From Porphyridium purpureum (taxonomy: Eukaryota > Rhodophyta > Bangiophyceae > Porphyridiales > Porphyridiaceae): a DNA stretch of 64,000 bases. The translations under genes were made by a program, and so were the position numbers. How positions within the stretch are numbered: the stretch's first letter is position 1; each line of letters begins with the position of its first letter. Shown piece after piece: positions 1 through 64,000 of the stretch. The stretch covers positions 186,001 through 250,000 of the forward strand of contig VRMN01000012.1 of NCBI GenBank assembly GCA_008690995.1, read 5' to 3'. The notes under the pieces are model-generated. The model did not search any database and was not told the DNA's origin. It was given only the letters and a program-made list of their open reading frames with translations.

Positions 1-3000
1 CAAGAAAAATCCAGAATACATCGAGCTCGAAAAGTAAGGGATAAAAGAATTTTCCACAGAATATGTGGGCGTGGAGCCACGGCACGGTCTGTACATGAAA
101 CTGTCTGTGTGTGGTCGCAATTGGCAGAAATTCGAGAACTTTGCGGGGTATCTCTGGAACTTGCCAGCTTCATGTTATGCATCGGCGCGCAGTCAGATGA
201 TGGGGTGGCGCTCACCGTCCCTGAATGAGTAGAGGATGCCACCCATGGCGATTGCGAAAGGAGGGTATTCTTGTAGGATGGACCACCTCTACAAGCCGCT
301 CCAACAAGATTCGCAGATCGAAAGAGTGACAGAGCCCTCACATCAAGTACGCATTCATCCTTCATGAGCGAACTCAGCTCGGACATGGCGATGTAAACGG
401 GCGCCTCTGATTGAGAGGCGCCTCACCGCTCTCCGCTGACCTCAGTTTTCCCCGCCAGACCTTGTTATGCGTCCCTGACGCTGGCATTGGTGTTGCGAAA
501 CTAAAATGTCCGCTACGATGCATGTGAGACGCCGAAAACGAATGGCGGGAGTTGCAAGGGAGAATGCCTTGATCAGCGAGGCCATAAATCCAGCACTGGG
601 CTGCAGAACGCACGATTTCTGCGCAGGGTACTCCTTGTTGTACGTTCGAGCCTCCCGTGTAGTCGCGCCCTCGATCTTCTGCCGCTTTCTGCCTAAATTT
701 ATTTCATCCCGAACGACATGATACTGTCCGATGCTATGGTGCATCTCTATTTGCAGACCGCGCCCTCCGTGCAGTGGCTCTCCCTATTTCTTGCTGCCGA
801 AGCGATTCTTGTCCTGTTTGGTGTTGCTTCGGTCGACAAGCTGCGCTTGCTGGATCAGTTTGTGTGAGATCCTCTCCTGGGGCATATGGCGGCCTCAATG
901 CTCCAGTGAAGATCCGGAAGGACGATGGAGATGCGAATGTTGGTGCTCGTGCCATGCAGTGTGATTCTTGCTTTGCTACTCATGCGCACACGCACGACGC
1001 TCTAGGCTTGCTTCCGACTTGACGTGGCCCTGTCATTTTGGCAAGAAAGCGTGCATGTGGAGATTCTCCTCTGGAAACAATCCGAGTATGTATGGCCCTG
1101 TTAGGGCATTCTGATAGTGTTGCTGAGACGACAGACATCGGAATCTGACTTTGACACTTGCACTCAGAACAGTTTCGCACGGCGGTCATGGCTGCGCATG
1201 CGCTGGTTGGTAAGAAGTTCTCATGACGGCGCGGAGAAGGTTTCATTGCGGAACAGGTCTCCTGCTTTCGGGGCGTGTCTGAGCGATAATCTCGAGCCAC
1301 ATCTGAGTGTCTCGCCGGACATCACGCGAACTAAATCGGGTAGTACACACGCCACCCAAGCGGTACCGCGCCAACGGCACCGAAAGGCCGGATGGAAGAG
1401 TGCAAAACTCTCGAAGATCGCTGAGCGCCACTGTCATACAAGCGCAGTTCTAGGCTGCAGAGAAGCAGGTCGCGGTCTTGTCCATCCAGAAAACCAAAAC
1501 GATAAAGAGTGCTGCAGTGGGTCCACGCTGTCAAATTTGGACTCTCACAGCAATCCCTCCATGATGCATCAAGAGACATGGGATTCTCCAGCTCATGTAT
1601 CAGGCCAGTTGCTGTAGGTGTCACAACGACTTCAGCTTCTGTGTACGCTGCGATCTTTCATTCCTGTAGACACCGCGCGCCACATGTTATCCGAAATCTA
1701 ATCCCATCAAGGAAGCGATTTTTTAAGTTTTCTTTCGCCGTTCCCGACAATTGTGATCGCTACACTGTGCAGAGGCCAATGGTCGTCAATTTGTTCCCTC
1801 ATACATTCGGCCTCTAGTGCTCAGCTTTGATGATACAATCTCGTCATAACTCTCACAGCTGTGTCCATCAGAATTTGGGAACGCTATGTAGTCCTCCTGA
1901 CCATGAGCTTCTGACTCCATCAGAAATTTCTACTTTGGCACTGAAATACTCAGAGAACTAACTTTTGTCCTTCTGCGAGCCCTTTCATGTGGCCGTGCGC
2001 ATCGGGTTTCTCAATGCCTGGCAAATTGCAAAGCCAAAACAGTCTGCGGCTGCCGCAGTCTTTTCCAAGCATAAAAAGACGCTCACGTGCGAGAGTAGCT
2101 GAAAAGCATGACCACTGATTCAGCCCGTGTCCTTTTTGGTGACTCGCATGTTGTCGCTGATCACCAGGTAGAAACTTTGACGGCTCGTGACCTTCCGAAA
2201 CAAAATGACCAAGCTCCTGCCGAAAAAATGTGGCTCTCGCAATTCTTTGGTCCAACCAGCCTTTACTTGCAAAATCTTCCTCAAGTAAAATAGGTCCTTT
2301 GCCGAATAGATCCCTTCCGTTCCGTGCGACTCCGACTGCTTCCGACTCTCAGAAGCCTACGGTTGTCGCCTGCTGGACGCTTTAAAGATCTGAACCATAT
2401 AAACATTCCTGGAGGAACATCAGCGGGTTGCCTGGTGGCTAGAAAAGTCGCATTCCACTTCTCACAATCTCCGCAGGTTGCGGACTGACTATAGTTCACC
2501 ACTATCTCTCGGCCAAGTTGCACGCCCTATTGGTCAGCTCTGGCTGGCATTAAGCCACATACAGTCATGGGAAGAATGTGCGCAGATCATGAAAGAATGA
2601 GTTTCGCGCAAAGTCAAGGGTGACATGCGACAAATTGGAAGCTCAGACACTATGCATTTGTTCCTCGTAACATGTCTGTTTTGTCCTGAGGACGGTAAAG
2701 TCGGTAGAGTGTGGTAATCTGGGATATTAGACGATGCACCCACATTTCTCGATGCACAATTAACTTCCCGGGCCGAGGTGACGCGATGCGTTGGAAAGTC
2801 GGCTGCAATTGTCATCGATATGCCAGGCGGCGCGCGTCGTTGTTAAAGCCGATCTCCTCGCAAACGCTTTATCCCACCGCAGCCTCGATATCTTCGCTCG
2901 CAAGGGATTGACACATTATAATGGGTAAAGAATAGCGCGCTACATTATTGTGAAAGATCGGGCCTTTTAACATGAGATTTGTTGAAACTTCCGCAAGGAG

Positions 3001-3600
3001 TTGCAGCTCAAGACGAGGGTGTACTGGTGTTGCAGCCCGAAAAAAATGGTTAGACCACTCTTGGCACGTCTTGAAAACGAAGGGACGCGACACAAACAAG
3101 CAGGCTTGAGAACGAGATGGCTTCCATTCAACGTGCCGCTATCGGTCGCGGGGAATGCACGAATTCGAGAATAGTGTGCCTTTTTAAGGCTACTGGCAAA
3201 GATTACGAACGGTCATGATGGTAACGAAAGCGTGCGAGTTTCGAGCACGACCAGACAGACTGGCAGCCGACTTGGAGCTTGAAGGAAGACGTAGCATTGA
3301 AAGTGCCGCATCTTCGTGGTTATAAAAGCACGGCTCGTTGGCCAGCAGGATGAAGAACCAGAGAAAATTATGAGAAGAGCAGAGCAGAAAAAAGTAAAAA
3401 GGACTTCAGTAGAAAGCAAAACTACTCATTTCGATTAGTAGTGACGCAGTGGGTGACCCAATTCGTTCGGTGCACTCATACAAAAAGGGGAAAAAATTCG
3501 GAATCTACAACAAGATTATCCTCGTCTTGATATAACGTTTGCGAAAGCAGTAGCGGTACACTTTGCAATGAACGAGTCTCTAGGTAGTGCACAGTGTCAT
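1..3600. other. Gene-poor region, no supported gene
   Basis: No reading frame on either strand shows recognisable protein features. The open stretches are short, differ from frame to frame and have random-looking composition. The base composition is more AT-rich than the gene-dense part beyond 13.9 kb. A 100-codon minus-strand frame near 1950-2255 is the most protein-like but matches no family I recognise. It may be eroded repeat or mobile DNA. Confidence 0.5.
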
Positions 3601-3612
3601 GCGAGTATAAAG

Positions 3613-6104
3613 GTCGATGCATGCACGAGGATGTGGAGGTGAAGTATGTGCCGATTTTGCACGAATTCTAAGCGAGGCCACCGACTCTAGAAACACAAAC
3701 GCTTTGGAACAATTTACTCTTAGAAACGCACTGCGGCATTCCATTACTGCGCTGCTTTATTATTGGCATATTTGAACTCCTCGTGGAACAGCTTTCAAAG
3801 CACTGTAGAATCGGCCCTTGGGAGTACAATTGAGTCTGGGTTGACCATCGTTTCGAAGAGCATGTGCAGATCCTCGTGGTCCTCGCGATCGACGAATCCA
3901 TTTTGTCTCATCACCATCTCTAAATTGAGACACAATATAGTTTCGAATTGCTGCCTTGAAGTGCTTCCGACGAATTTCAGAGCGATCATTCCAAACCTGA
4001 CACAAACCGCTTTTTCGGTGTCACGCCGCAGGCCACACGCGTGCTGACGTTTCTCGATATGGTGTGTCGCACCCCGCGGCATGCACGCCAGCTCGTGTCT
4101 CTGTGAAGCACCACCGAGGCTGGTCGAAAACGTCGATGGATCCCCAGCACGCGCGACGTCATCGTTTCCAGGACTCCGACTTGTCGCGTGTCTTCTCCGA
4201 CACACCCTCGAGTAACACGAAAGAACTGCTGACTGTGTTGAATCCTACGACTGCCGTACCCGCCGTACACCAAAGAAAACGCCCGTCGGCGAGAAACACA
4301 ACAGTATCTCGCGAACTGTGAATGTAGGCGTCGCGGTACTCGGCACGTCGTGCACTGTGTGACAGAGAGTATTGATACGTGAATTCGGCATGATGATGCG
4401 CGGCGTTGCTTGCCAGGGGAGCTCGCCTGATGGATTGAACAGCTCGAGCTTTATCGCACGCAACGCCGAAGTAGCCTGCACGAAATACTCGAAGATGGGG
4501 CCGAGCGCTCCATCATCTGGCAGCAGCGTGTCATCGTATCCATTCGCGAGGTAATCCTCGACTATGAACGCGGTCGTGATCACGTGCTTCCAGAATGCCT
4601 GCAATGCAATTTTGAACCTCGGAATCGTAGCGACTCGCATGTTCTCGGCAAGCTCGGCAACTTCGGTTCGCAAAACGCGGCAAACACCTGACCCAAGCAC
4701 CAGCGACGCTCAACAAAGGCGCTCGGTGGCATGTCGCACGCAGTACGTCTCGTGAACCTTCTCCCGAAATTGTGACCAGATACTAACGAGGTACCGAAAC
4801 TGACGAACAGGGCGGTCTTGATTGCCCGATTATTCTGAAAGCTGCGGCAAACAACTTTATCGATGCTCTCGTCGTTCCTCGCGCCGTCATCAACGATCCA
4901 AACACTTCTGAACTTGCTCAGATCCTGCTTGAAATCGCTGATATGCAGGTCTTTCGGAATAGTACTAGAAAGGATGCATAGCAGATGTCCCGCGTCTCTT
5001 TCATGGCTGTACGTGTACACCGCTTGTTCTTGCGCGTTCTCCAGCATGTGCCGCGACGGCAACCGATACAATTTGAGCAGATACTCGTTCAATATGGGCA
5101 ACCCGTACTCAAGCGCTTCTGACCGAGTAATGCGTTGTAAGTCGCGTGCACAATCACGGACGGACAATGTGTCAAATGGTCATCCTTTGCTGGCACCCCC
5201 GTGCTGAAAGAAAGCTCTACCGGCCTGGTCCCGTGCATGATCCGGAAGACACGCGCTGTACATGGCTTCGATGAGAGCCGATCAAGCACTCCGAGTCCTT
5301 GTAAGCCATTTCTCACAGATCGACTCGTAGTGCCCAATCTCACTGACCCACTTGCGAATGGAATCCACGCCCCTCTCTTCGTGAGCCGCAAAAAAGTGTT
5401 CGACGTGTCTGATGCTTTCGCGCGCACGAGGTCCCGCAGCGATGATGATCGACCGACTTGTGGAACTATTCCGCGGGTTTGCCTTTAAGCATGCGCGGCT
5501 CGGAAGATCGCGGTTGCGCTTCAGCCGCACCTTTAAAATCCCTCTACAAAGTCAGACCATCTACCAATAGTCACCAGAGCGTGCGAATCTACACGCGATA
5601 TGGAGCGGTCGCCCCATACTCCGGTGATCTATTCTTGGACTTGCATTCGTGTCCGCGGCTCATGTGTCCGCACGAAACTTTCCGATCAGCTCTGCACCCG
5701 CACGTTGCTGCTACACCCTCCCCGGATAAATCATTCTTCTTGCGCCTGGGAACAGTGCTGGCTGTCGTTCGGAGCTCCAGCAATGTCGCGTGCGAGGCTG
5801 CATCAATATTGAGGTTTTCAGGAAGACCAAAGTCGATCCTGCTACCTCCGCGTTCCATGTGGAAGCTGCCAAATACCTTGGTAATGGCCAAGTCTTTGTC
5901 TCATGGAGTTGCATGCAGTTCGGGCAGGTCGTCCCACAGGTAGTCATGCATCGCATGTGCAAATATTCGATTGTGCGCCTCCACTGTGTAGCCCCACAGC
6001 GCAGCGCCCCATTCGAAGATATCGCCCACACCGGTGTCGAAGCGTGCTGTGATTGAATCCGGGGATTGCGTACCATCTGGGCTTGTCGCGTTTTTGAGAC
6101 GCAT
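3613..6104 (-). pseudogene. Eroded coding relic of unknown family
   Basis: Successive minus-strand segments across about 2.5 kb have protein-like composition, with amphipathic stretches and acidic/basic alternation such as FEWGAALWGYTVEAHNRIF. They lie in different frames, so the stretch is broken in several places. I do not recognise the family. It sits in the repeat-rich, gene-poor end of the window and could be a fossil of a mobile element or of a multicopy host gene. It is treated here as a fossil. No terminal repeats could be assigned with confidence. Confidence 0.4.
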
Positions 6105-6141
6105 ACAGTCTGTGTCCTTGATTTCAGGGTTTTGCAGGTTT

Positions 6142-6241
6142 TAAGGTGAAATTGTACATTTGTACGGCAGAATAAACAGTTTTAAGGCGGAAATATACCA
6201 TAATACGGTGCCACAACTTATACATGTACATTTTCACCTCA
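6142..6241. repeat. Imperfect inverted repeat, possible stem-loop
   Basis: The 17-mer at 6142-6158 (TAAGGTGAAATTGTACA) matches the reverse complement of 6225-6241 at 15 of 17 positions, with about 66 nt between the arms. A related direct repeat (GTTTTAAGGYGRAA) occurs at about 6138 and 6178. The surrounding DNA is AT-rich. It could be the end of a small non-autonomous element or a transcribed hairpin. Nothing else identifies it. Confidence 0.5.
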
Positions 6242-7226
6242 TAAGTGTACATTGTAATCGTACAGCATGTTACCGCTACCAGTTTAACTGCTTTAACCGA
6301 TACGCTTATCGGGGTAGAGAAATGAACCGCTAAGTGAAGAGGAAAAGTTTGATCACGGGGCGATCACAACCTGCTCCAGCACTCGTGGTGTTCCAGAAGC
6401 AAGACCACTCCAACACAACAGCTCAAACTACCAACTTCCACCCCACACTGACGTGAATACGTGCCCTCTGTGACCTCGACATGCATGAGCTAAACCGTAC
6501 GACCCGAGACGCACTCACTCAACTGCACAGGAGACATAGAAAGACACCGATGATTCTCACAAAGAACTACCTTTACTGTTCTTTCCCACGATGAAACAAT
6601 CCTACCTTCTTTTGGGATCCAGAACGATTTGGCTATTGCACAAAGGTTGCCACCCTTTTATACCCTGCAGTCGTTGCTGCTCATTGACGCCGCTTGTCAC
6701 GAGGATCGTTTCTTGCGATTACGTTTTGCCAGTCGCCGTTCATCATTGTTAGCGCCCAGTGTCACGGAACGGTGCGGCATCGCCAGGCTTTTTACATTCG
6801 CCCATCGGCAGCAGCCTCTGCCATTTGCGATGCAGACGAGTCCTCACTCACTTTTCGCTTCTTCAATACAGTGCGCTGTACTTCCCCTTCGTTCAGTCGC
6901 TTATGTACCGCTGTACCTACCGCCCGTAACAAGCATATATGCGAACCGATATAAGGTGTTTGTACACACAGTCCTGGCCAAGATGTTTGCAACACCCTCA
7001 TAAAAAGTGAAATTCGTGTAAAAGCGAAGAATTTTGATAGACAAGGGTGTGTTTTGAGCACGCCAATCGATCGCGCGTCCCAAGAAACACTAGGAATCGT
7101 CCAACCGGGAGGGAAAGGCAAGGAAAGAGCGGGTGGGCAATGGAGACGGCAAAAAGGAGGGATTCGGCGAGGGGCGCAAGTTTTGGAACGTAACAAAGAA
7201 ACACGAAGATCAAGAAGGATGAGACT
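6242..7226. other. Noncoding spacer next to the Tc1 element
   Basis: No supported gene. Around 6966-6992 the sequence CAGTCCTGGCCAAG followed by TTTGCAACACC resembles the outer end of Tc1-type inverted repeats. It could be the left terminus of the element whose transposase starts at 7227, but no clear reverse-complement partner was found on the other side. Confidence 0.35.
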
Positions 7227-8225
7227 TTAGTACTTGGTGTGGTGGCCGCGCGCGTCTAGTACAGCTTGAAGACGGCGAGGCATGGACTCCAAGAGTGGAA
7301 CTACGTACTTTTGGGCATCGGTCGCCCACGCTGCAAGGACGGCAGCCTTAAGTTCTGCGACGCGTGCGAACTGGCGGCCTTTTCGGTAAACCACGCGCGA
7401 CAAGACACCCCAAATGTTTTCAATTGGGTTAAGGTCCGGAGACCTTGCAGGCCACGGCAGCACAGTGACGCCGAGTGCGTCGAGCCACGCCTCCGTCGAG
7501 TTGGCCGTATGTGCCGGGGCATTGTCTTGCTGGAAAGTGAAATTGAAGTCATGCATTTCCAGGCCGAACGGAAGCAAGGCTTCCAGCAAGACTTGTTGAT
7601 ACTTCACGGCATTCAAGCCACCCTCGACGAAGACGGCCATTGTTAGGCCGCGCAGGGACATACCGGCCCACATGTGAACCTTGCCACCTCCAGAGTGCTG
7701 GCGCCTGGCGTACGAACTTGACTTGGCGCGACAGTCGACCCATCGCTGCGAGGAGCCGAATGGGCCATCGCAGCTCCAAATCTTCTCGTCTGAAAAGACC
7801 ACTTGATGCCAGAAAGCCATTGGTTTCGCAATGAATGCGGTGGCAAACGCCAATCGCTTCCTGATGTTGTCAGACGACAGCAAAGGTTTCCGCGAGACTC
7901 GCTTGTAGCGAAGAAAGCCTGCTGCTTGAAGCGTCCGACGCACTGGCCTGGCCGAGCACTGCAAGTGCAGCTTGTGAACCACCTGTCCGGACGTCAGTGC
8001 ATCAACAGATACGGCGTGAATGATGCGGCGTTCCGAATTGCTACTCCGAAGCCATTTCAACCGTGGCTTTTTCCGGACGATCCGGTGCCCCGTTGACGCC
8101 AGATAACGACTCACAGTTGCATAGGATGGCCGCGAGCGATCTGGGCGCGTCATGAAGCCTTCGCAATTGCTCGTGCCGACAGCTGGTCTGCAAGGCGTGT
8201 TAGACCGTTTTTTTTCCTTAATCAT
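7227..8225 (-). mobile_element. Tc1/mariner transposase (DD34E), nearly whole
   Basis: The 332-codon frame encodes a Tc1-family DDE transposase, which cuts and pastes its DNA at TA dinucleotides. Visible landmarks are a second helix-turn-helix in the N-terminal third, the first catalytic Asp in VVFSDEKIW, the second Asp in FQQDNAPAHT, and the Glu in SPDLNPIENIWG. Exactly 34 residues lie between the second Asp and the Glu, which is the DD34E signature of Tc1. All catalytic residues and the C-terminus look intact. The N-terminus is odd: the first-helix peptide LSARAIAKAS is readable at about 8170-8205 in the neighbouring frame, next to a run of eight T, so the annotated first 20-30 residues are probably not the original ones. 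This suggests a young but slightly damaged copy. Terminal inverted repeats were not resolved. Confidence 0.9.
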
Positions 8226-8399
8226 GTGGTATCAATTTGATGCCTAATTGCAATGGGCATTGTACAGTAGGTGACACGTGGATTGTCAGCGATACCCGTG
8301 GTGGGTAGCTGGCACACAGAATGATCTGTTTGCTGAATCGCGACTAAATCTTGCTGTCGGCCCAAGGCGCGAACATCCTGAGCGTTCAGATTACGCTGC

Positions 8400-8990
8400 A
8401 TAGCGCCTTCTCTAGGCGTGCAAACGATGCTCATTTGCAAAGGCTGCGAAGCGAGTCAAAGATTCAGCTGAAGCATCCTCCAGACCCGCCCAGCAGATTT
8501 TCAACCCGTCGGGGCCGTCCAAATTCAACTTTATGTCGTCTGTACACACGACATCTCGCCGTTCCTCGCGTTTTCAGTGGTGATCAAGCACAAATTCGAC
8601 ACGTGCCTGCCCATGGCGATCCTGCAAATGCGGCGTTTCTTGTACTTCTTCCGTGTCTGCTTATTTCTAATGACACGTCGGACCGTTTGGACTGAGACTG
8701 GCTTGGCAATGGCCGACAAAGATGCCTGCGTGCACCTGGCTTGCAGTAGAAAATGGGCTTTGATTTCAGGACATTTTCAATCTTTCGGTGCAGGTAAGAT
8801 GTCTATTTTCCAGCTTTCTGATTGGGTCTCCGTTCGCCGTACTGTTCTGGGCATTTTAGGTAGTTCCTTACTACCGTTTCTGAGCAACATCCTCCCAGTT
8901 GGTCCGCAATCATGTGCAATGAGTGACCTTCAGCCATCAAAGCAGCAATCACGCCCTTCTGTCGCTCGCTGAGGCTTGGCGCCTTGCCCG
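8400..8990 (-). pseudogene. Older Tc1-type transposase relic (N-terminal half)
   Basis: On the minus strand, peptides typical of a Tc1 transposase follow each other in the expected order but in different frames: a first helix-turn-helix (LSERQKGVIAALMAEG) near 8920-8980, a second (SVQTVRRVIRNKQ) near 8670-8710, then LNLDGPDGLKICW near 8490-8530, matching the stretch just after the first catalytic Asp of Tc1 proteins. An in-frame stop and frame changes interrupt it. The second half, with the last catalytic residues, is not recognisable. It is more diverged than the neighbour at 7227-8225, so it is an independent, older insertion rather than a piece of that copy. Confidence 0.7.
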
Positions 8991-11830
8991 TGATAATCTC
9001 TGAGCAGGAGGTCCAATGTATGTATTGGAAAGCCTAGAACGTGTATTTGAATGCCGTGTTTTGAATTGTTTGGACGCTTGCAACGGCCACCACAAGGCCG
9101 ACGTTCTCTTCTTTTGCTTTAATACTATCCTTTTCAATGGAAATCGTGAAAAATTGAGGGTTTTTTTTAATTGCTTGTCATTTGGTGTATCTACAAGGTG
9201 CAATGTCAGACTCTCAGTCTAACCGAGGTGTCCGAGCTAGCGTCAGGTGTTGAGCAGTTTATGAGCTCCGCCGCTTCTTGGCAGGGCGGAGAGAGAAGAG
9301 CAAGAGAGAGCGCGTTTGGGTTTGAGAGTTCCGGGGTTTGTTTTTGGGGTTTGGGGCCTGGGGAAAGCCCAGGACTGAGGCAGAGAGGTTCGGAGGACCC
9401 ACACCTTGCAGGGGTCGATCTCCCCTTGTTCGTCGTCTGAAAGCCATGATGTCATAGCCGGGCCGTTGCGTGTTCAAATTCGTTTAGGAGACTCTCCAGT
9501 TGCGCACAGACAGATGGACAAGGAAGTCAAGATCGTTTCAAGAAGTCATTGTCAGAAGACGGAAAGGTGCTCACCGCGTATGGCTCATCAGCTGTCATGG
9601 GGCTGACTTTACGGACCCACGTGAATGGAATCTTCTTCGTCGTCGATGTCGACATAACTCGCATAACTTTCTGGAATTCACAACGCTGTTGGTGCCGAAA
9701 AAACTTTCGTTATCTGCTTCGACGCATTTCTTATCAACATGAGAATTTGAGGATACGTATTTCCAGAATTTTCCCTTGGGCGAATTTCATAGTTACGTTA
9801 TGTTTTGTTTGCTTGAAGTAGCGCTGTTGGGCAGCCACTAGGCATTCGTGATTTCGTAGCCTGTTGTGCACAGTCTTTGGCCTCTTTCAGCAGGAGTCCA
9901 AATCATAAATTCAATTATTCCGCAAGAGCGCTTGGATGTGAGTCACAATTGCTACATCTGCCATTTTTTCCACCCACCCACTCACACGTATCCACGCGCG
10001 CGCATACGCACACAGACTCGCACACGCACTCACGCACAATGCGTGAGACTGTGGATTCCATGCCCTTGACTCCTATACTTCGCGCAGAGAAACACGATCA
10101 GCTTTCGGGCTTTATGGCGGTCTGTGTGTCGGAAAGTATGGAGGATCGTAGCGTGAGAAGATTGAGTCTCGAATGCCACGAAGCCCTGAAGAGAGGGAAG
10201 GCGTACGCTCGACAAACGAGAAAAGGGTGTAAATGAAAGAAAAATGTACCGGCTACAGGCGTCTGGAGTTCTTGAAGGTTCTGATTGCATTCCCACTGCT
10301 TTGTGCGACGCCCGCAGCCACTGAATTCCTTTGCCAGTTACGGACATCCGCCCGGGGTCGAATATCTACGAGACCCGGTATACCAGTTACCTCTCCTCGC
10401 ACTTCGATACTTTTTCAATTCTCTTCCAAAGCGCGCCCCACGGCAGCGGGAATTATACACCGTCGCAAAGTCGCAGATCTAACTAAGTGGTGGGTTTGGA
10501 TGAGGATTTGTAGGGCGGACTGTCCCAGGGAATTCAGCAGGTCCGAATGTACAATGCATCGGGTGTATAGCATAGCACCACTTTAAAGTAAAAAAAGCTG
10601 TCCAATTTGGCTGTGTTTTACATATGGAGGATGCGTCTCGGGCTTTACTTTAGCTTCGGAGTGGAATCAAACCTGTGAATTTTCAGAGAAGACATTGTGG
10701 TCTTCAAACTTGTCAAATAAACCAAATATCATGCCGTGATATGGTCCGCAATGGTCCACTCACTTCCCTTCTCCGCCAGCCTCGCCGCACAGAGAATTTA
10801 TACCCCAATCCCACCGGCGCCATCGGCGCTCTTTATTTACTCTTACTAGATCGCCGCGACGGCGGTCTTATATATCCTACTACACCTTACGCTAACTATT
10901 CGACTGCTTAACAATTTAAGGATATCTGTGGCCCGGTTAGATGCAGAGTTGTCCGAGTAGTGCAGGGTGCAGTGGAGTACGGTGCGTGGAGAGGTACAGC
11001 GGAGGGAGTGGATTGCGACAAATGGTTTAGCCCTTTGAAAGAAATTATGCCACTTTCAGGCCCTTTGTTGTATTCTCTAAGCATCAGTGAATGAAGTGGA
11101 GGTGAAGCAAAAGTCTTGGCTATGACTGCCTCAGTCATTTTCGTGCAGTCAAATGTTTTGATATTAGTTTAAATACACTCGCTTTTTTTCCCTCTTTCAT
11201 GGTCGAATCATTAAAGTTGCATATCAAGTGCCGCCACTTCATTATTCTCGTTGATGCAAGGAAATTTACATTCAGTGGACCGCTTGACGACAAGCGCGAA
11301 AGTGGAATCAATTCTATTTTTTCAAGGACCTCGGGATGGCGCTTTCATATCAGCTGGCAGGTCTTGTGTATGTTCCGAGAGACAGCTCCTTCCTGCCATG
11401 TGCGACCACAATGTTTCACGAGAGATCTGAGACTGCTCGAAATATTGTAATTTTAATCTTGCGAGAGGTATTCCGCAGCATTTGCATTCGAGCCAGCCTT
11501 AAGGCCACAGAATTTACTCTCAGACGCGAAAAGCTTTTTCAACTTCTCAGTTGGGACACTTGTACCAAAGTTCCGACTCAGAAGCTCTGCCGCGATCACA
11601 AGAGCTTCGCCCAAGTTGCGTGCAATCGCGTGCACAATGTTCGTTCTCAGGCGTGCACGCGGTGCGCCTGTTGGCGTCGGCGAGCCACGCATCTCCACTC
11701 TGAAGCCTCATAGCATCTAGGCTCGATTTATTTAAGCGCGGTCGCGAGAGCTCGAACACTCCCGCGGACGCTCCCCAGGTCAAGGAGCTTCCGTTTTGTG
11801 CAGTTTCGTTTCCCTGGGCGGTCTCCTCTC
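8991..11830. other. Gene-poor region, no supported gene
   Basis: Only short unrelated open frames are present. A CA/CG-rich simple stretch of alternating ACRC units lies around 9970-10035. No RNA gene or element end could be recognised. The sequence may be old repeat DNA, as around it. Confidence 0.45.
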
Positions 11831-11915
11831 TGTTATCCGTTCGACCCCAGTCACCTAGAACGGTTCGGTTAATCCGAAACCGGTAAGCCGTTAAACCGGT
11901 AGACCGTTTAACCGT

Positions 11916-11952
11916 TTCTAGAAGCTTCTAGAGGTTCCGGAAACTTCTAGAC
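11916..11952. promoter_or_regulatory. Heat-shock-element-like arrays in the LTR fossil
   Basis: Two runs of alternating inverted pentamers are visible: TTC-nn-GAA-nn-TTC-nn-GA from 11916 and TTC-nn-GAA-nn-TTC-nn-GA from 11935. This matches the consensus bound by heat-shock factor trimers (established). They lie about 75-110 bp upstream of the TATAAAA box at 12024. Heat control is an inference. Confidence 0.55.
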
Positions 11953-12023
11953 GTGCGCAGAAATGCCAATGATTTGCATTGTCATTTCTCTTGGCGCCTT
12001 GCTGTCCCTGGCGGAAGTAAGGG

Positions 12024-12030
12024 TATAAAA
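12024..12030 (+). promoter_or_regulatory. TATA box of the LTR-like fossil
   Basis: TATAAAA lies downstream of the heat-shock-like arrays and upstream of a GA-rich leader and an AATAAA signal, the expected order for an LTR promoter and its R region. Confidence 0.5.
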
Positions 12031-12138
12031 AGGCGACGCGCCTGCCCGGACTAGCCGGTCAGGTCTTGCTCGGAGAGAGAAGAGGTAAGGAAAAGAAAGA
12101 AGACGCAGAGAGAGAATAAAGGCACAGCGTTGGTAACA

Positions 12139-13891
12139 CTCTCCCTGGGTGGTCTCCTTTGTCTGTTTTGTTTCTTCTTTTATTCCTTCTTTTTTCCCTT
12201 TATATGTGCTCAAGCAACTTCAAACAGAAGCTGTCCTCATTCCCAAGACCGCTGAGGGCAAGATTCTAAAAGAGTCTGTCCACAGGGAAGCATGGCCACA
12301 TTCTTTTTGGTGGGTTTGGAACTGCGATCATCATGACTCGTACGGCTGTTCAATTCAGCCAGCAGCACGAGTGGCGGAATGTCAGTACACCGAAAGGATG
12401 AGAATCCCAGATGACGAGAAACCAGCGAGCACGTAGACTTCCACCGTATACAGACAAATTGCTGGCCGTTTATGCAGAACGCGGTGGTATTGGTGTATTC
12501 TTGCAGTCTTACTCTGGTAAATATTCGGTCAGAGAGACTCGTTTCACATATTAAGCGCACTGAATTCTTCTACCGGTAAATCTCTCTCGTACAAACGCCT
12601 CGCCATTCCGAGGACGATGCCGACGCGGACGCGGAGGCGCGATGTAATATTTTACTAACTTTTACTGCGAGAGATGCTTTGGAGAGCACGAGCTGTGGCC
12701 GCTGAATCCAAAGCTATCAATTTTAGCGTCATAGATCTCCCTGGTTCGGCTCTGGTGACTGAAATTGGACGGTGGATATCGCGGATCAGACAATGCAGCA
12801 CTCGCCTTATCCCGTGGCAGTTTGATAAGGTTTGCTTCCACTCTCTGATTTCGCAGAGCCCATGGTTATCTAGAAAATCTTGATTCGACAACCAGCGGTT
12901 AGACAAGTCAAATTTTGCCTTGGTGAGGTGCGTGCGGAAGCCTTGAGCAATCAACGCCTGTTCACAGATCTACAAAAGGCAAAGTGATGACAGCAAACTT
13001 GGCAGTGCGACCAATTTGCCAAATCAACACGAGCCGCCCGTCATGCATCTGAGCAAAAGGTCGACGTAGCGGATGGTTCTAAGCTTTCGAATGGTTTTGA
13101 AACCATCCAACAATTTGACGGCGTCGAAGATGCAATATGTTCCCAGCTACCCAAGTGTTCACCTGGCGGGGCTGCAGCAGTCTCTCCCCTTCTTTCTGCG
13201 TAGACTCCATTGTAAGCCACGTATCTTTCCAAAGTCAGTTCCACAGCTACAGAGAAGAACTTGCAAAACTGTGTTGAGCTTCTCTGCTTTGCTTCGTGCC
13301 AACCGTTTCCCTGTCATGCCTTTTGGATTTTGGATTGGCGCAAACCAGTCCTCGGAACGATGCTCGCAGACAGCACAGCCTCCTTCGTGGATGTCAGTAG
13401 CTCAAATGCACAGCCCCGTGCTTTCACCCAAGTTGACCAGTGGATACCCTGCAATGTTCACATATTCCAAGAATGCGCTAAAAGAGAGTGCGCAGGTGCG
13501 CACTACGCTAATGCCCACGTGATAGCAACCATGCATGCACACATCATGACAATCCCCCACGGGGGACAAAAAGTTTTGCGTTCTCGTCACTTGGAGCTTC
13601 GCAACTATCGAACCAAGGACCAGCAGATAGACAAAGGAAATTCAACCACTACAGTCTGCCGCTCTCAAGCAATGATTTCACCACTGAGCTACAACGAGGG
13701 CGCAAAGATGGGGGCGATGGGCGAAAATTAAAGTAATTATACATGTTTTCTTGGGTTTTTCGATTTTGACTTGTGATTGCGGCGAGAGAACTGGGAGGTG
13801 GGGCCGAGCAAGGCGGAAGTGGTGAAGTGTGGTGGATGGGTTCGGATGGCGTTGAGGGTTTGGTGCGTGGTTTTATTGTGACGCAGGTGGG
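12139..13891. other. Spacer between LTR fossil and PP2C gene
   Basis: No supported gene. The first 60 bases are pyrimidine-rich after the LTR-like end. The rest holds short random frames. The region from about 13735 to 13891 lies just 3' of the PP2C gene and probably carries its 3' untranslated region. No AATAAA was seen there on the coding strand. Confidence 0.45.
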
Positions 13892-16711
13892 TCACGTGGT
13901 GGTGAAACATCTTAGGTCGATGACGAGGACTGTGCAATCGTCGACAGAGCCGCGCGCTAGAGCCTCGTCGACAATGCGCATCGTCGCGGCCTCGAGGTCG
14001 AATAGCGCGGCGTCGTCCTTGGCCATCTGCTCGATGAGGTCCACGGCGTCCTGATTGGGTACCCAGTCCCAGAGTCCGTCTGTCGCGAGGATCAGGAAGC
14101 GGTCGTCCGCGGTGAGCGTCCGCACGCTGACTTCGGGTTCTGCCGTGATGTACTTTTTGTACTTTTCGTCGCCGAGGCCGCGCGACACGGCCAGCACACC
14201 CGCCACGCGACCCATCAGCACAAACCCGCCTGCCTCTTCTATGCGGGACGCCTCGTCGTCGCGCGATGCGCGGTGGTCCTCGGTGAGCTGGTCGGCGACT
14301 CCGCCGTTCGACACGACCGCGCGCGAATCGCCCACATGCGCGACATATAGCTTGCCGTTCTTGATTATCGCCGTCACCGCCGTGCTACCAGAGCCGAACG
14401 GATCCTTGGCTTCTGAAGGTTTTCCCCCTCTTCCGGCGCCCGCCGAAGCGACCGTGCTGCTGAGTTCCGCAATGCGCTTGCGGCTCGCCTCGCTCGGATC
14501 GGCAGGCGGTTTCAGCTTGGTAGTACCCCCCGCCTCCGGCGCACCAGGCGAGAGGGGCGCTGGACGCCGCCCACGGGGCGACTTGAGATTTTCCGCGGCT
14601 GGCGGCGCCGACCCGATGGTCGAGCTATGTCCTTGGTCACTTGTACCTGCGGGATGGGCATCTACGCTGGGCATTACCAGCGAGTTTGCGAGTGGTACCG
14701 GGCGCCTTCTTGGCGACTTGATTCCACCGGATGCACTCTTGGCACTGCCTGCTCGGTCACCGAGGCCCATACCAAAGTCTGGCTCTTCGTCTTGAGCATC
14801 GTCGAACGGATTCTTGTACTCCGCCGCAGCCTTTCCGCGCGGAGAGAACGGCATGGCCCCACTGACTGTCTCGGACGCGACAAGTCTACCGATATTGCTC
14901 GGTTTGCCTCGCGGCGACACTAGCGTTGCCGATTCGACCTGATGCGCCGTTAGGAGACCTGGCGCCGGTTTCGCTCGTGAGGCGCGTGGCGACATGAGCA
15001 GTGCTGGCGATGCAGACACGTCGTCCATTTCAAGCACGTTTGGTGCCGAAACAGACATTGGCGACTGCAGCGCGGCTCTTGCCTTCGGTGATGGTTCTGG
15101 TTCGCTCACGTTTGCGGGTGGGTTGCCTTGTATCAAACTGGGCGAGTATCCGGCAAAGCTGCCAGTCTGGCTCTTGTTCTTTCCATCTTTTGATGAAGAG
15201 TGGTTGGTGAATGATGATGTGAATTGCTTCTTCACATTATTCAGCGTCTTGCCCTTCGACACGGCTGATTTAGGAGCAGCAAGTGTTCTTTCCTGTGCTT
15301 GCTTATCTTGCTGTTGCGATGGTTGCTCTTGCGCGTCACCTGCGCTGGCATTAAATACGGTACTCGCTTCCAATGATGACGTCTCTCGTCGCTTTGAGTG
15401 GCTGCCGCGAGGTGACACGGGCACATTTGACGATGTGCAGCGATTCGAGCCTGTCATCAGCAGCTCTTGGAACTTGGATGATTTCAGCAGATGTTTTGAT
15501 GGTCCGGACTTGTCGGCTTTGTCTGTGCCCTTGTCTGTTATGCCCGAGATGCTAATCTTTCCGAACGATAAATCGCTCATGCGCCGACGAGGCGATTTCA
15601 GCGAGGATACTGTCGAAGGCGATTCATCATTTGGATTGCTCTCATCGATGGTGCCACCGATCGCCTCAAGAATGTTCAGCGACCGACCCATGTCAGCGGC
15701 CAACTCGTCACTGACCGATGAACCTGCAGCCGCAGGGCTATTTTTCGTGCCCTCCGGCGATTTAATATGTTGGCGTCCAAACGGCGCGCCGACCGTGCTG
15801 TTCCCACCAAAAGCTTTCACTTTTGAGCTTCCGTCCTCGCCTTGCTGACCGCTGCCGCCGTTTGGGTCCTTGTCTTCGTGACTACTGATGCGCTTCTCCA
15901 ATTGCGGAAGCACCACACTGCGAAACTGATTACGGCTCTCGGTCTGCATCATACTTTCCTGGTTCCTCACAAACGCCACTTGCGCGGCGGCGCGGCGCGC
16001 CATCTGTGCGCGCAGAAAGAACTCGTCAGTATCCAAAAATCCGGCTTTCATAGCATCGAGGACGTCGCCGTTTCTGAACTTGGCATGGCTGGTCACGTTG
16101 ATGGGTAGGTTCTGCGCCGCATATTGCGATGCGTGAGCGCCGCCGTGACCGTCAAACACGCCAAAGAAGATAAAGTCGTCTCCCGGCATGACGCAGCACG
16201 CGTCCTCGCACGCAGAGCGCTTCTTGCCACGCCGCGACAGGAGCCAATACCTGCAGCGATGCGCGCTGCTGGTATCTGCGGCGGAAGGCTCCTCACCCTG
16301 CGACGTCATAATATAATCGGACTGCTCCTCATCATTCACGTGCTTACCGTCGCCGCTCAAGTTAGAATCCGCCGTGTACGACCTGATCACCATGGACCCT
16401 TCCGAGCCCGTACGAGAATCCGCCTCACTCACGACGGTGAGCGCGAGCCGCGGCGGCCGCTTCCTCGTCCCCATGGCCGCCGACGCCGGCGCTGCAGCGC
16501 CACTCCTCTCGTTGACCTTTCGCGCGGCGCCACCATTCTCCACGCGCGGCGCGCTCCGGCGCTCACGCGTTGCCGCCGCGGCGTCCATGACGCGACCACG
16601 CATACACACGCCGCCCTCCCTGCTCCTCCAGCCAGTGCAGCCAATGGGTGCAGAGCGGGGCACGGGGGGATAACTGTGTAGAAACGGGAAGAAGGCAGGG
16701 GGAGGGAGCAC
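13892..16711 (-). CDS. PP2C-type protein phosphatase with very large insert
   Basis: This encodes a metal-dependent Ser/Thr phosphatase of the PP2C (PPM) family. The N-terminal half of the fold has SACEDACCVMP and the metal-binding FGVFDGHGG (about residues 183-192). The C-terminal part has GSTAVTAII, LYVAHVGDSRAV, AVSRGLGD, ATDGLWD and DDCTVLVIDL, so the metal-binding Asp residues are present. Between them, about residues 250-770, lies a low-complexity Ser/Pro/Ala-rich insert of roughly 520 residues with repeated SPR sites (for example SPRGSHS, SPRASRAK, KSPRRRP, KSPRGRRP), likely phosphorylation or docking sites. A usual PP2C is 300-400 residues; this one is 939. The first 35 or so residues look like leader translation. 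ATGs at 16603 and 16588 are good alternative starts. The region just upstream is GA-rich on the coding strand. Substrate unknown. Confidence 0.92.
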   Translation of the reverse strand: MLPPPAFFPFLHSYPPVPRSAPIGCTGWRSREGGVCMRGRVMDAAAATRERRSAPRVENGGAARKVNERSGAAAPASAAMGTRKRPPRLALTVVSEADSRTGSEGSMVIRSYTADSNLSGDGKHVNDEEQSDYIMTSQGEEPSAADTSSAHRCRYWLLSRRGKKRSACEDACCVMPGDDFIFFGVFDGHGGAHASQYAAQNLPINVTSHAKFRNGDVLDAMKAGFLDTDEFFLRAQMARRAAAQVAFVRNQESMMQTESRNQFRSVVLPQLEKRISSHEDKDPNGGSGQQGEDGSSKVKAFGGNSTVGAPFGRQHIKSPEGTKNSPAAAGSSVSDELAADMGRSLNILEAIGGTIDESNPNDESPSTVSSLKSPRRRMSDLSFGKISISGITDKGTDKADKSGPSKHLLKSSKFQELLMTGSNRCTSSNVPVSPRGSHSKRRETSSLEASTVFNASAGDAQEQPSQQQDKQAQERTLAAPKSAVSKGKTLNNVKKQFTSSFTNHSSSKDGKNKSQTGSFAGYSPSLIQGNPPANVSEPEPSPKARAALQSPMSVSAPNVLEMDDVSASPALLMSPRASRAKPAPGLLTAHQVESATLVSPRGKPSNIGRLVASETVSGAMPFSPRGKAAAEYKNPFDDAQDEEPDFGMGLGDRAGSAKSASGGIKSPRRRPVPLANSLVMPSVDAHPAGTSDQGHSSTIGSAPPAAENLKSPRGRRPAPLSPGAPEAGGTTKLKPPADPSEASRKRIAELSSTVASAGAGRGGKPSEAKDPFGSGSTAVTAIIKNGKLYVAHVGDSRAVVSNGGVADQLTEDHRASRDDEASRIEEAGGFVLMGRVAGVLAVSRGLGDEKYKKYITAEPEVSVRTLTADDRFLILATDGLWDWVPNQDAVDLIEQMAKDDAALFDLEAATMRIVDEALARGSVDDCTVLVIDLRCFTTT

Positions 16712-16868
16712 GCAATTAACTCCTGAGCGCTACACCACACTACCTGTCACGGGCTTCCCCCTCTCTCCTCTCTTCTCTCCCTCTCTCTCGACTGACTAAC
16801 AGCCGCCAGTCGCGCATGTCACGCCGCATGCGGCTGAGCTTCACTGTACCTCACTCCACTGTACAAAT

Positions 16869-16966
16869 ACAGAACACCCACCGAACACCCACCGAACACC
16901 CACCGAACACCCACAGAACACCCACAGAACACCCACAGAACACCCACCGAACACCCACCGAACAAG
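16869..16966. repeat. Tandem 11-bp minisatellite (CMGAACACCCA)
   Basis: About nine head-to-tail copies of an 11-nt unit, ACMGAACACCC, alternate only between A and C at one position. The last unit runs into AGAGGTGTTCTG, which mirrors GAACACC and could fold back on the array. The unit differs from CTGTACACCCA at 38705 by two bases. Confidence 0.9.
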
Positions 16967-17679
16967 AGGTGTTCTGCTGAGGATCGAGCGTCGGCTAATA
17001 TCGGGCAGCGCCATAACGGCTAAGCGGCTACATTGCTAAACGGCTAAACGGCTAATTGGTTCAATGTTTAGGATTTTTTCTGGTGGCGTGTGATGGCTGT
17101 GGGTGTAGAAGGCGTGTCGCTTGGGGAGAGCGACCTTGTGGAGTGTGTGGCGGAGAGCTGTGGTAAAGCGGGTTACGGAAATCCGTCCACATTGGCGGCG
17201 CGGCGAGATTTCCACGCGCATGGCTCTCGCATTGCAGTTGTGATCGGCTCTGGGAAGGAATCATGTTCCGGCAAAACCCGCACAAAATAGTCTCTCGGCG
17301 CAAGTACGCACAGAGTCGAGGCTTATTTTGTGTCTCGTCTTTGCAGTTCTGTGCTGGACAAATCTATAACGTATTCGTGTATTCCAGACCGCGCAATGTA
17401 TGCATCTAACCTTTGCTGCCTCGCGAACACGTACCGCTCCCGGCCTAAATACACAGCGGCGTTTCGGGCGCCGCGCGCCGACCTTTTGCAGAAGAGCCCC
17501 GAGACGAGTACCACGACGGGCACAGCACGTGCACTCTGTATCATGAGCGCTCAGATTCCGGGAGCAGCACCACCGTAGCGCTGCTATCTGTGAAGTGCGC
17601 GGCGTCACCGCCATGCTGCTGCAACACAAGCCAGCCCACGCCCAGGTCCGACGCTCGACTGGACCGCCACAAAAGAACA

Positions 17680-17794
17680 GAAGTACAGCAGAAGTACAGC
17701 AGAAGTACAGCAGAAGTACAGCAGAAGTACAGCAGAAGTACAGCAGAAGTACAGCAGAAGTACAGCAGAAGTACAGCAGAAGTACAGCAGAAGT
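17680..17794. repeat. Tandem 11-bp minisatellite (GAAGTACAGCA)
   Basis: Ten to eleven perfect copies of an 11-nt unit. Its reverse complement contains CTGTAC followed by TTC, the core shared with other spacers of the window. Because 11 is not a multiple of 3, all frames stay open here and give meaningless Lys/Gln/Ser peptides. Confidence 0.92.
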
Positions 17795-17910
17795 GGAAAC
17801 CCTAATTCGTGCGGAAGCGCGGCGCTTTTCGAGTCGGTGCGCGTTGGGGGCGGCAAGATGTGGAGCCGGGGAGACGAGAGTGTGTGAGGGAGAGGGAGAC
17901 GCGTCGATGA

Positions 17911-18129
17911 GTGTTCTGCGGGATTGGCGCGCGCGGGTTCTGGAAGCAGCAGGCGGTCGTCTGGGCCGCGGCGGGCGTGGTGTTTTACATCAGCGTCTGG
18001 CGCCCGGATCGCGCGCGGCGCGCCAGGGACGCCGCACCCCAGCTCGAAATTGACGCGCCGCTGTCCCCAAAGAGACACCAGCAGCTGCTCGACGAGGTAC
18101 AGAAGCAGCAGCAGCAGGAGCAGGAGTAG
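17911..18129 (+). CDS. Possible small single-span membrane protein
   Basis: A 72-codon frame reads as a short hydrophobic helix (AVVWAAAGVVFYISVW), a basic patch (RPDRARRARD) and a Gln-rich helical tail (LDEVQKQQQQEQE), which resembles a small organelle or ER membrane protein. The frame has no ATG: it opens at GTG after an in-frame stop at 17908. An ATG at 17907 lies in another frame, so an unseen intron, a sequence indel or non-ATG initiation would be needed. It lies about 240 bp upstream of the TLC-domain gene on the same strand, behind a GA-rich tract. I do not recognise a family. Confidence 0.3.
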   Translation: MFCGIGARGFWKQQAVVWAAAGVVFYISVWRPDRARRARDAAPQLEIDAPLSPKRHQQLLDEVQKQQQQEQE

Positions 18130-18365
18130 GAGCAGCAATAGTAGGACAAAGTGCACGGCGGCCGGGTTCAAACACCACGCGCAGACACGTGGCGGCGGGC
18201 CGCACGCGTGGCGACGCAGCGTCAGTAAAAGCGGGACTTGGCCTTGTGAGGTTCAGGCGTTTGCGCAGCCGGGCACTCATCTTCATTTCATTTTTTCGTG
18301 TCGTTCTGGCGGCCGGGCCTGCGGGTAATTGGTGCTTCTAGGGGACGGTTGATTCGTCCGGGAGA

Positions 18366-19169
18366 ATGCAGAACGCACTGTACATTGCGCTGTGGGTCGG
18401 CGGCTGGCAGACGCTGCACACCTTGGCACTACTGGGCTTCAGCAACTACTTTCGCAAACGCCCAGTCGGCCTCTTTCCTGTGCGCTATGCCCCTAGCTTT
18501 TTCGTGGCGGGGATGCACGCGCTCGTCATCTCTATCGTAGGCCTGTCCTTAATGGTGGCGTTCTTCGGTGCGCCCTACACGGTCAAGTACGGCTCGGACA
18601 CGCACGGCTCAGAGGAATTTCACACGGCTCACCGTGCGGTCGAGCAGGCGTGCTGCATGTTTGTGGGGTATCTTTTTTATGACCTGGGGCATGTACTCAC
18701 ACACTTTCCGGACCTTGGCGGATGGGATATGCTGATCCATCACATGCTCTTTCTGTCGGCCAGCTTGACCGCGTTATACCGATCGATCCTTCATTTCTCG
18801 TTCGCGTGGCTAATCATCGGCGAAATCAGCTCTGTCTTTCTCAATTTGAGATGGTTTCTACGCAAATTGAACTGTAGCATCGCGTGGTTGCTGCCGGTCA
18901 ACTTGCTCTTTGCGTTGTTCTTTGGCGTAACCCGAGTGCTTGTATACGGAGTAGGACTTTACGACCTTGTACAAGCGAACAAGGAGCTCCAATCGTTGTG
19001 GATTCGATACTTTGTGTTTATTCTGTCGATCGGATGGCTCTTGAACACTTATTGGTTTGCCTTTATTCTGCGCAAAGGCCTGGGTCTGGACCAAGCCCGT
19101 CGGAACTCTGGCAATAACCGCGGGCAAACCATCCGGCAAAGCGAGTCGAGCACCGAAAAAACTCGGTGA
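18366..19169 (+). CDS. TLC-domain multispan membrane protein
   Basis: The 267-residue protein has about six to seven hydrophobic spans and the layout of the TRAM/LAG1/CLN8 (TLC) family, closest in style to the TMEM56/TLCD4 group. HRAVEQACCMFVGYLFYD is followed by LTHFPDLGGWDMLIHHMLF, with the paired His typical of TLC proteins, then a Trp/Phe-rich C-terminal span (LLNTYWFAFILRKGLGL). Members act in ER or other internal membranes in ceramide synthesis or lipid sensing and trafficking. The ceramide synthase hallmark (HDxxD-like) is not clear, so I do not call it a ceramide synthase. The start at 18366 gives an N-terminal hydrophobic segment directly. It converges on the next gene, with 91 bp between stops. 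Confidence 0.85.
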   Translation: MQNALYIALWVGGWQTLHTLALLGFSNYFRKRPVGLFPVRYAPSFFVAGMHALVISIVGLSLMVAFFGAPYTVKYGSDTHGSEEFHTAHRAVEQACCMFVGYLFYDLGHVLTHFPDLGGWDMLIHHMLFLSASLTALYRSILHFSFAWLIIGEISSVFLNLRWFLRKLNCSIAWLLPVNLLFALFFGVTRVLVYGVGLYDLVQANKELQSLWIRYFVFILSIGWLLNTYWFAFILRKGLGLDQARRNSGNNRGQTIRQSESSTEKTR

Positions 19170-19260
19170 CCGTCCGGCGCATGGAGCTTGTGCACAATAC
19201 TTAAAGTGGGTTCGGATGCTTTGGAATATTACGAGAGCACTGCGGCGGTAGGCTGCATTT

Positions 19261-22200
19261 CTAAATTGTACCCAGTAGGCAGAACGAACATTTGGTTCGT
19301 TGAAGAGGAAGCGTAGCGTTTTGTGGTACAGCAAGACGACACGGACACAACGAGCATTGCACAGATGGCACGCCAAAACCCAGAAAGGTGAGCGTGTTGA
19401 AGCAAACGCTCATGCCGGGCTGCGGATACTTGTTCGTCATCTGCTTGGACATGCACAAGTTCAACTTGGACACTAGCTGCTGCGCCTGATCCTGCGCTTC
19501 TGGCTGATCAGTGGCGGCTCCGCGGCTGCGACTCTGCAGCACTCGAATGCCTTGCGCAGCTAGCCCATAGTTCTCGATACCCAGATTAAAGTTGATGGCG
19601 GCGTTCATGCCTCGAATCCACTGGTCGGGACGGAGCGGAATCTCAGTCAGAACGGTCGCATAATGGGCGGCGTAACGTTTAGCTTCCATCTTCTGCTGCG
19701 GGGTTGGCGCTTTAGTCTCGTCGCGCGCACGCTCCAAGCATTCCACGACACGCTTCATGATGCGTGCAGCAATGCGGTGCCACACAAGCGCAATCATGAG
19801 CGCGCGATCCTTTTTCGCACAAACAGCGTGCATTTGTAAAGCCTGGCCACACACATCAAACGCCTCCTCCAAGCGCCCAGCATCGATGGCCGTTACCGCA
19901 TTGCTCAGCATCACTTTCACACTTTCGATGGACGCGGTGGACGCAGAGGACGTGGAGCCTCCATCCGCTTGCCCAGCCTGCTGCTCTCCATCCTCCTCGA
20001 ACGCGCCAAACATAGTCGGTGCGGTGAAGCCGCCGACGGCTCCAGCCGTCGGCGCAATAATCTGATTCGAGAACTCAGCTAGCAGGCTCGTCTCGAGAAT
20101 AGTCGAAACCGATGACGCTGTATTCGGCGGAAGGCTCGCAGTCTCACCGTCTTGACCACCATTGGTCATGGCGCGAACGTTCACAGAATCCGCAACGCCC
20201 ATCTCCAAGAATTCGTTCGGTCCTGCATGCTTGACGCCCTCGGCATCGACGTCCTTTTCCTGCCAGACGTTGCACTTGGCTACCGAGCTATTGGACACGC
20301 GCAGCTGCAGTGCTGATATGGCCCCCGCGATGGTGTCGTTTTTGTACTGTGCCGCCAATGAGTCAAGCGCGCGGAACGCTTGCGCACCGCCTTCACGATC
20401 GACAAACGCACGAAGTGTGCCCTCGCGGCCTAGCACAGAGGAGCAGCGCTTGGCGGTATTAAAGTCACCCAGAACGATCGCATGATTGAACAGCATTTGG
20501 AAAGCATGATAAAGTTCGCAACCCGGGTAGAAATCAGAAGCAGCGGAGAGCGTAACATACTCGGCCTCCAGAACACTTAGCGCTGCGCGTACATTTCGTA
20601 GCTGCACAAGCATTTTGGCTCGCAGGACCGGCGGAAGGGATAAGGTTCCGCCATTTGCGTTACCGATACCTCGACCTTTTCGATCATTCTCATCCATAAG
20701 TAGCAATGCGGTGGCGATACTGTCATGCCCAGCACTGACCAAGCCACGTACCACGCCGACGGAGACCTGTGCCGCATCGTGATCAGCAAGAAGCGATCGA
20801 ATTTTTGCATCTGTGGCTGCTGCGGATGCAGAAGGAATGCCAAGGGCACCAAACACGGACGGCTGAATAAATCCTGCACTGCGGGAAATGATCGCAAATC
20901 GGTTTTCTCGACTGGTTCCCCCACCTGCAGCAGCAGTATGCACGCCATAAATGACCCGATCCGGCAACGCTGCGATCAGGCAGGATGGAGCTGCGTCTGC
21001 ACGACTGCAGCTCGCAAGCAAGTCAGCTTTCGCTTTTATGGAAATGCTGTAGATGTGCGCACCCATCAAAAGCGCCACCACAGGTCCATTCCACACGATA
21101 TTTAGGGGGGCGCCCGTGGCTACTACAGCCCGATGCTTGCTCGGTCCAAACGCGACCGAGTCCAGCGCGAGCGCGGAAAGGGGCTCGAGTCGATTTTTGA
21201 AGAAAAGAATGCGTTTGGATGTGAGTGCCACAGCCAAGTACTGCTTGCTCGAACTGTTTGTACCACCCGATGGAATTTGCTGCCATCTCAAGTCCAACAC
21301 GCGCTCGCTGCGCTGCAGGGGTACGGCAGTCTCGTCGTCCGCGTCAAGTAAATGCTCAGGTGCACCAAATCGCCAATTCTGCGACGCGACCAGCCTGCTG
21401 AGCTGGCGTTGGAAGTACACTACCGCGTTGCCATTGTTCATGGGAGAAGCAAATACGCGCGTCATCACCACCGCGGTAGGTGCCGTTTGCGTGACATTTC
21501 CGGCGTTGCCTGAGGCACTCGCAAATTTGGCGCGGTGCATTCCAAGCGAGTTGCTCTTGTCGCCTCGAAACTGAAACGCAGCAAATGCCGCTCCAGATGC
21601 CGATATCACCAGCAGGCGGTTCTGGTTATCCACAGGACCCAAGAAGCAGCCATCACGTCCTTCTTGTGGCTCTGAAACATTCCATTCCGTATCGTTCTCG
21701 TTCTCACCTCGCTTCGTGCACATGACATATTTGAACTGGGCGTCACCAGCCTCGACGTACATTAAGTCTGATAGCATTTCTCCTTCGTCCAGTGCTTGCG
21801 GCTCGGATGCCATAAAAACGAGCACAGCAACTACTCCACGGCTGCTACTATCGCTGCCTGTGGTCGTGCTGCCATATGCGACGCAGAGGCGATACACACT
21901 ACCGCGCGGAAGCTCGCACACTGGAACAGCAGTGCCCTTCTGTAGCGAATAAACGTACAATTTTCCGTCCGCGGCGAATACCGCATCAGAACGCACCATG
22001 ACCGTGCCGCCAATTACGTTCTGCGGATCCGTGCTGAAGGGCGTGTCGATACCCGGTGCCAAAATGGCTGAGCTTTGAAAGACACCCGAAATAATGGGCA
22101 GTGGTCTCATGACATACACCTTGCTCTTTGTGACAGCGCGTTCCGCGCTCTGCGCATTGTTCCACAGCATCAAATTTCCGTGCACGGGCTCTCCCGCCAT

Positions 22201-23308
22201 GCGCGTCGTGTGGTCGCAACCTGCTGCATTCAGCAGGGGCGCAGAGGGCTTCGGAAACAATGCCGACGGTATGATTGTTCCGTCCGTCCCTATGTTTTTG
22301 CAGATCAACCGGCCAGCGATGGTAAGTGCAAGGAATAGCGGAGCATTAGCAGCGTGGCTAAATCCGCCACCATGGAACATGGCTTCCACGATAGTCACCT
22401 TTTCTGTAACTTTATGCGTCGGCGTTGCGGCCGGTGCCGCGGATGCTGACGAAGATGAAAGCAGCTTTGGCTTTTCCGGGGCATCGCCAGGAGTCGAAGA
22501 CGCTGCAGCACCGAGGCGCCACGTCAAGATGCGGCCCTTGTTCGTACACGCCACGAGTATGTTGGCCAAAGGATGCAGGGCTAGCGCCGTGGTGCGCTCG
22601 CCCGTCCCAGCGTTGTTGAGCGTGTCGAGCTCATGCTTAATGTGCTTCTCGGCAATGTCAAACACGCGTACAATCCCATTCACGTATGCGGCGGCGGCCC
22701 ATGCGCGCACCGGATGCACAACCAATGCACTCAGATCGCTCATCTTGTCCGCCCGCTTGGTGGCTAGCGAAGCCTGAACCTTTGCTGCGCCGCCCTTGGC
22801 CACGTTCACTTTATGCTGGCTTCCCACCAGATCGGCGCGCAGCTTGAAGATCTCCCCGATAGGCGACGTGGCGTCTCGATGATGATTCAGCATCATACAC
22901 CAAACCGAGCTGGAGTCGAACTTGCTGTATACCACGAACGGCCTGCTGTGCGCCTTGCTTGATTGCACGTACGCAATGCCGCGCTGCGCACCAGGCAACT
23001 CAAACGTTTCAAGAATCTTCGCCACGCTGCCATCAAACACTTGGATCGCACACCTTATTCCTCTCCAGGAACGCCAACGTCAGGCGCAGCGACGACACGT
23101 GCACGAGATGCTGCACTGTGTCTGGCAACGTCACCCCACACACGTGTGCCATGCGGCGCGTCTCATAGTACATCAAGCGCGTGCCCATGGACACACACAC
23201 CCATCCGCGTTCCTCACAGAACGCCGCGCGCGTGGAGAACTCACTCGCTGGCTCGGCGCTCGGCAGCGCCGCGCGCAGCGTGAACATCGCGCTCGAGCCC
23301 GAACTCAT
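19261..23308 (-). CDS. TSET/TPLATE-complex WD40 subunit (TWD40-2/TTRAY-like)
   Basis: A large beta-propeller/alpha-solenoid protein. The C-terminal third aligns in order with plant TWD40-2: LSVLEAEYV...NHAIVLGDFNTAKRC, a Ser/Pro linker, a TPR-like block (AVTAIDAGRLEEAFDVCGQA), INFNLGIENYGLAAQGIRVL, and a terminal zinc-knuckle-like end (CSLCPCRLAV...TKCSFCLLGTI). Such proteins belong to the ancient TSET adaptor complex for endocytosis. N-terminal blades include VNGIVRVFDIAEKHI and LHPLANILVACTNKGRILTW. The main frame (19261-23040) opens only at GTG. Upstream, FTLRAALPSAEP to TLAFLERNKV is in the next frame with an ATG at 23308, and the two halves join sensibly across one extra base near 23040. 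This is either a sequence error or a real indel, as no plausible intron is seen. About 1,349 codons in total. The exact paralogue (TTRAY1 or TTRAY2) is uncertain. Confidence 0.72.
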
Positions 23309-25126
23309 GTCGCGCTTGTTTCGATCTGTCCCACTTCCAAGCCCGTCGACCGTCTTGCTAACTCGCGCAAGTGATGCGCGCTGCTGCACGAAAGACTGAG
23401 GCACGGCGTTTGAAGCAAAGACTGGACACGTCGCGATACAGCACAGACGGCACGCGTCTTGGACATGCAATCGCGCGCCGAGAACCAGAGTTGGGACGCC
23501 TCGATGAAGAGCCGCACGGCTCGAGGACGCGCGTCTATGCCGAGCGGAATATACCGGGTGACGCGGGGAGGCCGAGGCTTCGACGGTTGACAGCTGCTGG
23601 GAAACAGAGATGCTCCAGTTGCTTCCGGATATGCTCGTGGTGGCGTGCGCTGGTGTCGTGACGCAAGTGTGCGCGCAGTAGCGCCCGAGAAAGGTAACTG
23701 GCTACTGTAGCTATTGCCGTGCATTCTAGCAGGGAGGTCAGAGGCCAAAGGCCAGCCGTTCTGACCGCGGACGCGAGGAATGAGAGGGTGAGAAGATGTA
23801 CATGACACCACAGACCAGTGCGGCGGTATATGTAATGTCCGAGACAGAGGGTGACAGACCAATTTTGGTCTTCGATTTGGCCAGTAGCAGAGTACTGATG
23901 CTGGGTTTGCGCGTGCCGTAAAGAATCTGGCAGGCAGGTTTGAAGGTCTACATGTACGTCTGCCCGGCAGGCCAATGCACACACACGGTCCACCTGTGTA
24001 ATTCAAACACAGTGGCATGCTCACATCTGGTTTTATGTGGAGATACAGAGCGCTGTCGCCTCGAGAAAACATTTTCCCAACGGAGATATCGCGCTTTGAC
24101 GTCCGTGCTTCGAAATCAAGTGTATGAGAAGATCGCTTCAGCCGTTGGATTGTTACGTTCTGGACCATGCGTATCGCATTCTTTGTCCAGATGATGTAGC
24201 GGCACACAAGTACGCTTTCGGGCGCACCAACGTTCGCTCCGTTTCGGTCTCATTTCAGCAATTGTGGCAATGAGAGAAGGCACGCTTGGCTGTACATGAG
24301 CGGCTAGAGACGGGCATGATCAAGCGTCTTCCCTTGTAGCGCACCCGAGCGGAGTGCGATACTGACGCTGATGGATTCAGAACGAGCCGTGGCAAGTTTT
24401 TCGACAAGGCATGGTTGCTGGTATCGTGCAGCCTTTCAGCGGAGCGTCCCGGCCAGAGCACTGCAGAGCGGCGAGTCCGCGCGTTCGAAATTGGCCACCA
24501 CGTTGTTACGGAGAACAAGCGAGTATGTACGCGAGTGAATTCCAAATGTTTCAAAAGCGCCGAGGCCTTTGAAAAACTTTGGCTGCCAAAGATACTACGG
24601 ACATCATCGGCGCCTAGGCGCACCATTTCGGAATCGTGCTTCAAGAGTTTGCACGAGCATCGAAGCAAAGATTTTTTTATTTTTTTCTTTCCTTAGTCCT
24701 TTGCGCTTTGGGCTTCCTCGAAGCGAGGGACCAGCGCAGAAGAAGGAGAGGGCGGCTGGTGCTTTCGAGCCTGCGATTCTTCCGACAGAGAAAAGACGGT
24801 AGTAGAGTTGACGGCGACGCCGCGCGACCAGCAGAGGGCAGCCAACGAGCGGGACGACCAAGTCGCAGCGCGTGTTTAAACCGTTACGGCGAATAAAACA
24901 AACCGACAGACCGTTTTGTGAGAAGCGCGACGCGCGGCGACGTGCGTGAGAGACGCGAGACGGTGTTCTCAAGGGTGCAACCGGAAGCGCTGGTGAATGG
25001 TGTGGCTGGCGCTCGTCATCGCGCCTTGACTGTCTCACTGTTCTGCGTGGCCGAGCCTGTTTCTTGGTCCGCGGCTTGACGCGGGTTGCGTGGACGGTTG
25101 GGAGCGACGCGGACAGACCATGAAGG
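23309..25126. other. Divergent spacer, no supported gene
   Basis: This lies between the TSET-subunit gene (-) and the Ycf45-like gene (+). A 300-codon minus-strand frame at 23305-24207 has random-looking, Arg/Ser/Cys-rich composition and no family signature. A T-rich run lies at about 24668-24690 and purine-rich patches at about 24730-24790 and 24945-24965, the latter closer to the downstream start. The DNA is more AT-rich around 23.9-24.7 kb. Confidence 0.5.
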
Positions 25127-28100
25127 ATGGTGGGGTTTGTGCTGAGCGTTGCAGGAGATGGGATCGCTGCTGGTCGTGGACGTCGTGGACGTCTCGAGCT
25201 GTGCATGCGTCGCGGAAAGGATAAGGTTGGCGTTCGGGTGGGGACTGATGGTGCAGTGTGGAGGCATTGGCGGGGAAGAACACGCATGACAATGTCGGCT
25301 GCTGGCCACGGACGCGAGGGAATTGAGGATCAGTATGCTGCGCATCTGGGAGCGTTTTTGGCGGCAGTGGGTGGAAAGGCCTCGTTAGATGATGTCGGTC
25401 GGTATTGCGGCATGCCGCGCGAATGGCAAGACCAAGTGCATCGCGTGCGCGCGTTCTTGTTAAGACGGAAGGATATGTTCAAGCTATTTGCTTCCTCCGC
25501 GAATGACAACCCAAGAGGCACAACAGCGGGCGAAAATGTTGCAGCGGCACGGTATACATTTAATGTGGAACTCACGGAAGAGTACAAGGCTATGTACGAG
25601 TTGGTCGAGTCTCGCGGACACGTGCGCGATCGCTCAACGCGCCGCGATAAAAACGTTGAGCGCCAGATTCCGCAGAGAGTCCACGCCAGAGCTGAGACTG
25701 AATTCGTAATTGTACGTTCGGTAACGACTGCACTGCGTGATGCTGTGTCAAAACTCATGAGAGAAAAGTGGCTTCTGGTCCACAGGTTGCCGCAAGCGGA
25801 TAGTGAGCTGACCGCGTCTCAGATTTCTGGCGTGGTTGTCATCGGCGAATCTGGCCAGCTGGTGGTCTGGTTTGAAGGAGCAGACGCGTGGGAAGCGCTT
25901 CTCAAAGTGCTTCGCTATCCGGGGCTAATCGTTCCAGTCACGTTCAGCTGGCAAGAACAGAAGAGGCGGGACTTGGGAGCTGGTCCTAACCACTTTGATG
26001 TTGGATTTGCCATGGACGCTGTTAGCATGGCGCGCAGTGTCCCAGAATTTGGCCATTTTTGCAAGGATAGTGAAGAGATCCGGAACGAACTTGCGTCACT
26101 CGAGGACAAGCAACCGCTTGAGGATCATGCGGTTACGTTTATGCTTCGCTTAAGGGATCTTACCTCGGCCTTTATTGAAGGCGTGAATAATTGGAATGCT
26201 GGTTCTGTTCTTGCTGACTCGCGTGCGCTCTGCGCGGACGCATTGCGCGAATACCAGCTGCAGACGGCAGTCATTGAGCTGATGTACGAGCGAGGTCTTG
26301 TGAAGAACGCTTCTGTTGGTGCGGATGAGGAAGGGCAGGACGAGTTTGATAGTAACACAAACTTGAATGATGATGCTCTTGATGAGGAAGTATGGGATGA
26401 TACTTTTGAGCTGGACGAAGATGCACGTGGATTCAAGTTTCAGGGCCAATCAAACCAAAGACAGCGGATCGCCACAACACAGCACGACCTGCTCTTCAAG
26501 CAAATTGGGATTATTCGGGAAGCAGATGTTACCTATTTCCGCCGTCGCAAAGGCGTTGATGTGGAAGAGATTGATCTCGCACAGCTTTTGCGAGAAAAAG
26601 TTGGCTCGGAGTCCCCTCTCCAGCCTGGCGTGAGTCTTGACGATGGAAGCGTGAGAAGTGAAGCCAGTGCGGCGCTGGTGTCCCTTGCCGGAGCGCGCTT
26701 ACTGCAATCGCGCATGAGCGCGGTCAAACTCGCTGCAAAGCCCGGAAGTGATGGCACGCAGATGCAGACTTTGGGAGATGCACGGTCGTTTCCCGAGGCG
26801 CAAGCGCTGTACCTTGACCTGCTTTCCGAATTTGCATTTTCGTCCTTGTGCGAGAATGCCAAGCCCGATGAATCTAGACTTGTGAGCGTCCCTATGAATA
26901 CGCCGGTGCGGCTCGTGTTCGACCAGTTTGGGCGCGCGCATTATCTTCGCCTGCGTACCGATGATACGGTCAAAAGTACAGACAGCACCCAGATTGGTGA
27001 ACTTATGGAACGGCACGGCTCAGAGACGAAAGATGCGTCGTTTGATGCCGCGTCGTGCCGCTTGGTTCACGCGATGCTAGGTGATGTGATCTCAGACTTA
27101 CGGCAACGACACAGAAATCCAACGGTCCGGGATGACAATAGCATCAGAACCGTATCTGCTGCTGGCCGTTCGGTTCTGATGGTGGGGGCGCCTGCACAAG
27201 TCCATTTGCGTGACCGTACAGGAAGGAACGTGAGTTTTGGCAGGGTTATCCGGGATGCGATCACTGGTGCAATGGCGGAAGACTTTGATGCTCGCGTGGT
27301 TGTCGTCAACTTGAATGCCGGCATAGATGCTGCAGCACGCAGCGAGGCACGAACCGCGGGCATCATTGAGATTGACGTATTTGAGCGTGCCCCGAGCGCG
27401 CGAGCCGTGCAAGACTTGACAAGCAAGGTTCTTTCTTTTTCTCCAGATGGTGTGGTAGTTGACGGCGTGCTTAATGCAGCGCACGTGGAGCTTGCCTTGC
27501 AGCTGGCAGCGGAAGCGCAGCCACGAGGATTTGGGCTGTTCGTATCAGCAGAGGTCGACTCGGCGGCACGCTTGATGCAGAATTCTGCTCTCAGCAGGCT
27601 TGTTGGTGGCACGCGGGTCCTTGAGCTCGCTCCAGAACAAGCACGTCTAACTGTCTCTGGCCGTCGCAGGCGAGTTATCCGCGCAGCGCCCGCAGTGTTT
27701 CGTCAAATCGTTGAGCTACCCAAGCCTTCAAACTTGTCGAGCAGGTATGTACAGCACGCTCGTGTTCAGGTCCATGCAAACTCAGAGTCGAGCGTGGACC
27801 ACTTTCTGGAACTCGGAGACTTTGAGTACGAGACGCGCCAAATGGACAGTGACGAGCAACATGTGGTAAGTACGTTTTCTTACCATTTTAAGCAAGAGCG
27901 TCATCGCCTGAGGCTGTCAGATCGTGTGCTCGGCTTTCGCGCCTTCCAGCAGACGACGGGCCTCACAGATCTTTCCGCACTTGCCGAAGCAATGGTTGAC
28001 GAGCTGACGCGCCGAGCAGACGCTACCGGTAGCGGGCTACTGACGTCATTGCGGACGGAAAGTGCGGCAATGACGAAAGCATGGATCACTAAAAACCGCA

Positions 28101-28510
28101 GTGCGGACGCGGAGGACACAAAGACAGAGCCTGCGAGTGGCATCTTTGACGATCCCGACTTTGAGGAGGAGACCGCGTTGCCCATCATAAGTCTTGAGGA
28201 AGAAAGTGAGGAAGACTACAGCGCCACTGGGTCAAGCAGTGTCGATGCTGGCTCCGCGGGCCCAGAAGCAGGGCTTTTGGGGACGTCATGGAGTGCGGCA
28301 GCGCGGACACGCGAGCTCATTGCAGCCCTGGAGCGCGCGGCGGCCGAAGAGGATATGCAAAGCCCAAATGAAATAAGAGTGGCCGTGTCCACCGATTGGG
28401 ATTACAGCATGCGCAGTGTACAAGATACAAGTGCCATTGAACCATCACGCTTGATGCCATCGCTAGCCGAAAGCGCGTCGTGGCCGGTCTTGCTTCAAGA
28501 ATTGGAATAA
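25127..28510 (+). CDS. Large Ycf45-like protein with degenerate ATPase site
   Basis: An 1,127-residue protein. Residues about 640-850 follow the order of the Ycf45/SpoIIIAA-type AAA domain: a lead-in (TPVRLVFDQFGRAHYLRLR), the P-loop strand GRSVLMVGAPAQ (about 678-690), RVVVVNLNAGID (about 723), PDGVVVDGVLNAAHVELA (about 772), LSRLVGGTRVLELAPEQAR (about 820) and an RRRRVIRAAPAVFRQIVEL tail. Ycf45 proteins have GxPGVGKT and VIVIDE; here the Walker A Gly-Lys-Thr and the Walker B acid are missing, so it is probably a non-hydrolysing relative. Residues 80-120 (LDDVGRYCGMP...VRAFLLRRKDMFKLF) look like a small helical nucleic-acid-binding module. An acidic stretch and an acidic C-terminus follow. 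The Arg-rich N-terminus suggests organelle targeting. ATGs at 25285 and 25291 are alternative starts. Role unknown; organellar nucleic-acid work is an inference. Confidence 0.7.
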   Translation: MVGFVLSVAGDGIAAGRGRRGRLELCMRRGKDKVGVRVGTDGAVWRHWRGRTRMTMSAAGHGREGIEDQYAAHLGAFLAAVGGKASLDDVGRYCGMPREWQDQVHRVRAFLLRRKDMFKLFASSANDNPRGTTAGENVAAARYTFNVELTEEYKAMYELVESRGHVRDRSTRRDKNVERQIPQRVHARAETEFVIVRSVTTALRDAVSKLMREKWLLVHRLPQADSELTASQISGVVVIGESGQLVVWFEGADAWEALLKVLRYPGLIVPVTFSWQEQKRRDLGAGPNHFDVGFAMDAVSMARSVPEFGHFCKDSEEIRNELASLEDKQPLEDHAVTFMLRLRDLTSAFIEGVNNWNAGSVLADSRALCADALREYQLQTAVIELMYERGLVKNASVGADEEGQDEFDSNTNLNDDALDEEVWDDTFELDEDARGFKFQGQSNQRQRIATTQHDLLFKQIGIIREADVTYFRRRKGVDVEEIDLAQLLREKVGSESPLQPGVSLDDGSVRSEASAALVSLAGARLLQSRMSAVKLAAKPGSDGTQMQTLGDARSFPEAQALYLDLLSEFAFSSLCENAKPDESRLVSVPMNTPVRLVFDQFGRAHYLRLRTDDTVKSTDSTQIGELMERHGSETKDASFDAASCRLVHAMLGDVISDLRQRHRNPTVRDDNSIRTVSAAGRSVLMVGAPAQVHLRDRTGRNVSFGRVIRDAITGAMAEDFDARVVVVNLNAGIDAAARSEARTAGIIEIDVFERAPSARAVQDLTSKVLSFSPDGVVVDGVLNAAHVELALQLAAEAQPRGFGLFVSAEVDSAARLMQNSALSRLVGGTRVLELAPEQARLTVSGRRRRVIRAAPAVFRQIVELPKPSNLSSRYVQHARVQVHANSESSVDHFLELGDFEYETRQMDSDEQHVVSTFSYHFKQERHRLRLSDRVLGFRAFQQTTGLTDLSALAEAMVDELTRRADATGSGLLTSLRTESAAMTKAWITKNRSADAEDTKTEPASGIFDDPDFEEETALPIISLEEESEEDYSATGSSSVDAGSAGPEAGLLGTSWSAAARTRELIAALERAAAEEDMQSPNEIRVAVSTDWDYSMRSVQDTSAIEPSRLMPSLAESASWPVLLQELE

Positions 28511-28549
28511 ACGGCAAACGTTATCAACACATGTTTGCGAGTGAACAGT

Positions 28550-31500
28550 TTAATACAATCCACTCGAATGAAAGTCGACAGGACTTGGCACAGCAAGACT
28601 GAAGGTGCGCATGGCCCATCGTGTACGCTTCAGAAGCCTGTCTGCCTCGGCTCGTCCAATACTGGTGCATCTTGCGTGAAAGCGTGAGCTCCACAACTGC
28701 AGAAATGCACGTGGCGGGCGATACTGAACAGTGGCAAGTGCCCACAAAGCATCGGATAAAAGTGCAAGCGTCAGTGTAGCCTTGTTTGTCGACAAGTGTT
28801 GCGCAAAAATGCGAACCCACATGTCCATCCATACGGGGTCAGGCCGCAATTGGAGTTGTACATATGACTTGAGCACGACGACCAGCGAGCGCTCATCGAG
28901 CTTGGAAAGTTGTGCGTCATCCAGCACCTTATCCAAGGCTCCGAGCACGCTCCACGACGGACGCTGTTTCATATTTGCGCATGCTTGCAGCACCGCGCAA
29001 ATGGTCCGCGTGTCTGGCTCGTCCTTGGGCGAGGATGAAGCGAATGCGCCGAGTCGCTCCAAAAGCTGCGCTTCGAGCGCGTGCACCAGCTCTGCATTGA
29101 GATTCAGGCCCAGTAAAGACACGTGCGTAGCCATCGCAGTATACACCATACCAAGCTCTTTGGAGGTGAGATTTGGGCATCCTGATCGTGTGTCACGCAA
29201 TGAGTGCAAGAAGCGCGCCTGCCACTGTGTGAAAAACTGAACTTGCAGTTCATTCTGGCGCTCCAGATCCCGCACGTCTGGAATGACCACTGGATGTACT
29301 AGGGCGCCCCCTTTCCGCACGGTTAGCGATATCTGTGTTGGAACGGACGGCTCGGGCTCTTCCACGCCAGTTTGATCCGAGTTTTGCATCCTGGCCGATG
29401 CCAACGCTAAAGTCTTGGGTAGTGTACCCACATGCAGGTCGTCCGCATCCTCATCCTCGTCTGAAGACGAAGAAGCCGAAGAGGATGCCAGAATCAGGAT
29501 GCTCCGAGGGTCTGCAGGCGATTCCATGTTCATGTCGAGTGCATACCCATCCACGCCACTTGCTTCCAGAAGAACAGGTCTTTGTGTGTCTGCGGAAACG
29601 GCACGAGATGGAAACATGGCTTCCGAATCGTGTTGCTGGGCCAGAGCGTGAAGCAGCACAACCAAGTCGCCCGGCGACCAGCGGAGCGCATGATCTTGCA
29701 TGGGCGATATGCACAACGGCTCGAATGCGTCACTGGGTACACGCACCCGCATCAGGCCGAAGGCCCACATGAGCGAAACAATTTCCTTTGGGCGCGGGCG
29801 CACGGTTCCTGCACCCATGCCCCTCGCAAAGGCGTCGATGAAGGAGTCTGGAGCTCGAAAGTTGATTCGTGCAAGTCCCCACATGATGTTGCTTAAATTA
29901 TGTGGTGACTGTGACACAGCCACGCGTTCGCGAATAATGGCGGCAATTAGCGATCGCATGACGTCTGCACTGGGTGTCATGCGGAGTGTCCCAAGACTCC
30001 ACAGAGCGTTTCCAAGCGCCTGCGCCGAAAACTGGTCCCACCGCGATACGAATTGAGCGAACCAGGCCTCCATAAAAGTGGCTTGGGTCTGCGGATTTGA
30101 CAGCACCTGTAGCTTGGTGAAAGCCCACACCATGAGCGCCATGGAATGCGGTGAAAAGAGGCTTGCGTATCGGCAAAAAAATTGGATGACGGAGCGTACA
30201 AATGCGGCATCTGCGCTGATCTTGAGATACACACAGCTCCAGAGGATTAGCGACAGCTCCTGCGCAAGGCGAGTGAGCCCTGCCCGCGACTTTGGGTCGG
30301 AGCTGGTAGCGGTACGGCTGCATGCATGGATACATGCTGCAAAACACTTGGTGTACACATTCTGAGGCGGGCATCGCAGCCCGAGCCACACATGCGCCCA
30401 CATCACATGGCAAGCGCCCTGAGAGGACAACTGTCGAGCCGAAATCAAGTCAAACTGCGAGTACAAGAACTTCCAGAAGGACTCGTCACGAATCACGCAC
30501 TGGTCTAGGTCGTATAACGCCTGATTAATTGTGTCGGACGAGTACGAATAGACGCCAGTACTTTCGGGTTCCTCGTCCACTCCGCCCGCTTTCACTAGTG
30601 AAAACACGGAAGAAGAATCGTTGCTCTTAAACACATTAGACGCATTGTTGCTACTGTCCACGAGTTCCGGGAAGAGCAGCGCCGGGCTCGAAGGACGTTC
30701 TGCGGCCAGTGTCCGCGATGGAGCAAACGCGGCGTTGAGCTCATCGAGTGACTGCTTAAAGGTAGCAAACGACCACAGAACGTTGGCAAGACACTGCTCG
30801 GCCAGCGCATGACCCTGCAGCGCAAGCTCGCGAAGGCGGAAATGCGAGCTGATTAGCAATTCTGGGTACAAGGGCAGCCAGCGCAACGTTGCAAGTGCCC
30901 ACAGCACATTGGACACTTCTTGCGCAGTTGCCGATGTCTTAATGTGTCGCGTGAGCTCGCGGGTGAAAAGGCCGATAAGCTCATCGCGGGTTGTGACTTG
31001 AAGGTAGCCCATTGCAGAGACCAGAGCACGATTCCACTGTGCCGGCTTGGACAATTTCGCCAGCGCCCACAAACAATTTGCCCAAGCGCGCGCGTCCATC
31101 CGCCGCTCAGCGTTCTGGTACGCATACACAATGAAGGCCACCTCCAGCGCTGGCGCCGACTGAGCGCTCTCTGAAAACCGAAAGTCAAGCTTTGCGAGTG
31201 AGGTAAAGATCTTGGCAATGGTATACTTGTCGCACTCGGGTACACCCAAATACGTTGCCGGCAGAACACTCCGCTCCACGATCTCTTGCACAAGTACGGA
31301 GACACCCATGTCCCGGAAAAGCCGCATGTGTTGCTCAGACTGTGATGCAAACTTGCTGAATAGCAGAAGCACGCGAGACGCGCATTTGATCGAGGTCAAT
31401 GTGTACGAGTTTGCCGCCGCGAGGCGCATCTCGTTCATCCATGCGGTCCATGCGCGCCATACCGGCGTACGATCCGACCCTGAGCTTTTCTGCAGCGTCT

Positions 31501-31837
31501 CTGAGCTCTGAAGGGACGAAAAGCGCAGCTCAAGCTGTTTGAGCTGATCTAGAAACTCATCAGACACCCACACGCGCGTGGCCTGCGGCTGCGGTGAGCG
31601 ATCATCTTGGCAAAAACGGCTTATTCCAGTCTTCATTCTCCTTCCCCGACGCGGACTTAAGCTCCGATGCGGCCACCCAAGTTGTTGACCTGCGAGTACG
31701 CGCAATCGACAAGTCGTCCATTTCACAGAGCCTACCTGCACGAGGACAGCCCGTTCACACGCTACAATGCCACATCCCTTGTTCAGAGGCGCAGGACCGC
31801 GAAATGCAAACATGAAGGCGCCCAAAGACCACTCCAT
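28550..31837 (-). CDS. OPR/HPR-type helical-repeat protein, probable organelle RNA factor
   Basis: The 1,095-residue protein contains at least ten repeats with the octotricopeptide-like core xNxLWALAxLxxxP: NCLWALAKLSKP, SNVLWALATLRWLP, ANVLWSFATF, MVWAFTKL, GNALWSLGTLRMTP, SNIMWGLARINFRAP, SLMWAFGLMRVRVP, DALWALATVQYRPP. Proteins with this repeat bind organellar transcripts and steer their processing, stability or translation in algae and apicomplexans. A typical RAP domain is not apparent at the C-terminus. The N-terminus is basic with few acids up to about residue 85, fitting a plastid or mitochondrial presequence. ATG at 31634 is an alternative start. An acidic Ser/Asp linker lies around residues 800-815. 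The stop is 39 bp from the stop of the convergent Ycf45-like gene, so their 3' untranslated regions must overlap. Target RNA unknown. Confidence 0.75.
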   Translation of the reverse strand: MEWSLGAFMFAFRGPAPLNKGCGIVACERAVLVQVGSVKWTTCRLRVLAGQQLGWPHRSLSPRRGRRMKTGISRFCQDDRSPQPQATRVWVSDEFLDQLKQLELRFSSLQSSETLQKSSGSDRTPVWRAWTAWMNEMRLAAANSYTLTSIKCASRVLLLFSKFASQSEQHMRLFRDMGVSVLVQEIVERSVLPATYLGVPECDKYTIAKIFTSLAKLDFRFSESAQSAPALEVAFIVYAYQNAERRMDARAWANCLWALAKLSKPAQWNRALVSAMGYLQVTTRDELIGLFTRELTRHIKTSATAQEVSNVLWALATLRWLPLYPELLISSHFRLRELALQGHALAEQCLANVLWSFATFKQSLDELNAAFAPSRTLAAERPSSPALLFPELVDSSNNASNVFKSNDSSSVFSLVKAGGVDEEPESTGVYSYSSDTINQALYDLDQCVIRDESFWKFLYSQFDLISARQLSSQGACHVMWAHVWLGLRCPPQNVYTKCFAACIHACSRTATSSDPKSRAGLTRLAQELSLILWSCVYLKISADAAFVRSVIQFFCRYASLFSPHSMALMVWAFTKLQVLSNPQTQATFMEAWFAQFVSRWDQFSAQALGNALWSLGTLRMTPSADVMRSLIAAIIRERVAVSQSPHNLSNIMWGLARINFRAPDSFIDAFARGMGAGTVRPRPKEIVSLMWAFGLMRVRVPSDAFEPLCISPMQDHALRWSPGDLVVLLHALAQQHDSEAMFPSRAVSADTQRPVLLEASGVDGYALDMNMESPADPRSILILASSSASSSSDEDEDADDLHVGTLPKTLALASARMQNSDQTGVEEPEPSVPTQISLTVRKGGALVHPVVIPDVRDLERQNELQVQFFTQWQARFLHSLRDTRSGCPNLTSKELGMVYTAMATHVSLLGLNLNAELVHALEAQLLERLGAFASSSPKDEPDTRTICAVLQACANMKQRPSWSVLGALDKVLDDAQLSKLDERSLVVVLKSYVQLQLRPDPVWMDMWVRIFAQHLSTNKATLTLALLSDALWALATVQYRPPRAFLQLWSSRFHARCTSIGRAEADRLLKRTRWAMRTFSLAVPSPVDFHSSGLY

Positions 31838-33422
31838 TTCAATGACGCGGCTGTGGCCAACTCACGGCGCACATCCACGAACAGGCCAAGAACGAAACAG
31901 ACCGAGCACGCACGCGCGCGCTGGACAGAGAAAGCAAGACAGCCAGACAGACAGACTGGCAGAATGACAGAACGTCCATCCATACAGGCCGCGTTGCTGC
32001 AGCCGTGCCAGGAGCCGAGCCACAACTCGTCCACAACATCCAGCCCGCCCGACCGCCACGCCGCCCCGCCAGCGCCAAAACAGAAAAAGTCGCACAAAAT
32101 TTTCGGTTTATTTAACTTTTTTCGTTTATTTAACTTTTCGGTTCATTTCACGATTTCCAGCCGCGGTGTGTGAACCGAAAGGAAAGACTGTACCCTATCT
32201 AAATGGGCCCGTTTTATCATACTTATTTGAGGTACAGTATTTGCGACCGTGCGAGAAATGTGACGGCGGTTCGAGCGTGTTGCATTGGAGAGCACGTGCA
32301 GAAGCCGAAAAGGTTTCCCGCGTGAGGATATTACCGGTAGTGTATGCGCATGTCCGAGAGATGGCCTTTGTTTGCCCCTCGCGCTCACGCCGAAATGCCG
32401 TGAAACGTGCCCGAGCGACACTGTCCCGCCAAGCGACCGAATGGATCCGGTAGATCTGAACTGCCTGCAGCCACATTTTGAGGGACAGTTATTCAGCTCA
32501 TCGGCTCTGCCTCTCCTGTTTTCTTTAAAAACCCTCTGCGGGCCGTGCCAATGAATTTATGGCTTCGCCATTCCTTAAAGCCACCGCTTTTCAGTGCAGA
32601 TTCTCCAATCAACGAAAGCCAAAGGAGCTTCATTCTTTCCTTCTCTGCTTCTTTTTGCGGAGCCGTCGAAGCTGAAGCTCACGCACATCATTCATTCCGA
32701 GGTGCCGGCCGACACAATTTTGGATTCGCGGTATCCGAACCACTGCCAGTGTTCATCCGTGCCACACACCCATTGAAGTTCGAGAAGAAATTCCCTTCAA
32801 TGGTCGCTCGCGGCAAAAGCACATTCGCAATCAAAAAGCCCGTGAAGGATTTGATGGCCTGGAAGCTTTTGAATGATTACTTTCCTTCTCCACTCCTCGG
32901 CCTTGCTGCTTTTGGAGACCTTGGGCCAGATGTGCGGGCCCCAGACACGTCTGTCACTATCGCCGCCGCCTAGTCTACCGCCTGTACGTAAGCACAATGT
33001 TGAAACGCACTGCCTGCATGCCCCGGCACAACTCGGCTGGCGCGAGACTGACCAGAATGGCTACGACAATTATCGCTGACACATTCAACCATGGAGCCGC
33101 GACATGGACATAGCCCAAACTGTCGACTCTCATTTAGACAGCAAAGACAATCCGCTCCATGCTCTTCTGCCACGTTAATCTTTCATGAGTCATACATTCG
33201 CACCCCAACTGCGTTGTATATTGACGGCAGAGCATGAAGGCCGGAAAGGACGGCCTTGTACTTTCAGAAGCCCGGCAAGCACACACGCGTCCATGGTCGC
33301 GCTGGACCTGAACACACGTACCATTCCCACACGCTTGCTACTGCCACAGACACCAACCGATGCTGCCCAACATCTGTCGTCCCAACATTCAGTTGAGCTA
33401 AAGTGCCCGCCTTCACCATTAA

Positions 33423-33538
33423 CCGAACCGAACGGACCGAACGGACCGAATGGACCGAATGGACCGAATGGACCGAATGGACCGAACGGACCGAATGGAC
33501 CGAACGGACCGAACGGACCGAACGGACCGAATGAGCCG
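33423..33538. repeat. Tandem 9-bp array (ACCGAAYGG)
   Basis: About twelve copies of a 9-nt unit with C/T variation at one site. Since 9 is a multiple of 3, each strand keeps an open frame, giving Pro-Asn-Gly repeats on plus and Phe-Gly-Pro repeats on minus. The frames do not connect to protein-like sequence on either side, so I take it as noncoding. Confidence 0.85.
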
Positions 33539-33623
33539 ATAGCGATTGATGGAGGCGGTTGCGACCGGACGTGAGCGTGGGGCGGGAGGGGCCGCGACGG
33601 GCGCATGTGGGAATGGCGCGCGA

Positions 33624-33649
33624 TGTGTGTGTGTGTGTGTGTGTGTGTT
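33624..33649. repeat. TG dinucleotide microsatellite
   Basis: An uninterrupted TG run of about 13 units. Confidence 0.9.
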
Positions 33650-34035
33650 GAGGCAGAGAGGGAATAAGCGTGCCTGCGTGCGTGGCGCGCACAACGCACA
33701 ATAAGCATGAGCCACGCGTGCGCGCCTGCTGCGTGCGGTCGCGAGAACGGCCGGAAATGAAGGCGGCGCGTGTGGGTCTGTGGCTGCTGCGGCGGCTTTG
33801 TGTCGCCGCGCAACGCACGGACAGGAATCGCAAGGGGCCGTGTGGGTGCCCACTGGCGAGCCGTGAGAAGAGCCGCGTGCCGTGTGTATATATACGTGTG
33901 TGAGTGTGGGCCTGGTCGTGCGGATCGTGGCGTACGGGTCGGAACATTGACGCGAGGCAACAGGAAGCAGCCGCGTCTTGGAAAGGTGGAGGACGAGAGT
34001 GAGGCGAAAGAGAGTCACAGGGGGTTATAGTGACG

Positions 34036-35109
34036 ATGGGCAACAAGAACCTGTGTGGTTGGATCTCGGTGGTGACACTGATGGCCGCTGTATTGGTGTC
34101 TGTGCGCGCCCAGGCCATGACGGCTATTGATATCTACCCGGAGACTGACTGTATGGGGCAGCCAGAACGGATCGAGCTCACGCTGAACGAGTGCACAGAC
34201 TATACGTGGGATGAGCCGTCTACAACAGTCCCGGTTGGGTCACTTTTGCTCAGCACCCTGCAGTGCAATGCAGGGCTGGCCCAGACAGTGCGCATTGATG
34301 GATACGCACAGCCAGGATGCACAGGCGCCGCAACGAGCTTTCTTGCAATTTCGACATTTGGCAGTGTTATTGAGGCAGATACGTGCTACGCGGTCAATTT
34401 CCTGACTTCGGGCTTTTTGAATGACCAGCGTGTCATCAAGATGCCCTTTGGGTGTTCAGAGGCATCAAGCATGACGGGACTGCCATCGCCATCGCCATCG
34501 CCATCGCCATCGCCGTCACCGTCACCGTCACTGTCGCCGTCACCGTCACTGCCGCCATCTCCATCGCCATTGCCGACTCCGACTCCGACTCCGACTTCCA
34601 CAGCGACATCGACAGCGGGCCCATCAAACACACCGGCGCCGACGCCGACGCCAACGCCAACGCCCGTGTGCGTAGATGCGGAATGGATCGAGGCATATGG
34701 ACTACAAAAGGTGCATGCCACGGATGGGTTGGGTGAGCTATTGTGCATTGTAGGCCTTGACAAGCTTCCGTGCGGTACGCCAGACCACGTGCTGGAAGTG
34801 AAGGTGGATTCTGGCGCCCGCATGCGCGCACCACTGTCTAGCCTGCGCACGTACGCTGAGGTTTGCGCGTACCGCGAGTGCACGCGGAAATTAGGCCGCT
34901 TTAATGGTGTGCTCCACTCGGACGCACATTTGATGCCTTCGCAGGAGGATCACACGCTGACGACGCTTGCGCACCGTGGCACCACATGGAGCGCTATCGA
35001 GAACCGCATGGTGGTTGCGGCGCAAAAGATGCGCTCGCATCATGTAAGCCGCGCGCTCAATTACTTGCAGCGCAGGAACAGCGCCATGTACTTGCACCGC
35101 GAGGAATAA
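34036..35109 (+). CDS. Secreted Ser/Pro and Thr/Pro-rich protein, unknown
   Basis: A 357-residue protein with a clear signal peptide ([21 protein letters not shown]). A Cys-containing N-terminal domain follows ([20 protein letters not shown]; Cys in DCMG, NECTDY, LQCN, GCTG, TCYA, FGCS). A hinge of alternating Ser-Pro, then Thr-Pro and Ala-Thr-Pro units lies at about residues 150-215, the kind of run that is O-glycosylated in extracellular plant and algal proteins. The C-terminal domain has [24 protein letters not shown] and a His/Arg-rich tail. No catalytic signature was recognised. It is plausibly a cell-surface or mucilage component. The start at 34036 (MGNKN) is the first ATG; the frame also opens at a GTG two codons earlier. 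A purine-rich leader precedes it. The hexanucleotide repeats in the hinge should be length-variable. Confidence 0.8.
34488..34670 (+). repeat. In-frame hexanucleotide repeats coding Ser/Pro-Thr/Pro hinge
   Basis: Tandem CCATCG/CCGTCA-type hexamers, then CCGACT and GCCGACGCC units, all in the coding frame of the secreted protein. Confidence 0.85.
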
Positions 35110-35256
35110 GAGAGCCGCACACCTTTACAGGTGAGAATGTTTTGGGGCGTCGATAATGTATTGAGGGCGCGAGGATGCCGCGATTATCAAGCTTGTCCTT
35201 TTGTCAGTAAACGACGGAGTCGATGAAAAGCGTGCATGAATATGCTTCTGCGCAAA

Positions 35257-35973
35257 TCACTTTACCGCACGCAGAGCGCCGAGTCCAGGCGTGTAGATTG
35301 TGTTCCGCCACAGCGGCAGCAAAGTCTTCTTCACAAAGAGGGGCACCTCGCATCGAAAGGCGTCCTTGAGCTCTTTGCACACTGTCGCGTTTTGCGGCAC
35401 GGCCTCGCTGAACAAAACGAGCGTGAATGCCTTTTCCTGAATACTCATCGAGCTGAGTGTTCGACTGGTGTGATCCTTTTGCTCTTTCTCACTGGCATGC
35501 TTTGCCACCAGCGGCGCAAGGTGTACCTCACCCGCCTGATAGTGCGCGACAAAGTCATTCAGCAATGCCTGCATCCTTCTCGACGCGCCGCTCCGAGAAG
35601 CGACGCTGATTGTTTCCAGTCGGTGCGCCAATTGTGCCCGCCGCGATTCATACAGGCGCAGCTGCACGCGGTCGAAAACAGACACAAGCGCACGGCTCTG
35701 CAACCACGGCACGAACTGATCGCGCTCCACTCTGTCGTGCAGCTGCACGCTTTTTGCGAGCTGCTGCAGCGCCCCTTCTACCTGCCGTCTGTGGCTCTCA
35801 TTCTGGATGTGCGCGACTGCACGTGCAACGCGGTCAAGCTCATACTCGATCGACATGTGATGCCACAGCCACCCATGCACATGAAACCCGGGGTAATACC
35901 GCGACCGAGAGTGGAATTGAGACTGCGCGGACGATGCGCGATTCCGTCGTGGCCGCCAGTTGAACAGATTCAT
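35257..35973 (-). CDS. Hemerythrin-like (HHE) helical protein
   Basis: A 238-residue protein whose central part follows the spacing of hemerythrin/HHE four-helix bundles: WHHMSIEYELDRV (first helix His pair), LHDRVERDQFVPWL (like the family's H...EE..LFP) and FVAHYQAGEVHLAPLV (the last H...E..hlFPlv). Such domains bind a di-iron centre and oxygen, nitric oxide or iron. One of the usual second Glu positions appears changed (DQF, GEVH), so metal binding should be tested, not assumed. The basic N-terminus (NWRPRRNRASSAQSQ) could be a targeting sequence. I chose ATG 35973; an upstream ATG at 36102 would overlap the divergent neighbour at 36076. The two genes then share a spacer of about 100 bp, probably a bidirectional promoter. 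Confidence 0.6.
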   Translation of the reverse strand: MNLFNWRPRRNRASSAQSQFHSRSRYYPGFHVHGWLWHHMSIEYELDRVARAVAHIQNESHRRQVEGALQQLAKSVQLHDRVERDQFVPWLQSRALVSVFDRVQLRLYESRRAQLAHRLETISVASRSGASRRMQALLNDFVAHYQAGEVHLAPLVAKHASEKEQKDHTSRTLSSMSIQEKAFTLVLFSEAVPQNATVCKELKDAFRCEVPLFVKKTLLPLWRNTIYTPGLGALRAVK

Positions 35974-36075
35974 TGTCGAGTTCCTCCGTGTCCTTAACGC
36001 TTGAACGTCTCGCGGCACGGCCACCGCGGCAACGGAGTTTCGAATTTTCAGGACGCAAGTGGTTGCTCTTGAAGC

Positions 36076-36939
36076 ATGACAGAAGCAGACGGAGACAGAC
36101 AAACGGTCAACGATGGCTCGGCAGTAACGGCAGCGGCGGCGGCTACCAGTGCTGCGTCATCGTCGTCGCGATCTCCTCGCTTCGATGCGGCTCTCGACGT
36201 GGCTGCACTTGGCGCCGTGGTCGGAGGTCTGACTTCGTTCGTTCGCGGCGTACCGGTCGTTCGCGGATGTGTAAACTATGCGGCCCTGGGCGCACTGCTT
36301 TCGCTTCCGTATCAACAGCTGCGCTGGATCGCCGGACGATACGTGATTGGAGAAGGCGCGGAGCAAGGTGTGACTGGTGCCATGTATGCTGGCGGGATGC
36401 TCGGCGTGGGGGGCTCCTTTCTGATCGACTTGCTCGAAGGCGTGAAGAGGCCGCCTGCACGTATTGTCGCCGTGCGCGTGGCCTTGGGCGCGGCTGTGGG
36501 CGCGACAGTGCATTTGGCGCCCGGGGGCTTATACTCGGTGCATGCCAAACTTCTGGACATCCGGCGGTTTGTCATGTACGGTGGCTACTTTGACTGGAAG
36601 GACCAGGTGATAGCCGAAAAGTACCGCCGAGCCGAGGAGCGTGGCGAGTGGACCAAAGGAACTGTCTTTCCCGAGTGGATGCCATTCAAGAACAAGACGG
36701 ACGCGTACGACGAGGCGAAAGCGGTCCATGCCATTCTCAGCGAAGAGGCCCGTGAGCTGGATGCGAAGATCCAGACCAAGCTGGAACTCGTCGCAGCGCT
36801 GGAAGAAGAAGAAGAAAAAGCGGCGGCAGCATGCAGCCGACCAGAGGCGCGCGAAGCACCGCCGGAACAAGCCGAGCTGTCCGCCAAGATCGACGCGCTG
36901 CAGCAGCGCATCGCGAGGCTGCACCAAGACAGCCTGTAG
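36076..36939 (+). CDS. Gly-rich multispan membrane protein with coiled-coil tail
   Basis: A 287-residue protein. After an Ala/Ser-rich N-terminus come three or four Gly-rich hydrophobic segments (VAALGAVVGGLTSFVRGVPV, NYAALGALLSLPYQ, GAMYAGGMLGVGGSFLIDLL, VALGAAVGATVHLAPGG), then a conserved-looking block (YFDWKDQVIAEKYRRAEER, TVFPEWMPF) and a Glu/Lys-rich coiled coil. The Gly-rich spans recall the Tim17/Tim22/OEP16 class of organelle membrane proteins, but I see no decisive signature, so this is a structural description only. It starts about 100 bp from the divergent hemerythrin-like gene. Confidence 0.65.
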   Translation: MTEADGDRQTVNDGSAVTAAAAATSAASSSSRSPRFDAALDVAALGAVVGGLTSFVRGVPVVRGCVNYAALGALLSLPYQQLRWIAGRYVIGEGAEQGVTGAMYAGGMLGVGGSFLIDLLEGVKRPPARIVAVRVALGAAVGATVHLAPGGLYSVHAKLLDIRRFVMYGGYFDWKDQVIAEKYRRAEERGEWTKGTVFPEWMPFKNKTDAYDEAKAVHAILSEEARELDAKIQTKLELVAALEEEEEKAAAACSRPEAREAPPEQAELSAKIDALQQRIARLHQDSL

Positions 36940-37285
36940 CGTTTTTCCTTCGGAGCCTTTCCCCCGCCCCCACGAATGTACAGTGCATAACTGTACTTCC
37001 ACCAATGAATTAATTAATGTTTTGTTATAACTATGTTTTAATGCTCGAATGTTGCTTTTTTAAGAGCGTGATGCGATAAAAATAGAATGTCTACTAAAAT
37101 GGTGTTGTTTTGTTATGAAGTGCGCGTGTGTGTGATGCGAGACGTTGTGGGGAGAAGCGCGAAGGGGCGAGAGAGAGAGAGAGAGAGAGAGGGGAGAAGG
37201 AGAGGGAGAGAGGGGGAGAGACATAGTTTGCGCGTGGTTGGAAGCGGCAAAAGGGGCATGCGCCGCCTGTTGTGAGAGCGTGGGT
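36940..37285. promoter_or_regulatory. Spacer and probable leader of the PH-kinase gene
   Basis: Contains CTGTACTTCCA at about 36988, one of the CTGTAC-type motifs, and a GA-rich tract at 37169-37230 directly upstream of the start chosen for the kinase. It includes an uninterrupted GA run at 37169-37189. Confidence 0.5.
37169..37189. repeat. GA dinucleotide run
   Basis: About ten GA units on the coding strand of the downstream kinase gene, part of a longer purine tract. Confidence 0.85.
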
Positions 37286-38569
37286 ATGGCAATGGAAGGT
37301 GGCGGCGGTGGTGGCGGAGGAGGAGCGGCGGCCGAAGCGTCTGGTGATGCGAATGTCGCGACGTATCGGCAGTACCACAACTTGTCCGGGTATCTGCGTA
37401 AACGCACGCGAATTCTCAAGTCGAAGAAGAAGTGCTTTTTCCGGCTCAATGTGACGACGTTGTCGTGTTACAGGGACCGCAATGCGTCCGAGCACTCGTG
37501 GCAAATATCGCTGCGCAAGGCAAAGGTGACTACGGATGACGCGCAGCTGCAGATCAATGTGGTCACTGCGCCGCGCAGCGTGGTGCTCTTTGCCGAGAAC
37601 GCGCAGGATTTCAAAAAGTGGAGCAACGCGCTGATCGAAACGACGCTGAATAATATCGACGACTTTTACGAAATGGGCGAGCTGATTGGGAAGGGCTCGT
37701 ACGGCGAGGTGCGCGAGGCCGTCGACCTCAAGACGCGGGAAAAGCGCGCGGTCAAAATCATGGACCGCACCACAGACCCGAAGGAGCTCGAGTTTCTGCG
37801 GCGTGAGGTGAATGTGATGCGCACGCTCATGCACCCGAACATCATCCGCACATTTGACATCTTTGACACAAACAAGAAGCTGTACGTGGTGATGGAGTAT
37901 GTGCAGGGCGGCGACCTGTTCGAGGTGATTTCCGAGCAGGCCAACACGTTCAGCGAGGCTTCGGCGGTGGGCGTGGTGCGCGAGATCCTCGAAGGCGTCA
38001 AGTACCTGCACGAGCGGCAAATCGTGCACCGCGACATCAAGCCGGAGAACATTCTGTGCGTGTCGCGCGAGATTCCGTTCCGCATCAAGCTGACCGATTT
38101 CGGGTTTGCGAACTATGACGACGTGGACCAGATGCAGACGTTTATCGGCACGCCGTTTTACATGGCGCCAGAGATCCTCACGTCCAAGGGGCACGGCATG
38201 CCGGTGGATATCTACGCGGTGGGCATTGTGACGTACGCGATGCTGTCTGGGCGGCTGCCGTTCGAGACGGACGACAAGGCGAACGCGTACAACAAGATCA
38301 CGGAGGGCCGCGTGACGTTTCCGGACGCGGACTGGCGCAACGTGTCGCTGCCTGCGAAGGACTTTGTGACGGAGTGCCTGCAGTGGGACCCGACGAAGCG
38401 CCCGACGGTGCAGCAGGCGCTGCAGCACGCGTGGCTGACCAAGCCGCTGAGCGGCGACGCCGAGGCGAAGGGCATGAAGCGGCTGGACTCGGACCTGACC
38501 AAGCTGGCCGCGCTCACCTCGAGCAAGCACACGAGCGCGCGCGGCGCGGACTGGCCCGGCAGCTCCTAA
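37286..38569 (+). CDS. PH-domain Ser/Thr protein kinase (CAMK-like)
   Basis: A 427-residue protein. A PH domain (about residues 30-118, SGYLRKRTRILKSKKKCFF to FKKWSNALIETTL) precedes a complete kinase domain (about 125-385): Gly loop GKGSYGEV, Lys in RAVKIMD, HRDIKPEN, DFGFAN, GTPFYMAPE and W-P-A-K-D-F later. The lack of a pause between KPENIL and the DFG, and TDFGFAN, suit the CAMK group. No EF hands or calmodulin site are obvious. The PH domain suggests recruitment to phosphoinositide membranes, as in PKD- or AKT-like enzymes. I start at 37286 (MAMEGGGG), followed by a Gly run. The frame is open further upstream to a TTG at 37145, but that part only translates the GA-rich leader. Confidence 0.9.
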   Translation: MAMEGGGGGGGGGAAAEASGDANVATYRQYHNLSGYLRKRTRILKSKKKCFFRLNVTTLSCYRDRNASEHSWQISLRKAKVTTDDAQLQINVVTAPRSVVLFAENAQDFKKWSNALIETTLNNIDDFYEMGELIGKGSYGEVREAVDLKTREKRAVKIMDRTTDPKELEFLRREVNVMRTLMHPNIIRTFDIFDTNKKLYVVMEYVQGGDLFEVISEQANTFSEASAVGVVREILEGVKYLHERQIVHRDIKPENILCVSREIPFRIKLTDFGFANYDDVDQMQTFIGTPFYMAPEILTSKGHGMPVDIYAVGIVTYAMLSGRLPFETDDKANAYNKITEGRVTFPDADWRNVSLPAKDFVTECLQWDPTKRPTVQQALQHAWLTKPLSGDAEAKGMKRLDSDLTKLAALTSSKHTSARGADWPGSS

Positions 38570-39732
38570 CCCGGCCCAGGCGTCCCTGCTCCTCCTCTCC
38601 TCCTCTCCAACCATTTAATAAACGCCGCCCGCTCACCACCAACTCGTACCGACCCACACGACCACAAGCTGCTTGCCGCGTGCATTTCCCTCACCGTACA
38701 CCCACTGTACACCCACTGTACACCCTTGTACCCAACTGTACCCTATTGAATCCGGTTTATCGGCGCGCGCCACCCCCGAACGCCCTCCCCCTGTTCCACC
38801 GAACGCACTCCACCGCGCGACGCCGTTCTCTCCCACACAAACCCCCTCACTGTACCGCATCCACACCTCCCCTCGCAGTATAGTGTACACTTAACCCCCC
38901 CCGACCGACCTGCGCTCCGTATGTAAACGCACTCGTTCATGTATACAGATACCGCCCGCGGCCTCGTGCCTTGGTGCTGCGTTGCGTGCGTGCCAACTGT
39001 ACTTGCCGCAGTCCACCCCCGTGTACCGTTCAATTAACCGCGCTAACCGCTGTGGCGCGTGTGGGCGGTGTCGTGCACGCGGGTTTGGCCGCCGTTTGGC
39101 GGGAGACAGGACGGACAGGGCGGAACGCATGCCATCCACAACCGGTTTATCGGGTTATTGGTTTATCGGATTCGTTGTGTGTTGTGAGCGGGAGGGGGGG
39201 GAAGAAGAAGAAGAGGGAGGGAAAGACGGCGAGGGTGTTTGAGTAGGAAGGTGTGGGGAAAGGGGGGGGAGAGGTGGGGGAAGAAAGCGCGCGGTGGTGG
39301 CGGACGTGGGTTGAGGGGGAAGAGGGGGGAGGAGAGAAGAGCGAAGAGGGAGAGAAGGGGAGAGAAGGGAGTGGTGTGGTGGTGTGGGGAGTGTGGGAAG
39401 TGTGGTACGGACGTTGCGCGCAGACGGCGGCGGTTGTGCATGGTGTGCATGGTGTGCATGGTTCGGATGCATGGTGTGGATGGTGTGGATGGTGTGGATG
39501 CATGAGGTGTGAGCGGGAGGGGGAGAGCAAAGAGTGGGACACGCGGCAGGTGGTGAAGGGAAAGGTGGGCGTGGCGGCGGGGATTTTTTTGGGCGCGGGT
39601 GGCGGAACTGTAGGAGGATTTGGAGTTGGGTGTCTGTGTGATGGTGGAGCGGCGCGTGGCGGCGCGGCGGGACGAACGGACCGCACGGCGCGGCGGAAGG
39701 ACGCGGCGGGGAGGAGCGGCAGAGCGCGGAGA
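38570..39732. other. Spacer with CTGTAC array and purine-rich leader
   Basis: Downstream of the kinase gene and upstream of the large DDT gene. It has the 11-bp repeats at 38694-38747, GGTTTATCGG motifs at about 38754 and 39142-39170, then a long G/GA-rich stretch (39185-39370) and TGGTGTGGA-type repeats (39435-39505). No gene was supported; long antisense frames here are composition artefacts. Confidence 0.55.
38694..38747. repeat. Short 11-bp array (CTGTACACCCA)
   Basis: Three adjacent 11-nt units, CCGTACACCCA, CTGTACACCCA and CTGTACACCCT, then degenerate copies (TGTACCCAA, CTGTACCCTAT). A GGTTTATCGG motif follows at 38754. The same CTGTACACCCT occurs at 61687-61697. Confidence 0.8.
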
Positions 39733-40439
39733 ATGGCGCGCGGCTGGATCACGCGGGGCGAGGGCGCGGGCAGGAAGCGCCCGCGCGCGATGGGGTGGGA
39801 GGATGAGCTGAATGAGGAGGACGCCGCGGCGATTGCAGAGGCCGCCGCGCAGTCCCCGCGCAGGTCCAGGCGCGGCGCGCGAGCGGCGCCAGCGCCGCCG
39901 CGACCGCAACGCTGGCGGCGCTCCAGAATGGCGCCGCGACGGCGCGCGCTGGCCTGGCGCCGGCGTCGGCGCGCAGCAGGCAAAGAAACACCTCCAGCAA
40001 GAGCAGCGACGGCGGCGGCAGCCGTGCGGTTACGCGCGGCCGCGCGAGCTGGACGAAGAAGAGGATGCCGACGCGTTCCAGCTCGGCAACAGCACCGGCG
40101 GCCCGCAGAGTCAGAGCGCAGCAGCGGAGCCTCCGCCGCCGAGCCGGAGGCCGATGATGGCGACAACGCCGAGGAAGAAGACGAGAGCGGGCCCAGCGAG
40201 GACGACGACGAGGAGGAAGCGCAGGAGGAAGAAGAGGAGGAAGGAAGAGGAGGAGGAAGAACATTCGCACCAAAGCGGCGCCCTTCACGGCGGGCGCGGC
40301 GGCTGTCCAGGTCGAGCGCGGTGAACCTCAGTTTGATCTGCTCCCATTTGCCCGGCGGCGCCGCCGTCGCTGCGCCGCCAGGAAGCGGGACAGGAACAAC
40401 GTCACGGCGGCGGCAGACGCGCGGCGGTCAAACGAGTCC
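39733..40439 (+). CDS. Probable 5' part of the DDT gene, frame broken in this sequence
   Basis: Protein-like sequence continues upstream of the long frame at 40440 but in changing frames: ATG at 39733 (MARGWITRGEG, then WEDELNEEDAAAIAEA), next ATLAALQNGAATARAGLAP near 39900-39960, next ELDEEEDADAFQLGNSTGG near 40050-40105, then an acidic run (EADDGDNAEEEDESG) near 40140-40190, then IRTKAAPFTAGAAAVQVE at 40263-40316, which is already the frame of the main gene. The codon phase moves by one base in the same direction each time. The region is very GC- and repeat-rich, so lost bases in the assembly are as likely as real defects. Introns are not excluded. Confidence 0.45.
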
Positions 40440-43400
40440 TTGTTCCCCGCGCTGCTCGATGAAATGGCGTCGTGGCCGCGGCACGAGGCCAGCGCGGTCG
40501 ACGCGCGGTTGATCGGCCAGTACGCATTCCTGCGCTCGTTCTCCGCGCAGCTTTTTCTCTCGCCGTTCGCGCTCAATGCGTACGTCGTAGCAGTCAAGAG
40601 CGCGGCGCCCAGCGCGTTGCTCGATGAGTTGTTTATTGGAATCCTCAAAATCCTCGCGTTTAGCGCGTGCCCCATGCAGTTTGTGCCCACCACAGGCCCC
40701 GGCGCGTCGGCCGCGCTCGCAAGCATGGGCCTTGGAAACGAGATGAATGGCAACAGCCTGGGTGTCGACGCCTTTATCGACGACTACACGGCGCCCCCGA
40801 CGGGTTCGCCCGGCGCGGGGAGCGTCGCATATTTGGCGCAGCTGCAGCAGTTTGGCTCGGCAGGCATCTTGGATGCATACTTTGTGCCGTTTGGAGACCG
40901 CCTGGTGTGGCCGCCGCGGCGCATGTGGTTCTTCCTTGACCGGCTGACGTGGCAAGAGTTTTTGCGCCGCTTCGTGGCGTCACGCGCCGCGCTGCTACCA
41001 GCACGCCACGCCAAATCACTCCGGGCGCCGCTGCATGCGCTCCAGCGTGTCGAATTCAGCGCGCTCGACGTGGAGTGCAAGCTTGATCTGCTCGACTTTC
41101 TGATGGATGAACTCGCGGACAGCGATTTTGTGCGACCCGAGATGGCGCTGCGTGAGCGCGACCGCGACCCGCGCGATCCGCGCGACAGCATCCACGTTTG
41201 CGACTTGACCGCGCTGGAAATCGCCAAGCGGCGCGCCCGCCCGACGTCGTCGCTCTCCAACGTAGAGTTTTGCGTGCTGTGCGGCCAAGGCGGAAGCCTG
41301 GTGTGCTGCGACACGTGTTCACGAAGCTTTCACGCCAAGTGCATCACAGAGAGTGAGGCCCGCCTAGAAACCGTTGAAACGTATGTATGCGAAGAGTGCA
41401 GCGTGCACGTGTTCGGCAATCCACGCACCGACCTCCGTATTGGCGCCTTGGGCAAGAGCTACGACAAGGAGCAGCCGGAAGGCAAGAACCAACTGATATA
41501 TGTGCCCTACGGTCGACCAACCGACTTGGATTTGTCCGACCGAGGCGGCGCATTTCCGTCCAAATATGCAGCACCGCTTCTCTCGCGTGCCGTCGCGCCG
41601 CATGACGAAGACCTTGCGCGCCAAGTCACAGATCACGCGGCGGCATTCACCGAGCAAGGCCGGCAGGTCGTTCCCGCTAGCGCACCACCACCATCAGCAG
41701 CAGCTGCCGGTGCAAGTGTCCCCATGTCGTCGCCGCGAATCCGTCAAATGCAGCAAACCCTGGCCCAGGAAGCCTTCGCAGGCAGTGACGGCGCAGGCAC
41801 GGGCGCTTCGCAGCAGGACGCGCACGCGCGCGGCTTTGACTTTGCCATACGCGAGCGTGATCTGGCCACATTGATGACGTACAAGAACAAGTACAGGTAC
41901 GGCGTCCTACGCTCGTTCACAAAGTATGGGTACTTTAACCAGAATCTGGGCGGGAACTTGACGCTGACACAGAAACGCTTTGCGTGGCCGATCCCGACGC
42001 AGGCCATTATTAATCAGCAACTCAAGAGCGGGCAGCTCAAACTGGGCGCAAGGGGAGGCAAGCATAGCAGCATGCATGCGAGCAGCACCGCGTTGGCGAC
42101 TCGGCCCGATTTATTAACGGTTTCCGGCTCGCCGTACGTTCACCAGACCCAGCTGAGATTGTTCGTGACCCCAGATGTACCCGCCGTGACCGCGATGTCA
42201 AGTGTGGCCACCTTGCCTCCATTTACAACGCGCGACCAGCAGTGGATGGCATACCGCGTATTTCAAGGGGTGGCAAACCACTTGCTGTCAGTCGAGAGCG
42301 AAGTGTACGTGTTTGCGGAGAGCGAGTGGAGTGCGCCTGGCTTTCGAGCGCGATGGATCTCGAAAGTCAAGTCGGCGACCGAACCATGGCAACTCGCGTG
42401 TTTGATGCTGCAACTTGAGGAGGCATTGCGACCTCTGTGTTTTGACGAACGATGGTTCGCAACCGACGACGACACACCCAAACTCAACTTCGGCATGTGG
42501 TGGGCAGGCCTGCGTGCAAACCGGATTCGCCGCGTTTCGTCGCAAGTCGCGCGGCAGTACGGACGGATTGCTGGAAAGCGTCGCATTCCAGGCATGCTGT
42601 ACGGCCCAGGGCATTCGGTCTGCGTGCAGTCTCGACAAAGCTCGTGGCGGCGGCGCGTTGCAAACGTGCGCACGCTCGCCGCTGTTGCGCTGGAGCTGCG
42701 GATACTAGATAACTGCATGCGCTGGTCGGAGATCAAAAAGGATGTGTGCCTCGAACGCGCTGCAGACGCAGCGGGCCGGGCGTTTAGTTTTGCCGCCTAT
42801 TCGATGCGTAAAGAAGGCACGGAGACCGACAAGCTTGTCGACGAGCTCATGTCAGTGTCACACCGGAAGGCTCGCACAGGCTCGGAGCGGTACGCGGAGG
42901 AACTGCGCCGAACGGAGCAGATTATGGCGGTTGCCGAGGATCTGAAGCGCTCGGGCCGCAAGGCGCGTATGGCTGGGATGAACACAACTCTCGCCGAATC
43001 CCAGGCGATGGATGGGGTGACAGGATACAACATGTTGAGCGGAACCGCATCCGGGACCAAGTTGAATCCGCTCAGTTTTGGCGCAAGCATGAATGCGATG
43101 GCTGGAGGCGGCGCGTTCGCGGTGCCGTCAGGAGTGGCGGCTGGCTCTTTTGCAGCACCGTCATCGGCGGAACAGATTGCGCGTATGTTTGCGGGGATCA
43201 ATCCATACACAATGGTCAACGCTGGTGACCGCGGCGATCTGATGCTGGCCGGGCACATTATGGCTCGTCGCAAAACAACACAGCCGCTGCACGAGTCGCA
43301 GAGTGAGCGACTCGGACAACTGTGGATGAATCTGGAAGGCTGGAGCCCGCACGTGTTTGACTATCTTGTCCAGATCAGAAGCGTCGTCCCCAAAATGAGT

Positions 43401-46400
43401 GCCGTCCCGCGCGGGATGGGGATCGGGTCGGGGATGACGTCTGTGGTGGGAGTTGGCGCCATTGGCGAGGCGGTAGACGCGCCAGAGGAGGTATGGGTTC
43501 GTGAAGGTGCATTGCCGCTGTGGGTGGTTCGAGCGTACGAAGAAAAGAAGCGCCGCGATGATGAGTACAAGTATTACGTCAAGCATGCATCAGTTCTGCA
43601 GCGCCCGAGCGTAGAGAGCATGAATGCCACGATGGATGAGCCCCTTTCCTTACACGCGAGTCCGACAGGGCTTTTGGACGGAAATTCTGCCGGGCTCGCA
43701 TCCATGACCGGATCGGATCTGGTGATGATGGAATCTTCGCATGCGCCACCGGGCACGATCCGGCTGTCTTTGGGAGGGCACGGCAGCGATGGAGTCGGGA
43801 ACTTGTCCGGGGGAGGTGCAGGCGAGATGACCACGATCAACATCATGAATCCGCTGCTGCGCAAGCGCAAGATGTGGAAGCGGCACCGCGAAGCATATGA
43901 GGCGATGCGCAAGCAGCAATGGGAGCTTGAGCGCGTGACGGCAAAACACAACATTCGCGTCATATGGGGTTATAACTACGGTAACAATGCACAGCCGTTT
44001 GTTTGCAAGTGCGGTATGTGTGCGTCGGCAGCCGCAAGTTTGTCTGATCTGCGCTCCAATGTGTTTGCCATCAACTTTCAGGTACTCGCAAACGCCGCCT
44101 TGCTCTTTGCGCGCAGCATGGAATGCGTGGTATGCGAAAGGCGATATCACACGTGTCTTTTTGAAGAGGAAGTGCACGGCGTTTTTGTGCACGCGTACGG
44201 CCCATCGCCCTCCGAGTCGGTCACGCTGCCCGCAGCGGCAGGCTCGCAAGGTGTTTTTGTATGCCTGGATTGTTCTACACGTGCTCGGCCCTTTGGATCG
44301 CGAGAGGATGTGGGCGGCGGCACGTGTCATGCCACATTATGGAAACTTCTGCATCTGGCCGTGCTCACCGACCACAAGGCGCATCCAGAGCGACTGGAGC
44401 GCCTGCGCCAAAGCGGAGAGGAAGGCAATGAGTGGTGGCGCGTCAAGGGCGCCGTCGGTGTGCGTTTAGGGTTGCCCGCCTACAGTCTTCAGCACGTGAA
44501 CGAAATGTGCGACGTATGTCTGCAGTACGGCGACGACCATGTTTCTTTATTGGGTCAGTGCAAGACTTGCAAAGTATCAGTTCACGCGCGATGCTACGCG
44601 CTTGGGCATCCAATGTCGATTGCCTTTCGTCCGCTCTTTGAAGAGTTGTGTCGCAATGAACAGTGGGAGTGCAGCCGCTGTCGCTTTCCGGCCGGACAGC
44701 AAGATTACCCCGAGCTCGAGGAGGAATTAGAAAACGAAAGCGCGCTGGCCATCGCGCGCAACCAAAGATGCCTCCTTTGCCACGCTCAAGACGGCGCATT
44801 TCGAATGGTGCAGAAGCAGTGCGTTCAGCGCTTGCTCGAAACGCCTGCCACTCGTGACGTGTTGCTGGAGATGGACGAGAGAGAAAATGAATCTGAAACC
44901 TCAACGCTACTGGGTGATGCGTCTCGCGAGGGACCAGCAGACAGTGCGCCATGCGGGACAAGTCCAAGTGCAGGTCGAACACTGTCGAACGACGGTACCA
45001 AGACGTCGATGGACGTGGAGCCGGATCGCTCTAAGGATGATCCGTCAGCCCGTACAGATGAGGCGAATGCTGAGAATGACATTGAGGAAAATGCGCACGC
45101 GTCGCGGATGGTTCATGATAGTGAAGCTCAGACCCGTGTACAGCGTAGTGGAGGTCGGGAGATAAGTGGGAATCAGCAAGCGGCAGAAGTGATGCAGCGA
45201 AAAGTGGAGCACGCGTTGCAGGTGCCGCGATGGGTGCACACGCAGTGTGCGCTGTGTACGCCGGAGTGTTCGTTCGAAACGCATAGCGGCCTTGTAACTG
45301 GGTTGCAGGATGTGCCGGAAAGGCGTTTCCGCGCAACGTGCAACATTTGCGGCAGTGCATGTGGTATATCCAAGTTGACGTGCACAGCACCCGGCTGCGA
45401 ACAGGCGTGCCACGTGCGGTGTGCATTACGGCGCACGAAAAATTCGAATCATGGCCCGCCAACTGTAGCTGGGACCGTGGCCGGGGCAGGCGCACCCTGT
45501 CCAAAGAATCAGGCAAGTGACGAGATGGTATCTGATAGCCAGTCAGAGTCAGCCTCTCAATGGGCAGTGTACGTGTCGGAAGTCACGTATGGTTTTGATT
45601 TCTCGGGCTACTGTGGTCTGCACGTGAACAAGGCTCAAAGTGATCTGGTGTGTTCTGTGGACCAGTTTGTTGCAGCGTCGTCTGCGCTTGTGGGAGAGAA
45701 TATGAAGCTCGCATTGTCGACAGCGACAGAAATTCTCGAACAGCAGATCGCGGCGGCCGAGGCACGCGAGCAGGCGGAGCTTCGCGGCTCCGGTTCTACG
45801 GCAGGCGGTGGTGGTGCGAATGCTGGTGGATTGGGCACGGCAAGGCCAGGGGGTGGCGTCAGAAGCAGGAAGAATGACAAAAGAGGCGGTGGGTCCGGTT
45901 CAGCGGGTCCTAAGAAAGTGCGCATGCGGCTCGGTGAATTCGGCGAAGCCATTGAAGTGCAGCTTGACGGAGGTAAGAACTCGAAGAGTTCGAAGAAGGG
46001 TGGGGCAGGGGGTGGTTTGCTGGGGACCAATTTGGCGACCAAGTCTCCACCTGCGCCAAGACGGCCGCCACGTGTTCTAGGATGGGCGCCCAGCTGGCGG
46101 CCGAAAACCATTGAGTTGATTAAGGCCCTGATGAAGGAGCCAGAGGCTGAGCCCTTCAATGATAAGGTTGACTGGAAGGCGTTGGGCTTGCTGGATTACA
46201 GAAATATTGTGAAGAAGGCCGTTGACCTTGGCATGGTTCTGCGAAATTTGGAAGCGGATGAAGCGGCGGACTCGGCGGCAGTGCCATCATTGACAGACGC
46301 ATCGCGGCCTGGAGACGAAGCGGTGAAAGTAGAGGAGAACAACGACGATGAAGAGATGCAAGGCCGGGGCTTGCGTCGACGTCGAGACAGTGTGCGAAAG

Positions 46401-48989
46401 TCAGAGCCTTCTCCGACCGTCGCGTCTTCGGCAGCCGCGGCCGCTTTGCCACCAGCGGCACCTCGCGCTGGGGAGCCCACCCTGGCCAGTGGCCAAGAGG
46501 AAGCGCAGGACGGTGTCCAAGCTGCAGCGCAAGCATCGGGAGGGTTGAACTATGAGAGTCTGATTCGAGTCAGTCAGGACATTGAGTTAATCTTTACAAA
46601 CTGTCGGCGATACAACGGCCACACGCCAGAATCCGAAATTATGCAGCAAATGCGCTCGCTGATGTCCAAGTGGCAGCGCATGTGGCTCGACACGTTTGGC
46701 GAAGAGTACTTGTTCCGTCGCTTTGGCATGCGCTGCCTGCAGAGTCGCGCCTTGCGCGGCCTAGGCGGCGACGCTCCGACTCGAGCGTCGGAGCAAGAGG
46801 TTGATGGCGCCCTTCCAGGTTCGGAGCAAAGTTTATCGATAGAGCAGCGCGCAAAGCAGGTCGTGGATGCGCTTGCGATGCGTGTCGAAGCGCCATACCT
46901 TGCGCGTCGAACGCCAGCGTGGGATGCGATTGAGAAAGCGGCGGCTGCAGCAAAAGAGTCGCCGGGGATTGAGTCGCTCGAGGAATTGCGCATCAGGATC
47001 TGCAAGGCGGTCATTGCACTTGAGGGACGGGGAGTTGTGTCTGCTGGGAAAAATAAGAACAAGGTGAAGAATGGCCAGCCGCCAGATAAGGAACGCAAGC
47101 TCAAGCGCATGTTTGAAGCAGTGTGGCGAAACAGCGGCTGCGCCAGCGAGCTGAAGAAGTGTCTTTTTGGGAAACCGCATCTACAGCCCTGGAAGGATCC
47201 CATGGAGGACACGTCGCGCCTGCGGAAAGTCATCATTGACGGCGGCGATGAGACTCAGCACGACGCGGGCGTCCAGAGCATCGGCGGAGATCCAGAACAG
47301 CAACCGCTTGCGTTGCCGGCTGCGATGGCGTTGGTTTCTGTCGACGAGCGGCTCGATGTGGAAGCAGTGAAGGATTGGAAGAAAGTTGCTCTGAAATTAG
47401 TGGACAAGGTTATCAAGCACGCTGATTCTGTGGCGGTGGACGTGTTCACCAAAGCAGTGCCGTCGAGCGTTCCGGAGTATCGGGAGATCATCAAGCGACC
47501 GATGGATTTGGGCACTATCCGGGCCAAGCTTGTGGGAGACAAGTATACAAGCCGTTCGCAAGTCGTATCTGACTTTGATCTGATGTGCAAGAACTGCCGC
47601 GACTTTAATGGGTCCAATCCGGAAGAAAGCTGGGTGACAGCGACCTGTTACGAAATTGAGCATGCTTTCCAGCAAAGCTGGGCGGATGCTGGGCTCGGCG
47701 AGACAACGGGTCGGAGGATGTTCTACGAGCAGCGTCGTAAGGAGCTCCAGCTACGTGGAGACACAGACGCTTGCAAGCTTGCTCGACTCGGCGCGAAATG
47801 CATTGGCGCGCGGGTGGAGCTGTACCGCGCAGACGAGCGTAAGTATTTCAGCGCCTCGATCACCGGCTACGACGAGTACCGGGGCTGGCATTACGTCAAA
47901 TGGGATCGCTTCCAGGGCGGGGAGACTGAACTGCTACCCCTCGTGAATGAGCGCGCGCGTGTCAGAACAAGCGACTTGCCCGACGCCGCAGCGCATGAGT
48001 GGGATGCGATTCGGCCTTTGAAGATGGTTGTGACCGGATCAGATCAAGATCCAGACGTTCCTGAGGTTCAGCAGTTGAAGAACAAGATGACGGTAGCTGT
48101 GGGAACTGGGAAGGGCGGTGCGAAGCGGGTGATTGTGCCGATCAGGCGTGTCGTGTTGGTAAAGCGGCCGCGCAGTTCACCAGATGAAAGTGAGCCGGCT
48201 TCCGGGACATCGGAACCACCTGCCGATGATCAAACTCAGACTAAGCGATCGCGTCGAGCCGACCAGGACACTGCCACGCGTCCTCCAGAAGAAAATGTTG
48301 GCGGGGCTCACGTTGAGCCCAGCAGTAGTAACAAGCCACTCAGTGTTAGAGTCAAGGTCAAGGTTGGGCCATCAGAAGAGCCGAAAAATCGTAGTGAGGC
48401 TGGGCAGTCAACGAAAAGCAGGAGCGATGCTGGAGTGAAGTCATCGTCGTCGGCTGTTTCCGGAGCATCGGCAAGGTCAAAGACGGGGTCGCGGTCGCGC
48501 CCTACACGAGACCAGCTCAAGATCGAGCCTGTGATTGCCAAGCCGGTAGCTGTACCGGCGGAAAGGCCGTCACGAGGCTCGGACAGACAAAAGGCAGATT
48601 CACGGGCTCGAGTCGAAAGTGCTCCGAAGGGACCAGCCAATTCTTCGGCTGGTAGCAAGGCCAAGACGGAGAAGAAAGGCAGCGGCGCAGAGCCTGTTTC
48701 ATATGTGGAAGGGTCACTGGACGGGGTCGCGAAAAGCAAGACACAAAAGGATACGATCCTGCGCGCCCTCGAGGCCGCCAAGGCGGTGAGTGAGTACTCT
48801 TCGATTTTGGCAGAAGGCACGCACGTGCTAGGCAAGCGTGTCGAAGTGTACTGGTACCTCGATTGTGCGTGGTATCCGGGTACGATCACCGCGTGCAATC
48901 CGCGGCGCAAGACGCTCAAGGTCGATTATGACGGAGGCGAAGAGCTCGACGTGGACGCGGCCGAGGAGCCCGTGCGATTGTGCAAGTGA
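40440..48989 (+). CDS. Giant DDT/PHD/double-bromodomain chromatin reader (BPTF/NURF301-like)
   Basis: A 2,849-codon frame. Domains, counted from 40440: DDT (about 20-72, LIGQYAFLRSFSAQLFLSPF), WHIM-type motifs (LTWQEFLRRF about 172; VECKLDLLDFLMDELADS about 215), PHD1 (276-323, FCVLCGQGG...CEEC), a long plant-DDT-PHD-like middle (SWRRRVANVRTLAAVALELR), PHD2 (1353-1418, CDVCLQYGDD), extended PHD (1441-1665), bromodomain 1 (about 1881-2084), bromodomain 2 (about 2311-2417, with PMDLGTI and the acetyl-lysine Asn in CRDFNG), and two Tudor/agenet-like segments (about 2453-2520 and 2794-2849). DDT plus WHIM bind ISWI-type remodellers; PHD and bromodomains read methyl- and acetyl-lysine. Bromodomain 1 carries an acidic insert of about 90 residues. 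The frame opens at TTG; the first ATG is at 40464, but the protein clearly continues upstream. Nuclear. Confidence 0.9.
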   Translation: MFPALLDEMASWPRHEASAVDARLIGQYAFLRSFSAQLFLSPFALNAYVVAVKSAAPSALLDELFIGILKILAFSACPMQFVPTTGPGASAALASMGLGNEMNGNSLGVDAFIDDYTAPPTGSPGAGSVAYLAQLQQFGSAGILDAYFVPFGDRLVWPPRRMWFFLDRLTWQEFLRRFVASRAALLPARHAKSLRAPLHALQRVEFSALDVECKLDLLDFLMDELADSDFVRPEMALRERDRDPRDPRDSIHVCDLTALEIAKRRARPTSSLSNVEFCVLCGQGGSLVCCDTCSRSFHAKCITESEARLETVETYVCEECSVHVFGNPRTDLRIGALGKSYDKEQPEGKNQLIYVPYGRPTDLDLSDRGGAFPSKYAAPLLSRAVAPHDEDLARQVTDHAAAFTEQGRQVVPASAPPPSAAAAGASVPMSSPRIRQMQQTLAQEAFAGSDGAGTGASQQDAHARGFDFAIRERDLATLMTYKNKYRYGVLRSFTKYGYFNQNLGGNLTLTQKRFAWPIPTQAIINQQLKSGQLKLGARGGKHSSMHASSTALATRPDLLTVSGSPYVHQTQLRLFVTPDVPAVTAMSSVATLPPFTTRDQQWMAYRVFQGVANHLLSVESEVYVFAESEWSAPGFRARWISKVKSATEPWQLACLMLQLEEALRPLCFDERWFATDDDTPKLNFGMWWAGLRANRIRRVSSQVARQYGRIAGKRRIPGMLYGPGHSVCVQSRQSSWRRRVANVRTLAAVALELRILDNCMRWSEIKKDVCLERAADAAGRAFSFAAYSMRKEGTETDKLVDELMSVSHRKARTGSERYAEELRRTEQIMAVAEDLKRSGRKARMAGMNTTLAESQAMDGVTGYNMLSGTASGTKLNPLSFGASMNAMAGGGAFAVPSGVAAGSFAAPSSAEQIARMFAGINPYTMVNAGDRGDLMLAGHIMARRKTTQPLHESQSERLGQLWMNLEGWSPHVFDYLVQIRSVVPKMSAVPRGMGIGSGMTSVVGVGAIGEAVDAPEEVWVREGALPLWVVRAYEEKKRRDDEYKYYVKHASVLQRPSVESMNATMDEPLSLHASPTGLLDGNSAGLASMTGSDLVMMESSHAPPGTIRLSLGGHGSDGVGNLSGGGAGEMTTINIMNPLLRKRKMWKRHREAYEAMRKQQWELERVTAKHNIRVIWGYNYGNNAQPFVCKCGMCASAAASLSDLRSNVFAINFQVLANAALLFARSMECVVCERRYHTCLFEEEVHGVFVHAYGPSPSESVTLPAAAGSQGVFVCLDCSTRARPFGSREDVGGGTCHATLWKLLHLAVLTDHKAHPERLERLRQSGEEGNEWWRVKGAVGVRLGLPAYSLQHVNEMCDVCLQYGDDHVSLLGQCKTCKVSVHARCYALGHPMSIAFRPLFEELCRNEQWECSRCRFPAGQQDYPELEEELENESALAIARNQRCLLCHAQDGAFRMVQKQCVQRLLETPATRDVLLEMDERENESETSTLLGDASREGPADSAPCGTSPSAGRTLSNDGTKTSMDVEPDRSKDDPSARTDEANAENDIEENAHASRMVHDSEAQTRVQRSGGREISGNQQAAEVMQRKVEHALQVPRWVHTQCALCTPECSFETHSGLVTGLQDVPERRFRATCNICGSACGISKLTCTAPGCEQACHVRCALRRTKNSNHGPPTVAGTVAGAGAPCPKNQASDEMVSDSQSESASQWAVYVSEVTYGFDFSGYCGLHVNKAQSDLVCSVDQFVAASSALVGENMKLALSTATEILEQQIAAAEAREQAELRGSGSTAGGGGANAGGLGTARPGGGVRSRKNDKRGGGSGSAGPKKVRMRLGEFGEAIEVQLDGGKNSKSSKKGGAGGGLLGTNLATKSPPAPRRPPRVLGWAPSWRPKTIELIKALMKEPEAEPFNDKVDWKALGLLDYRNIVKKAVDLGMVLRNLEADEAADSAAVPSLTDASRPGDEAVKVEENNDDEEMQGRGLRRRRDSVRKSEPSPTVASSAAAAALPPAAPRAGEPTLASGQEEAQDGVQAAAQASGGLNYESLIRVSQDIELIFTNCRRYNGHTPESEIMQQMRSLMSKWQRMWLDTFGEEYLFRRFGMRCLQSRALRGLGGDAPTRASEQEVDGALPGSEQSLSIEQRAKQVVDALAMRVEAPYLARRTPAWDAIEKAAAAAKESPGIESLEELRIRICKAVIALEGRGVVSAGKNKNKVKNGQPPDKERKLKRMFEAVWRNSGCASELKKCLFGKPHLQPWKDPMEDTSRLRKVIIDGGDETQHDAGVQSIGGDPEQQPLALPAAMALVSVDERLDVEAVKDWKKVALKLVDKVIKHADSVAVDVFTKAVPSSVPEYREIIKRPMDLGTIRAKLVGDKYTSRSQVVSDFDLMCKNCRDFNGSNPEESWVTATCYEIEHAFQQSWADAGLGETTGRRMFYEQRRKELQLRGDTDACKLARLGAKCIGARVELYRADERKYFSASITGYDEYRGWHYVKWDRFQGGETELLPLVNERARVRTSDLPDAAAHEWDAIRPLKMVVTGSDQDPDVPEVQQLKNKMTVAVGTGKGGAKRVIVPIRRVVLVKRPRSSPDESEPASGTSEPPADDQTQTKRSRRADQDTATRPPEENVGGAHVEPSSSNKPLSVRVKVKVGPSEEPKNRSEAGQSTKSRSDAGVKSSSSAVSGASARSKTGSRSRPTRDQLKIEPVIAKPVAVPAERPSRGSDRQKADSRARVESAPKGPANSSAGSKAKTEKKGSGAEPVSYVEGSLDGVAKSKTQKDTILRALEAAKAVSEYSSILAEGTHVLGKRVEVYWYLDCAWYPGTITACNPRRKTLKVDYDGGEELDVDAAEEPVRLCK

Positions 48990-49676
48990 CCAGTGTATTC
49001 CCAAGTTTGCGGCATGCCGTGCGTGCCTTGTTCTGCGAGCGTATCTCGTCCCACCCGATGGTAGATGAAGCGGTATGGCGTGTTAGAAGACTGACAGACT
49101 AAACATACGAAAGACGCAGATCAGACGAAACCGGCACTTCGTGGTCGCGTCGGCATGCTTGAACCGCAACCGCCGCCTCTCATTCCGATAAATCAGCGCG
49201 CGCTCCTATTCTTTGAATACAGACGCTCATGCGTGCCCTCTTCAGACCGGCCCCATCTTCCGCGCCACACCCGCTGCGGCGGCAGCACGTTGCCTCCCAG
49301 CCAGCGCGTCCACACATGCGCTGCCGTGACCCGCGGCTCTGCCAAGGGACATCGTTGCGCGCAGGTGTTGACGAGCTGCGAGAAGCCGAGCCTGCAACGG
49401 AGCCTGCCGTTGTCGACAGGCGGTTGACGCGCCAGCTTGCGGTTTACGCGGACGTGGGCGTGGCGAGTGCCGAGCAGCTCGGCAAGATCGCAGTCGCCGG
49501 CGAGAGATGTAGAACGGGCGCATGAATGTGCGCATGCATGAAGAAGGATGGCGGCGGGCAGCAGGAAGGCAGAAGATTATTGCGTGTTGGCGATTTAGCC
49601 GAGAACTGTGTTGAGGTACGATTTGGCAGAGCGCTCTAAAGCTTGCGGGGTGTGACCAGGCGTGTGCTTGAACTTG
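48990..49676. other. Spacer, no supported gene
   Basis: Between the DDT gene and the glycosyltransferase on the same strand. Several GC-rich frames of 90-100 codons overlap at 49155-49535 on both strands. None has a recognisable domain, and the best-composed minus-strand frame lacks an ATG. A small unrecognised gene cannot be excluded. Confidence 0.4.
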
Positions 49677-51212
49677 ATGGCAAGTTGCTGTTTTTCGTGC
49701 CTGCTAGCAATGATGTTCGGAGCTCGCATGCGGCTGCCGAAACGAGCGAGAATAGCTCTCCGACATACATCCACGGAGGCAGCTGCAGTCAGGAAACAGA
49801 GATCGGTCATGTTTGCGAGCTTTTTGTGGCCAGAAACAAGCAGTTCGGCCGCTGGTGTGCGGACGTCGAGTCTGTTGTGTGCGTTCCAAACGTGGGGTTG
49901 GTCTGTGCATTTCCTAGCGTGTGCGCGACAGAACGAGCACACGGACATGTTGGAGGCATCTGGTGTTCGTACATATCGGATTGCGCCAAACCGGAGGGCT
50001 GACCTGGATGTAGTACTGCAGGCCGCTGCGCCCGACGTGGTTGTCTTTGACAGGTTTATGGCCGAAGAGGCATTCTCGTTCCGCGTTCGGGCTGTAAATC
50101 CGGACGCCATACGCATTCTGGACATGCAGGATCTGCATTCGTTGCGGTATACGCGGGAGAAGGTCGTAAAGCAAGCGCTCGCCACAAAGGATGATTCAGG
50201 TTGCGTTGTCCAGAGCGCCAAGTCCGTGACGCGTTCGCCCGTGGAAGCGGCACTTGCGTCAGTGCCTGCTGCAAGTGACGATCGCCTGTGTCGCGAGCTG
50301 GCATCTGTACACCGCTGCGACCTGACGCTGGTATGCTCACCTGTTGAAATGTCGTTGATGCGAGACCGCTTTCAGATTCCGTCGCACAAGCTTGTGCTTG
50401 CGTCGCTTTTTTGCAAGCCACCGGTCGACTCGCCTTTGGTGAATCGTCCAGGCTTTGAAGGCCGCGCAGGTTTCATGACCATCGGAACCTTCCTGCATCC
50501 ACCAAATGTGGACTCGGTTCGCTGGCTGGCCAGCGAGGTCTGGCCGCTGATACGCGCCAGACTGCCGAACGCCGAGATGCACGTGTTTGGCGCGTACCCA
50601 ACGGAGGCCATGCGGAAGCTCCACAGTCATGCGGACGGATTCCTGGTGCAGGGTTTTGCGCGCTCCGTGCCACGCGCCATGGAGGCTGCACGCGTGATGC
50701 TTGCGCCGCTCCGATTCGGCGCGGGCATTAAGGGAAAGATTGTGGATGCTTGGGCAAATGGCTTACCAGTAGTCACAACGCCTGTGGGTGCAGAAGGGAT
50801 GGTGCCTGGCGTGGACTGGCTCTGGCGTCCGCAGCACGACGCGGATGACGGCGAGTGGGGCGGGCGCTGGGGCTCAGTAGATGCTGAAGGAGTGGCGAGC
50901 GACGCGCTGCTGCTGCATGAAGATCCAGAAGCATGGGAAAAGGCGCGAGCGCGCGGGGTAGAGCTCGTGGCGACATTGTTTCCGGCGGAGCCCAGGCTGG
51001 CCATTCTGCGAGAGCAGATTGAGCGCCTTTTCCGGCAGGACGACAAGTCTGCCAAGGCATGCCTGGCGGTGCAGCGCAATCAGGATTTTGTGGGTGCAAT
51101 GTTGTGGCATCACAGCGTGCGGTCCACCGAGTACTTCTCACGCTGGATTGAGCTCAAGGAGACAGGCGTCGACTCGAGCAGGGTCAAGTCAGACACAAAG
51201 GCCCCTGCGTAG
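49677..51212 (+). CDS. GT4-type glycosyltransferase, bacterial-like
   Basis: A 511-residue glycosyltransferase with a GT-B two-domain layout. The N-terminal domain has PDVVVFDRFMAEEAFSFR and IRILDMQDLHSLRYTRE. The C-terminal nucleotide-sugar domain has GFMTIGTFLHPPNVDSVRWL, PNAEMHVFGAYP, VMLAPLRFGAGIKGKIVDA and GLPVVTTPVGAEG, which are the hallmarks of group-1 (GT4-like) enzymes. The closest style I know is bacterial sugar transferases, so origin by transfer or from the plastid ancestor is possible. The frame opens at a GTG at 49662; the first ATG is 49677. The first 45 residues are basic and could be a targeting sequence or simply a signal anchor. Donor and acceptor sugars are unknown. Confidence 0.85.
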   Translation: MASCCFSCLLAMMFGARMRLPKRARIALRHTSTEAAAVRKQRSVMFASFLWPETSSSAAGVRTSSLLCAFQTWGWSVHFLACARQNEHTDMLEASGVRTYRIAPNRRADLDVVLQAAAPDVVVFDRFMAEEAFSFRVRAVNPDAIRILDMQDLHSLRYTREKVVKQALATKDDSGCVVQSAKSVTRSPVEAALASVPAASDDRLCRELASVHRCDLTLVCSPVEMSLMRDRFQIPSHKLVLASLFCKPPVDSPLVNRPGFEGRAGFMTIGTFLHPPNVDSVRWLASEVWPLIRARLPNAEMHVFGAYPTEAMRKLHSHADGFLVQGFARSVPRAMEAARVMLAPLRFGAGIKGKIVDAWANGLPVVTTPVGAEGMVPGVDWLWRPQHDADDGEWGGRWGSVDAEGVASDALLLHEDPEAWEKARARGVELVATLFPAEPRLAILREQIERLFRQDDKSAKACLAVQRNQDFVGAMLWHHSVRSTEYFSRWIELKETGVDSSRVKSDTKAPA

Positions 51213-51763
51213 ACGACCTCATCATCTCACGCCTGCTGCTCTGTTCCCGCTTTGTGATTTCTTTCAGGCTCATGCACGAGTCTTGGGTATCGTTCGTTGC
51301 CGGTCAGCGTCCCTGTCGGACACGGATTCTTGCTGCTAGCGCAGTGGCCTTGTCCGCAGCCTGACATTCGCCTGCATGCCAAGAAACGCACCGTCTCAAG
51401 AGCTGAGATCCTGGCAATTAAACATATGCTGCGCCCCTTCTCACTTTCTACAGACCCCGCTTACTCGTGGCAGCATCCTGTCGCAAGAGGACCCGATCGC
51501 GTCAACCGTTGCACCAGAGTGTTGGAAATTTCACGCTGCCGAGCGTCGTGCTGAGCTCGCTTTTTTCGCAAAGCATGTGCCGTGTCTGCGTGAGACCTCC
51601 CAGCTCCATGCGCCATGGCACGGCACAAAGATCTGCAAACGACCGACTCGCGCGTGTGTGAGAGCTAGAAAAAGAACAAAACCCGCAGTGGTCTCCGCTC
51701 GCTTTGCGCCGGCTCTCTGACCTGCGCGATCGCCGACTCGCTGACTCCCGATGCACGAGCGCC
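51213..51763. other. Spacer, no supported gene
   Basis: Between the glycosyltransferase and tilS. A 114-codon frame at 51376-51720 shows no features and is not called. Confidence 0.5.
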
Positions 51764-52990
51764 ATGCGCTGCGCGGGTCCCGTGAGTCGTAGCGTGCTCC
51801 AGCGCGTGCGTCGAGCCATGAACGAGCTCGGTCTTGGGGTGGATGCACATGCGCACAACGTCAAGCCACTGCGTGTGTTGGTGGCAGTGTCTGGCGGTCG
51901 CGACTCTGTGTGCGCGTTGCATGTCATGAAAACACTGCTCGCGACGATGAATGCATGCCGAGAAAAGGCAAAGCAGGCGCCGTTTGACCGGCGTGGTGAC
52001 GCGACGTTGAGCCAAGGGCCTGAAGCTGGGTTGCACGAGCTGGCTGCCATCCACTGCGACCATCGATGGCCTGGAGATGAGGGCATTGCGGAGCACGTGC
52101 AGCGAGTCACGGACGGACTTGGGATCCATTTGCACGTCATTACACAGACCGATGGTGCAGCGGAGAACGGGATAAAAAGCAGCGAGAGGACAGAAACAGG
52201 TGCAAGGGATTGGCGCTATGCGTGCATTCGTCATATCTGTGCAACTTTTAGGTACACAACTGTGATTACGGGTCACACCAAGTCAGACCGTGTGGAGACG
52301 ATGTTGCTAAACTTGGTGACTGGCTGTGGAATGACTGGCATCGCTTCGATTCCAAGGCGTCGGCCGCTTTCATCGACACAGCACACCAGTGGCGAATTTG
52401 GCCAGGCCGAGCCAGTCGATTTGGTGCGACCGCTTCTAGACATTTGGCGAGCAGAAACGGCTGCTTATTGTGTGGAAAACGAGCTCGCGTTTCATGAGGA
52501 CGCGTACAACACGGGCACCACCACGCCACGGAATCGAATACGGAACGAGCTGATTCCATACCTGCGGACGCACTTCAACCCGCAAGTCGAGCAGCATCTG
52601 GCCCACACGAGCGAGCTGATGGCGTCTGAGCGCGACTTTCTCTCGTCGCACACTCGCGACGTCTTCCAGCGTGTTTTGCTTCCGTCGTCCAGCACAGCCG
52701 ACCCGGGCGACCACGCCATCAAACTGGACGCCCGGATACTGGCAGGCCAAAGCATTGCCACGCAGCGCCGAGTGCTGCGCATGGCGCTGCTGGTGAGACG
52801 CCACGCGCCTCGGAAGAGGAGCAGCAGCAGCGGCAGCTCGTTTGCCAAAGTGGAAGCGGTCCGATACCTGCTGGACCACCCGCGCGTCAAGAACGACGCG
52901 CGGGGACGCCAATGCTCATTCCAGTTCACGCCTCCGGGCCGCGCATGGATGTCGCACGACGGCACGGTCCTCCATATCATTCCTTCATGA
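51764..52990 (+). CDS. tilS: tRNA(Ile)-lysidine synthase, organelle-targeted type
   Basis: A 408-residue TilS, which adds lysine to C34 of the CAU-anticodon tRNA-Ile so that it reads AUA. The N-terminal PP-loop ATPase has VLVAVSGGRDSVCALHVM, then HCDHRWPGDEG, RYACIRHIC, VITGHTKSDRVETMLLNLVTG (family HxxDDQxET; here H-TKSD-RVET) and a core ending PLLDIWRAET, EDAYNTGTTTPRNRIRNELIP. The family usually has DxxN.RNRIR here, which is retained in essence. The enzyme is bacterial in origin, and in eukaryotes with plastids it serves organelle translation. The ATG at 51764 precedes a basic Arg/Ser/Ala-rich stretch suited to a presequence; the frame is open to a TTG at 51704. Many red algae keep tilS in the plastid genome, so this nuclear copy hints at transfer or a mitochondrial role. 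Confidence 0.88.
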   Translation: MRCAGPVSRSVLQRVRRAMNELGLGVDAHAHNVKPLRVLVAVSGGRDSVCALHVMKTLLATMNACREKAKQAPFDRRGDATLSQGPEAGLHELAAIHCDHRWPGDEGIAEHVQRVTDGLGIHLHVITQTDGAAENGIKSSERTETGARDWRYACIRHICATFRYTTVITGHTKSDRVETMLLNLVTGCGMTGIASIPRRRPLSSTQHTSGEFGQAEPVDLVRPLLDIWRAETAAYCVENELAFHEDAYNTGTTTPRNRIRNELIPYLRTHFNPQVEQHLAHTSELMASERDFLSSHTRDVFQRVLLPSSSTADPGDHAIKLDARILAGQSIATQRRVLRMALLVRRHAPRKRSSSSGSSFAKVEAVRYLLDHPRVKNDARGRQCSFQFTPPGRAWMSHDGTVLHIIPS

Positions 52991-53226
52991 CAGGTCCTGC
53001 GCAGGCCCTGGCGCTCGAATCGACAAGATACACGCGCGTTTCATAGTAAAACGCCTCCTTTTTGTGATTTTCTCGGGTAACGCCTTGGACTTTTTTTGGT
53101 CGCGCAACAGCTCGAAGGACAGAGAGAGAGAGAGGGGGAGAGAGAGAGTGCGTGCGAGTCTGCGGCGGTGTGTTTGCGTGTGTTGTAGCGGGTCGCAGAG
53201 AGCGTACACTGCGCCGCTGGATTGGA
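52991..53226. promoter_or_regulatory. Short spacer with purine-rich leader
   Basis: A GA-rich tract at about 53117-53150 (runs of GAGAGA) sits just upstream of the start at 53227 on the coding strand, as at several other genes in the window. Confidence 0.5.
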
Positions 53227-53883
53227 ATGGCGCGCGCGCCGCACGAAATTCGGGCGCTGGTGCCGTACTTTGTTCCCAAGGACGACGAGGGTGACCATGA
53301 GAACCGTGTGGGCTGTTCCAGTGGAGAGGAGGCAAAGGACGAGACGCAGCTGGTCATCAATGAGCGGTTGGACATGGATGAGACGCGATGGAAGCTGCAG
53401 TCAAGAAGGGGAGCGGGAGCGGGAGCGGACGTTGAGGATGATGAGCAGGCGGAGGATGGGGAAGAAAAGTGGGTGCGTGTCGAGGTGCGTGACTGGGATC
53501 ACGCCGAGGGCTACTTCAAGGTGCGCACGCACTTGGTAAAAGACCTGCAGGTTCCGTCGTCTTCAGCGTCAGAGACTCCGTCTTCGTCGAGAACGAGCAA
53601 AAAGAAAAACAAGGGGTCGGCTCAAAGCAAGTCCGCGGAGCGGTCGAAAGGCTCGTACGCGGGTACGTCATTTGAGTTTCAGTCGCCGGCGCCGTCTGAG
53701 CTCCCGCTTCCTACTCATTTGTGTGAGGCTGGTGGTAACAAGCAAAGGACCATGGGTTACCTGCATGGCGGCAGCGATATGAGCCCTTATGCCAATGTGG
53801 CTCCCATTCCGATTCCCGCGCCACAAAGCGTGACACAGATAAGCGAGTTGGAGCACAATGTTCGCAAGCATCTTGCGTTTTGA
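53227..53883 (+). CDS. Acidic Ser/Lys-rich unknown protein
   Basis: A 218-residue protein, unrecognised. The N-terminus (MARAPHEIRALVPYFVPKDD) is well structured and is followed by an acidic stretch (DVEDDEQAEDGEEKWVRVEV), a Ser/Lys-rich low-complexity centre and a Pro-rich patch (PIPIPAPQ). A short amphipathic helix (ISELEHNVRKHLAF) ends exactly at the C-terminus. The Pro patch plus terminal Leu helix resembles a short protein-binding module such as those found in mRNA-decay scaffolds, but this is only a resemblance. I chose ATG 53227; the frame is open upstream through the GA-rich leader. It converges on the minus-strand small ORF with 55 bp between stops. Confidence 0.65.
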   Translation: MARAPHEIRALVPYFVPKDDEGDHENRVGCSSGEEAKDETQLVINERLDMDETRWKLQSRRGAGAGADVEDDEQAEDGEEKWVRVEVRDWDHAEGYFKVRTHLVKDLQVPSSSASETPSSSRTSKKKNKGSAQSKSAERSKGSYAGTSFEFQSPAPSELPLPTHLCEAGGNKQRTMGYLHGGSDMSPYANVAPIPIPAPQSVTQISELEHNVRKHLAF

Positions 53884-53938
53884 CGATATTTAAGAACAGA
53901 ATCCTCAAACGAAACAAACGAAAACCGGTCAACTAATT

Positions 53939-54283
53939 TTAAACCAAGCCGTCTGCGCCATGCTTCGCGGCCTTTTTCAGCTTGAGCTTGTCCTTCTTCG
54001 CTGACTTCTTTGAAACACCGGTGCCGGTCGGTGCGCCGTGCTGGATCTTCATCGGTTCCTTTTTCTTTTTGTGCTTGACTGGCGCCTCCTCTCCAGCACC
54101 CTCTGCCATTTCGGCATGCAGTTCCTCGCGAAGAAGGTGCAGATTCATCTGATAGTGGCGCGCCGTGCCCGAACGGCTCTCCTCACTTTCGCCGTCCGCA
54201 ACAGCGGCGAACGCGTCCAGCGAGCGCACCACGTGCTCAAGCGAAACCGATTCTCTCTTATTCACATGAATCGTCCACTCCAT
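53939..54283 (-). CDS. Small Lys-rich protein, second cistron after uS12m
   Basis: A 114-residue protein of unknown family. The N-terminal half is helical and charged (VSLEHVVRSLDAFAAVADG, YQMNLHLLREELHAEMAEG). The C-terminal half is strongly basic (KHKKKKEPMK, KKSAKKDKLKLKKAAK), as in RNA- or ribosome-binding tails. Its ATG lies 9 nt after the TAA of the uS12m gene on the same strand, leaving no room for a separate promoter. It is therefore either translated from the same mRNA or expressed from a promoter inside the uS12m coding region. The composition is clearly protein-like, and no family was recognised. Confidence 0.6.
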   Translation of the reverse strand: MEWTIHVNKRESVSLEHVVRSLDAFAAVADGESEESRSGTARHYQMNLHLLREELHAEMAEGAGEEAPVKHKKKKEPMKIQHGAPTGTGVSKKSAKKDKLKLKKAAKHGADGLV

Positions 54284-54292
54284 CGTGACAGC

Positions 54293-54997
54293 TTATGCCG
54301 TGGGCTTCTTGGTGCCGTACTTGGACCTCTTTCTCGTTCTTCCGGCGACGCCTTGCAGATCGTACTTTCCGCGGATCAAATGATACTTGACACCGGGCAA
54401 ATCTTTGACTCGGCCACCACGAACAAGCACAGTGGAATGTTCCTGCAGGTTGTGTCCCTCACCGGGAATGTATGCCACAATCGCCTTGCCTGTGGTAAGC
54501 TGCACGCGAGCCACTTTGCGCACGGCCGAGTTGGGCTTCTTGGGAGTCGTTGTATACACACGAAGACAAACTCCGCGCTTCTGCGGGCACGCTTCCAGCG
54601 CGGGTGATTTAGTCTTTTTGCGCTTTTTCGACAACCGCTTCCCTTTCATCAACGAGCGAAACGTGTATCCTTTCCACCGTTTGGTGACAAGCTGACTCGT
54701 CGGTGAAGCACAACCGATCGCGGACACACGACCACCACACCCTTGCTCCGGAAGCGCGAGCGCCAGCCCTGCGCCACGCGTGCCTGCCGAACAATACCCG
54801 CCCTTATCCAACCCGCGAGCCGTCCACGTCCATCGACCAAACGAACTCAACGACCGGCGTTCCTGCTTGTGACGCGCGTGACCGCGCCAGCCCACGCACC
54901 CGCCGAGTCCAGCCACGGGGAAAACAGCCGAGAAGCGACCCGTAGAGCTTGTTGCGCACGCAGAGAGCACCGTGCGGACTAGACCATGCCCACGCAT
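54293..54997 (-). CDS. rps12: Nuclear-encoded organellar ribosomal protein uS12, probably mitochondrial
   Basis: The last 135 residues or so are an unmistakable uS12, the decoding-centre protein of the small ribosomal subunit: [71 protein letters not shown] and [11 protein letters not shown]. About 100 residues precede it, rich in Arg, Ser, Gly and Ala with almost no acids, fitting an organelle presequence. The bacterial-type core shows it is not the cytosolic protein. The CPQKRGVC wording and the [12 protein letters not shown] tail look more mitochondrial than plastid, but this is a judgement by eye. In most red algae rps12 is still in organelle DNA, so a nuclear copy is notable. The gene lies 167 bp downstream of the SET gene on the same strand and 9 nt before the next ORF. 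Confidence 0.9.
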
Positions 54998-55164
54998 CGC
55001 TTTCTCTGGCTGTGCGTCGCCTTCTTTTTCCTCTAGCGCCTTTGACTCGAGCGCCCCAGCGCGATAAGTCGCCGCACAACTGTTATTTACGACTTAGACA
55101 AATAACGACATTTTGATACATTACGTGCGGCGGATGCGCAAGCGCCGCGCGCGGTGGATGCGGG

Positions 55165-58100
55165 CTACAAGAGCTTGCGACATGACGGCGCACTGCATCG
55201 ACACAAGGTGACCTTGCTCGAGTCACTTTCAGCCGACAGCTTGTAGTCGTATGTCACTTCGTCGCCCGGTAGGATATCCTGCTTTGCAAAGATGCCGATG
55301 ACCTGCTTTTTGCCGTTCGGCGCCTTGGGGTCCTTGTCGAGCGTCAGAATGCGCGCATCGCAGTTGGGCTCGCACGAGTGGTTGATGAAACGCGCCTCAT
55401 TACCCTTCATGGTCGCGTCCACAACGCTCTTGTGGTCGATGCGGAACATGTAGTGCCCGATTCCGCGGTACTCGTACTGGAGCTCGCGATGGTCGGTGAG
55501 CTCGGACCGGATCAGCTCGCCTGCATATTCGATCAGAAGCTCACCGGCGTGGTACATCTCTTTGCAAAACACGCCGTAACCCTGGATTTTGGAATGCTGC
55601 ACCTCGAGCTTTTCCTTCCAGGTGCGCGACTTTTGCAAGTTGCGGTAGCGCATGCCGTCCGACAGGTAGGCACCCGCGCCAGCACTGCTCATCGCCGGAT
55701 TCAAATAGCGCTTCTTCTTCGCATACGTAAGCGCTTTGAGCTTGTTCATCATCGCACGAGGCTCGCCATAGTCATCCGAGCCGTAAAACCCGCCTGTCGC
55801 TTTGACAATATCGTATCGCAGCGAACCGGGTTCCAGGTCAGCAAGCTCCTCCACGCGCAGCTTCATGGGTGCGGCAAATTTGACATTCGTTTGCGCGCGA
55901 CTGCGGTGTGAGTACTTATCGTCCACCGGTCCGGCACGCGCCGCGGCGTATGGATTGTAATTCACATAACTGCCATGCACGCGCTTCAGCTCTGTCTCAT
56001 CAAAGCAGACATACTCATACCCGGAAAACACACGAGAGCTCGGCATCCATTCGAGACACGTCCGCACCCAAGCCGTGTCCAACCCGAAAAACGAGTATCC
56101 CGCTGATCCGTACCCCAGAATTGTCAAGCGCTCAGTAGGCTCCTGTGATCGGACAGGGATATCCGGTACTCCCGAAACATTGGAAGCGCCACCGTTTGTT
56201 CGGAAGCGCTCGCGGACCCGGGAGCGCGGCGGAGGAGACGCATCGCTTCCAGTATTGTTCTCAAGTTTTTGTGAATTCCGATGCAAGCTTGCGCTTTTCT
56301 GGATATTTGTCGCAGACGCTCCGGTCCGGTCATCCGTTGATACATACATTGAGGCGACTCGCAATTGTTCGGTCTGTCTCGTGCACGCCGCACTCGCTTT
56401 CTGAGCAACTTTCAGTGGCCGTGCGTGCCGCATTACGTCAAGCTCGTGCTTAAACGCGTCCCAGGCCTCTTCTGCGGTTGGCTTCTCGATCTGCCACTCC
56501 GCGTGTCCACTGATGCAAGTCAGCTGGAAAATCGGTCCGTCCAGTACGCGCATCAAGTACGTCACACGGTGCCCAACTTGCCACAGACTCCAGTGCCGCC
56601 GCGCAGCGATATATCCGGTTGGTACAAGCACTACAGGCGGCTGGTTGTCCTGCGAGACAGTCTCTTTTCGCCAGAGGTCTCTCAGAGCCTCGTGCGTGAC
56701 GTGCGACAAATGCCCACACTCCAGCACACCAAGTGCGCCAATGCGGCCATGAAAGGGTACCTTAATCTCCTCCACGCGAAGCGTGTCATTGTGGTTGGAC
56801 GGCAGCATTCCCTTGACGCTCGATATCAACAGCGGATTCGTGACATCTTTTCTTTCCCTGTTCGATAGCGACACGGAGGCAGCCGCCGAGGCAGAAGTCA
56901 CCACAATACACCGTTGAGCATCACCAAGGCAAACGTCATCCAGTAGATTCTGAACCTGCTTTTCGCTTCGCTCGTGCGGCGGTAGGCAACACATGAAGAC
57001 CACTCCGGAGCGCCCGTTGCTGCCGGAGCCTTCTGCCTTAAAAAAGTTACCACCTTCGACCGCGAGAGCACATGGAAAATGATATATTGCCTTGCACTTG
57101 TCCATGGCACAAATGACAGACGCGCCCATGCCTCTCTTCGGAGACGAAGGACAATTCGCGTCGTTCCGACTGATTGAGCGCGGGCATGCGGGTAGACTAC
57201 ACTTTGTACGAGATGCCTGGTCAATAACCGCATCCATTCTGTAAATGTCACCTGTCCGCATCACCAGCGCTCCGTCGCTCCACACTGCACAATTCATGTG
57301 CACCCATGTCGGATTTGTCGCACCCGTCGACTTGCTCCGATCACTGCCCAAGCCCGCTGGCAGCAATCGACCCAGGCGGTCTTCATGGTCGCCGCCTCCG
57401 CACAGAGCACATTCCCGAGTATCCGGAAAGAGCTCTTCACACTCTTCTTCTCCTTCTTCTTGTTCCTTTTCCTCTACCTCCCCGTCCTTGCCATGCACCG
57501 CTGGGAGGGCCAGCATCGATTGTGAATCAGCAAAAGGCACATCAGATTCTGCACGCTCATCATCTGTTCCAAGCCCTTCAATTTTGGCGTCCACAAAGCT
57601 TTGATCATCTTCGTCAATGACTTGGATCAAACGGTTCGCCAGTGACTTTGAGCGCGCACGCCGAGAAGATCGAGACGGTGACGTTAGTGGAGGCGCCTGG
57701 TGCGAACGTACAATGTCGTCCTCTTCCGCAGCCTTAACGACGGAGGCCTCCAGAGCGACCTCTTCCTCCATGGACGCCGCATACACGCCGTCTTGGCCCA
57801 GCAAAATGCATGCGTCGCAAAGTCGCATTCCAGCAGAACTTGCGTTCGCGTTTGCGAAACCACATCCATTCCCACTGTCCGACATTGGTGACGACGCCAC
57901 AACTGTCGCACTGGCAGCGCTCGTATAGCCGATACCCTTCATGATCCGGGCTGACTTTCTGCAACATGCAATGTGATACCACCGTCTGCAAGACTGGCAA
58001 CAGAACGCTGGCTTGGCATTGCCTGGATGGGGCGAGCTCGCCCCACCATTTCCGCCTTCCATGCTTGCGGCTGCCCCAGAGCCATTTGTCTGAGCTTCGC

Positions 58101-61100
58101 ATATCGATAGGCATCCAAAGCAAGATCCGCATGTGCGGCAGTCACGGCACTGCCATGGCAAGTACTGATTCCCGACTAGCCCGGCGCGAGAACGGTACAC
58201 CGCCGCCCATGTGCGCGGAATAATCACATCACCTCCTGCGGAAGCATCCGCTCGAAAGTCACCTCCTTCTTCCTCGGCCAAACAAGACAAATGATACACT
58301 TCGGCGCATTCGGAGCACGCAGCAGACACCTCTGGCAAACACGATGAGCCGCAGTCGCGGCACAAATCCGTGCGCATTGCCATCTGTTGCAGTAGCGTGA
58401 AGAGGCTTTCACGCATTTCTACATCACCTGTGTCTTCTAAGGATTTGTGACTTTTGGCGCCTCGATCGGATTCCGTCAGGTCTGTGAGCTGACGATCTGA
58501 GGGCAGCGCCCTCCATTTCTTTCGCCGCTTACCAGACAGCTCCCTGCACAGTGTGAAACTCGCATTCCTAAGCCACGTGAACTCAAATCCTATGTGATGG
58601 TTCAGCTCCAGCGGTCGCTGGCGTTCGACATCACGCCCGGCAAGCATGGCGAGTGAAAGAGAAATCTTCTTTCGCGGCCTAATTTGTAGCCCGAGCGCAT
58701 CATCATATACCAATTGCAAGCATGAACCGTCTGCATTACTTGTCGCGCTACGATTGCGACATCTACCGCAAGCCCACTGCAGCTTTTTCATAGACTTTGT
58801 GATTTTCTGAAACCCGTCTTCAGAAAGCCCCGAGCAGGCTTGATGCACCCACTTGTTGCACTCATCGCAGTGAACGAAGCCTTCGCCATCATCATTATTC
58901 CATAACAAGTTGCACACCGGGCACCACTCACCCTTCACTGCATACCGAACAGCGCATTCAAAACAGCTTGTAAACGCGTCCATCATGATCAGCGCATCGT
59001 TAAATCCTCCCGCGCCGCAGTGCCGGCAAATCGCACACGCAGGGCATTTAAAGTCGTCTTTGAAGTGTTCTCTGGCGGCGTCCAGGTCACCCAGCTCATA
59101 CACATCCACCAACGTGGCAAACTCCTTGTGCGCATGCACTGCTTCTATCATGGCGTCAAACTCAAGCTCCACGCAGGCCGGATGCGCCCGCCTGGTACAC
59201 GCACATGAGCGCTTCGCATCACAACTCGAGACCCCGGCCTGTTCTGCCTTGATTTGTCCTTGTCTCGTCAAAGTCGGTCCCAAAGTCTTTCCTTGACACT
59301 GAATCAATTCGCGGCTTGCACCCGCAGAATGTTCGTCTTCACGAGCTGCGCGATCCACATCATGAGCTTCCTGCACGTGAAGCGGGCTTCTGGAGGATGA
59401 TGCAAGTACAATTTCGTAGTCAAAGTCGCTCGTGGCGAGCGATGGAGACTCGGGATGCGATGTGGGCTGTTCTCTCGGTTCAGAGGACGTACAACAGATG
59501 GCGCAATCTGCGCATGTGTCGCACTGCCACCCATACAGAGAAGCGGGGTATGCGCGAGTGAGCGCATCCATGGTTATCATGGTGCGCGCAAAGACGCGTG
59601 ATTTCGCTGCGCATGCGAGATGGTAAGGTGCCGCACACTTTGAACATACCAGTGGCACGCGGTCCAACAAAGCACGTTCATAGAAGTCAAATTCCGTTTC
59701 ATCGCTATCAAGAAGCTCACCATCGTCTGCGTCCTTTTGGTATCGTTGCAGCTCCATGTACGGATCAAAAAAAGCGCCGCCACAACCTCGTCCAGCGCAG
59801 GTGTCGGCCGTCAGAAGTGGAGAGAGCAATGAGACTTGCGCAGACGAAAGCCGCTGGAATTGTTCTTTCCGTCGTCCGCTCCGTATTACCAAGCTGCTGG
59901 TTTGTGTTAGCGCTACCTTTGACCAGCACACGCGGTGCTCTGGACATAAGAACGTCATCTTTTCGTCGATCCTGGCGGGTAAATACACGCCAGCCTTTGC
60001 TGCCAGCCTTGCAACTCTTCCGTCACTTAAACCAACAAAGCCAGCGGCGATGGCGCACGGTGCGTGCATTCGAACAGTGCAGTCACGGCAGTCGCAGGAC
60101 ACGCCGGCACCAGGTAGACCGCAGAATGAGCACGCGTTGCCACTTGCTAGAGCCTGGATCCGACAAATACTTGTCATGCTGGACAAATTTCCGCAGCACC
60201 CACTCATTACGGCACAAATGACATGCACGTAGAACGTGTGTACAATGGCAGTGCCACGTAAGGCGTCCTCCTCGTCGTAGCCGAACGGGCCGGTCGGACG
60301 CAACTCATTCCACAGAGACACGCGGTGGCAGAGCACACAAGCTGGCGCTGATTTTGGCCTCGCTGTGCTCGCGGCGGCGTTTGAGCTGTTTCCGATGCCC
60401 TTGGACGACTTTTGTGTACTACTCACGTGGTTGGCATTCTCCAGCGGGATCATATCAAAGCTCCCGTCTGCCGACGAACTCGACCCGACACGATCGCTAG
60501 TCTGCGACAGCCGTTTCTCGAGCCCATTTGCTCTCACTTCATCATTTGGAGAGTTTAATTCCAGTAGCTCGACATGATTTGAACCAGAACTGATGCGCTC
60601 AGCGAAAAGGACGCCAATTTCCTTGCGCGTGCCGCCGTCGTCCGAGCCGACCCGTGTGGCTATCAACGGCTTATCCAAGGCAGGTAGCGCCGATTCCCAA
60701 AGCAGCGCGCGCGCATTTTGCAGCACCCGTGTAAAGTATCTTTCGTGTCCGTCTGTAAGACAAGAGCACGACTTACGATGCTCTTGCCGTCCTGCCTCTG
60801 CTTTGAGGGCAGTTGCCTGAGAAAATTGCGACTGCGCCACGCCAGCATTCGCTAGCCTCTTCTTCCTCATTTCCATGATTTCAGAGAACATCACAAGGAC
60901 TGGCAGTGCCTCGACTCGGCACACGACGTCTACGCGAGTCGCACTGTCTTGACGTGCACCTGGCGCCAAAACCTCATCATCGCGCGCCGCATACACAGGC
61001 GTGCCTGCATTAGGTGAGTCTGTGCGCTTCTTTTTGGAACCTCTCGAATCCTCGTTGCCACTTGAGCTAACCTGCTCAAGCCCTACTGCGACCAGATCCT

Positions 61101-61617
61101 CGTGCAGACCGGGCAGCCCGCTCGCCGCATCACTGCGTTGCCCATCCTCCTGTACCTGAACCTGCACCACGAGCACGTTCTCGCGGCGCAGCCAATCCCG
61201 CATCTTCAGCCAGCAGCGCTCATCCACGCACCCCGGCGGCGGAGCACGCAACACCGCACACCGCTCACCCTGTCGCACCTGCATACTCACCAACCACCCG
61301 GTCCCCACCTGCTCCGCATGCCACGGCGGCAACGGCAACGGCAGCGCCGTCGGCGCCGTCTCATCGGTGTGCGCAGCAAGCTTCCGCTTCCCAGACACCA
61401 ACATCCTCAGTCGCATGAAACCGCGCGCGTGCGCGGCGGCTGTTGCGGGGCCTTCCGGCACGTGCGCAGCCACGCTCTCACACCCCACACCCGCCTCACG
61501 ACCGCGCCAGATCCCTCCTCTCTCCCTCCTCTCTCCCTCTCTTTCTTCTCCCCCCCCACGCGCACACGCCAAAAACCAAAAAACGTTTAATGGAGAAACC
61601 CTAATCGATAAGTTCAT
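55165..61617 (-). CDS. Trithorax/MLL-type SET protein (H3K4 methyltransferase-like)
   Basis: A 2,150-residue protein with the order of trithorax/MLL/ATX enzymes. After a basic N-terminus come an extended PHD region (about residue 427, CVLCHR...CSFCGLPGAGVSC), several PHD fingers (about 606-700, 898-925 WCPVCNLLWNNDD, 1086-1110, 1207), an extended PHD near 1400 (ECALCGGGDHEDRL to CKAIYHFPCAL), FYRN/FYRC (about 1620-1730, IGALGVLECGHLS, LVPTGYIAARRHWS, AEEAWDAFKHELD), and the SET domain (about 2006-2130, SKIQGYGVFCKEMYHAGELL, RFINHSCEPNCDARI, DEVTYDYKL). It finishes with post-SET cysteines CRCSAPSC four residues from the end. All motifs for S-adenosylmethionine and Lys binding look intact. The ATG at 61416 (MRLRMLVSGK) may be the true start, because the codons before it read through a GA-rich leader. 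Nuclear. Confidence 0.92.
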   Translation of the reverse strand: MNLSIRVSPLNVFWFLACARGGGEEREGERRERGGIWRGREAGVGCESVAAHVPEGPATAAAHARGFMRLRMLVSGKRKLAAHTDETAPTALPLPLPPWHAEQVGTGWLVSMQVRQGERCAVLRAPPPGCVDERCWLKMRDWLRRENVLVVQVQVQEDGQRSDAASGLPGLHEDLVAVGLEQVSSSGNEDSRGSKKKRTDSPNAGTPVYAARDDEVLAPGARQDSATRVDVVCRVEALPVLVMFSEIMEMRKKRLANAGVAQSQFSQATALKAEAGRQEHRKSCSCLTDGHERYFTRVLQNARALLWESALPALDKPLIATRVGSDDGGTRKEIGVLFAERISSGSNHVELLELNSPNDEVRANGLEKRLSQTSDRVGSSSSADGSFDMIPLENANHVSSTQKSSKGIGNSSNAAASTARPKSAPACVLCHRVSLWNELRPTGPFGYDEEDALRGTAIVHTFYVHVICAVMSGCCGNLSSMTSICRIQALASGNACSFCGLPGAGVSCDCRDCTVRMHAPCAIAAGFVGLSDGRVARLAAKAGVYLPARIDEKMTFLCPEHRVCWSKVALTQTSSLVIRSGRRKEQFQRLSSAQVSLLSPLLTADTCAGRGCGGAFFDPYMELQRYQKDADDGELLDSDETEFDFYERALLDRVPLVCSKCAAPYHLACAAKSRVFARTMITMDALTRAYPASLYGWQCDTCADCAICCTSSEPREQPTSHPESPSLATSDFDYEIVLASSSRSPLHVQEAHDVDRAAREDEHSAGASRELIQCQGKTLGPTLTRQGQIKAEQAGVSSCDAKRSCACTRRAHPACVELEFDAMIEAVHAHKEFATLVDVYELGDLDAAREHFKDDFKCPACAICRHCGAGGFNDALIMMDAFTSCFECAVRYAVKGEWCPVCNLLWNNDDGEGFVHCDECNKWVHQACSGLSEDGFQKITKSMKKLQWACGRCRNRSATSNADGSCLQLVYDDALGLQIRPRKKISLSLAMLAGRDVERQRPLELNHHIGFEFTWLRNASFTLCRELSGKRRKKWRALPSDRQLTDLTESDRGAKSHKSLEDTGDVEMRESLFTLLQQMAMRTDLCRDCGSSCLPEVSAACSECAEVYHLSCLAEEEGGDFRADASAGGDVIIPRTWAAVYRSRAGLVGNQYLPWQCRDCRTCGSCFGCLSICEAQTNGSGAAASMEGGNGGASSPHPGNAKPAFCCQSCRRWYHIACCRKSARIMKGIGYTSAASATVVASSPMSDSGNGCGFANANASSAGMRLCDACILLGQDGVYAASMEEEVALEASVVKAAEEDDIVRSHQAPPLTSPSRSSRRARSKSLANRLIQVIDEDDQSFVDAKIEGLGTDDERAESDVPFADSQSMLALPAVHGKDGEVEEKEQEEGEEECEELFPDTRECALCGGGDHEDRLGRLLPAGLGSDRSKSTGATNPTWVHMNCAVWSDGALVMRTGDIYRMDAVIDQASRTKCSLPACPRSISRNDANCPSSPKRGMGASVICAMDKCKAIYHFPCALAVEGGNFFKAEGSGSNGRSGVVFMCCLPPHERSEKQVQNLLDDVCLGDAQRCIVVTSASAAASVSLSNRERKDVTNPLLISSVKGMLPSNHNDTLRVEEIKVPFHGRIGALGVLECGHLSHVTHEALRDLWRKETVSQDNQPPVVLVPTGYIAARRHWSLWQVGHRVTYLMRVLDGPIFQLTCISGHAEWQIEKPTAEEAWDAFKHELDVMRHARPLKVAQKASAACTRQTEQLRVASMYVSTDDRTGASATNIQKSASLHRNSQKLENNTGSDASPPPRSRVRERFRTNGGASNVSGVPDIPVRSQEPTERLTILGYGSAGYSFFGLDTAWVRTCLEWMPSSRVFSGYEYVCFDETELKRVHGSYVNYNPYAAARAGPVDDKYSHRSRAQTNVKFAAPMKLRVEELADLEPGSLRYDIVKATGGFYGSDDYGEPRAMMNKLKALTYAKKKRYLNPAMSSAGAGAYLSDGMRYRNLQKSRTWKEKLEVQHSKIQGYGVFCKEMYHAGELLIEYAGELIRSELTDHRELQYEYRGIGHYMFRIDHKSVVDATMKGNEARFINHSCEPNCDARILTLDKDPKAPNGKKQVIGIFAKQDILPGDEVTYDYKLSAESDSSKVTLCRCSAPSCRKLL

Positions 61618-63539
61618 ACTAAAACAGGCGCTTTTACATATGAACTGCGCCGAAATCTGCCGCAGCGCGCGCGCAACAAGGATTCACTGTACACCCTTCG
61701 ATTGGACAACTGTACACTACCCAGGTTATCGGGTTATCGGGTTATCGGGTTATCGGGTTATCGGGTTATCGGGTTATCGGGTTATCGGGTTATCGGGTTA
61801 TCGGGTTATCGGGTTATCGGGTTATCGGGTTATCGGGTTATCGGGTTATCGGGTAACGAGTGGGCTCAGCTGTGTGGTGTTGAGTGCAAAGGGGAGAAAA
61901 GGAAAGTGAGGAGCGTGATGGCTTGAGCCGAGTCTGTTCGGTACGGCGGTGATCGCTTTCACGGCTTGACAGGCGTATCCAAGTGTTATATTGTGTTCCT
62001 GCAGTGGGTTTGCCTTTTGCGGCTGAACGTGATTGCTAACAACGCTGATAGCTGATAGTACAGAACGGTCTTCACATTCAGATTCCTGGCAATCTCGTAA
62101 TATAGAGACACTGATATTTGTGGGAGATCAAACAGCCCCGGACCTGCGGTGAATACCGCGTCTTGCTGAACCAACAACCAAATTCCATTTTGCCAGAAAT
62201 ATTCCTTTTCGATACCACTCCAGCACCAATTCTTGCAACGCAACCTAGACAAACAGGCTTGAAGATTGTAGTTCTGGTCAAGGCTGGCAAGATGAGCCCC
62301 TCGCGGCTGCACCAGTTGCTTGAATAGCGCCGCGGCGCCGACCGGGACCACCCTACTTGTCGCGTAGTGATGAGGCAGTGACGCTCGTGTTCCGGTGACC
62401 AGTTGCGCATTTCTACATCTTGTTAAGCTGTGCGAACAACAACCGCACGCGACCGCTGCTTGCGTGACGGAAAGTTTCTGCTCAGCATTTGGGAGTCGGG
62501 ATAACTGATGATGCGCAAGAAAAATCAACACGTCATTGGTATTGAATATCGAGGCTATTTCACGCGACTTGCACAAAGTTTCTTGACACCTGCTAGCTTT
62601 GCAACCTCCTCACCAGTGCTTCCTTGCTCGTGACGCGAAATTGACCAATGCGTGGCAGGATGTTTATACCCTTCGCGCTCTCGCGAGTCTGCCAGAAGCA
62701 AACGAGCCCCGAGAAGGGGAACTCGTGCGGAGCACTCGAATGCTCGTAGCGTTTTCCTAAGAGGCAGCATGAGTACGTAGCATTCTTGCCAAAACTAAAC
62801 CATTTCATGATGGGCAGCGGTATGTATGAAACAATATTTTGCAGATGCATGCTGCAATTCTTTCCGAAAAGCAAACCTCCTCCCAGAAACTTCACAAAGA
62901 TATTCGTGCGTTCAGAGGAGATGGATACGGTCTGAGGCGCAGTTGCTCTCCTACACCAGTTTCTTGGCCATCACCTACTTTGGGAAAATTCAGATGGTAT
63001 TGATCCAGACGGAGATAACTTTCGATCTAGAACTGGTTGATCTTGATACGTTGTGCGTAAACTTGCAGAAAGCTAGAGAAAGGATTTCGTTGGCCGCTTG
63101 GGAGCCTCCGGCTTTGCGCAATGTGACGCGAAAAGGACGCAACTGAATTGCAAGGGAGCCAAGCGATTGCCGTGATACCCAGTCGTGGATAGCGCGCCGT
63201 CACGCCAGACGTGAGAAAGCGCCGGCTTCTTACTTGGCAACCAAGCCTCAGTACAAGTAAAGGATTATGCATGGATACGTATGAATTATGGAAAGGAAAC
63301 ACGGCGGCGAATGTAGCCGAGTCGGCTCCTACGGGGTTAAGAAAACTTGGGAAACAAGTCAAAGCAGGATCGATAAAACTCTGGGGAGGGAGCCTGCTCG
63401 TCCCAGCACACGCACGTTCGCGCACAGCTTTCCTAAACGGTTCAATGGCTCATAACCGATAAAAAGTGTGGAACCGCGCGGAGCGCACCCCGATGGCGGG
63501 AGAGGAAGAGTAAGAGAGCGAAGCACGGAGAGAGGAGCA
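61618..63539. other. Spacer with 10-bp array, AT-richer, no supported gene
   Basis: Between the SET gene (-) and the RCC1 gene (+). It holds CTGTACACCCT at 61687, CTGTACACTAC at 61710, the GGTTATCGGG array, and an AT-richer stretch from 61.95 to 63.4 kb. A 196-codon minus-strand frame (61986-62576) is Cys/Trp/Asn-rich and unlike the real genes here, so it is not called. A purine tract lies at 63485-63538, just before the RCC1 start. Confidence 0.5.
61724..61854. repeat. Tandem 10-bp array (GGTTATCGGG)
   Basis: About thirteen perfect copies. Single or short relatives (GGTTTATCGG) occur at 38754 and 39142-39170, and the reverse complement near 63453 (AACCGATAAA). Two CTGTACAC-type 11-mers lie directly before the array. 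Confidence 0.92.
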
Positions 63540-64000
63540 ATGGGGCCGAATCGAAGCGCTGGAGCTCTGTTATCGAGTATACGTCGGCGCTACGTTGGCT
63601 TACAGGACGTGGGCTTGCGATCGGCGGTGCTGGGGGTGACGGAACGGAGGAAAAGCGCGTCGATGGCAGTGGATGCGTGTGTGTTGGAACCATGGTTTGG
63701 GCTCGGGATCGTCAGGTCTGTGTTGTCGGCGGCTGCAGCGGCTGCAGTGGCCACGGTGGTGGTGCGGACGCAGCAGGTGGCGCACGCAGATGATCAGAAT
63801 AGTGGCATTCGCCCGATGCGGCGCAGCACGAGCGTGTATGCGTGTGGACTGAATTTATCCGGGCAGCTCGGTAATGGAAGTGATCGCGTAGCCGCGAGTC
63901 CTGTGCCACTGACAGATTTGTCCAGTGATATGATTGTCAAGGTCGCCGCAGGTAATCATTCGAGCGCGGCTGTTTCGGGCGACGGGCGCCTCTTCACTTG
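63540..64000 (+). CDS. RCC1-repeat protein, N-terminal part (runs off the window)
   Basis: The frame is open from ATG 63540 to the window end (153 codons). The N-terminus is Arg/Ser-rich without acids early on (MGPNRSAGALLSSIRRRYVG), followed by an Ala-rich hydrophobic span (IVRSVLSAAAAAAVATVVV), which suits mitochondrial or plastid import with a membrane anchor. From about residue 105 the first RCC1 blade appears: VYACGLNLSGQLGNGS, then VKVAAGNHSSAAVSGDGRLF. These repeats form seven-bladed propellers used as exchange factors or scaffolds; an organelle-located RCC1 protein such as the RCC1L type is the likeliest match. The rest of the gene lies outside the window. A GA-rich leader precedes the ATG. 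Confidence 0.85.
   Translation, partial: MGPNRSAGALLSSIRRRYVGLQDVGLRSAVLGVTERRKSASMAVDACVLEPWFGLGIVRSVLSAAAAAAVATVVVRTQQVAHADDQNSGIRPMRRSTSVYACGLNLSGQLGNGSDRVAASPVPLTDLSSDMIVKVAAGNHSSAAVSGDGRLFT

Follow-up and report, generated by a model that had tools for sequence, protein, structure and literature searches.

Nuclear bicistronic genes have been described in the green algae Chlamydomonas reinhardtii and Auxenochlorella protothecoides, where, according to the available part of the report, they are translated by leaky scanning (PMC11892635). In these genes the first open reading frame (ORF1) has a weak start and the second (ORF2) a strong one, few ATGs precede ORF2, the inter-ORF spacers have medians of 183 and 40 nt, one for each alga, and ORF1 tends to be much shorter than ORF2 (PMC11892635, same part of the text). 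Among red algae, about 14.5% of the genes of Cyanidium are reported as polycistronically expressed on the basis of Iso-Seq, as stated in the accessible part of that study (PMC9812998). For Porphyridium, no report of nuclear bicistronic genes was found among the matches listed for the open-licence literature, taken without supplements.

Here we analyse a locus of the red alga Porphyridium purpureum at which the gene for a ribosomal protein, uS12, is followed by a second ORF. The window, i.e. the whole stretch of 64,000 nucleotides that was analysed, corresponds to positions 186001–250000 of contig C20 in a genome of 22.16 Mb and 46 contigs; coordinates of the locus refer to the window. A 9-nt gap between the TAA of uS12 (54293–54295) and the ATG of ORF2 (54281–54283) had been pointed out in an initial annotation, and both its coordinates and its sequence were confirmed. 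The features of the locus, all on the minus strand, are:

54998–55164, minus strand: gap of 167 nt between the stop of the SET/PHD gene and the start of uS12
54995–54997, minus strand: start codon of uS12, local context weak to average
54293–54997, minus strand: uS12 (ORF1), 234 codons, 705 nt, ending with the TAA at 54293–54295
54284–54292, minus strand: inter-ORF spacer, 9 nt, read directly as GCTGTCACG
54281–54283, minus strand: start codon of ORF2, local context very strong
53939–54283, minus strand: ORF2, 114 codons, 345 nt, in the same frame as uS12, encoding a protein of unknown family

Like the green algal bicistrons, as far as the available text on these goes (PMC11892635), the uS12–ORF2 pair combines a very short spacer (9 nt), an ORF1 start that is weaker than the strong ORF2 start and a small number of ATGs before ORF2. 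Unlike in those genes, ORF1 is the longer of the two (705 versus 345 nt), the scarcity of ATGs in uS12 follows from the composition of the protein, and the pair belongs to a red alga and is known from sequence alone. With the polycistrons of Cyanidium, to judge from the part of the study at hand (PMC9812998), it shares the setting of nuclear genes of a red alga that point in the same direction, with a common transcript being predicted here; whereas the Cyanidium data come from Iso-Seq of an extremophilic member of the Cyanidiophyceae, our case is a sequence-based prediction in the mesophilic Porphyridium. uS12–ORF2 thus probably represents a bicistronic gene of an already known type. Such genes had initially been characterized as rare but known in some algae; known they are, but with about 14.5% of Cyanidium genes (PMC9812998, in the part available) they are not so rare.

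The two reading frames and their surroundings

ORF1 matches the Pfam family Ribosom_S12_S23 (4e-39) and the NCBIfam model rpsL_bact (2.1e-57; 192.4 bits against a cut-off of 112.95), the latter over profile positions 3–123 of 124, and aligns with uS12 chains in the PDB. Because the match reaches the end of the family model, the TAA at 54293–54295 is taken as the true end of uS12. Searching the genome with the uS12 domain produced two additional matches, one on contig C1 with 40% identity, probably the cytosolic relative, and a weak one with internal stops on contig C8, so that ORF1 is the only clear organellar-type uS12 copy found. To judge from these similarities, ORF1 is a nuclear uS12 gene of organellar/bacterial type, probably with a mitochondrial product. 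Nuclear rps12 does occur in red algae, and ORF1, with its N-terminal extension, is probably such a nuclear-encoded mitochondrial gene (PMC10250338, as far as its available text goes); in the main text of that paper the word ‘polycistronic’ is absent, and no mention of a second ORF was found in the available text. In the accessible part of another source, consulted with respect to loss of mitochondrial rps12 in Porphyridium, no mention of rps12 was found (PMC8742464). The N-terminal extension of our uS12 comprises about 100 amino acids, with one acidic and nine Lys/Arg residues among the first 60. Across residues 1–100 its synonymous codon usage was reached in none of 2000 simulations, with a plain codon score that is slightly negative (−0.038). 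A later start at Met117 (54649) was set aside: several PDB alignments begin at residues 110–117, and the stretch just upstream of Met117 resembles the N-terminal uS12 motif, which was counted against this start.

ORF2 had initially been described as protein-like, and the codon statistics bear this out. A codon model built on 51 long ORFs gives ORF2 a score of 0.291 per codon, which exceeds the 95th percentile of that training set (0.245) and places it fourth among 272 ORFs of 90–140 amino acids; the five other frames across its span all score negative. Its synonymous codon usage was matched by none of 2000 simulations and, compared with the 101 called ORFs, lies at the 94th percentile, and shadow ORFs, i.e. 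those inside long ORFs, rarely score as high (1 of 156 by codon score and 3 of 156 by synonymous usage). ORF2 is thus very probably a genuine protein-coding gene, with no family assigned to it. On the opposite strand, an ORF of 163 amino acids (54116–54607, plus strand) was rejected as a true gene with a score of −0.044 per codon.

In the collections searched, ORF2 had no family match above cut-off in Pfam or NCBIfam, a single Lys-rich match among PDB sequences (E = 0.55), no match but itself in its own genome and no usable relative among viral contigs and prokaryote genomes; these last collections, consisting of viruses and prokaryotes, could hardly contain one. The predicted structure is a beta hairpin with two helices, followed by a Lys-rich tail without predicted structure; such a tail would be in keeping with an RNA-binding or nucleolar protein. 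Foldseek on the PDB returned ten matches with E between 3.4 and 9.5; as the model is a single-sequence one of low confidence (mean pLDDT 65.5), missing fold matches say little. The initial suggestion that the locus links two mitoribosomal proteins finds no support. There is no family match; the N-terminus is unlike a mitochondrial presequence (eight acidic residues and four Lys/Arg among the first 40); and, with E = 3.9 and 7.2, the two Foldseek matches to assembly intermediates of the trypanosome mitoribosome are at chance level. Use1, a weak Pfam lead on ORF2 with 13.1 bits against a cut-off of 38.3, was rejected (a Use1 match above cut-off, with 48.3 bits, sits on another contig). A further lead, Gon7, found no support: with an E limit of 1 its model PF08738 gave no hit in this genome, but it gave none in the control genomes either.

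Upstream on the minus strand, an uninterrupted ORF of 2150 amino acids (55165–61617), with its stop 167 nt before uS12, encodes a SET protein that also has PHD fingers, as well as FYRN/FYRC matches that stay below cut-off, and that resembles the trithorax/MLL histone methyltransferases. The 167-nt gap presumably accommodates both the 3′ end of this gene and the promoter of the uS12–ORF2 pair; neither TATAAA nor AATAAA was found in it. Downstream and convergent with ORF2, a 218-amino acid ORF on the plus strand (53227–53883) has a strong coding score and a PNRC motif with 21.6 bits (cut-off 21), and 55 nt separate the two stops. Further on, a plus-strand ORF of 408 amino acids (51764–52990) encodes a PP-loop ATPase (Pfam ATP_bind_3, 3.7e-31), which looks like TilS, the tRNA-Ile lysidine synthetase; being nuclear in an alga, it may have moved from the plastid. 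At gathering scores, Rfam had no match within the window.

Close spacing in the sampled sequence

ORF and gap statistics were obtained from 310 kb of the contig, i.e. 1.4% of the genome, with 55% GC and called ORFs covering about 56% of the sequence. The genome is described as LTR-rich in the available part of the genome report (PMC6811547), and Ty3-type and probably also Ty1-type retroelements are present in the sampled sequence. For 8 of the 101 called ORFs, a frame of 100 codons or more begins at an ATG located −20 to +50 nt from the stop; with so many alike, the uS12–ORF2 geometry is not rare and by itself is weak evidence. The seven other downstream ORFs, however, have coding scores of only −0.104 to 0.145 and consist of three retroelement fragments, three ORFs with negative scores and a weak one without assignment (0.083, no Pfam match), so that uS12–ORF2 alone joins this geometry to a high score.

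A gap of at most 50 nt separates 6 of the 58 same-strand neighbour pairs in the 310 kb, against a median of 858 nt for all 100 adjacent pairs in both orientations. Besides uS12–ORF2, these are three pairs in retroelements, one without assignment and one with a poly-lysine ORF. uS12–ORF2 is the sole pair in the 310-kb sample that lies this close with both partners being host-gene-like; the next smallest same-strand gap for which two host genes are conceivable measures 136 nt and involves an uncertain partner of 91 amino acids. uS12 itself, at 5.7, fell short of the calling threshold of 12 and was included manually under an assigned score; since the caller misses small genes with low scores, uS12 included, the count of such close pairs is a lower bound.

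Within the Ty3-like pieces at 74725–78263 of contig C20, ORFs for a protease-like protein and a reverse transcriptase overlap by 4 nt and the parts of an integrase are 12 nt apart. A pair at 289–291 kb is called a retroelement from one ORF, with an RVT_2 match (2.4e-07) just under the cut-off, while the other ORF had no match in the part that was scanned. Near the contig start (L002:5547–6685), two same-strand ORFs without Pfam matches lie 47 nt apart.

One transcript or two, and how ORF2 may be reached

The next question is whether the two ORFs share an mRNA and, if so, how ribosomes would arrive at the second. Start contexts were expressed as percentiles averaged over 500 held-out splits of 87 called starts. 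The uS12 start lies at the 30th percentile of held-out called starts (s.d. 0.13) and the 58th of 3158 internal ATGs; the ORF2 start lies at the 96th and 99.8th, respectively, and among random ordered start pairs 5% differ as much as these two. In a smaller set of 73 starts the values were the 22nd percentile for uS12 and the 97th for ORF2. Between them lie only three ATGs, at 54987, 54833 and 54649, with contexts at the 48th, 34th and 13th percentile of starts; the one at 54987, which is out of frame and in an average context, was counted against leaky scanning, as were the no more than moderate weakness of the uS12 start and the length of ORF1, twice that of ORF2 and so contrary to the green algal trend. 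The uS12 ORF has 4 ATGs where 8.7 are expected from its GC content, a ratio (0.46) lower than in all 82 called ORFs, and among 168 coding blocks of that length (705 nt) only 2 contain as few. This depletion was rejected as a sign of selection, since it is explained by amino-acid composition: with the protein held fixed and synonymous codons shuffled, 3 internal ATGs stand against 4.7 expected (P = 0.23). ATG scarcity thus follows from the protein sequence, and the layout permits leaky scanning without showing selection for it.

On balance, we lean towards a single nuclear bicistronic mRNA for uS12 and ORF2 that would be translated mainly by leaky scanning. While the arrangement of the ORFs, the coding character of ORF2, the two start contexts and the few intervening ATGs are observed directly, the shared mRNA and leaky scanning are what we infer from them. 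Both ORFs would be driven from a promoter located between the SET gene and uS12, so that the 5′ UTR would not exceed 167 nt, except if transcription begins inside the SET gene, and there would be a single 3′ end downstream of ORF2. Most ribosomes would begin at the uS12 ATG, and a fraction may bypass both this ATG and the three internal ATGs, with their average or weak contexts, and begin at the ORF2 ATG to yield what we presume to be a stable protein; reinitiation after termination, across the 9-nt spacer, may contribute to ORF2 output. T-rich sequence occupies the 100 nt that follow ORF2 (99th percentile) but not those that follow uS12 (53rd percentile), as would fit a transcript whose only 3′ end lies past ORF2; yet this clue is weak, because the stop of the SET gene, which needs a 3′ end of its own, also lacks T-rich sequence (57th percentile). 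The two-gene transcript proposed in the initial annotation therefore stands as the best reading of a locus whose ORF2 looks coding, and its status is that of a prediction.

That annotation had also argued that the spacing leaves no room for a poly(A) site and a promoter, which is too strong, as a promoter could lie within uS12 and a poly(A) site within ORF2. Accordingly, ORF2 could have a capped mRNA of its own, made from a promoter inside uS12, such that the transcripts overlap and each is translated from its first ATG. We regard this as unlikely, though a serious contender: the 363 nt from 54646 to the ORF2 ATG are free of ATGs and would make a clean leader, the context of the ORF2 start is as strong as one would expect of an ordinary first ATG, and two k-mers enriched upstream of starts in this contig occur inside uS12 (CGTGCG at 54960 and 54524; TGCGTG at 54996, 54962 and 54898). 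With only 55 nt between the stops of ORF2 and its convergent neighbour, moreover, overlapping transcripts may be tolerated here. Against an own promoter, sequence in this region is fixed by conserved uS12 coding, and TATAAA as well as CTGCGC and GCTGCG, two other upstream-enriched k-mers, are absent from 53789–55260. Presence or absence of k-mers at the junction means little either way, however, because no sharply placed poly(A) or promoter motif was found in about 100 called ORFs (including 88 starts for promoters). A spliced leader that skips uS12 is possible; the donor motifs GTAAGT, GTGAGT and GTATGT are absent from the minus strand of 53789–55260. That ORF2 yields no protein and is simply a frame left open by chance in the uS12 3′ UTR seems improbable. 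Such geometry does arise by chance, as the eight cases among called ORFs illustrate, and the lack of relatives comes from collections containing few or no algal sequences; but coding score and synonymous usage exceed those of nearly all shadow ORFs, and the four other non-retroelement cases score negative (three) or weak (0.083).

If a shared mRNA exists, ORF2 might also be reached by routes other than leaky scanning. Termination–reinitiation across the spacer would be helped by its mere 9 nt and by the strong ORF2 start, but as the main route it is decidedly improbable. A long ORF1 usually prevents reinitiation, which was counted against it for the 705-nt uS12, and TGGGA, the motif of calicivirus-type termination–reinitiation, is absent from uS12 and from the gap upstream of uS12; the only copy on the minus strand of 53789–55260, at 53806, lies downstream of ORF2. 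In green algae, the mutants, as described in the available part of that work, favour leaky scanning (PMC11892635). Readthrough of the TAA into a uS12–ORF2 fusion finds some encouragement in the frame, since ORF2 is in that of uS12 with three sense codons and no further stop between them; such agreement arises by chance in one case out of three. The TAA, however, stands at the conserved end of uS12, ORF2 has a strong start of its own, and RNA structure at the junction does not go beyond that of shuffled sequences (z = 0.01). A TAA followed by G is not known as a readthrough context, which was also counted against this route. Readthrough therefore appears highly improbable.

Implications for red algal gene organization

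The bicistronic arrangement itself is no longer a surprise to specialists. If our reading of leaky scanning from a shared mRNA is true, however, the locus would provide a concrete and easily tested nuclear bicistron in a mesophilic red alga. It would bear on whether polycistrony is common across the red and green algae or arises with genome reduction. For annotation it carries a warning, as pipelines that expect one ORF per transcript would lose ORF2. As a tentative generalization, which we put forward with clear reservation, a mesophilic red alga, Porphyridium, might use leaky-scanned bicistronic nuclear mRNAs with a conserved mitoribosomal first cistron and a lineage-specific second one, a mechanism that red and green algae would then have in common. 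Should the single case in 310 kb, i.e. in 1.4% of the genome, be representative, this alga could have tens of these units.
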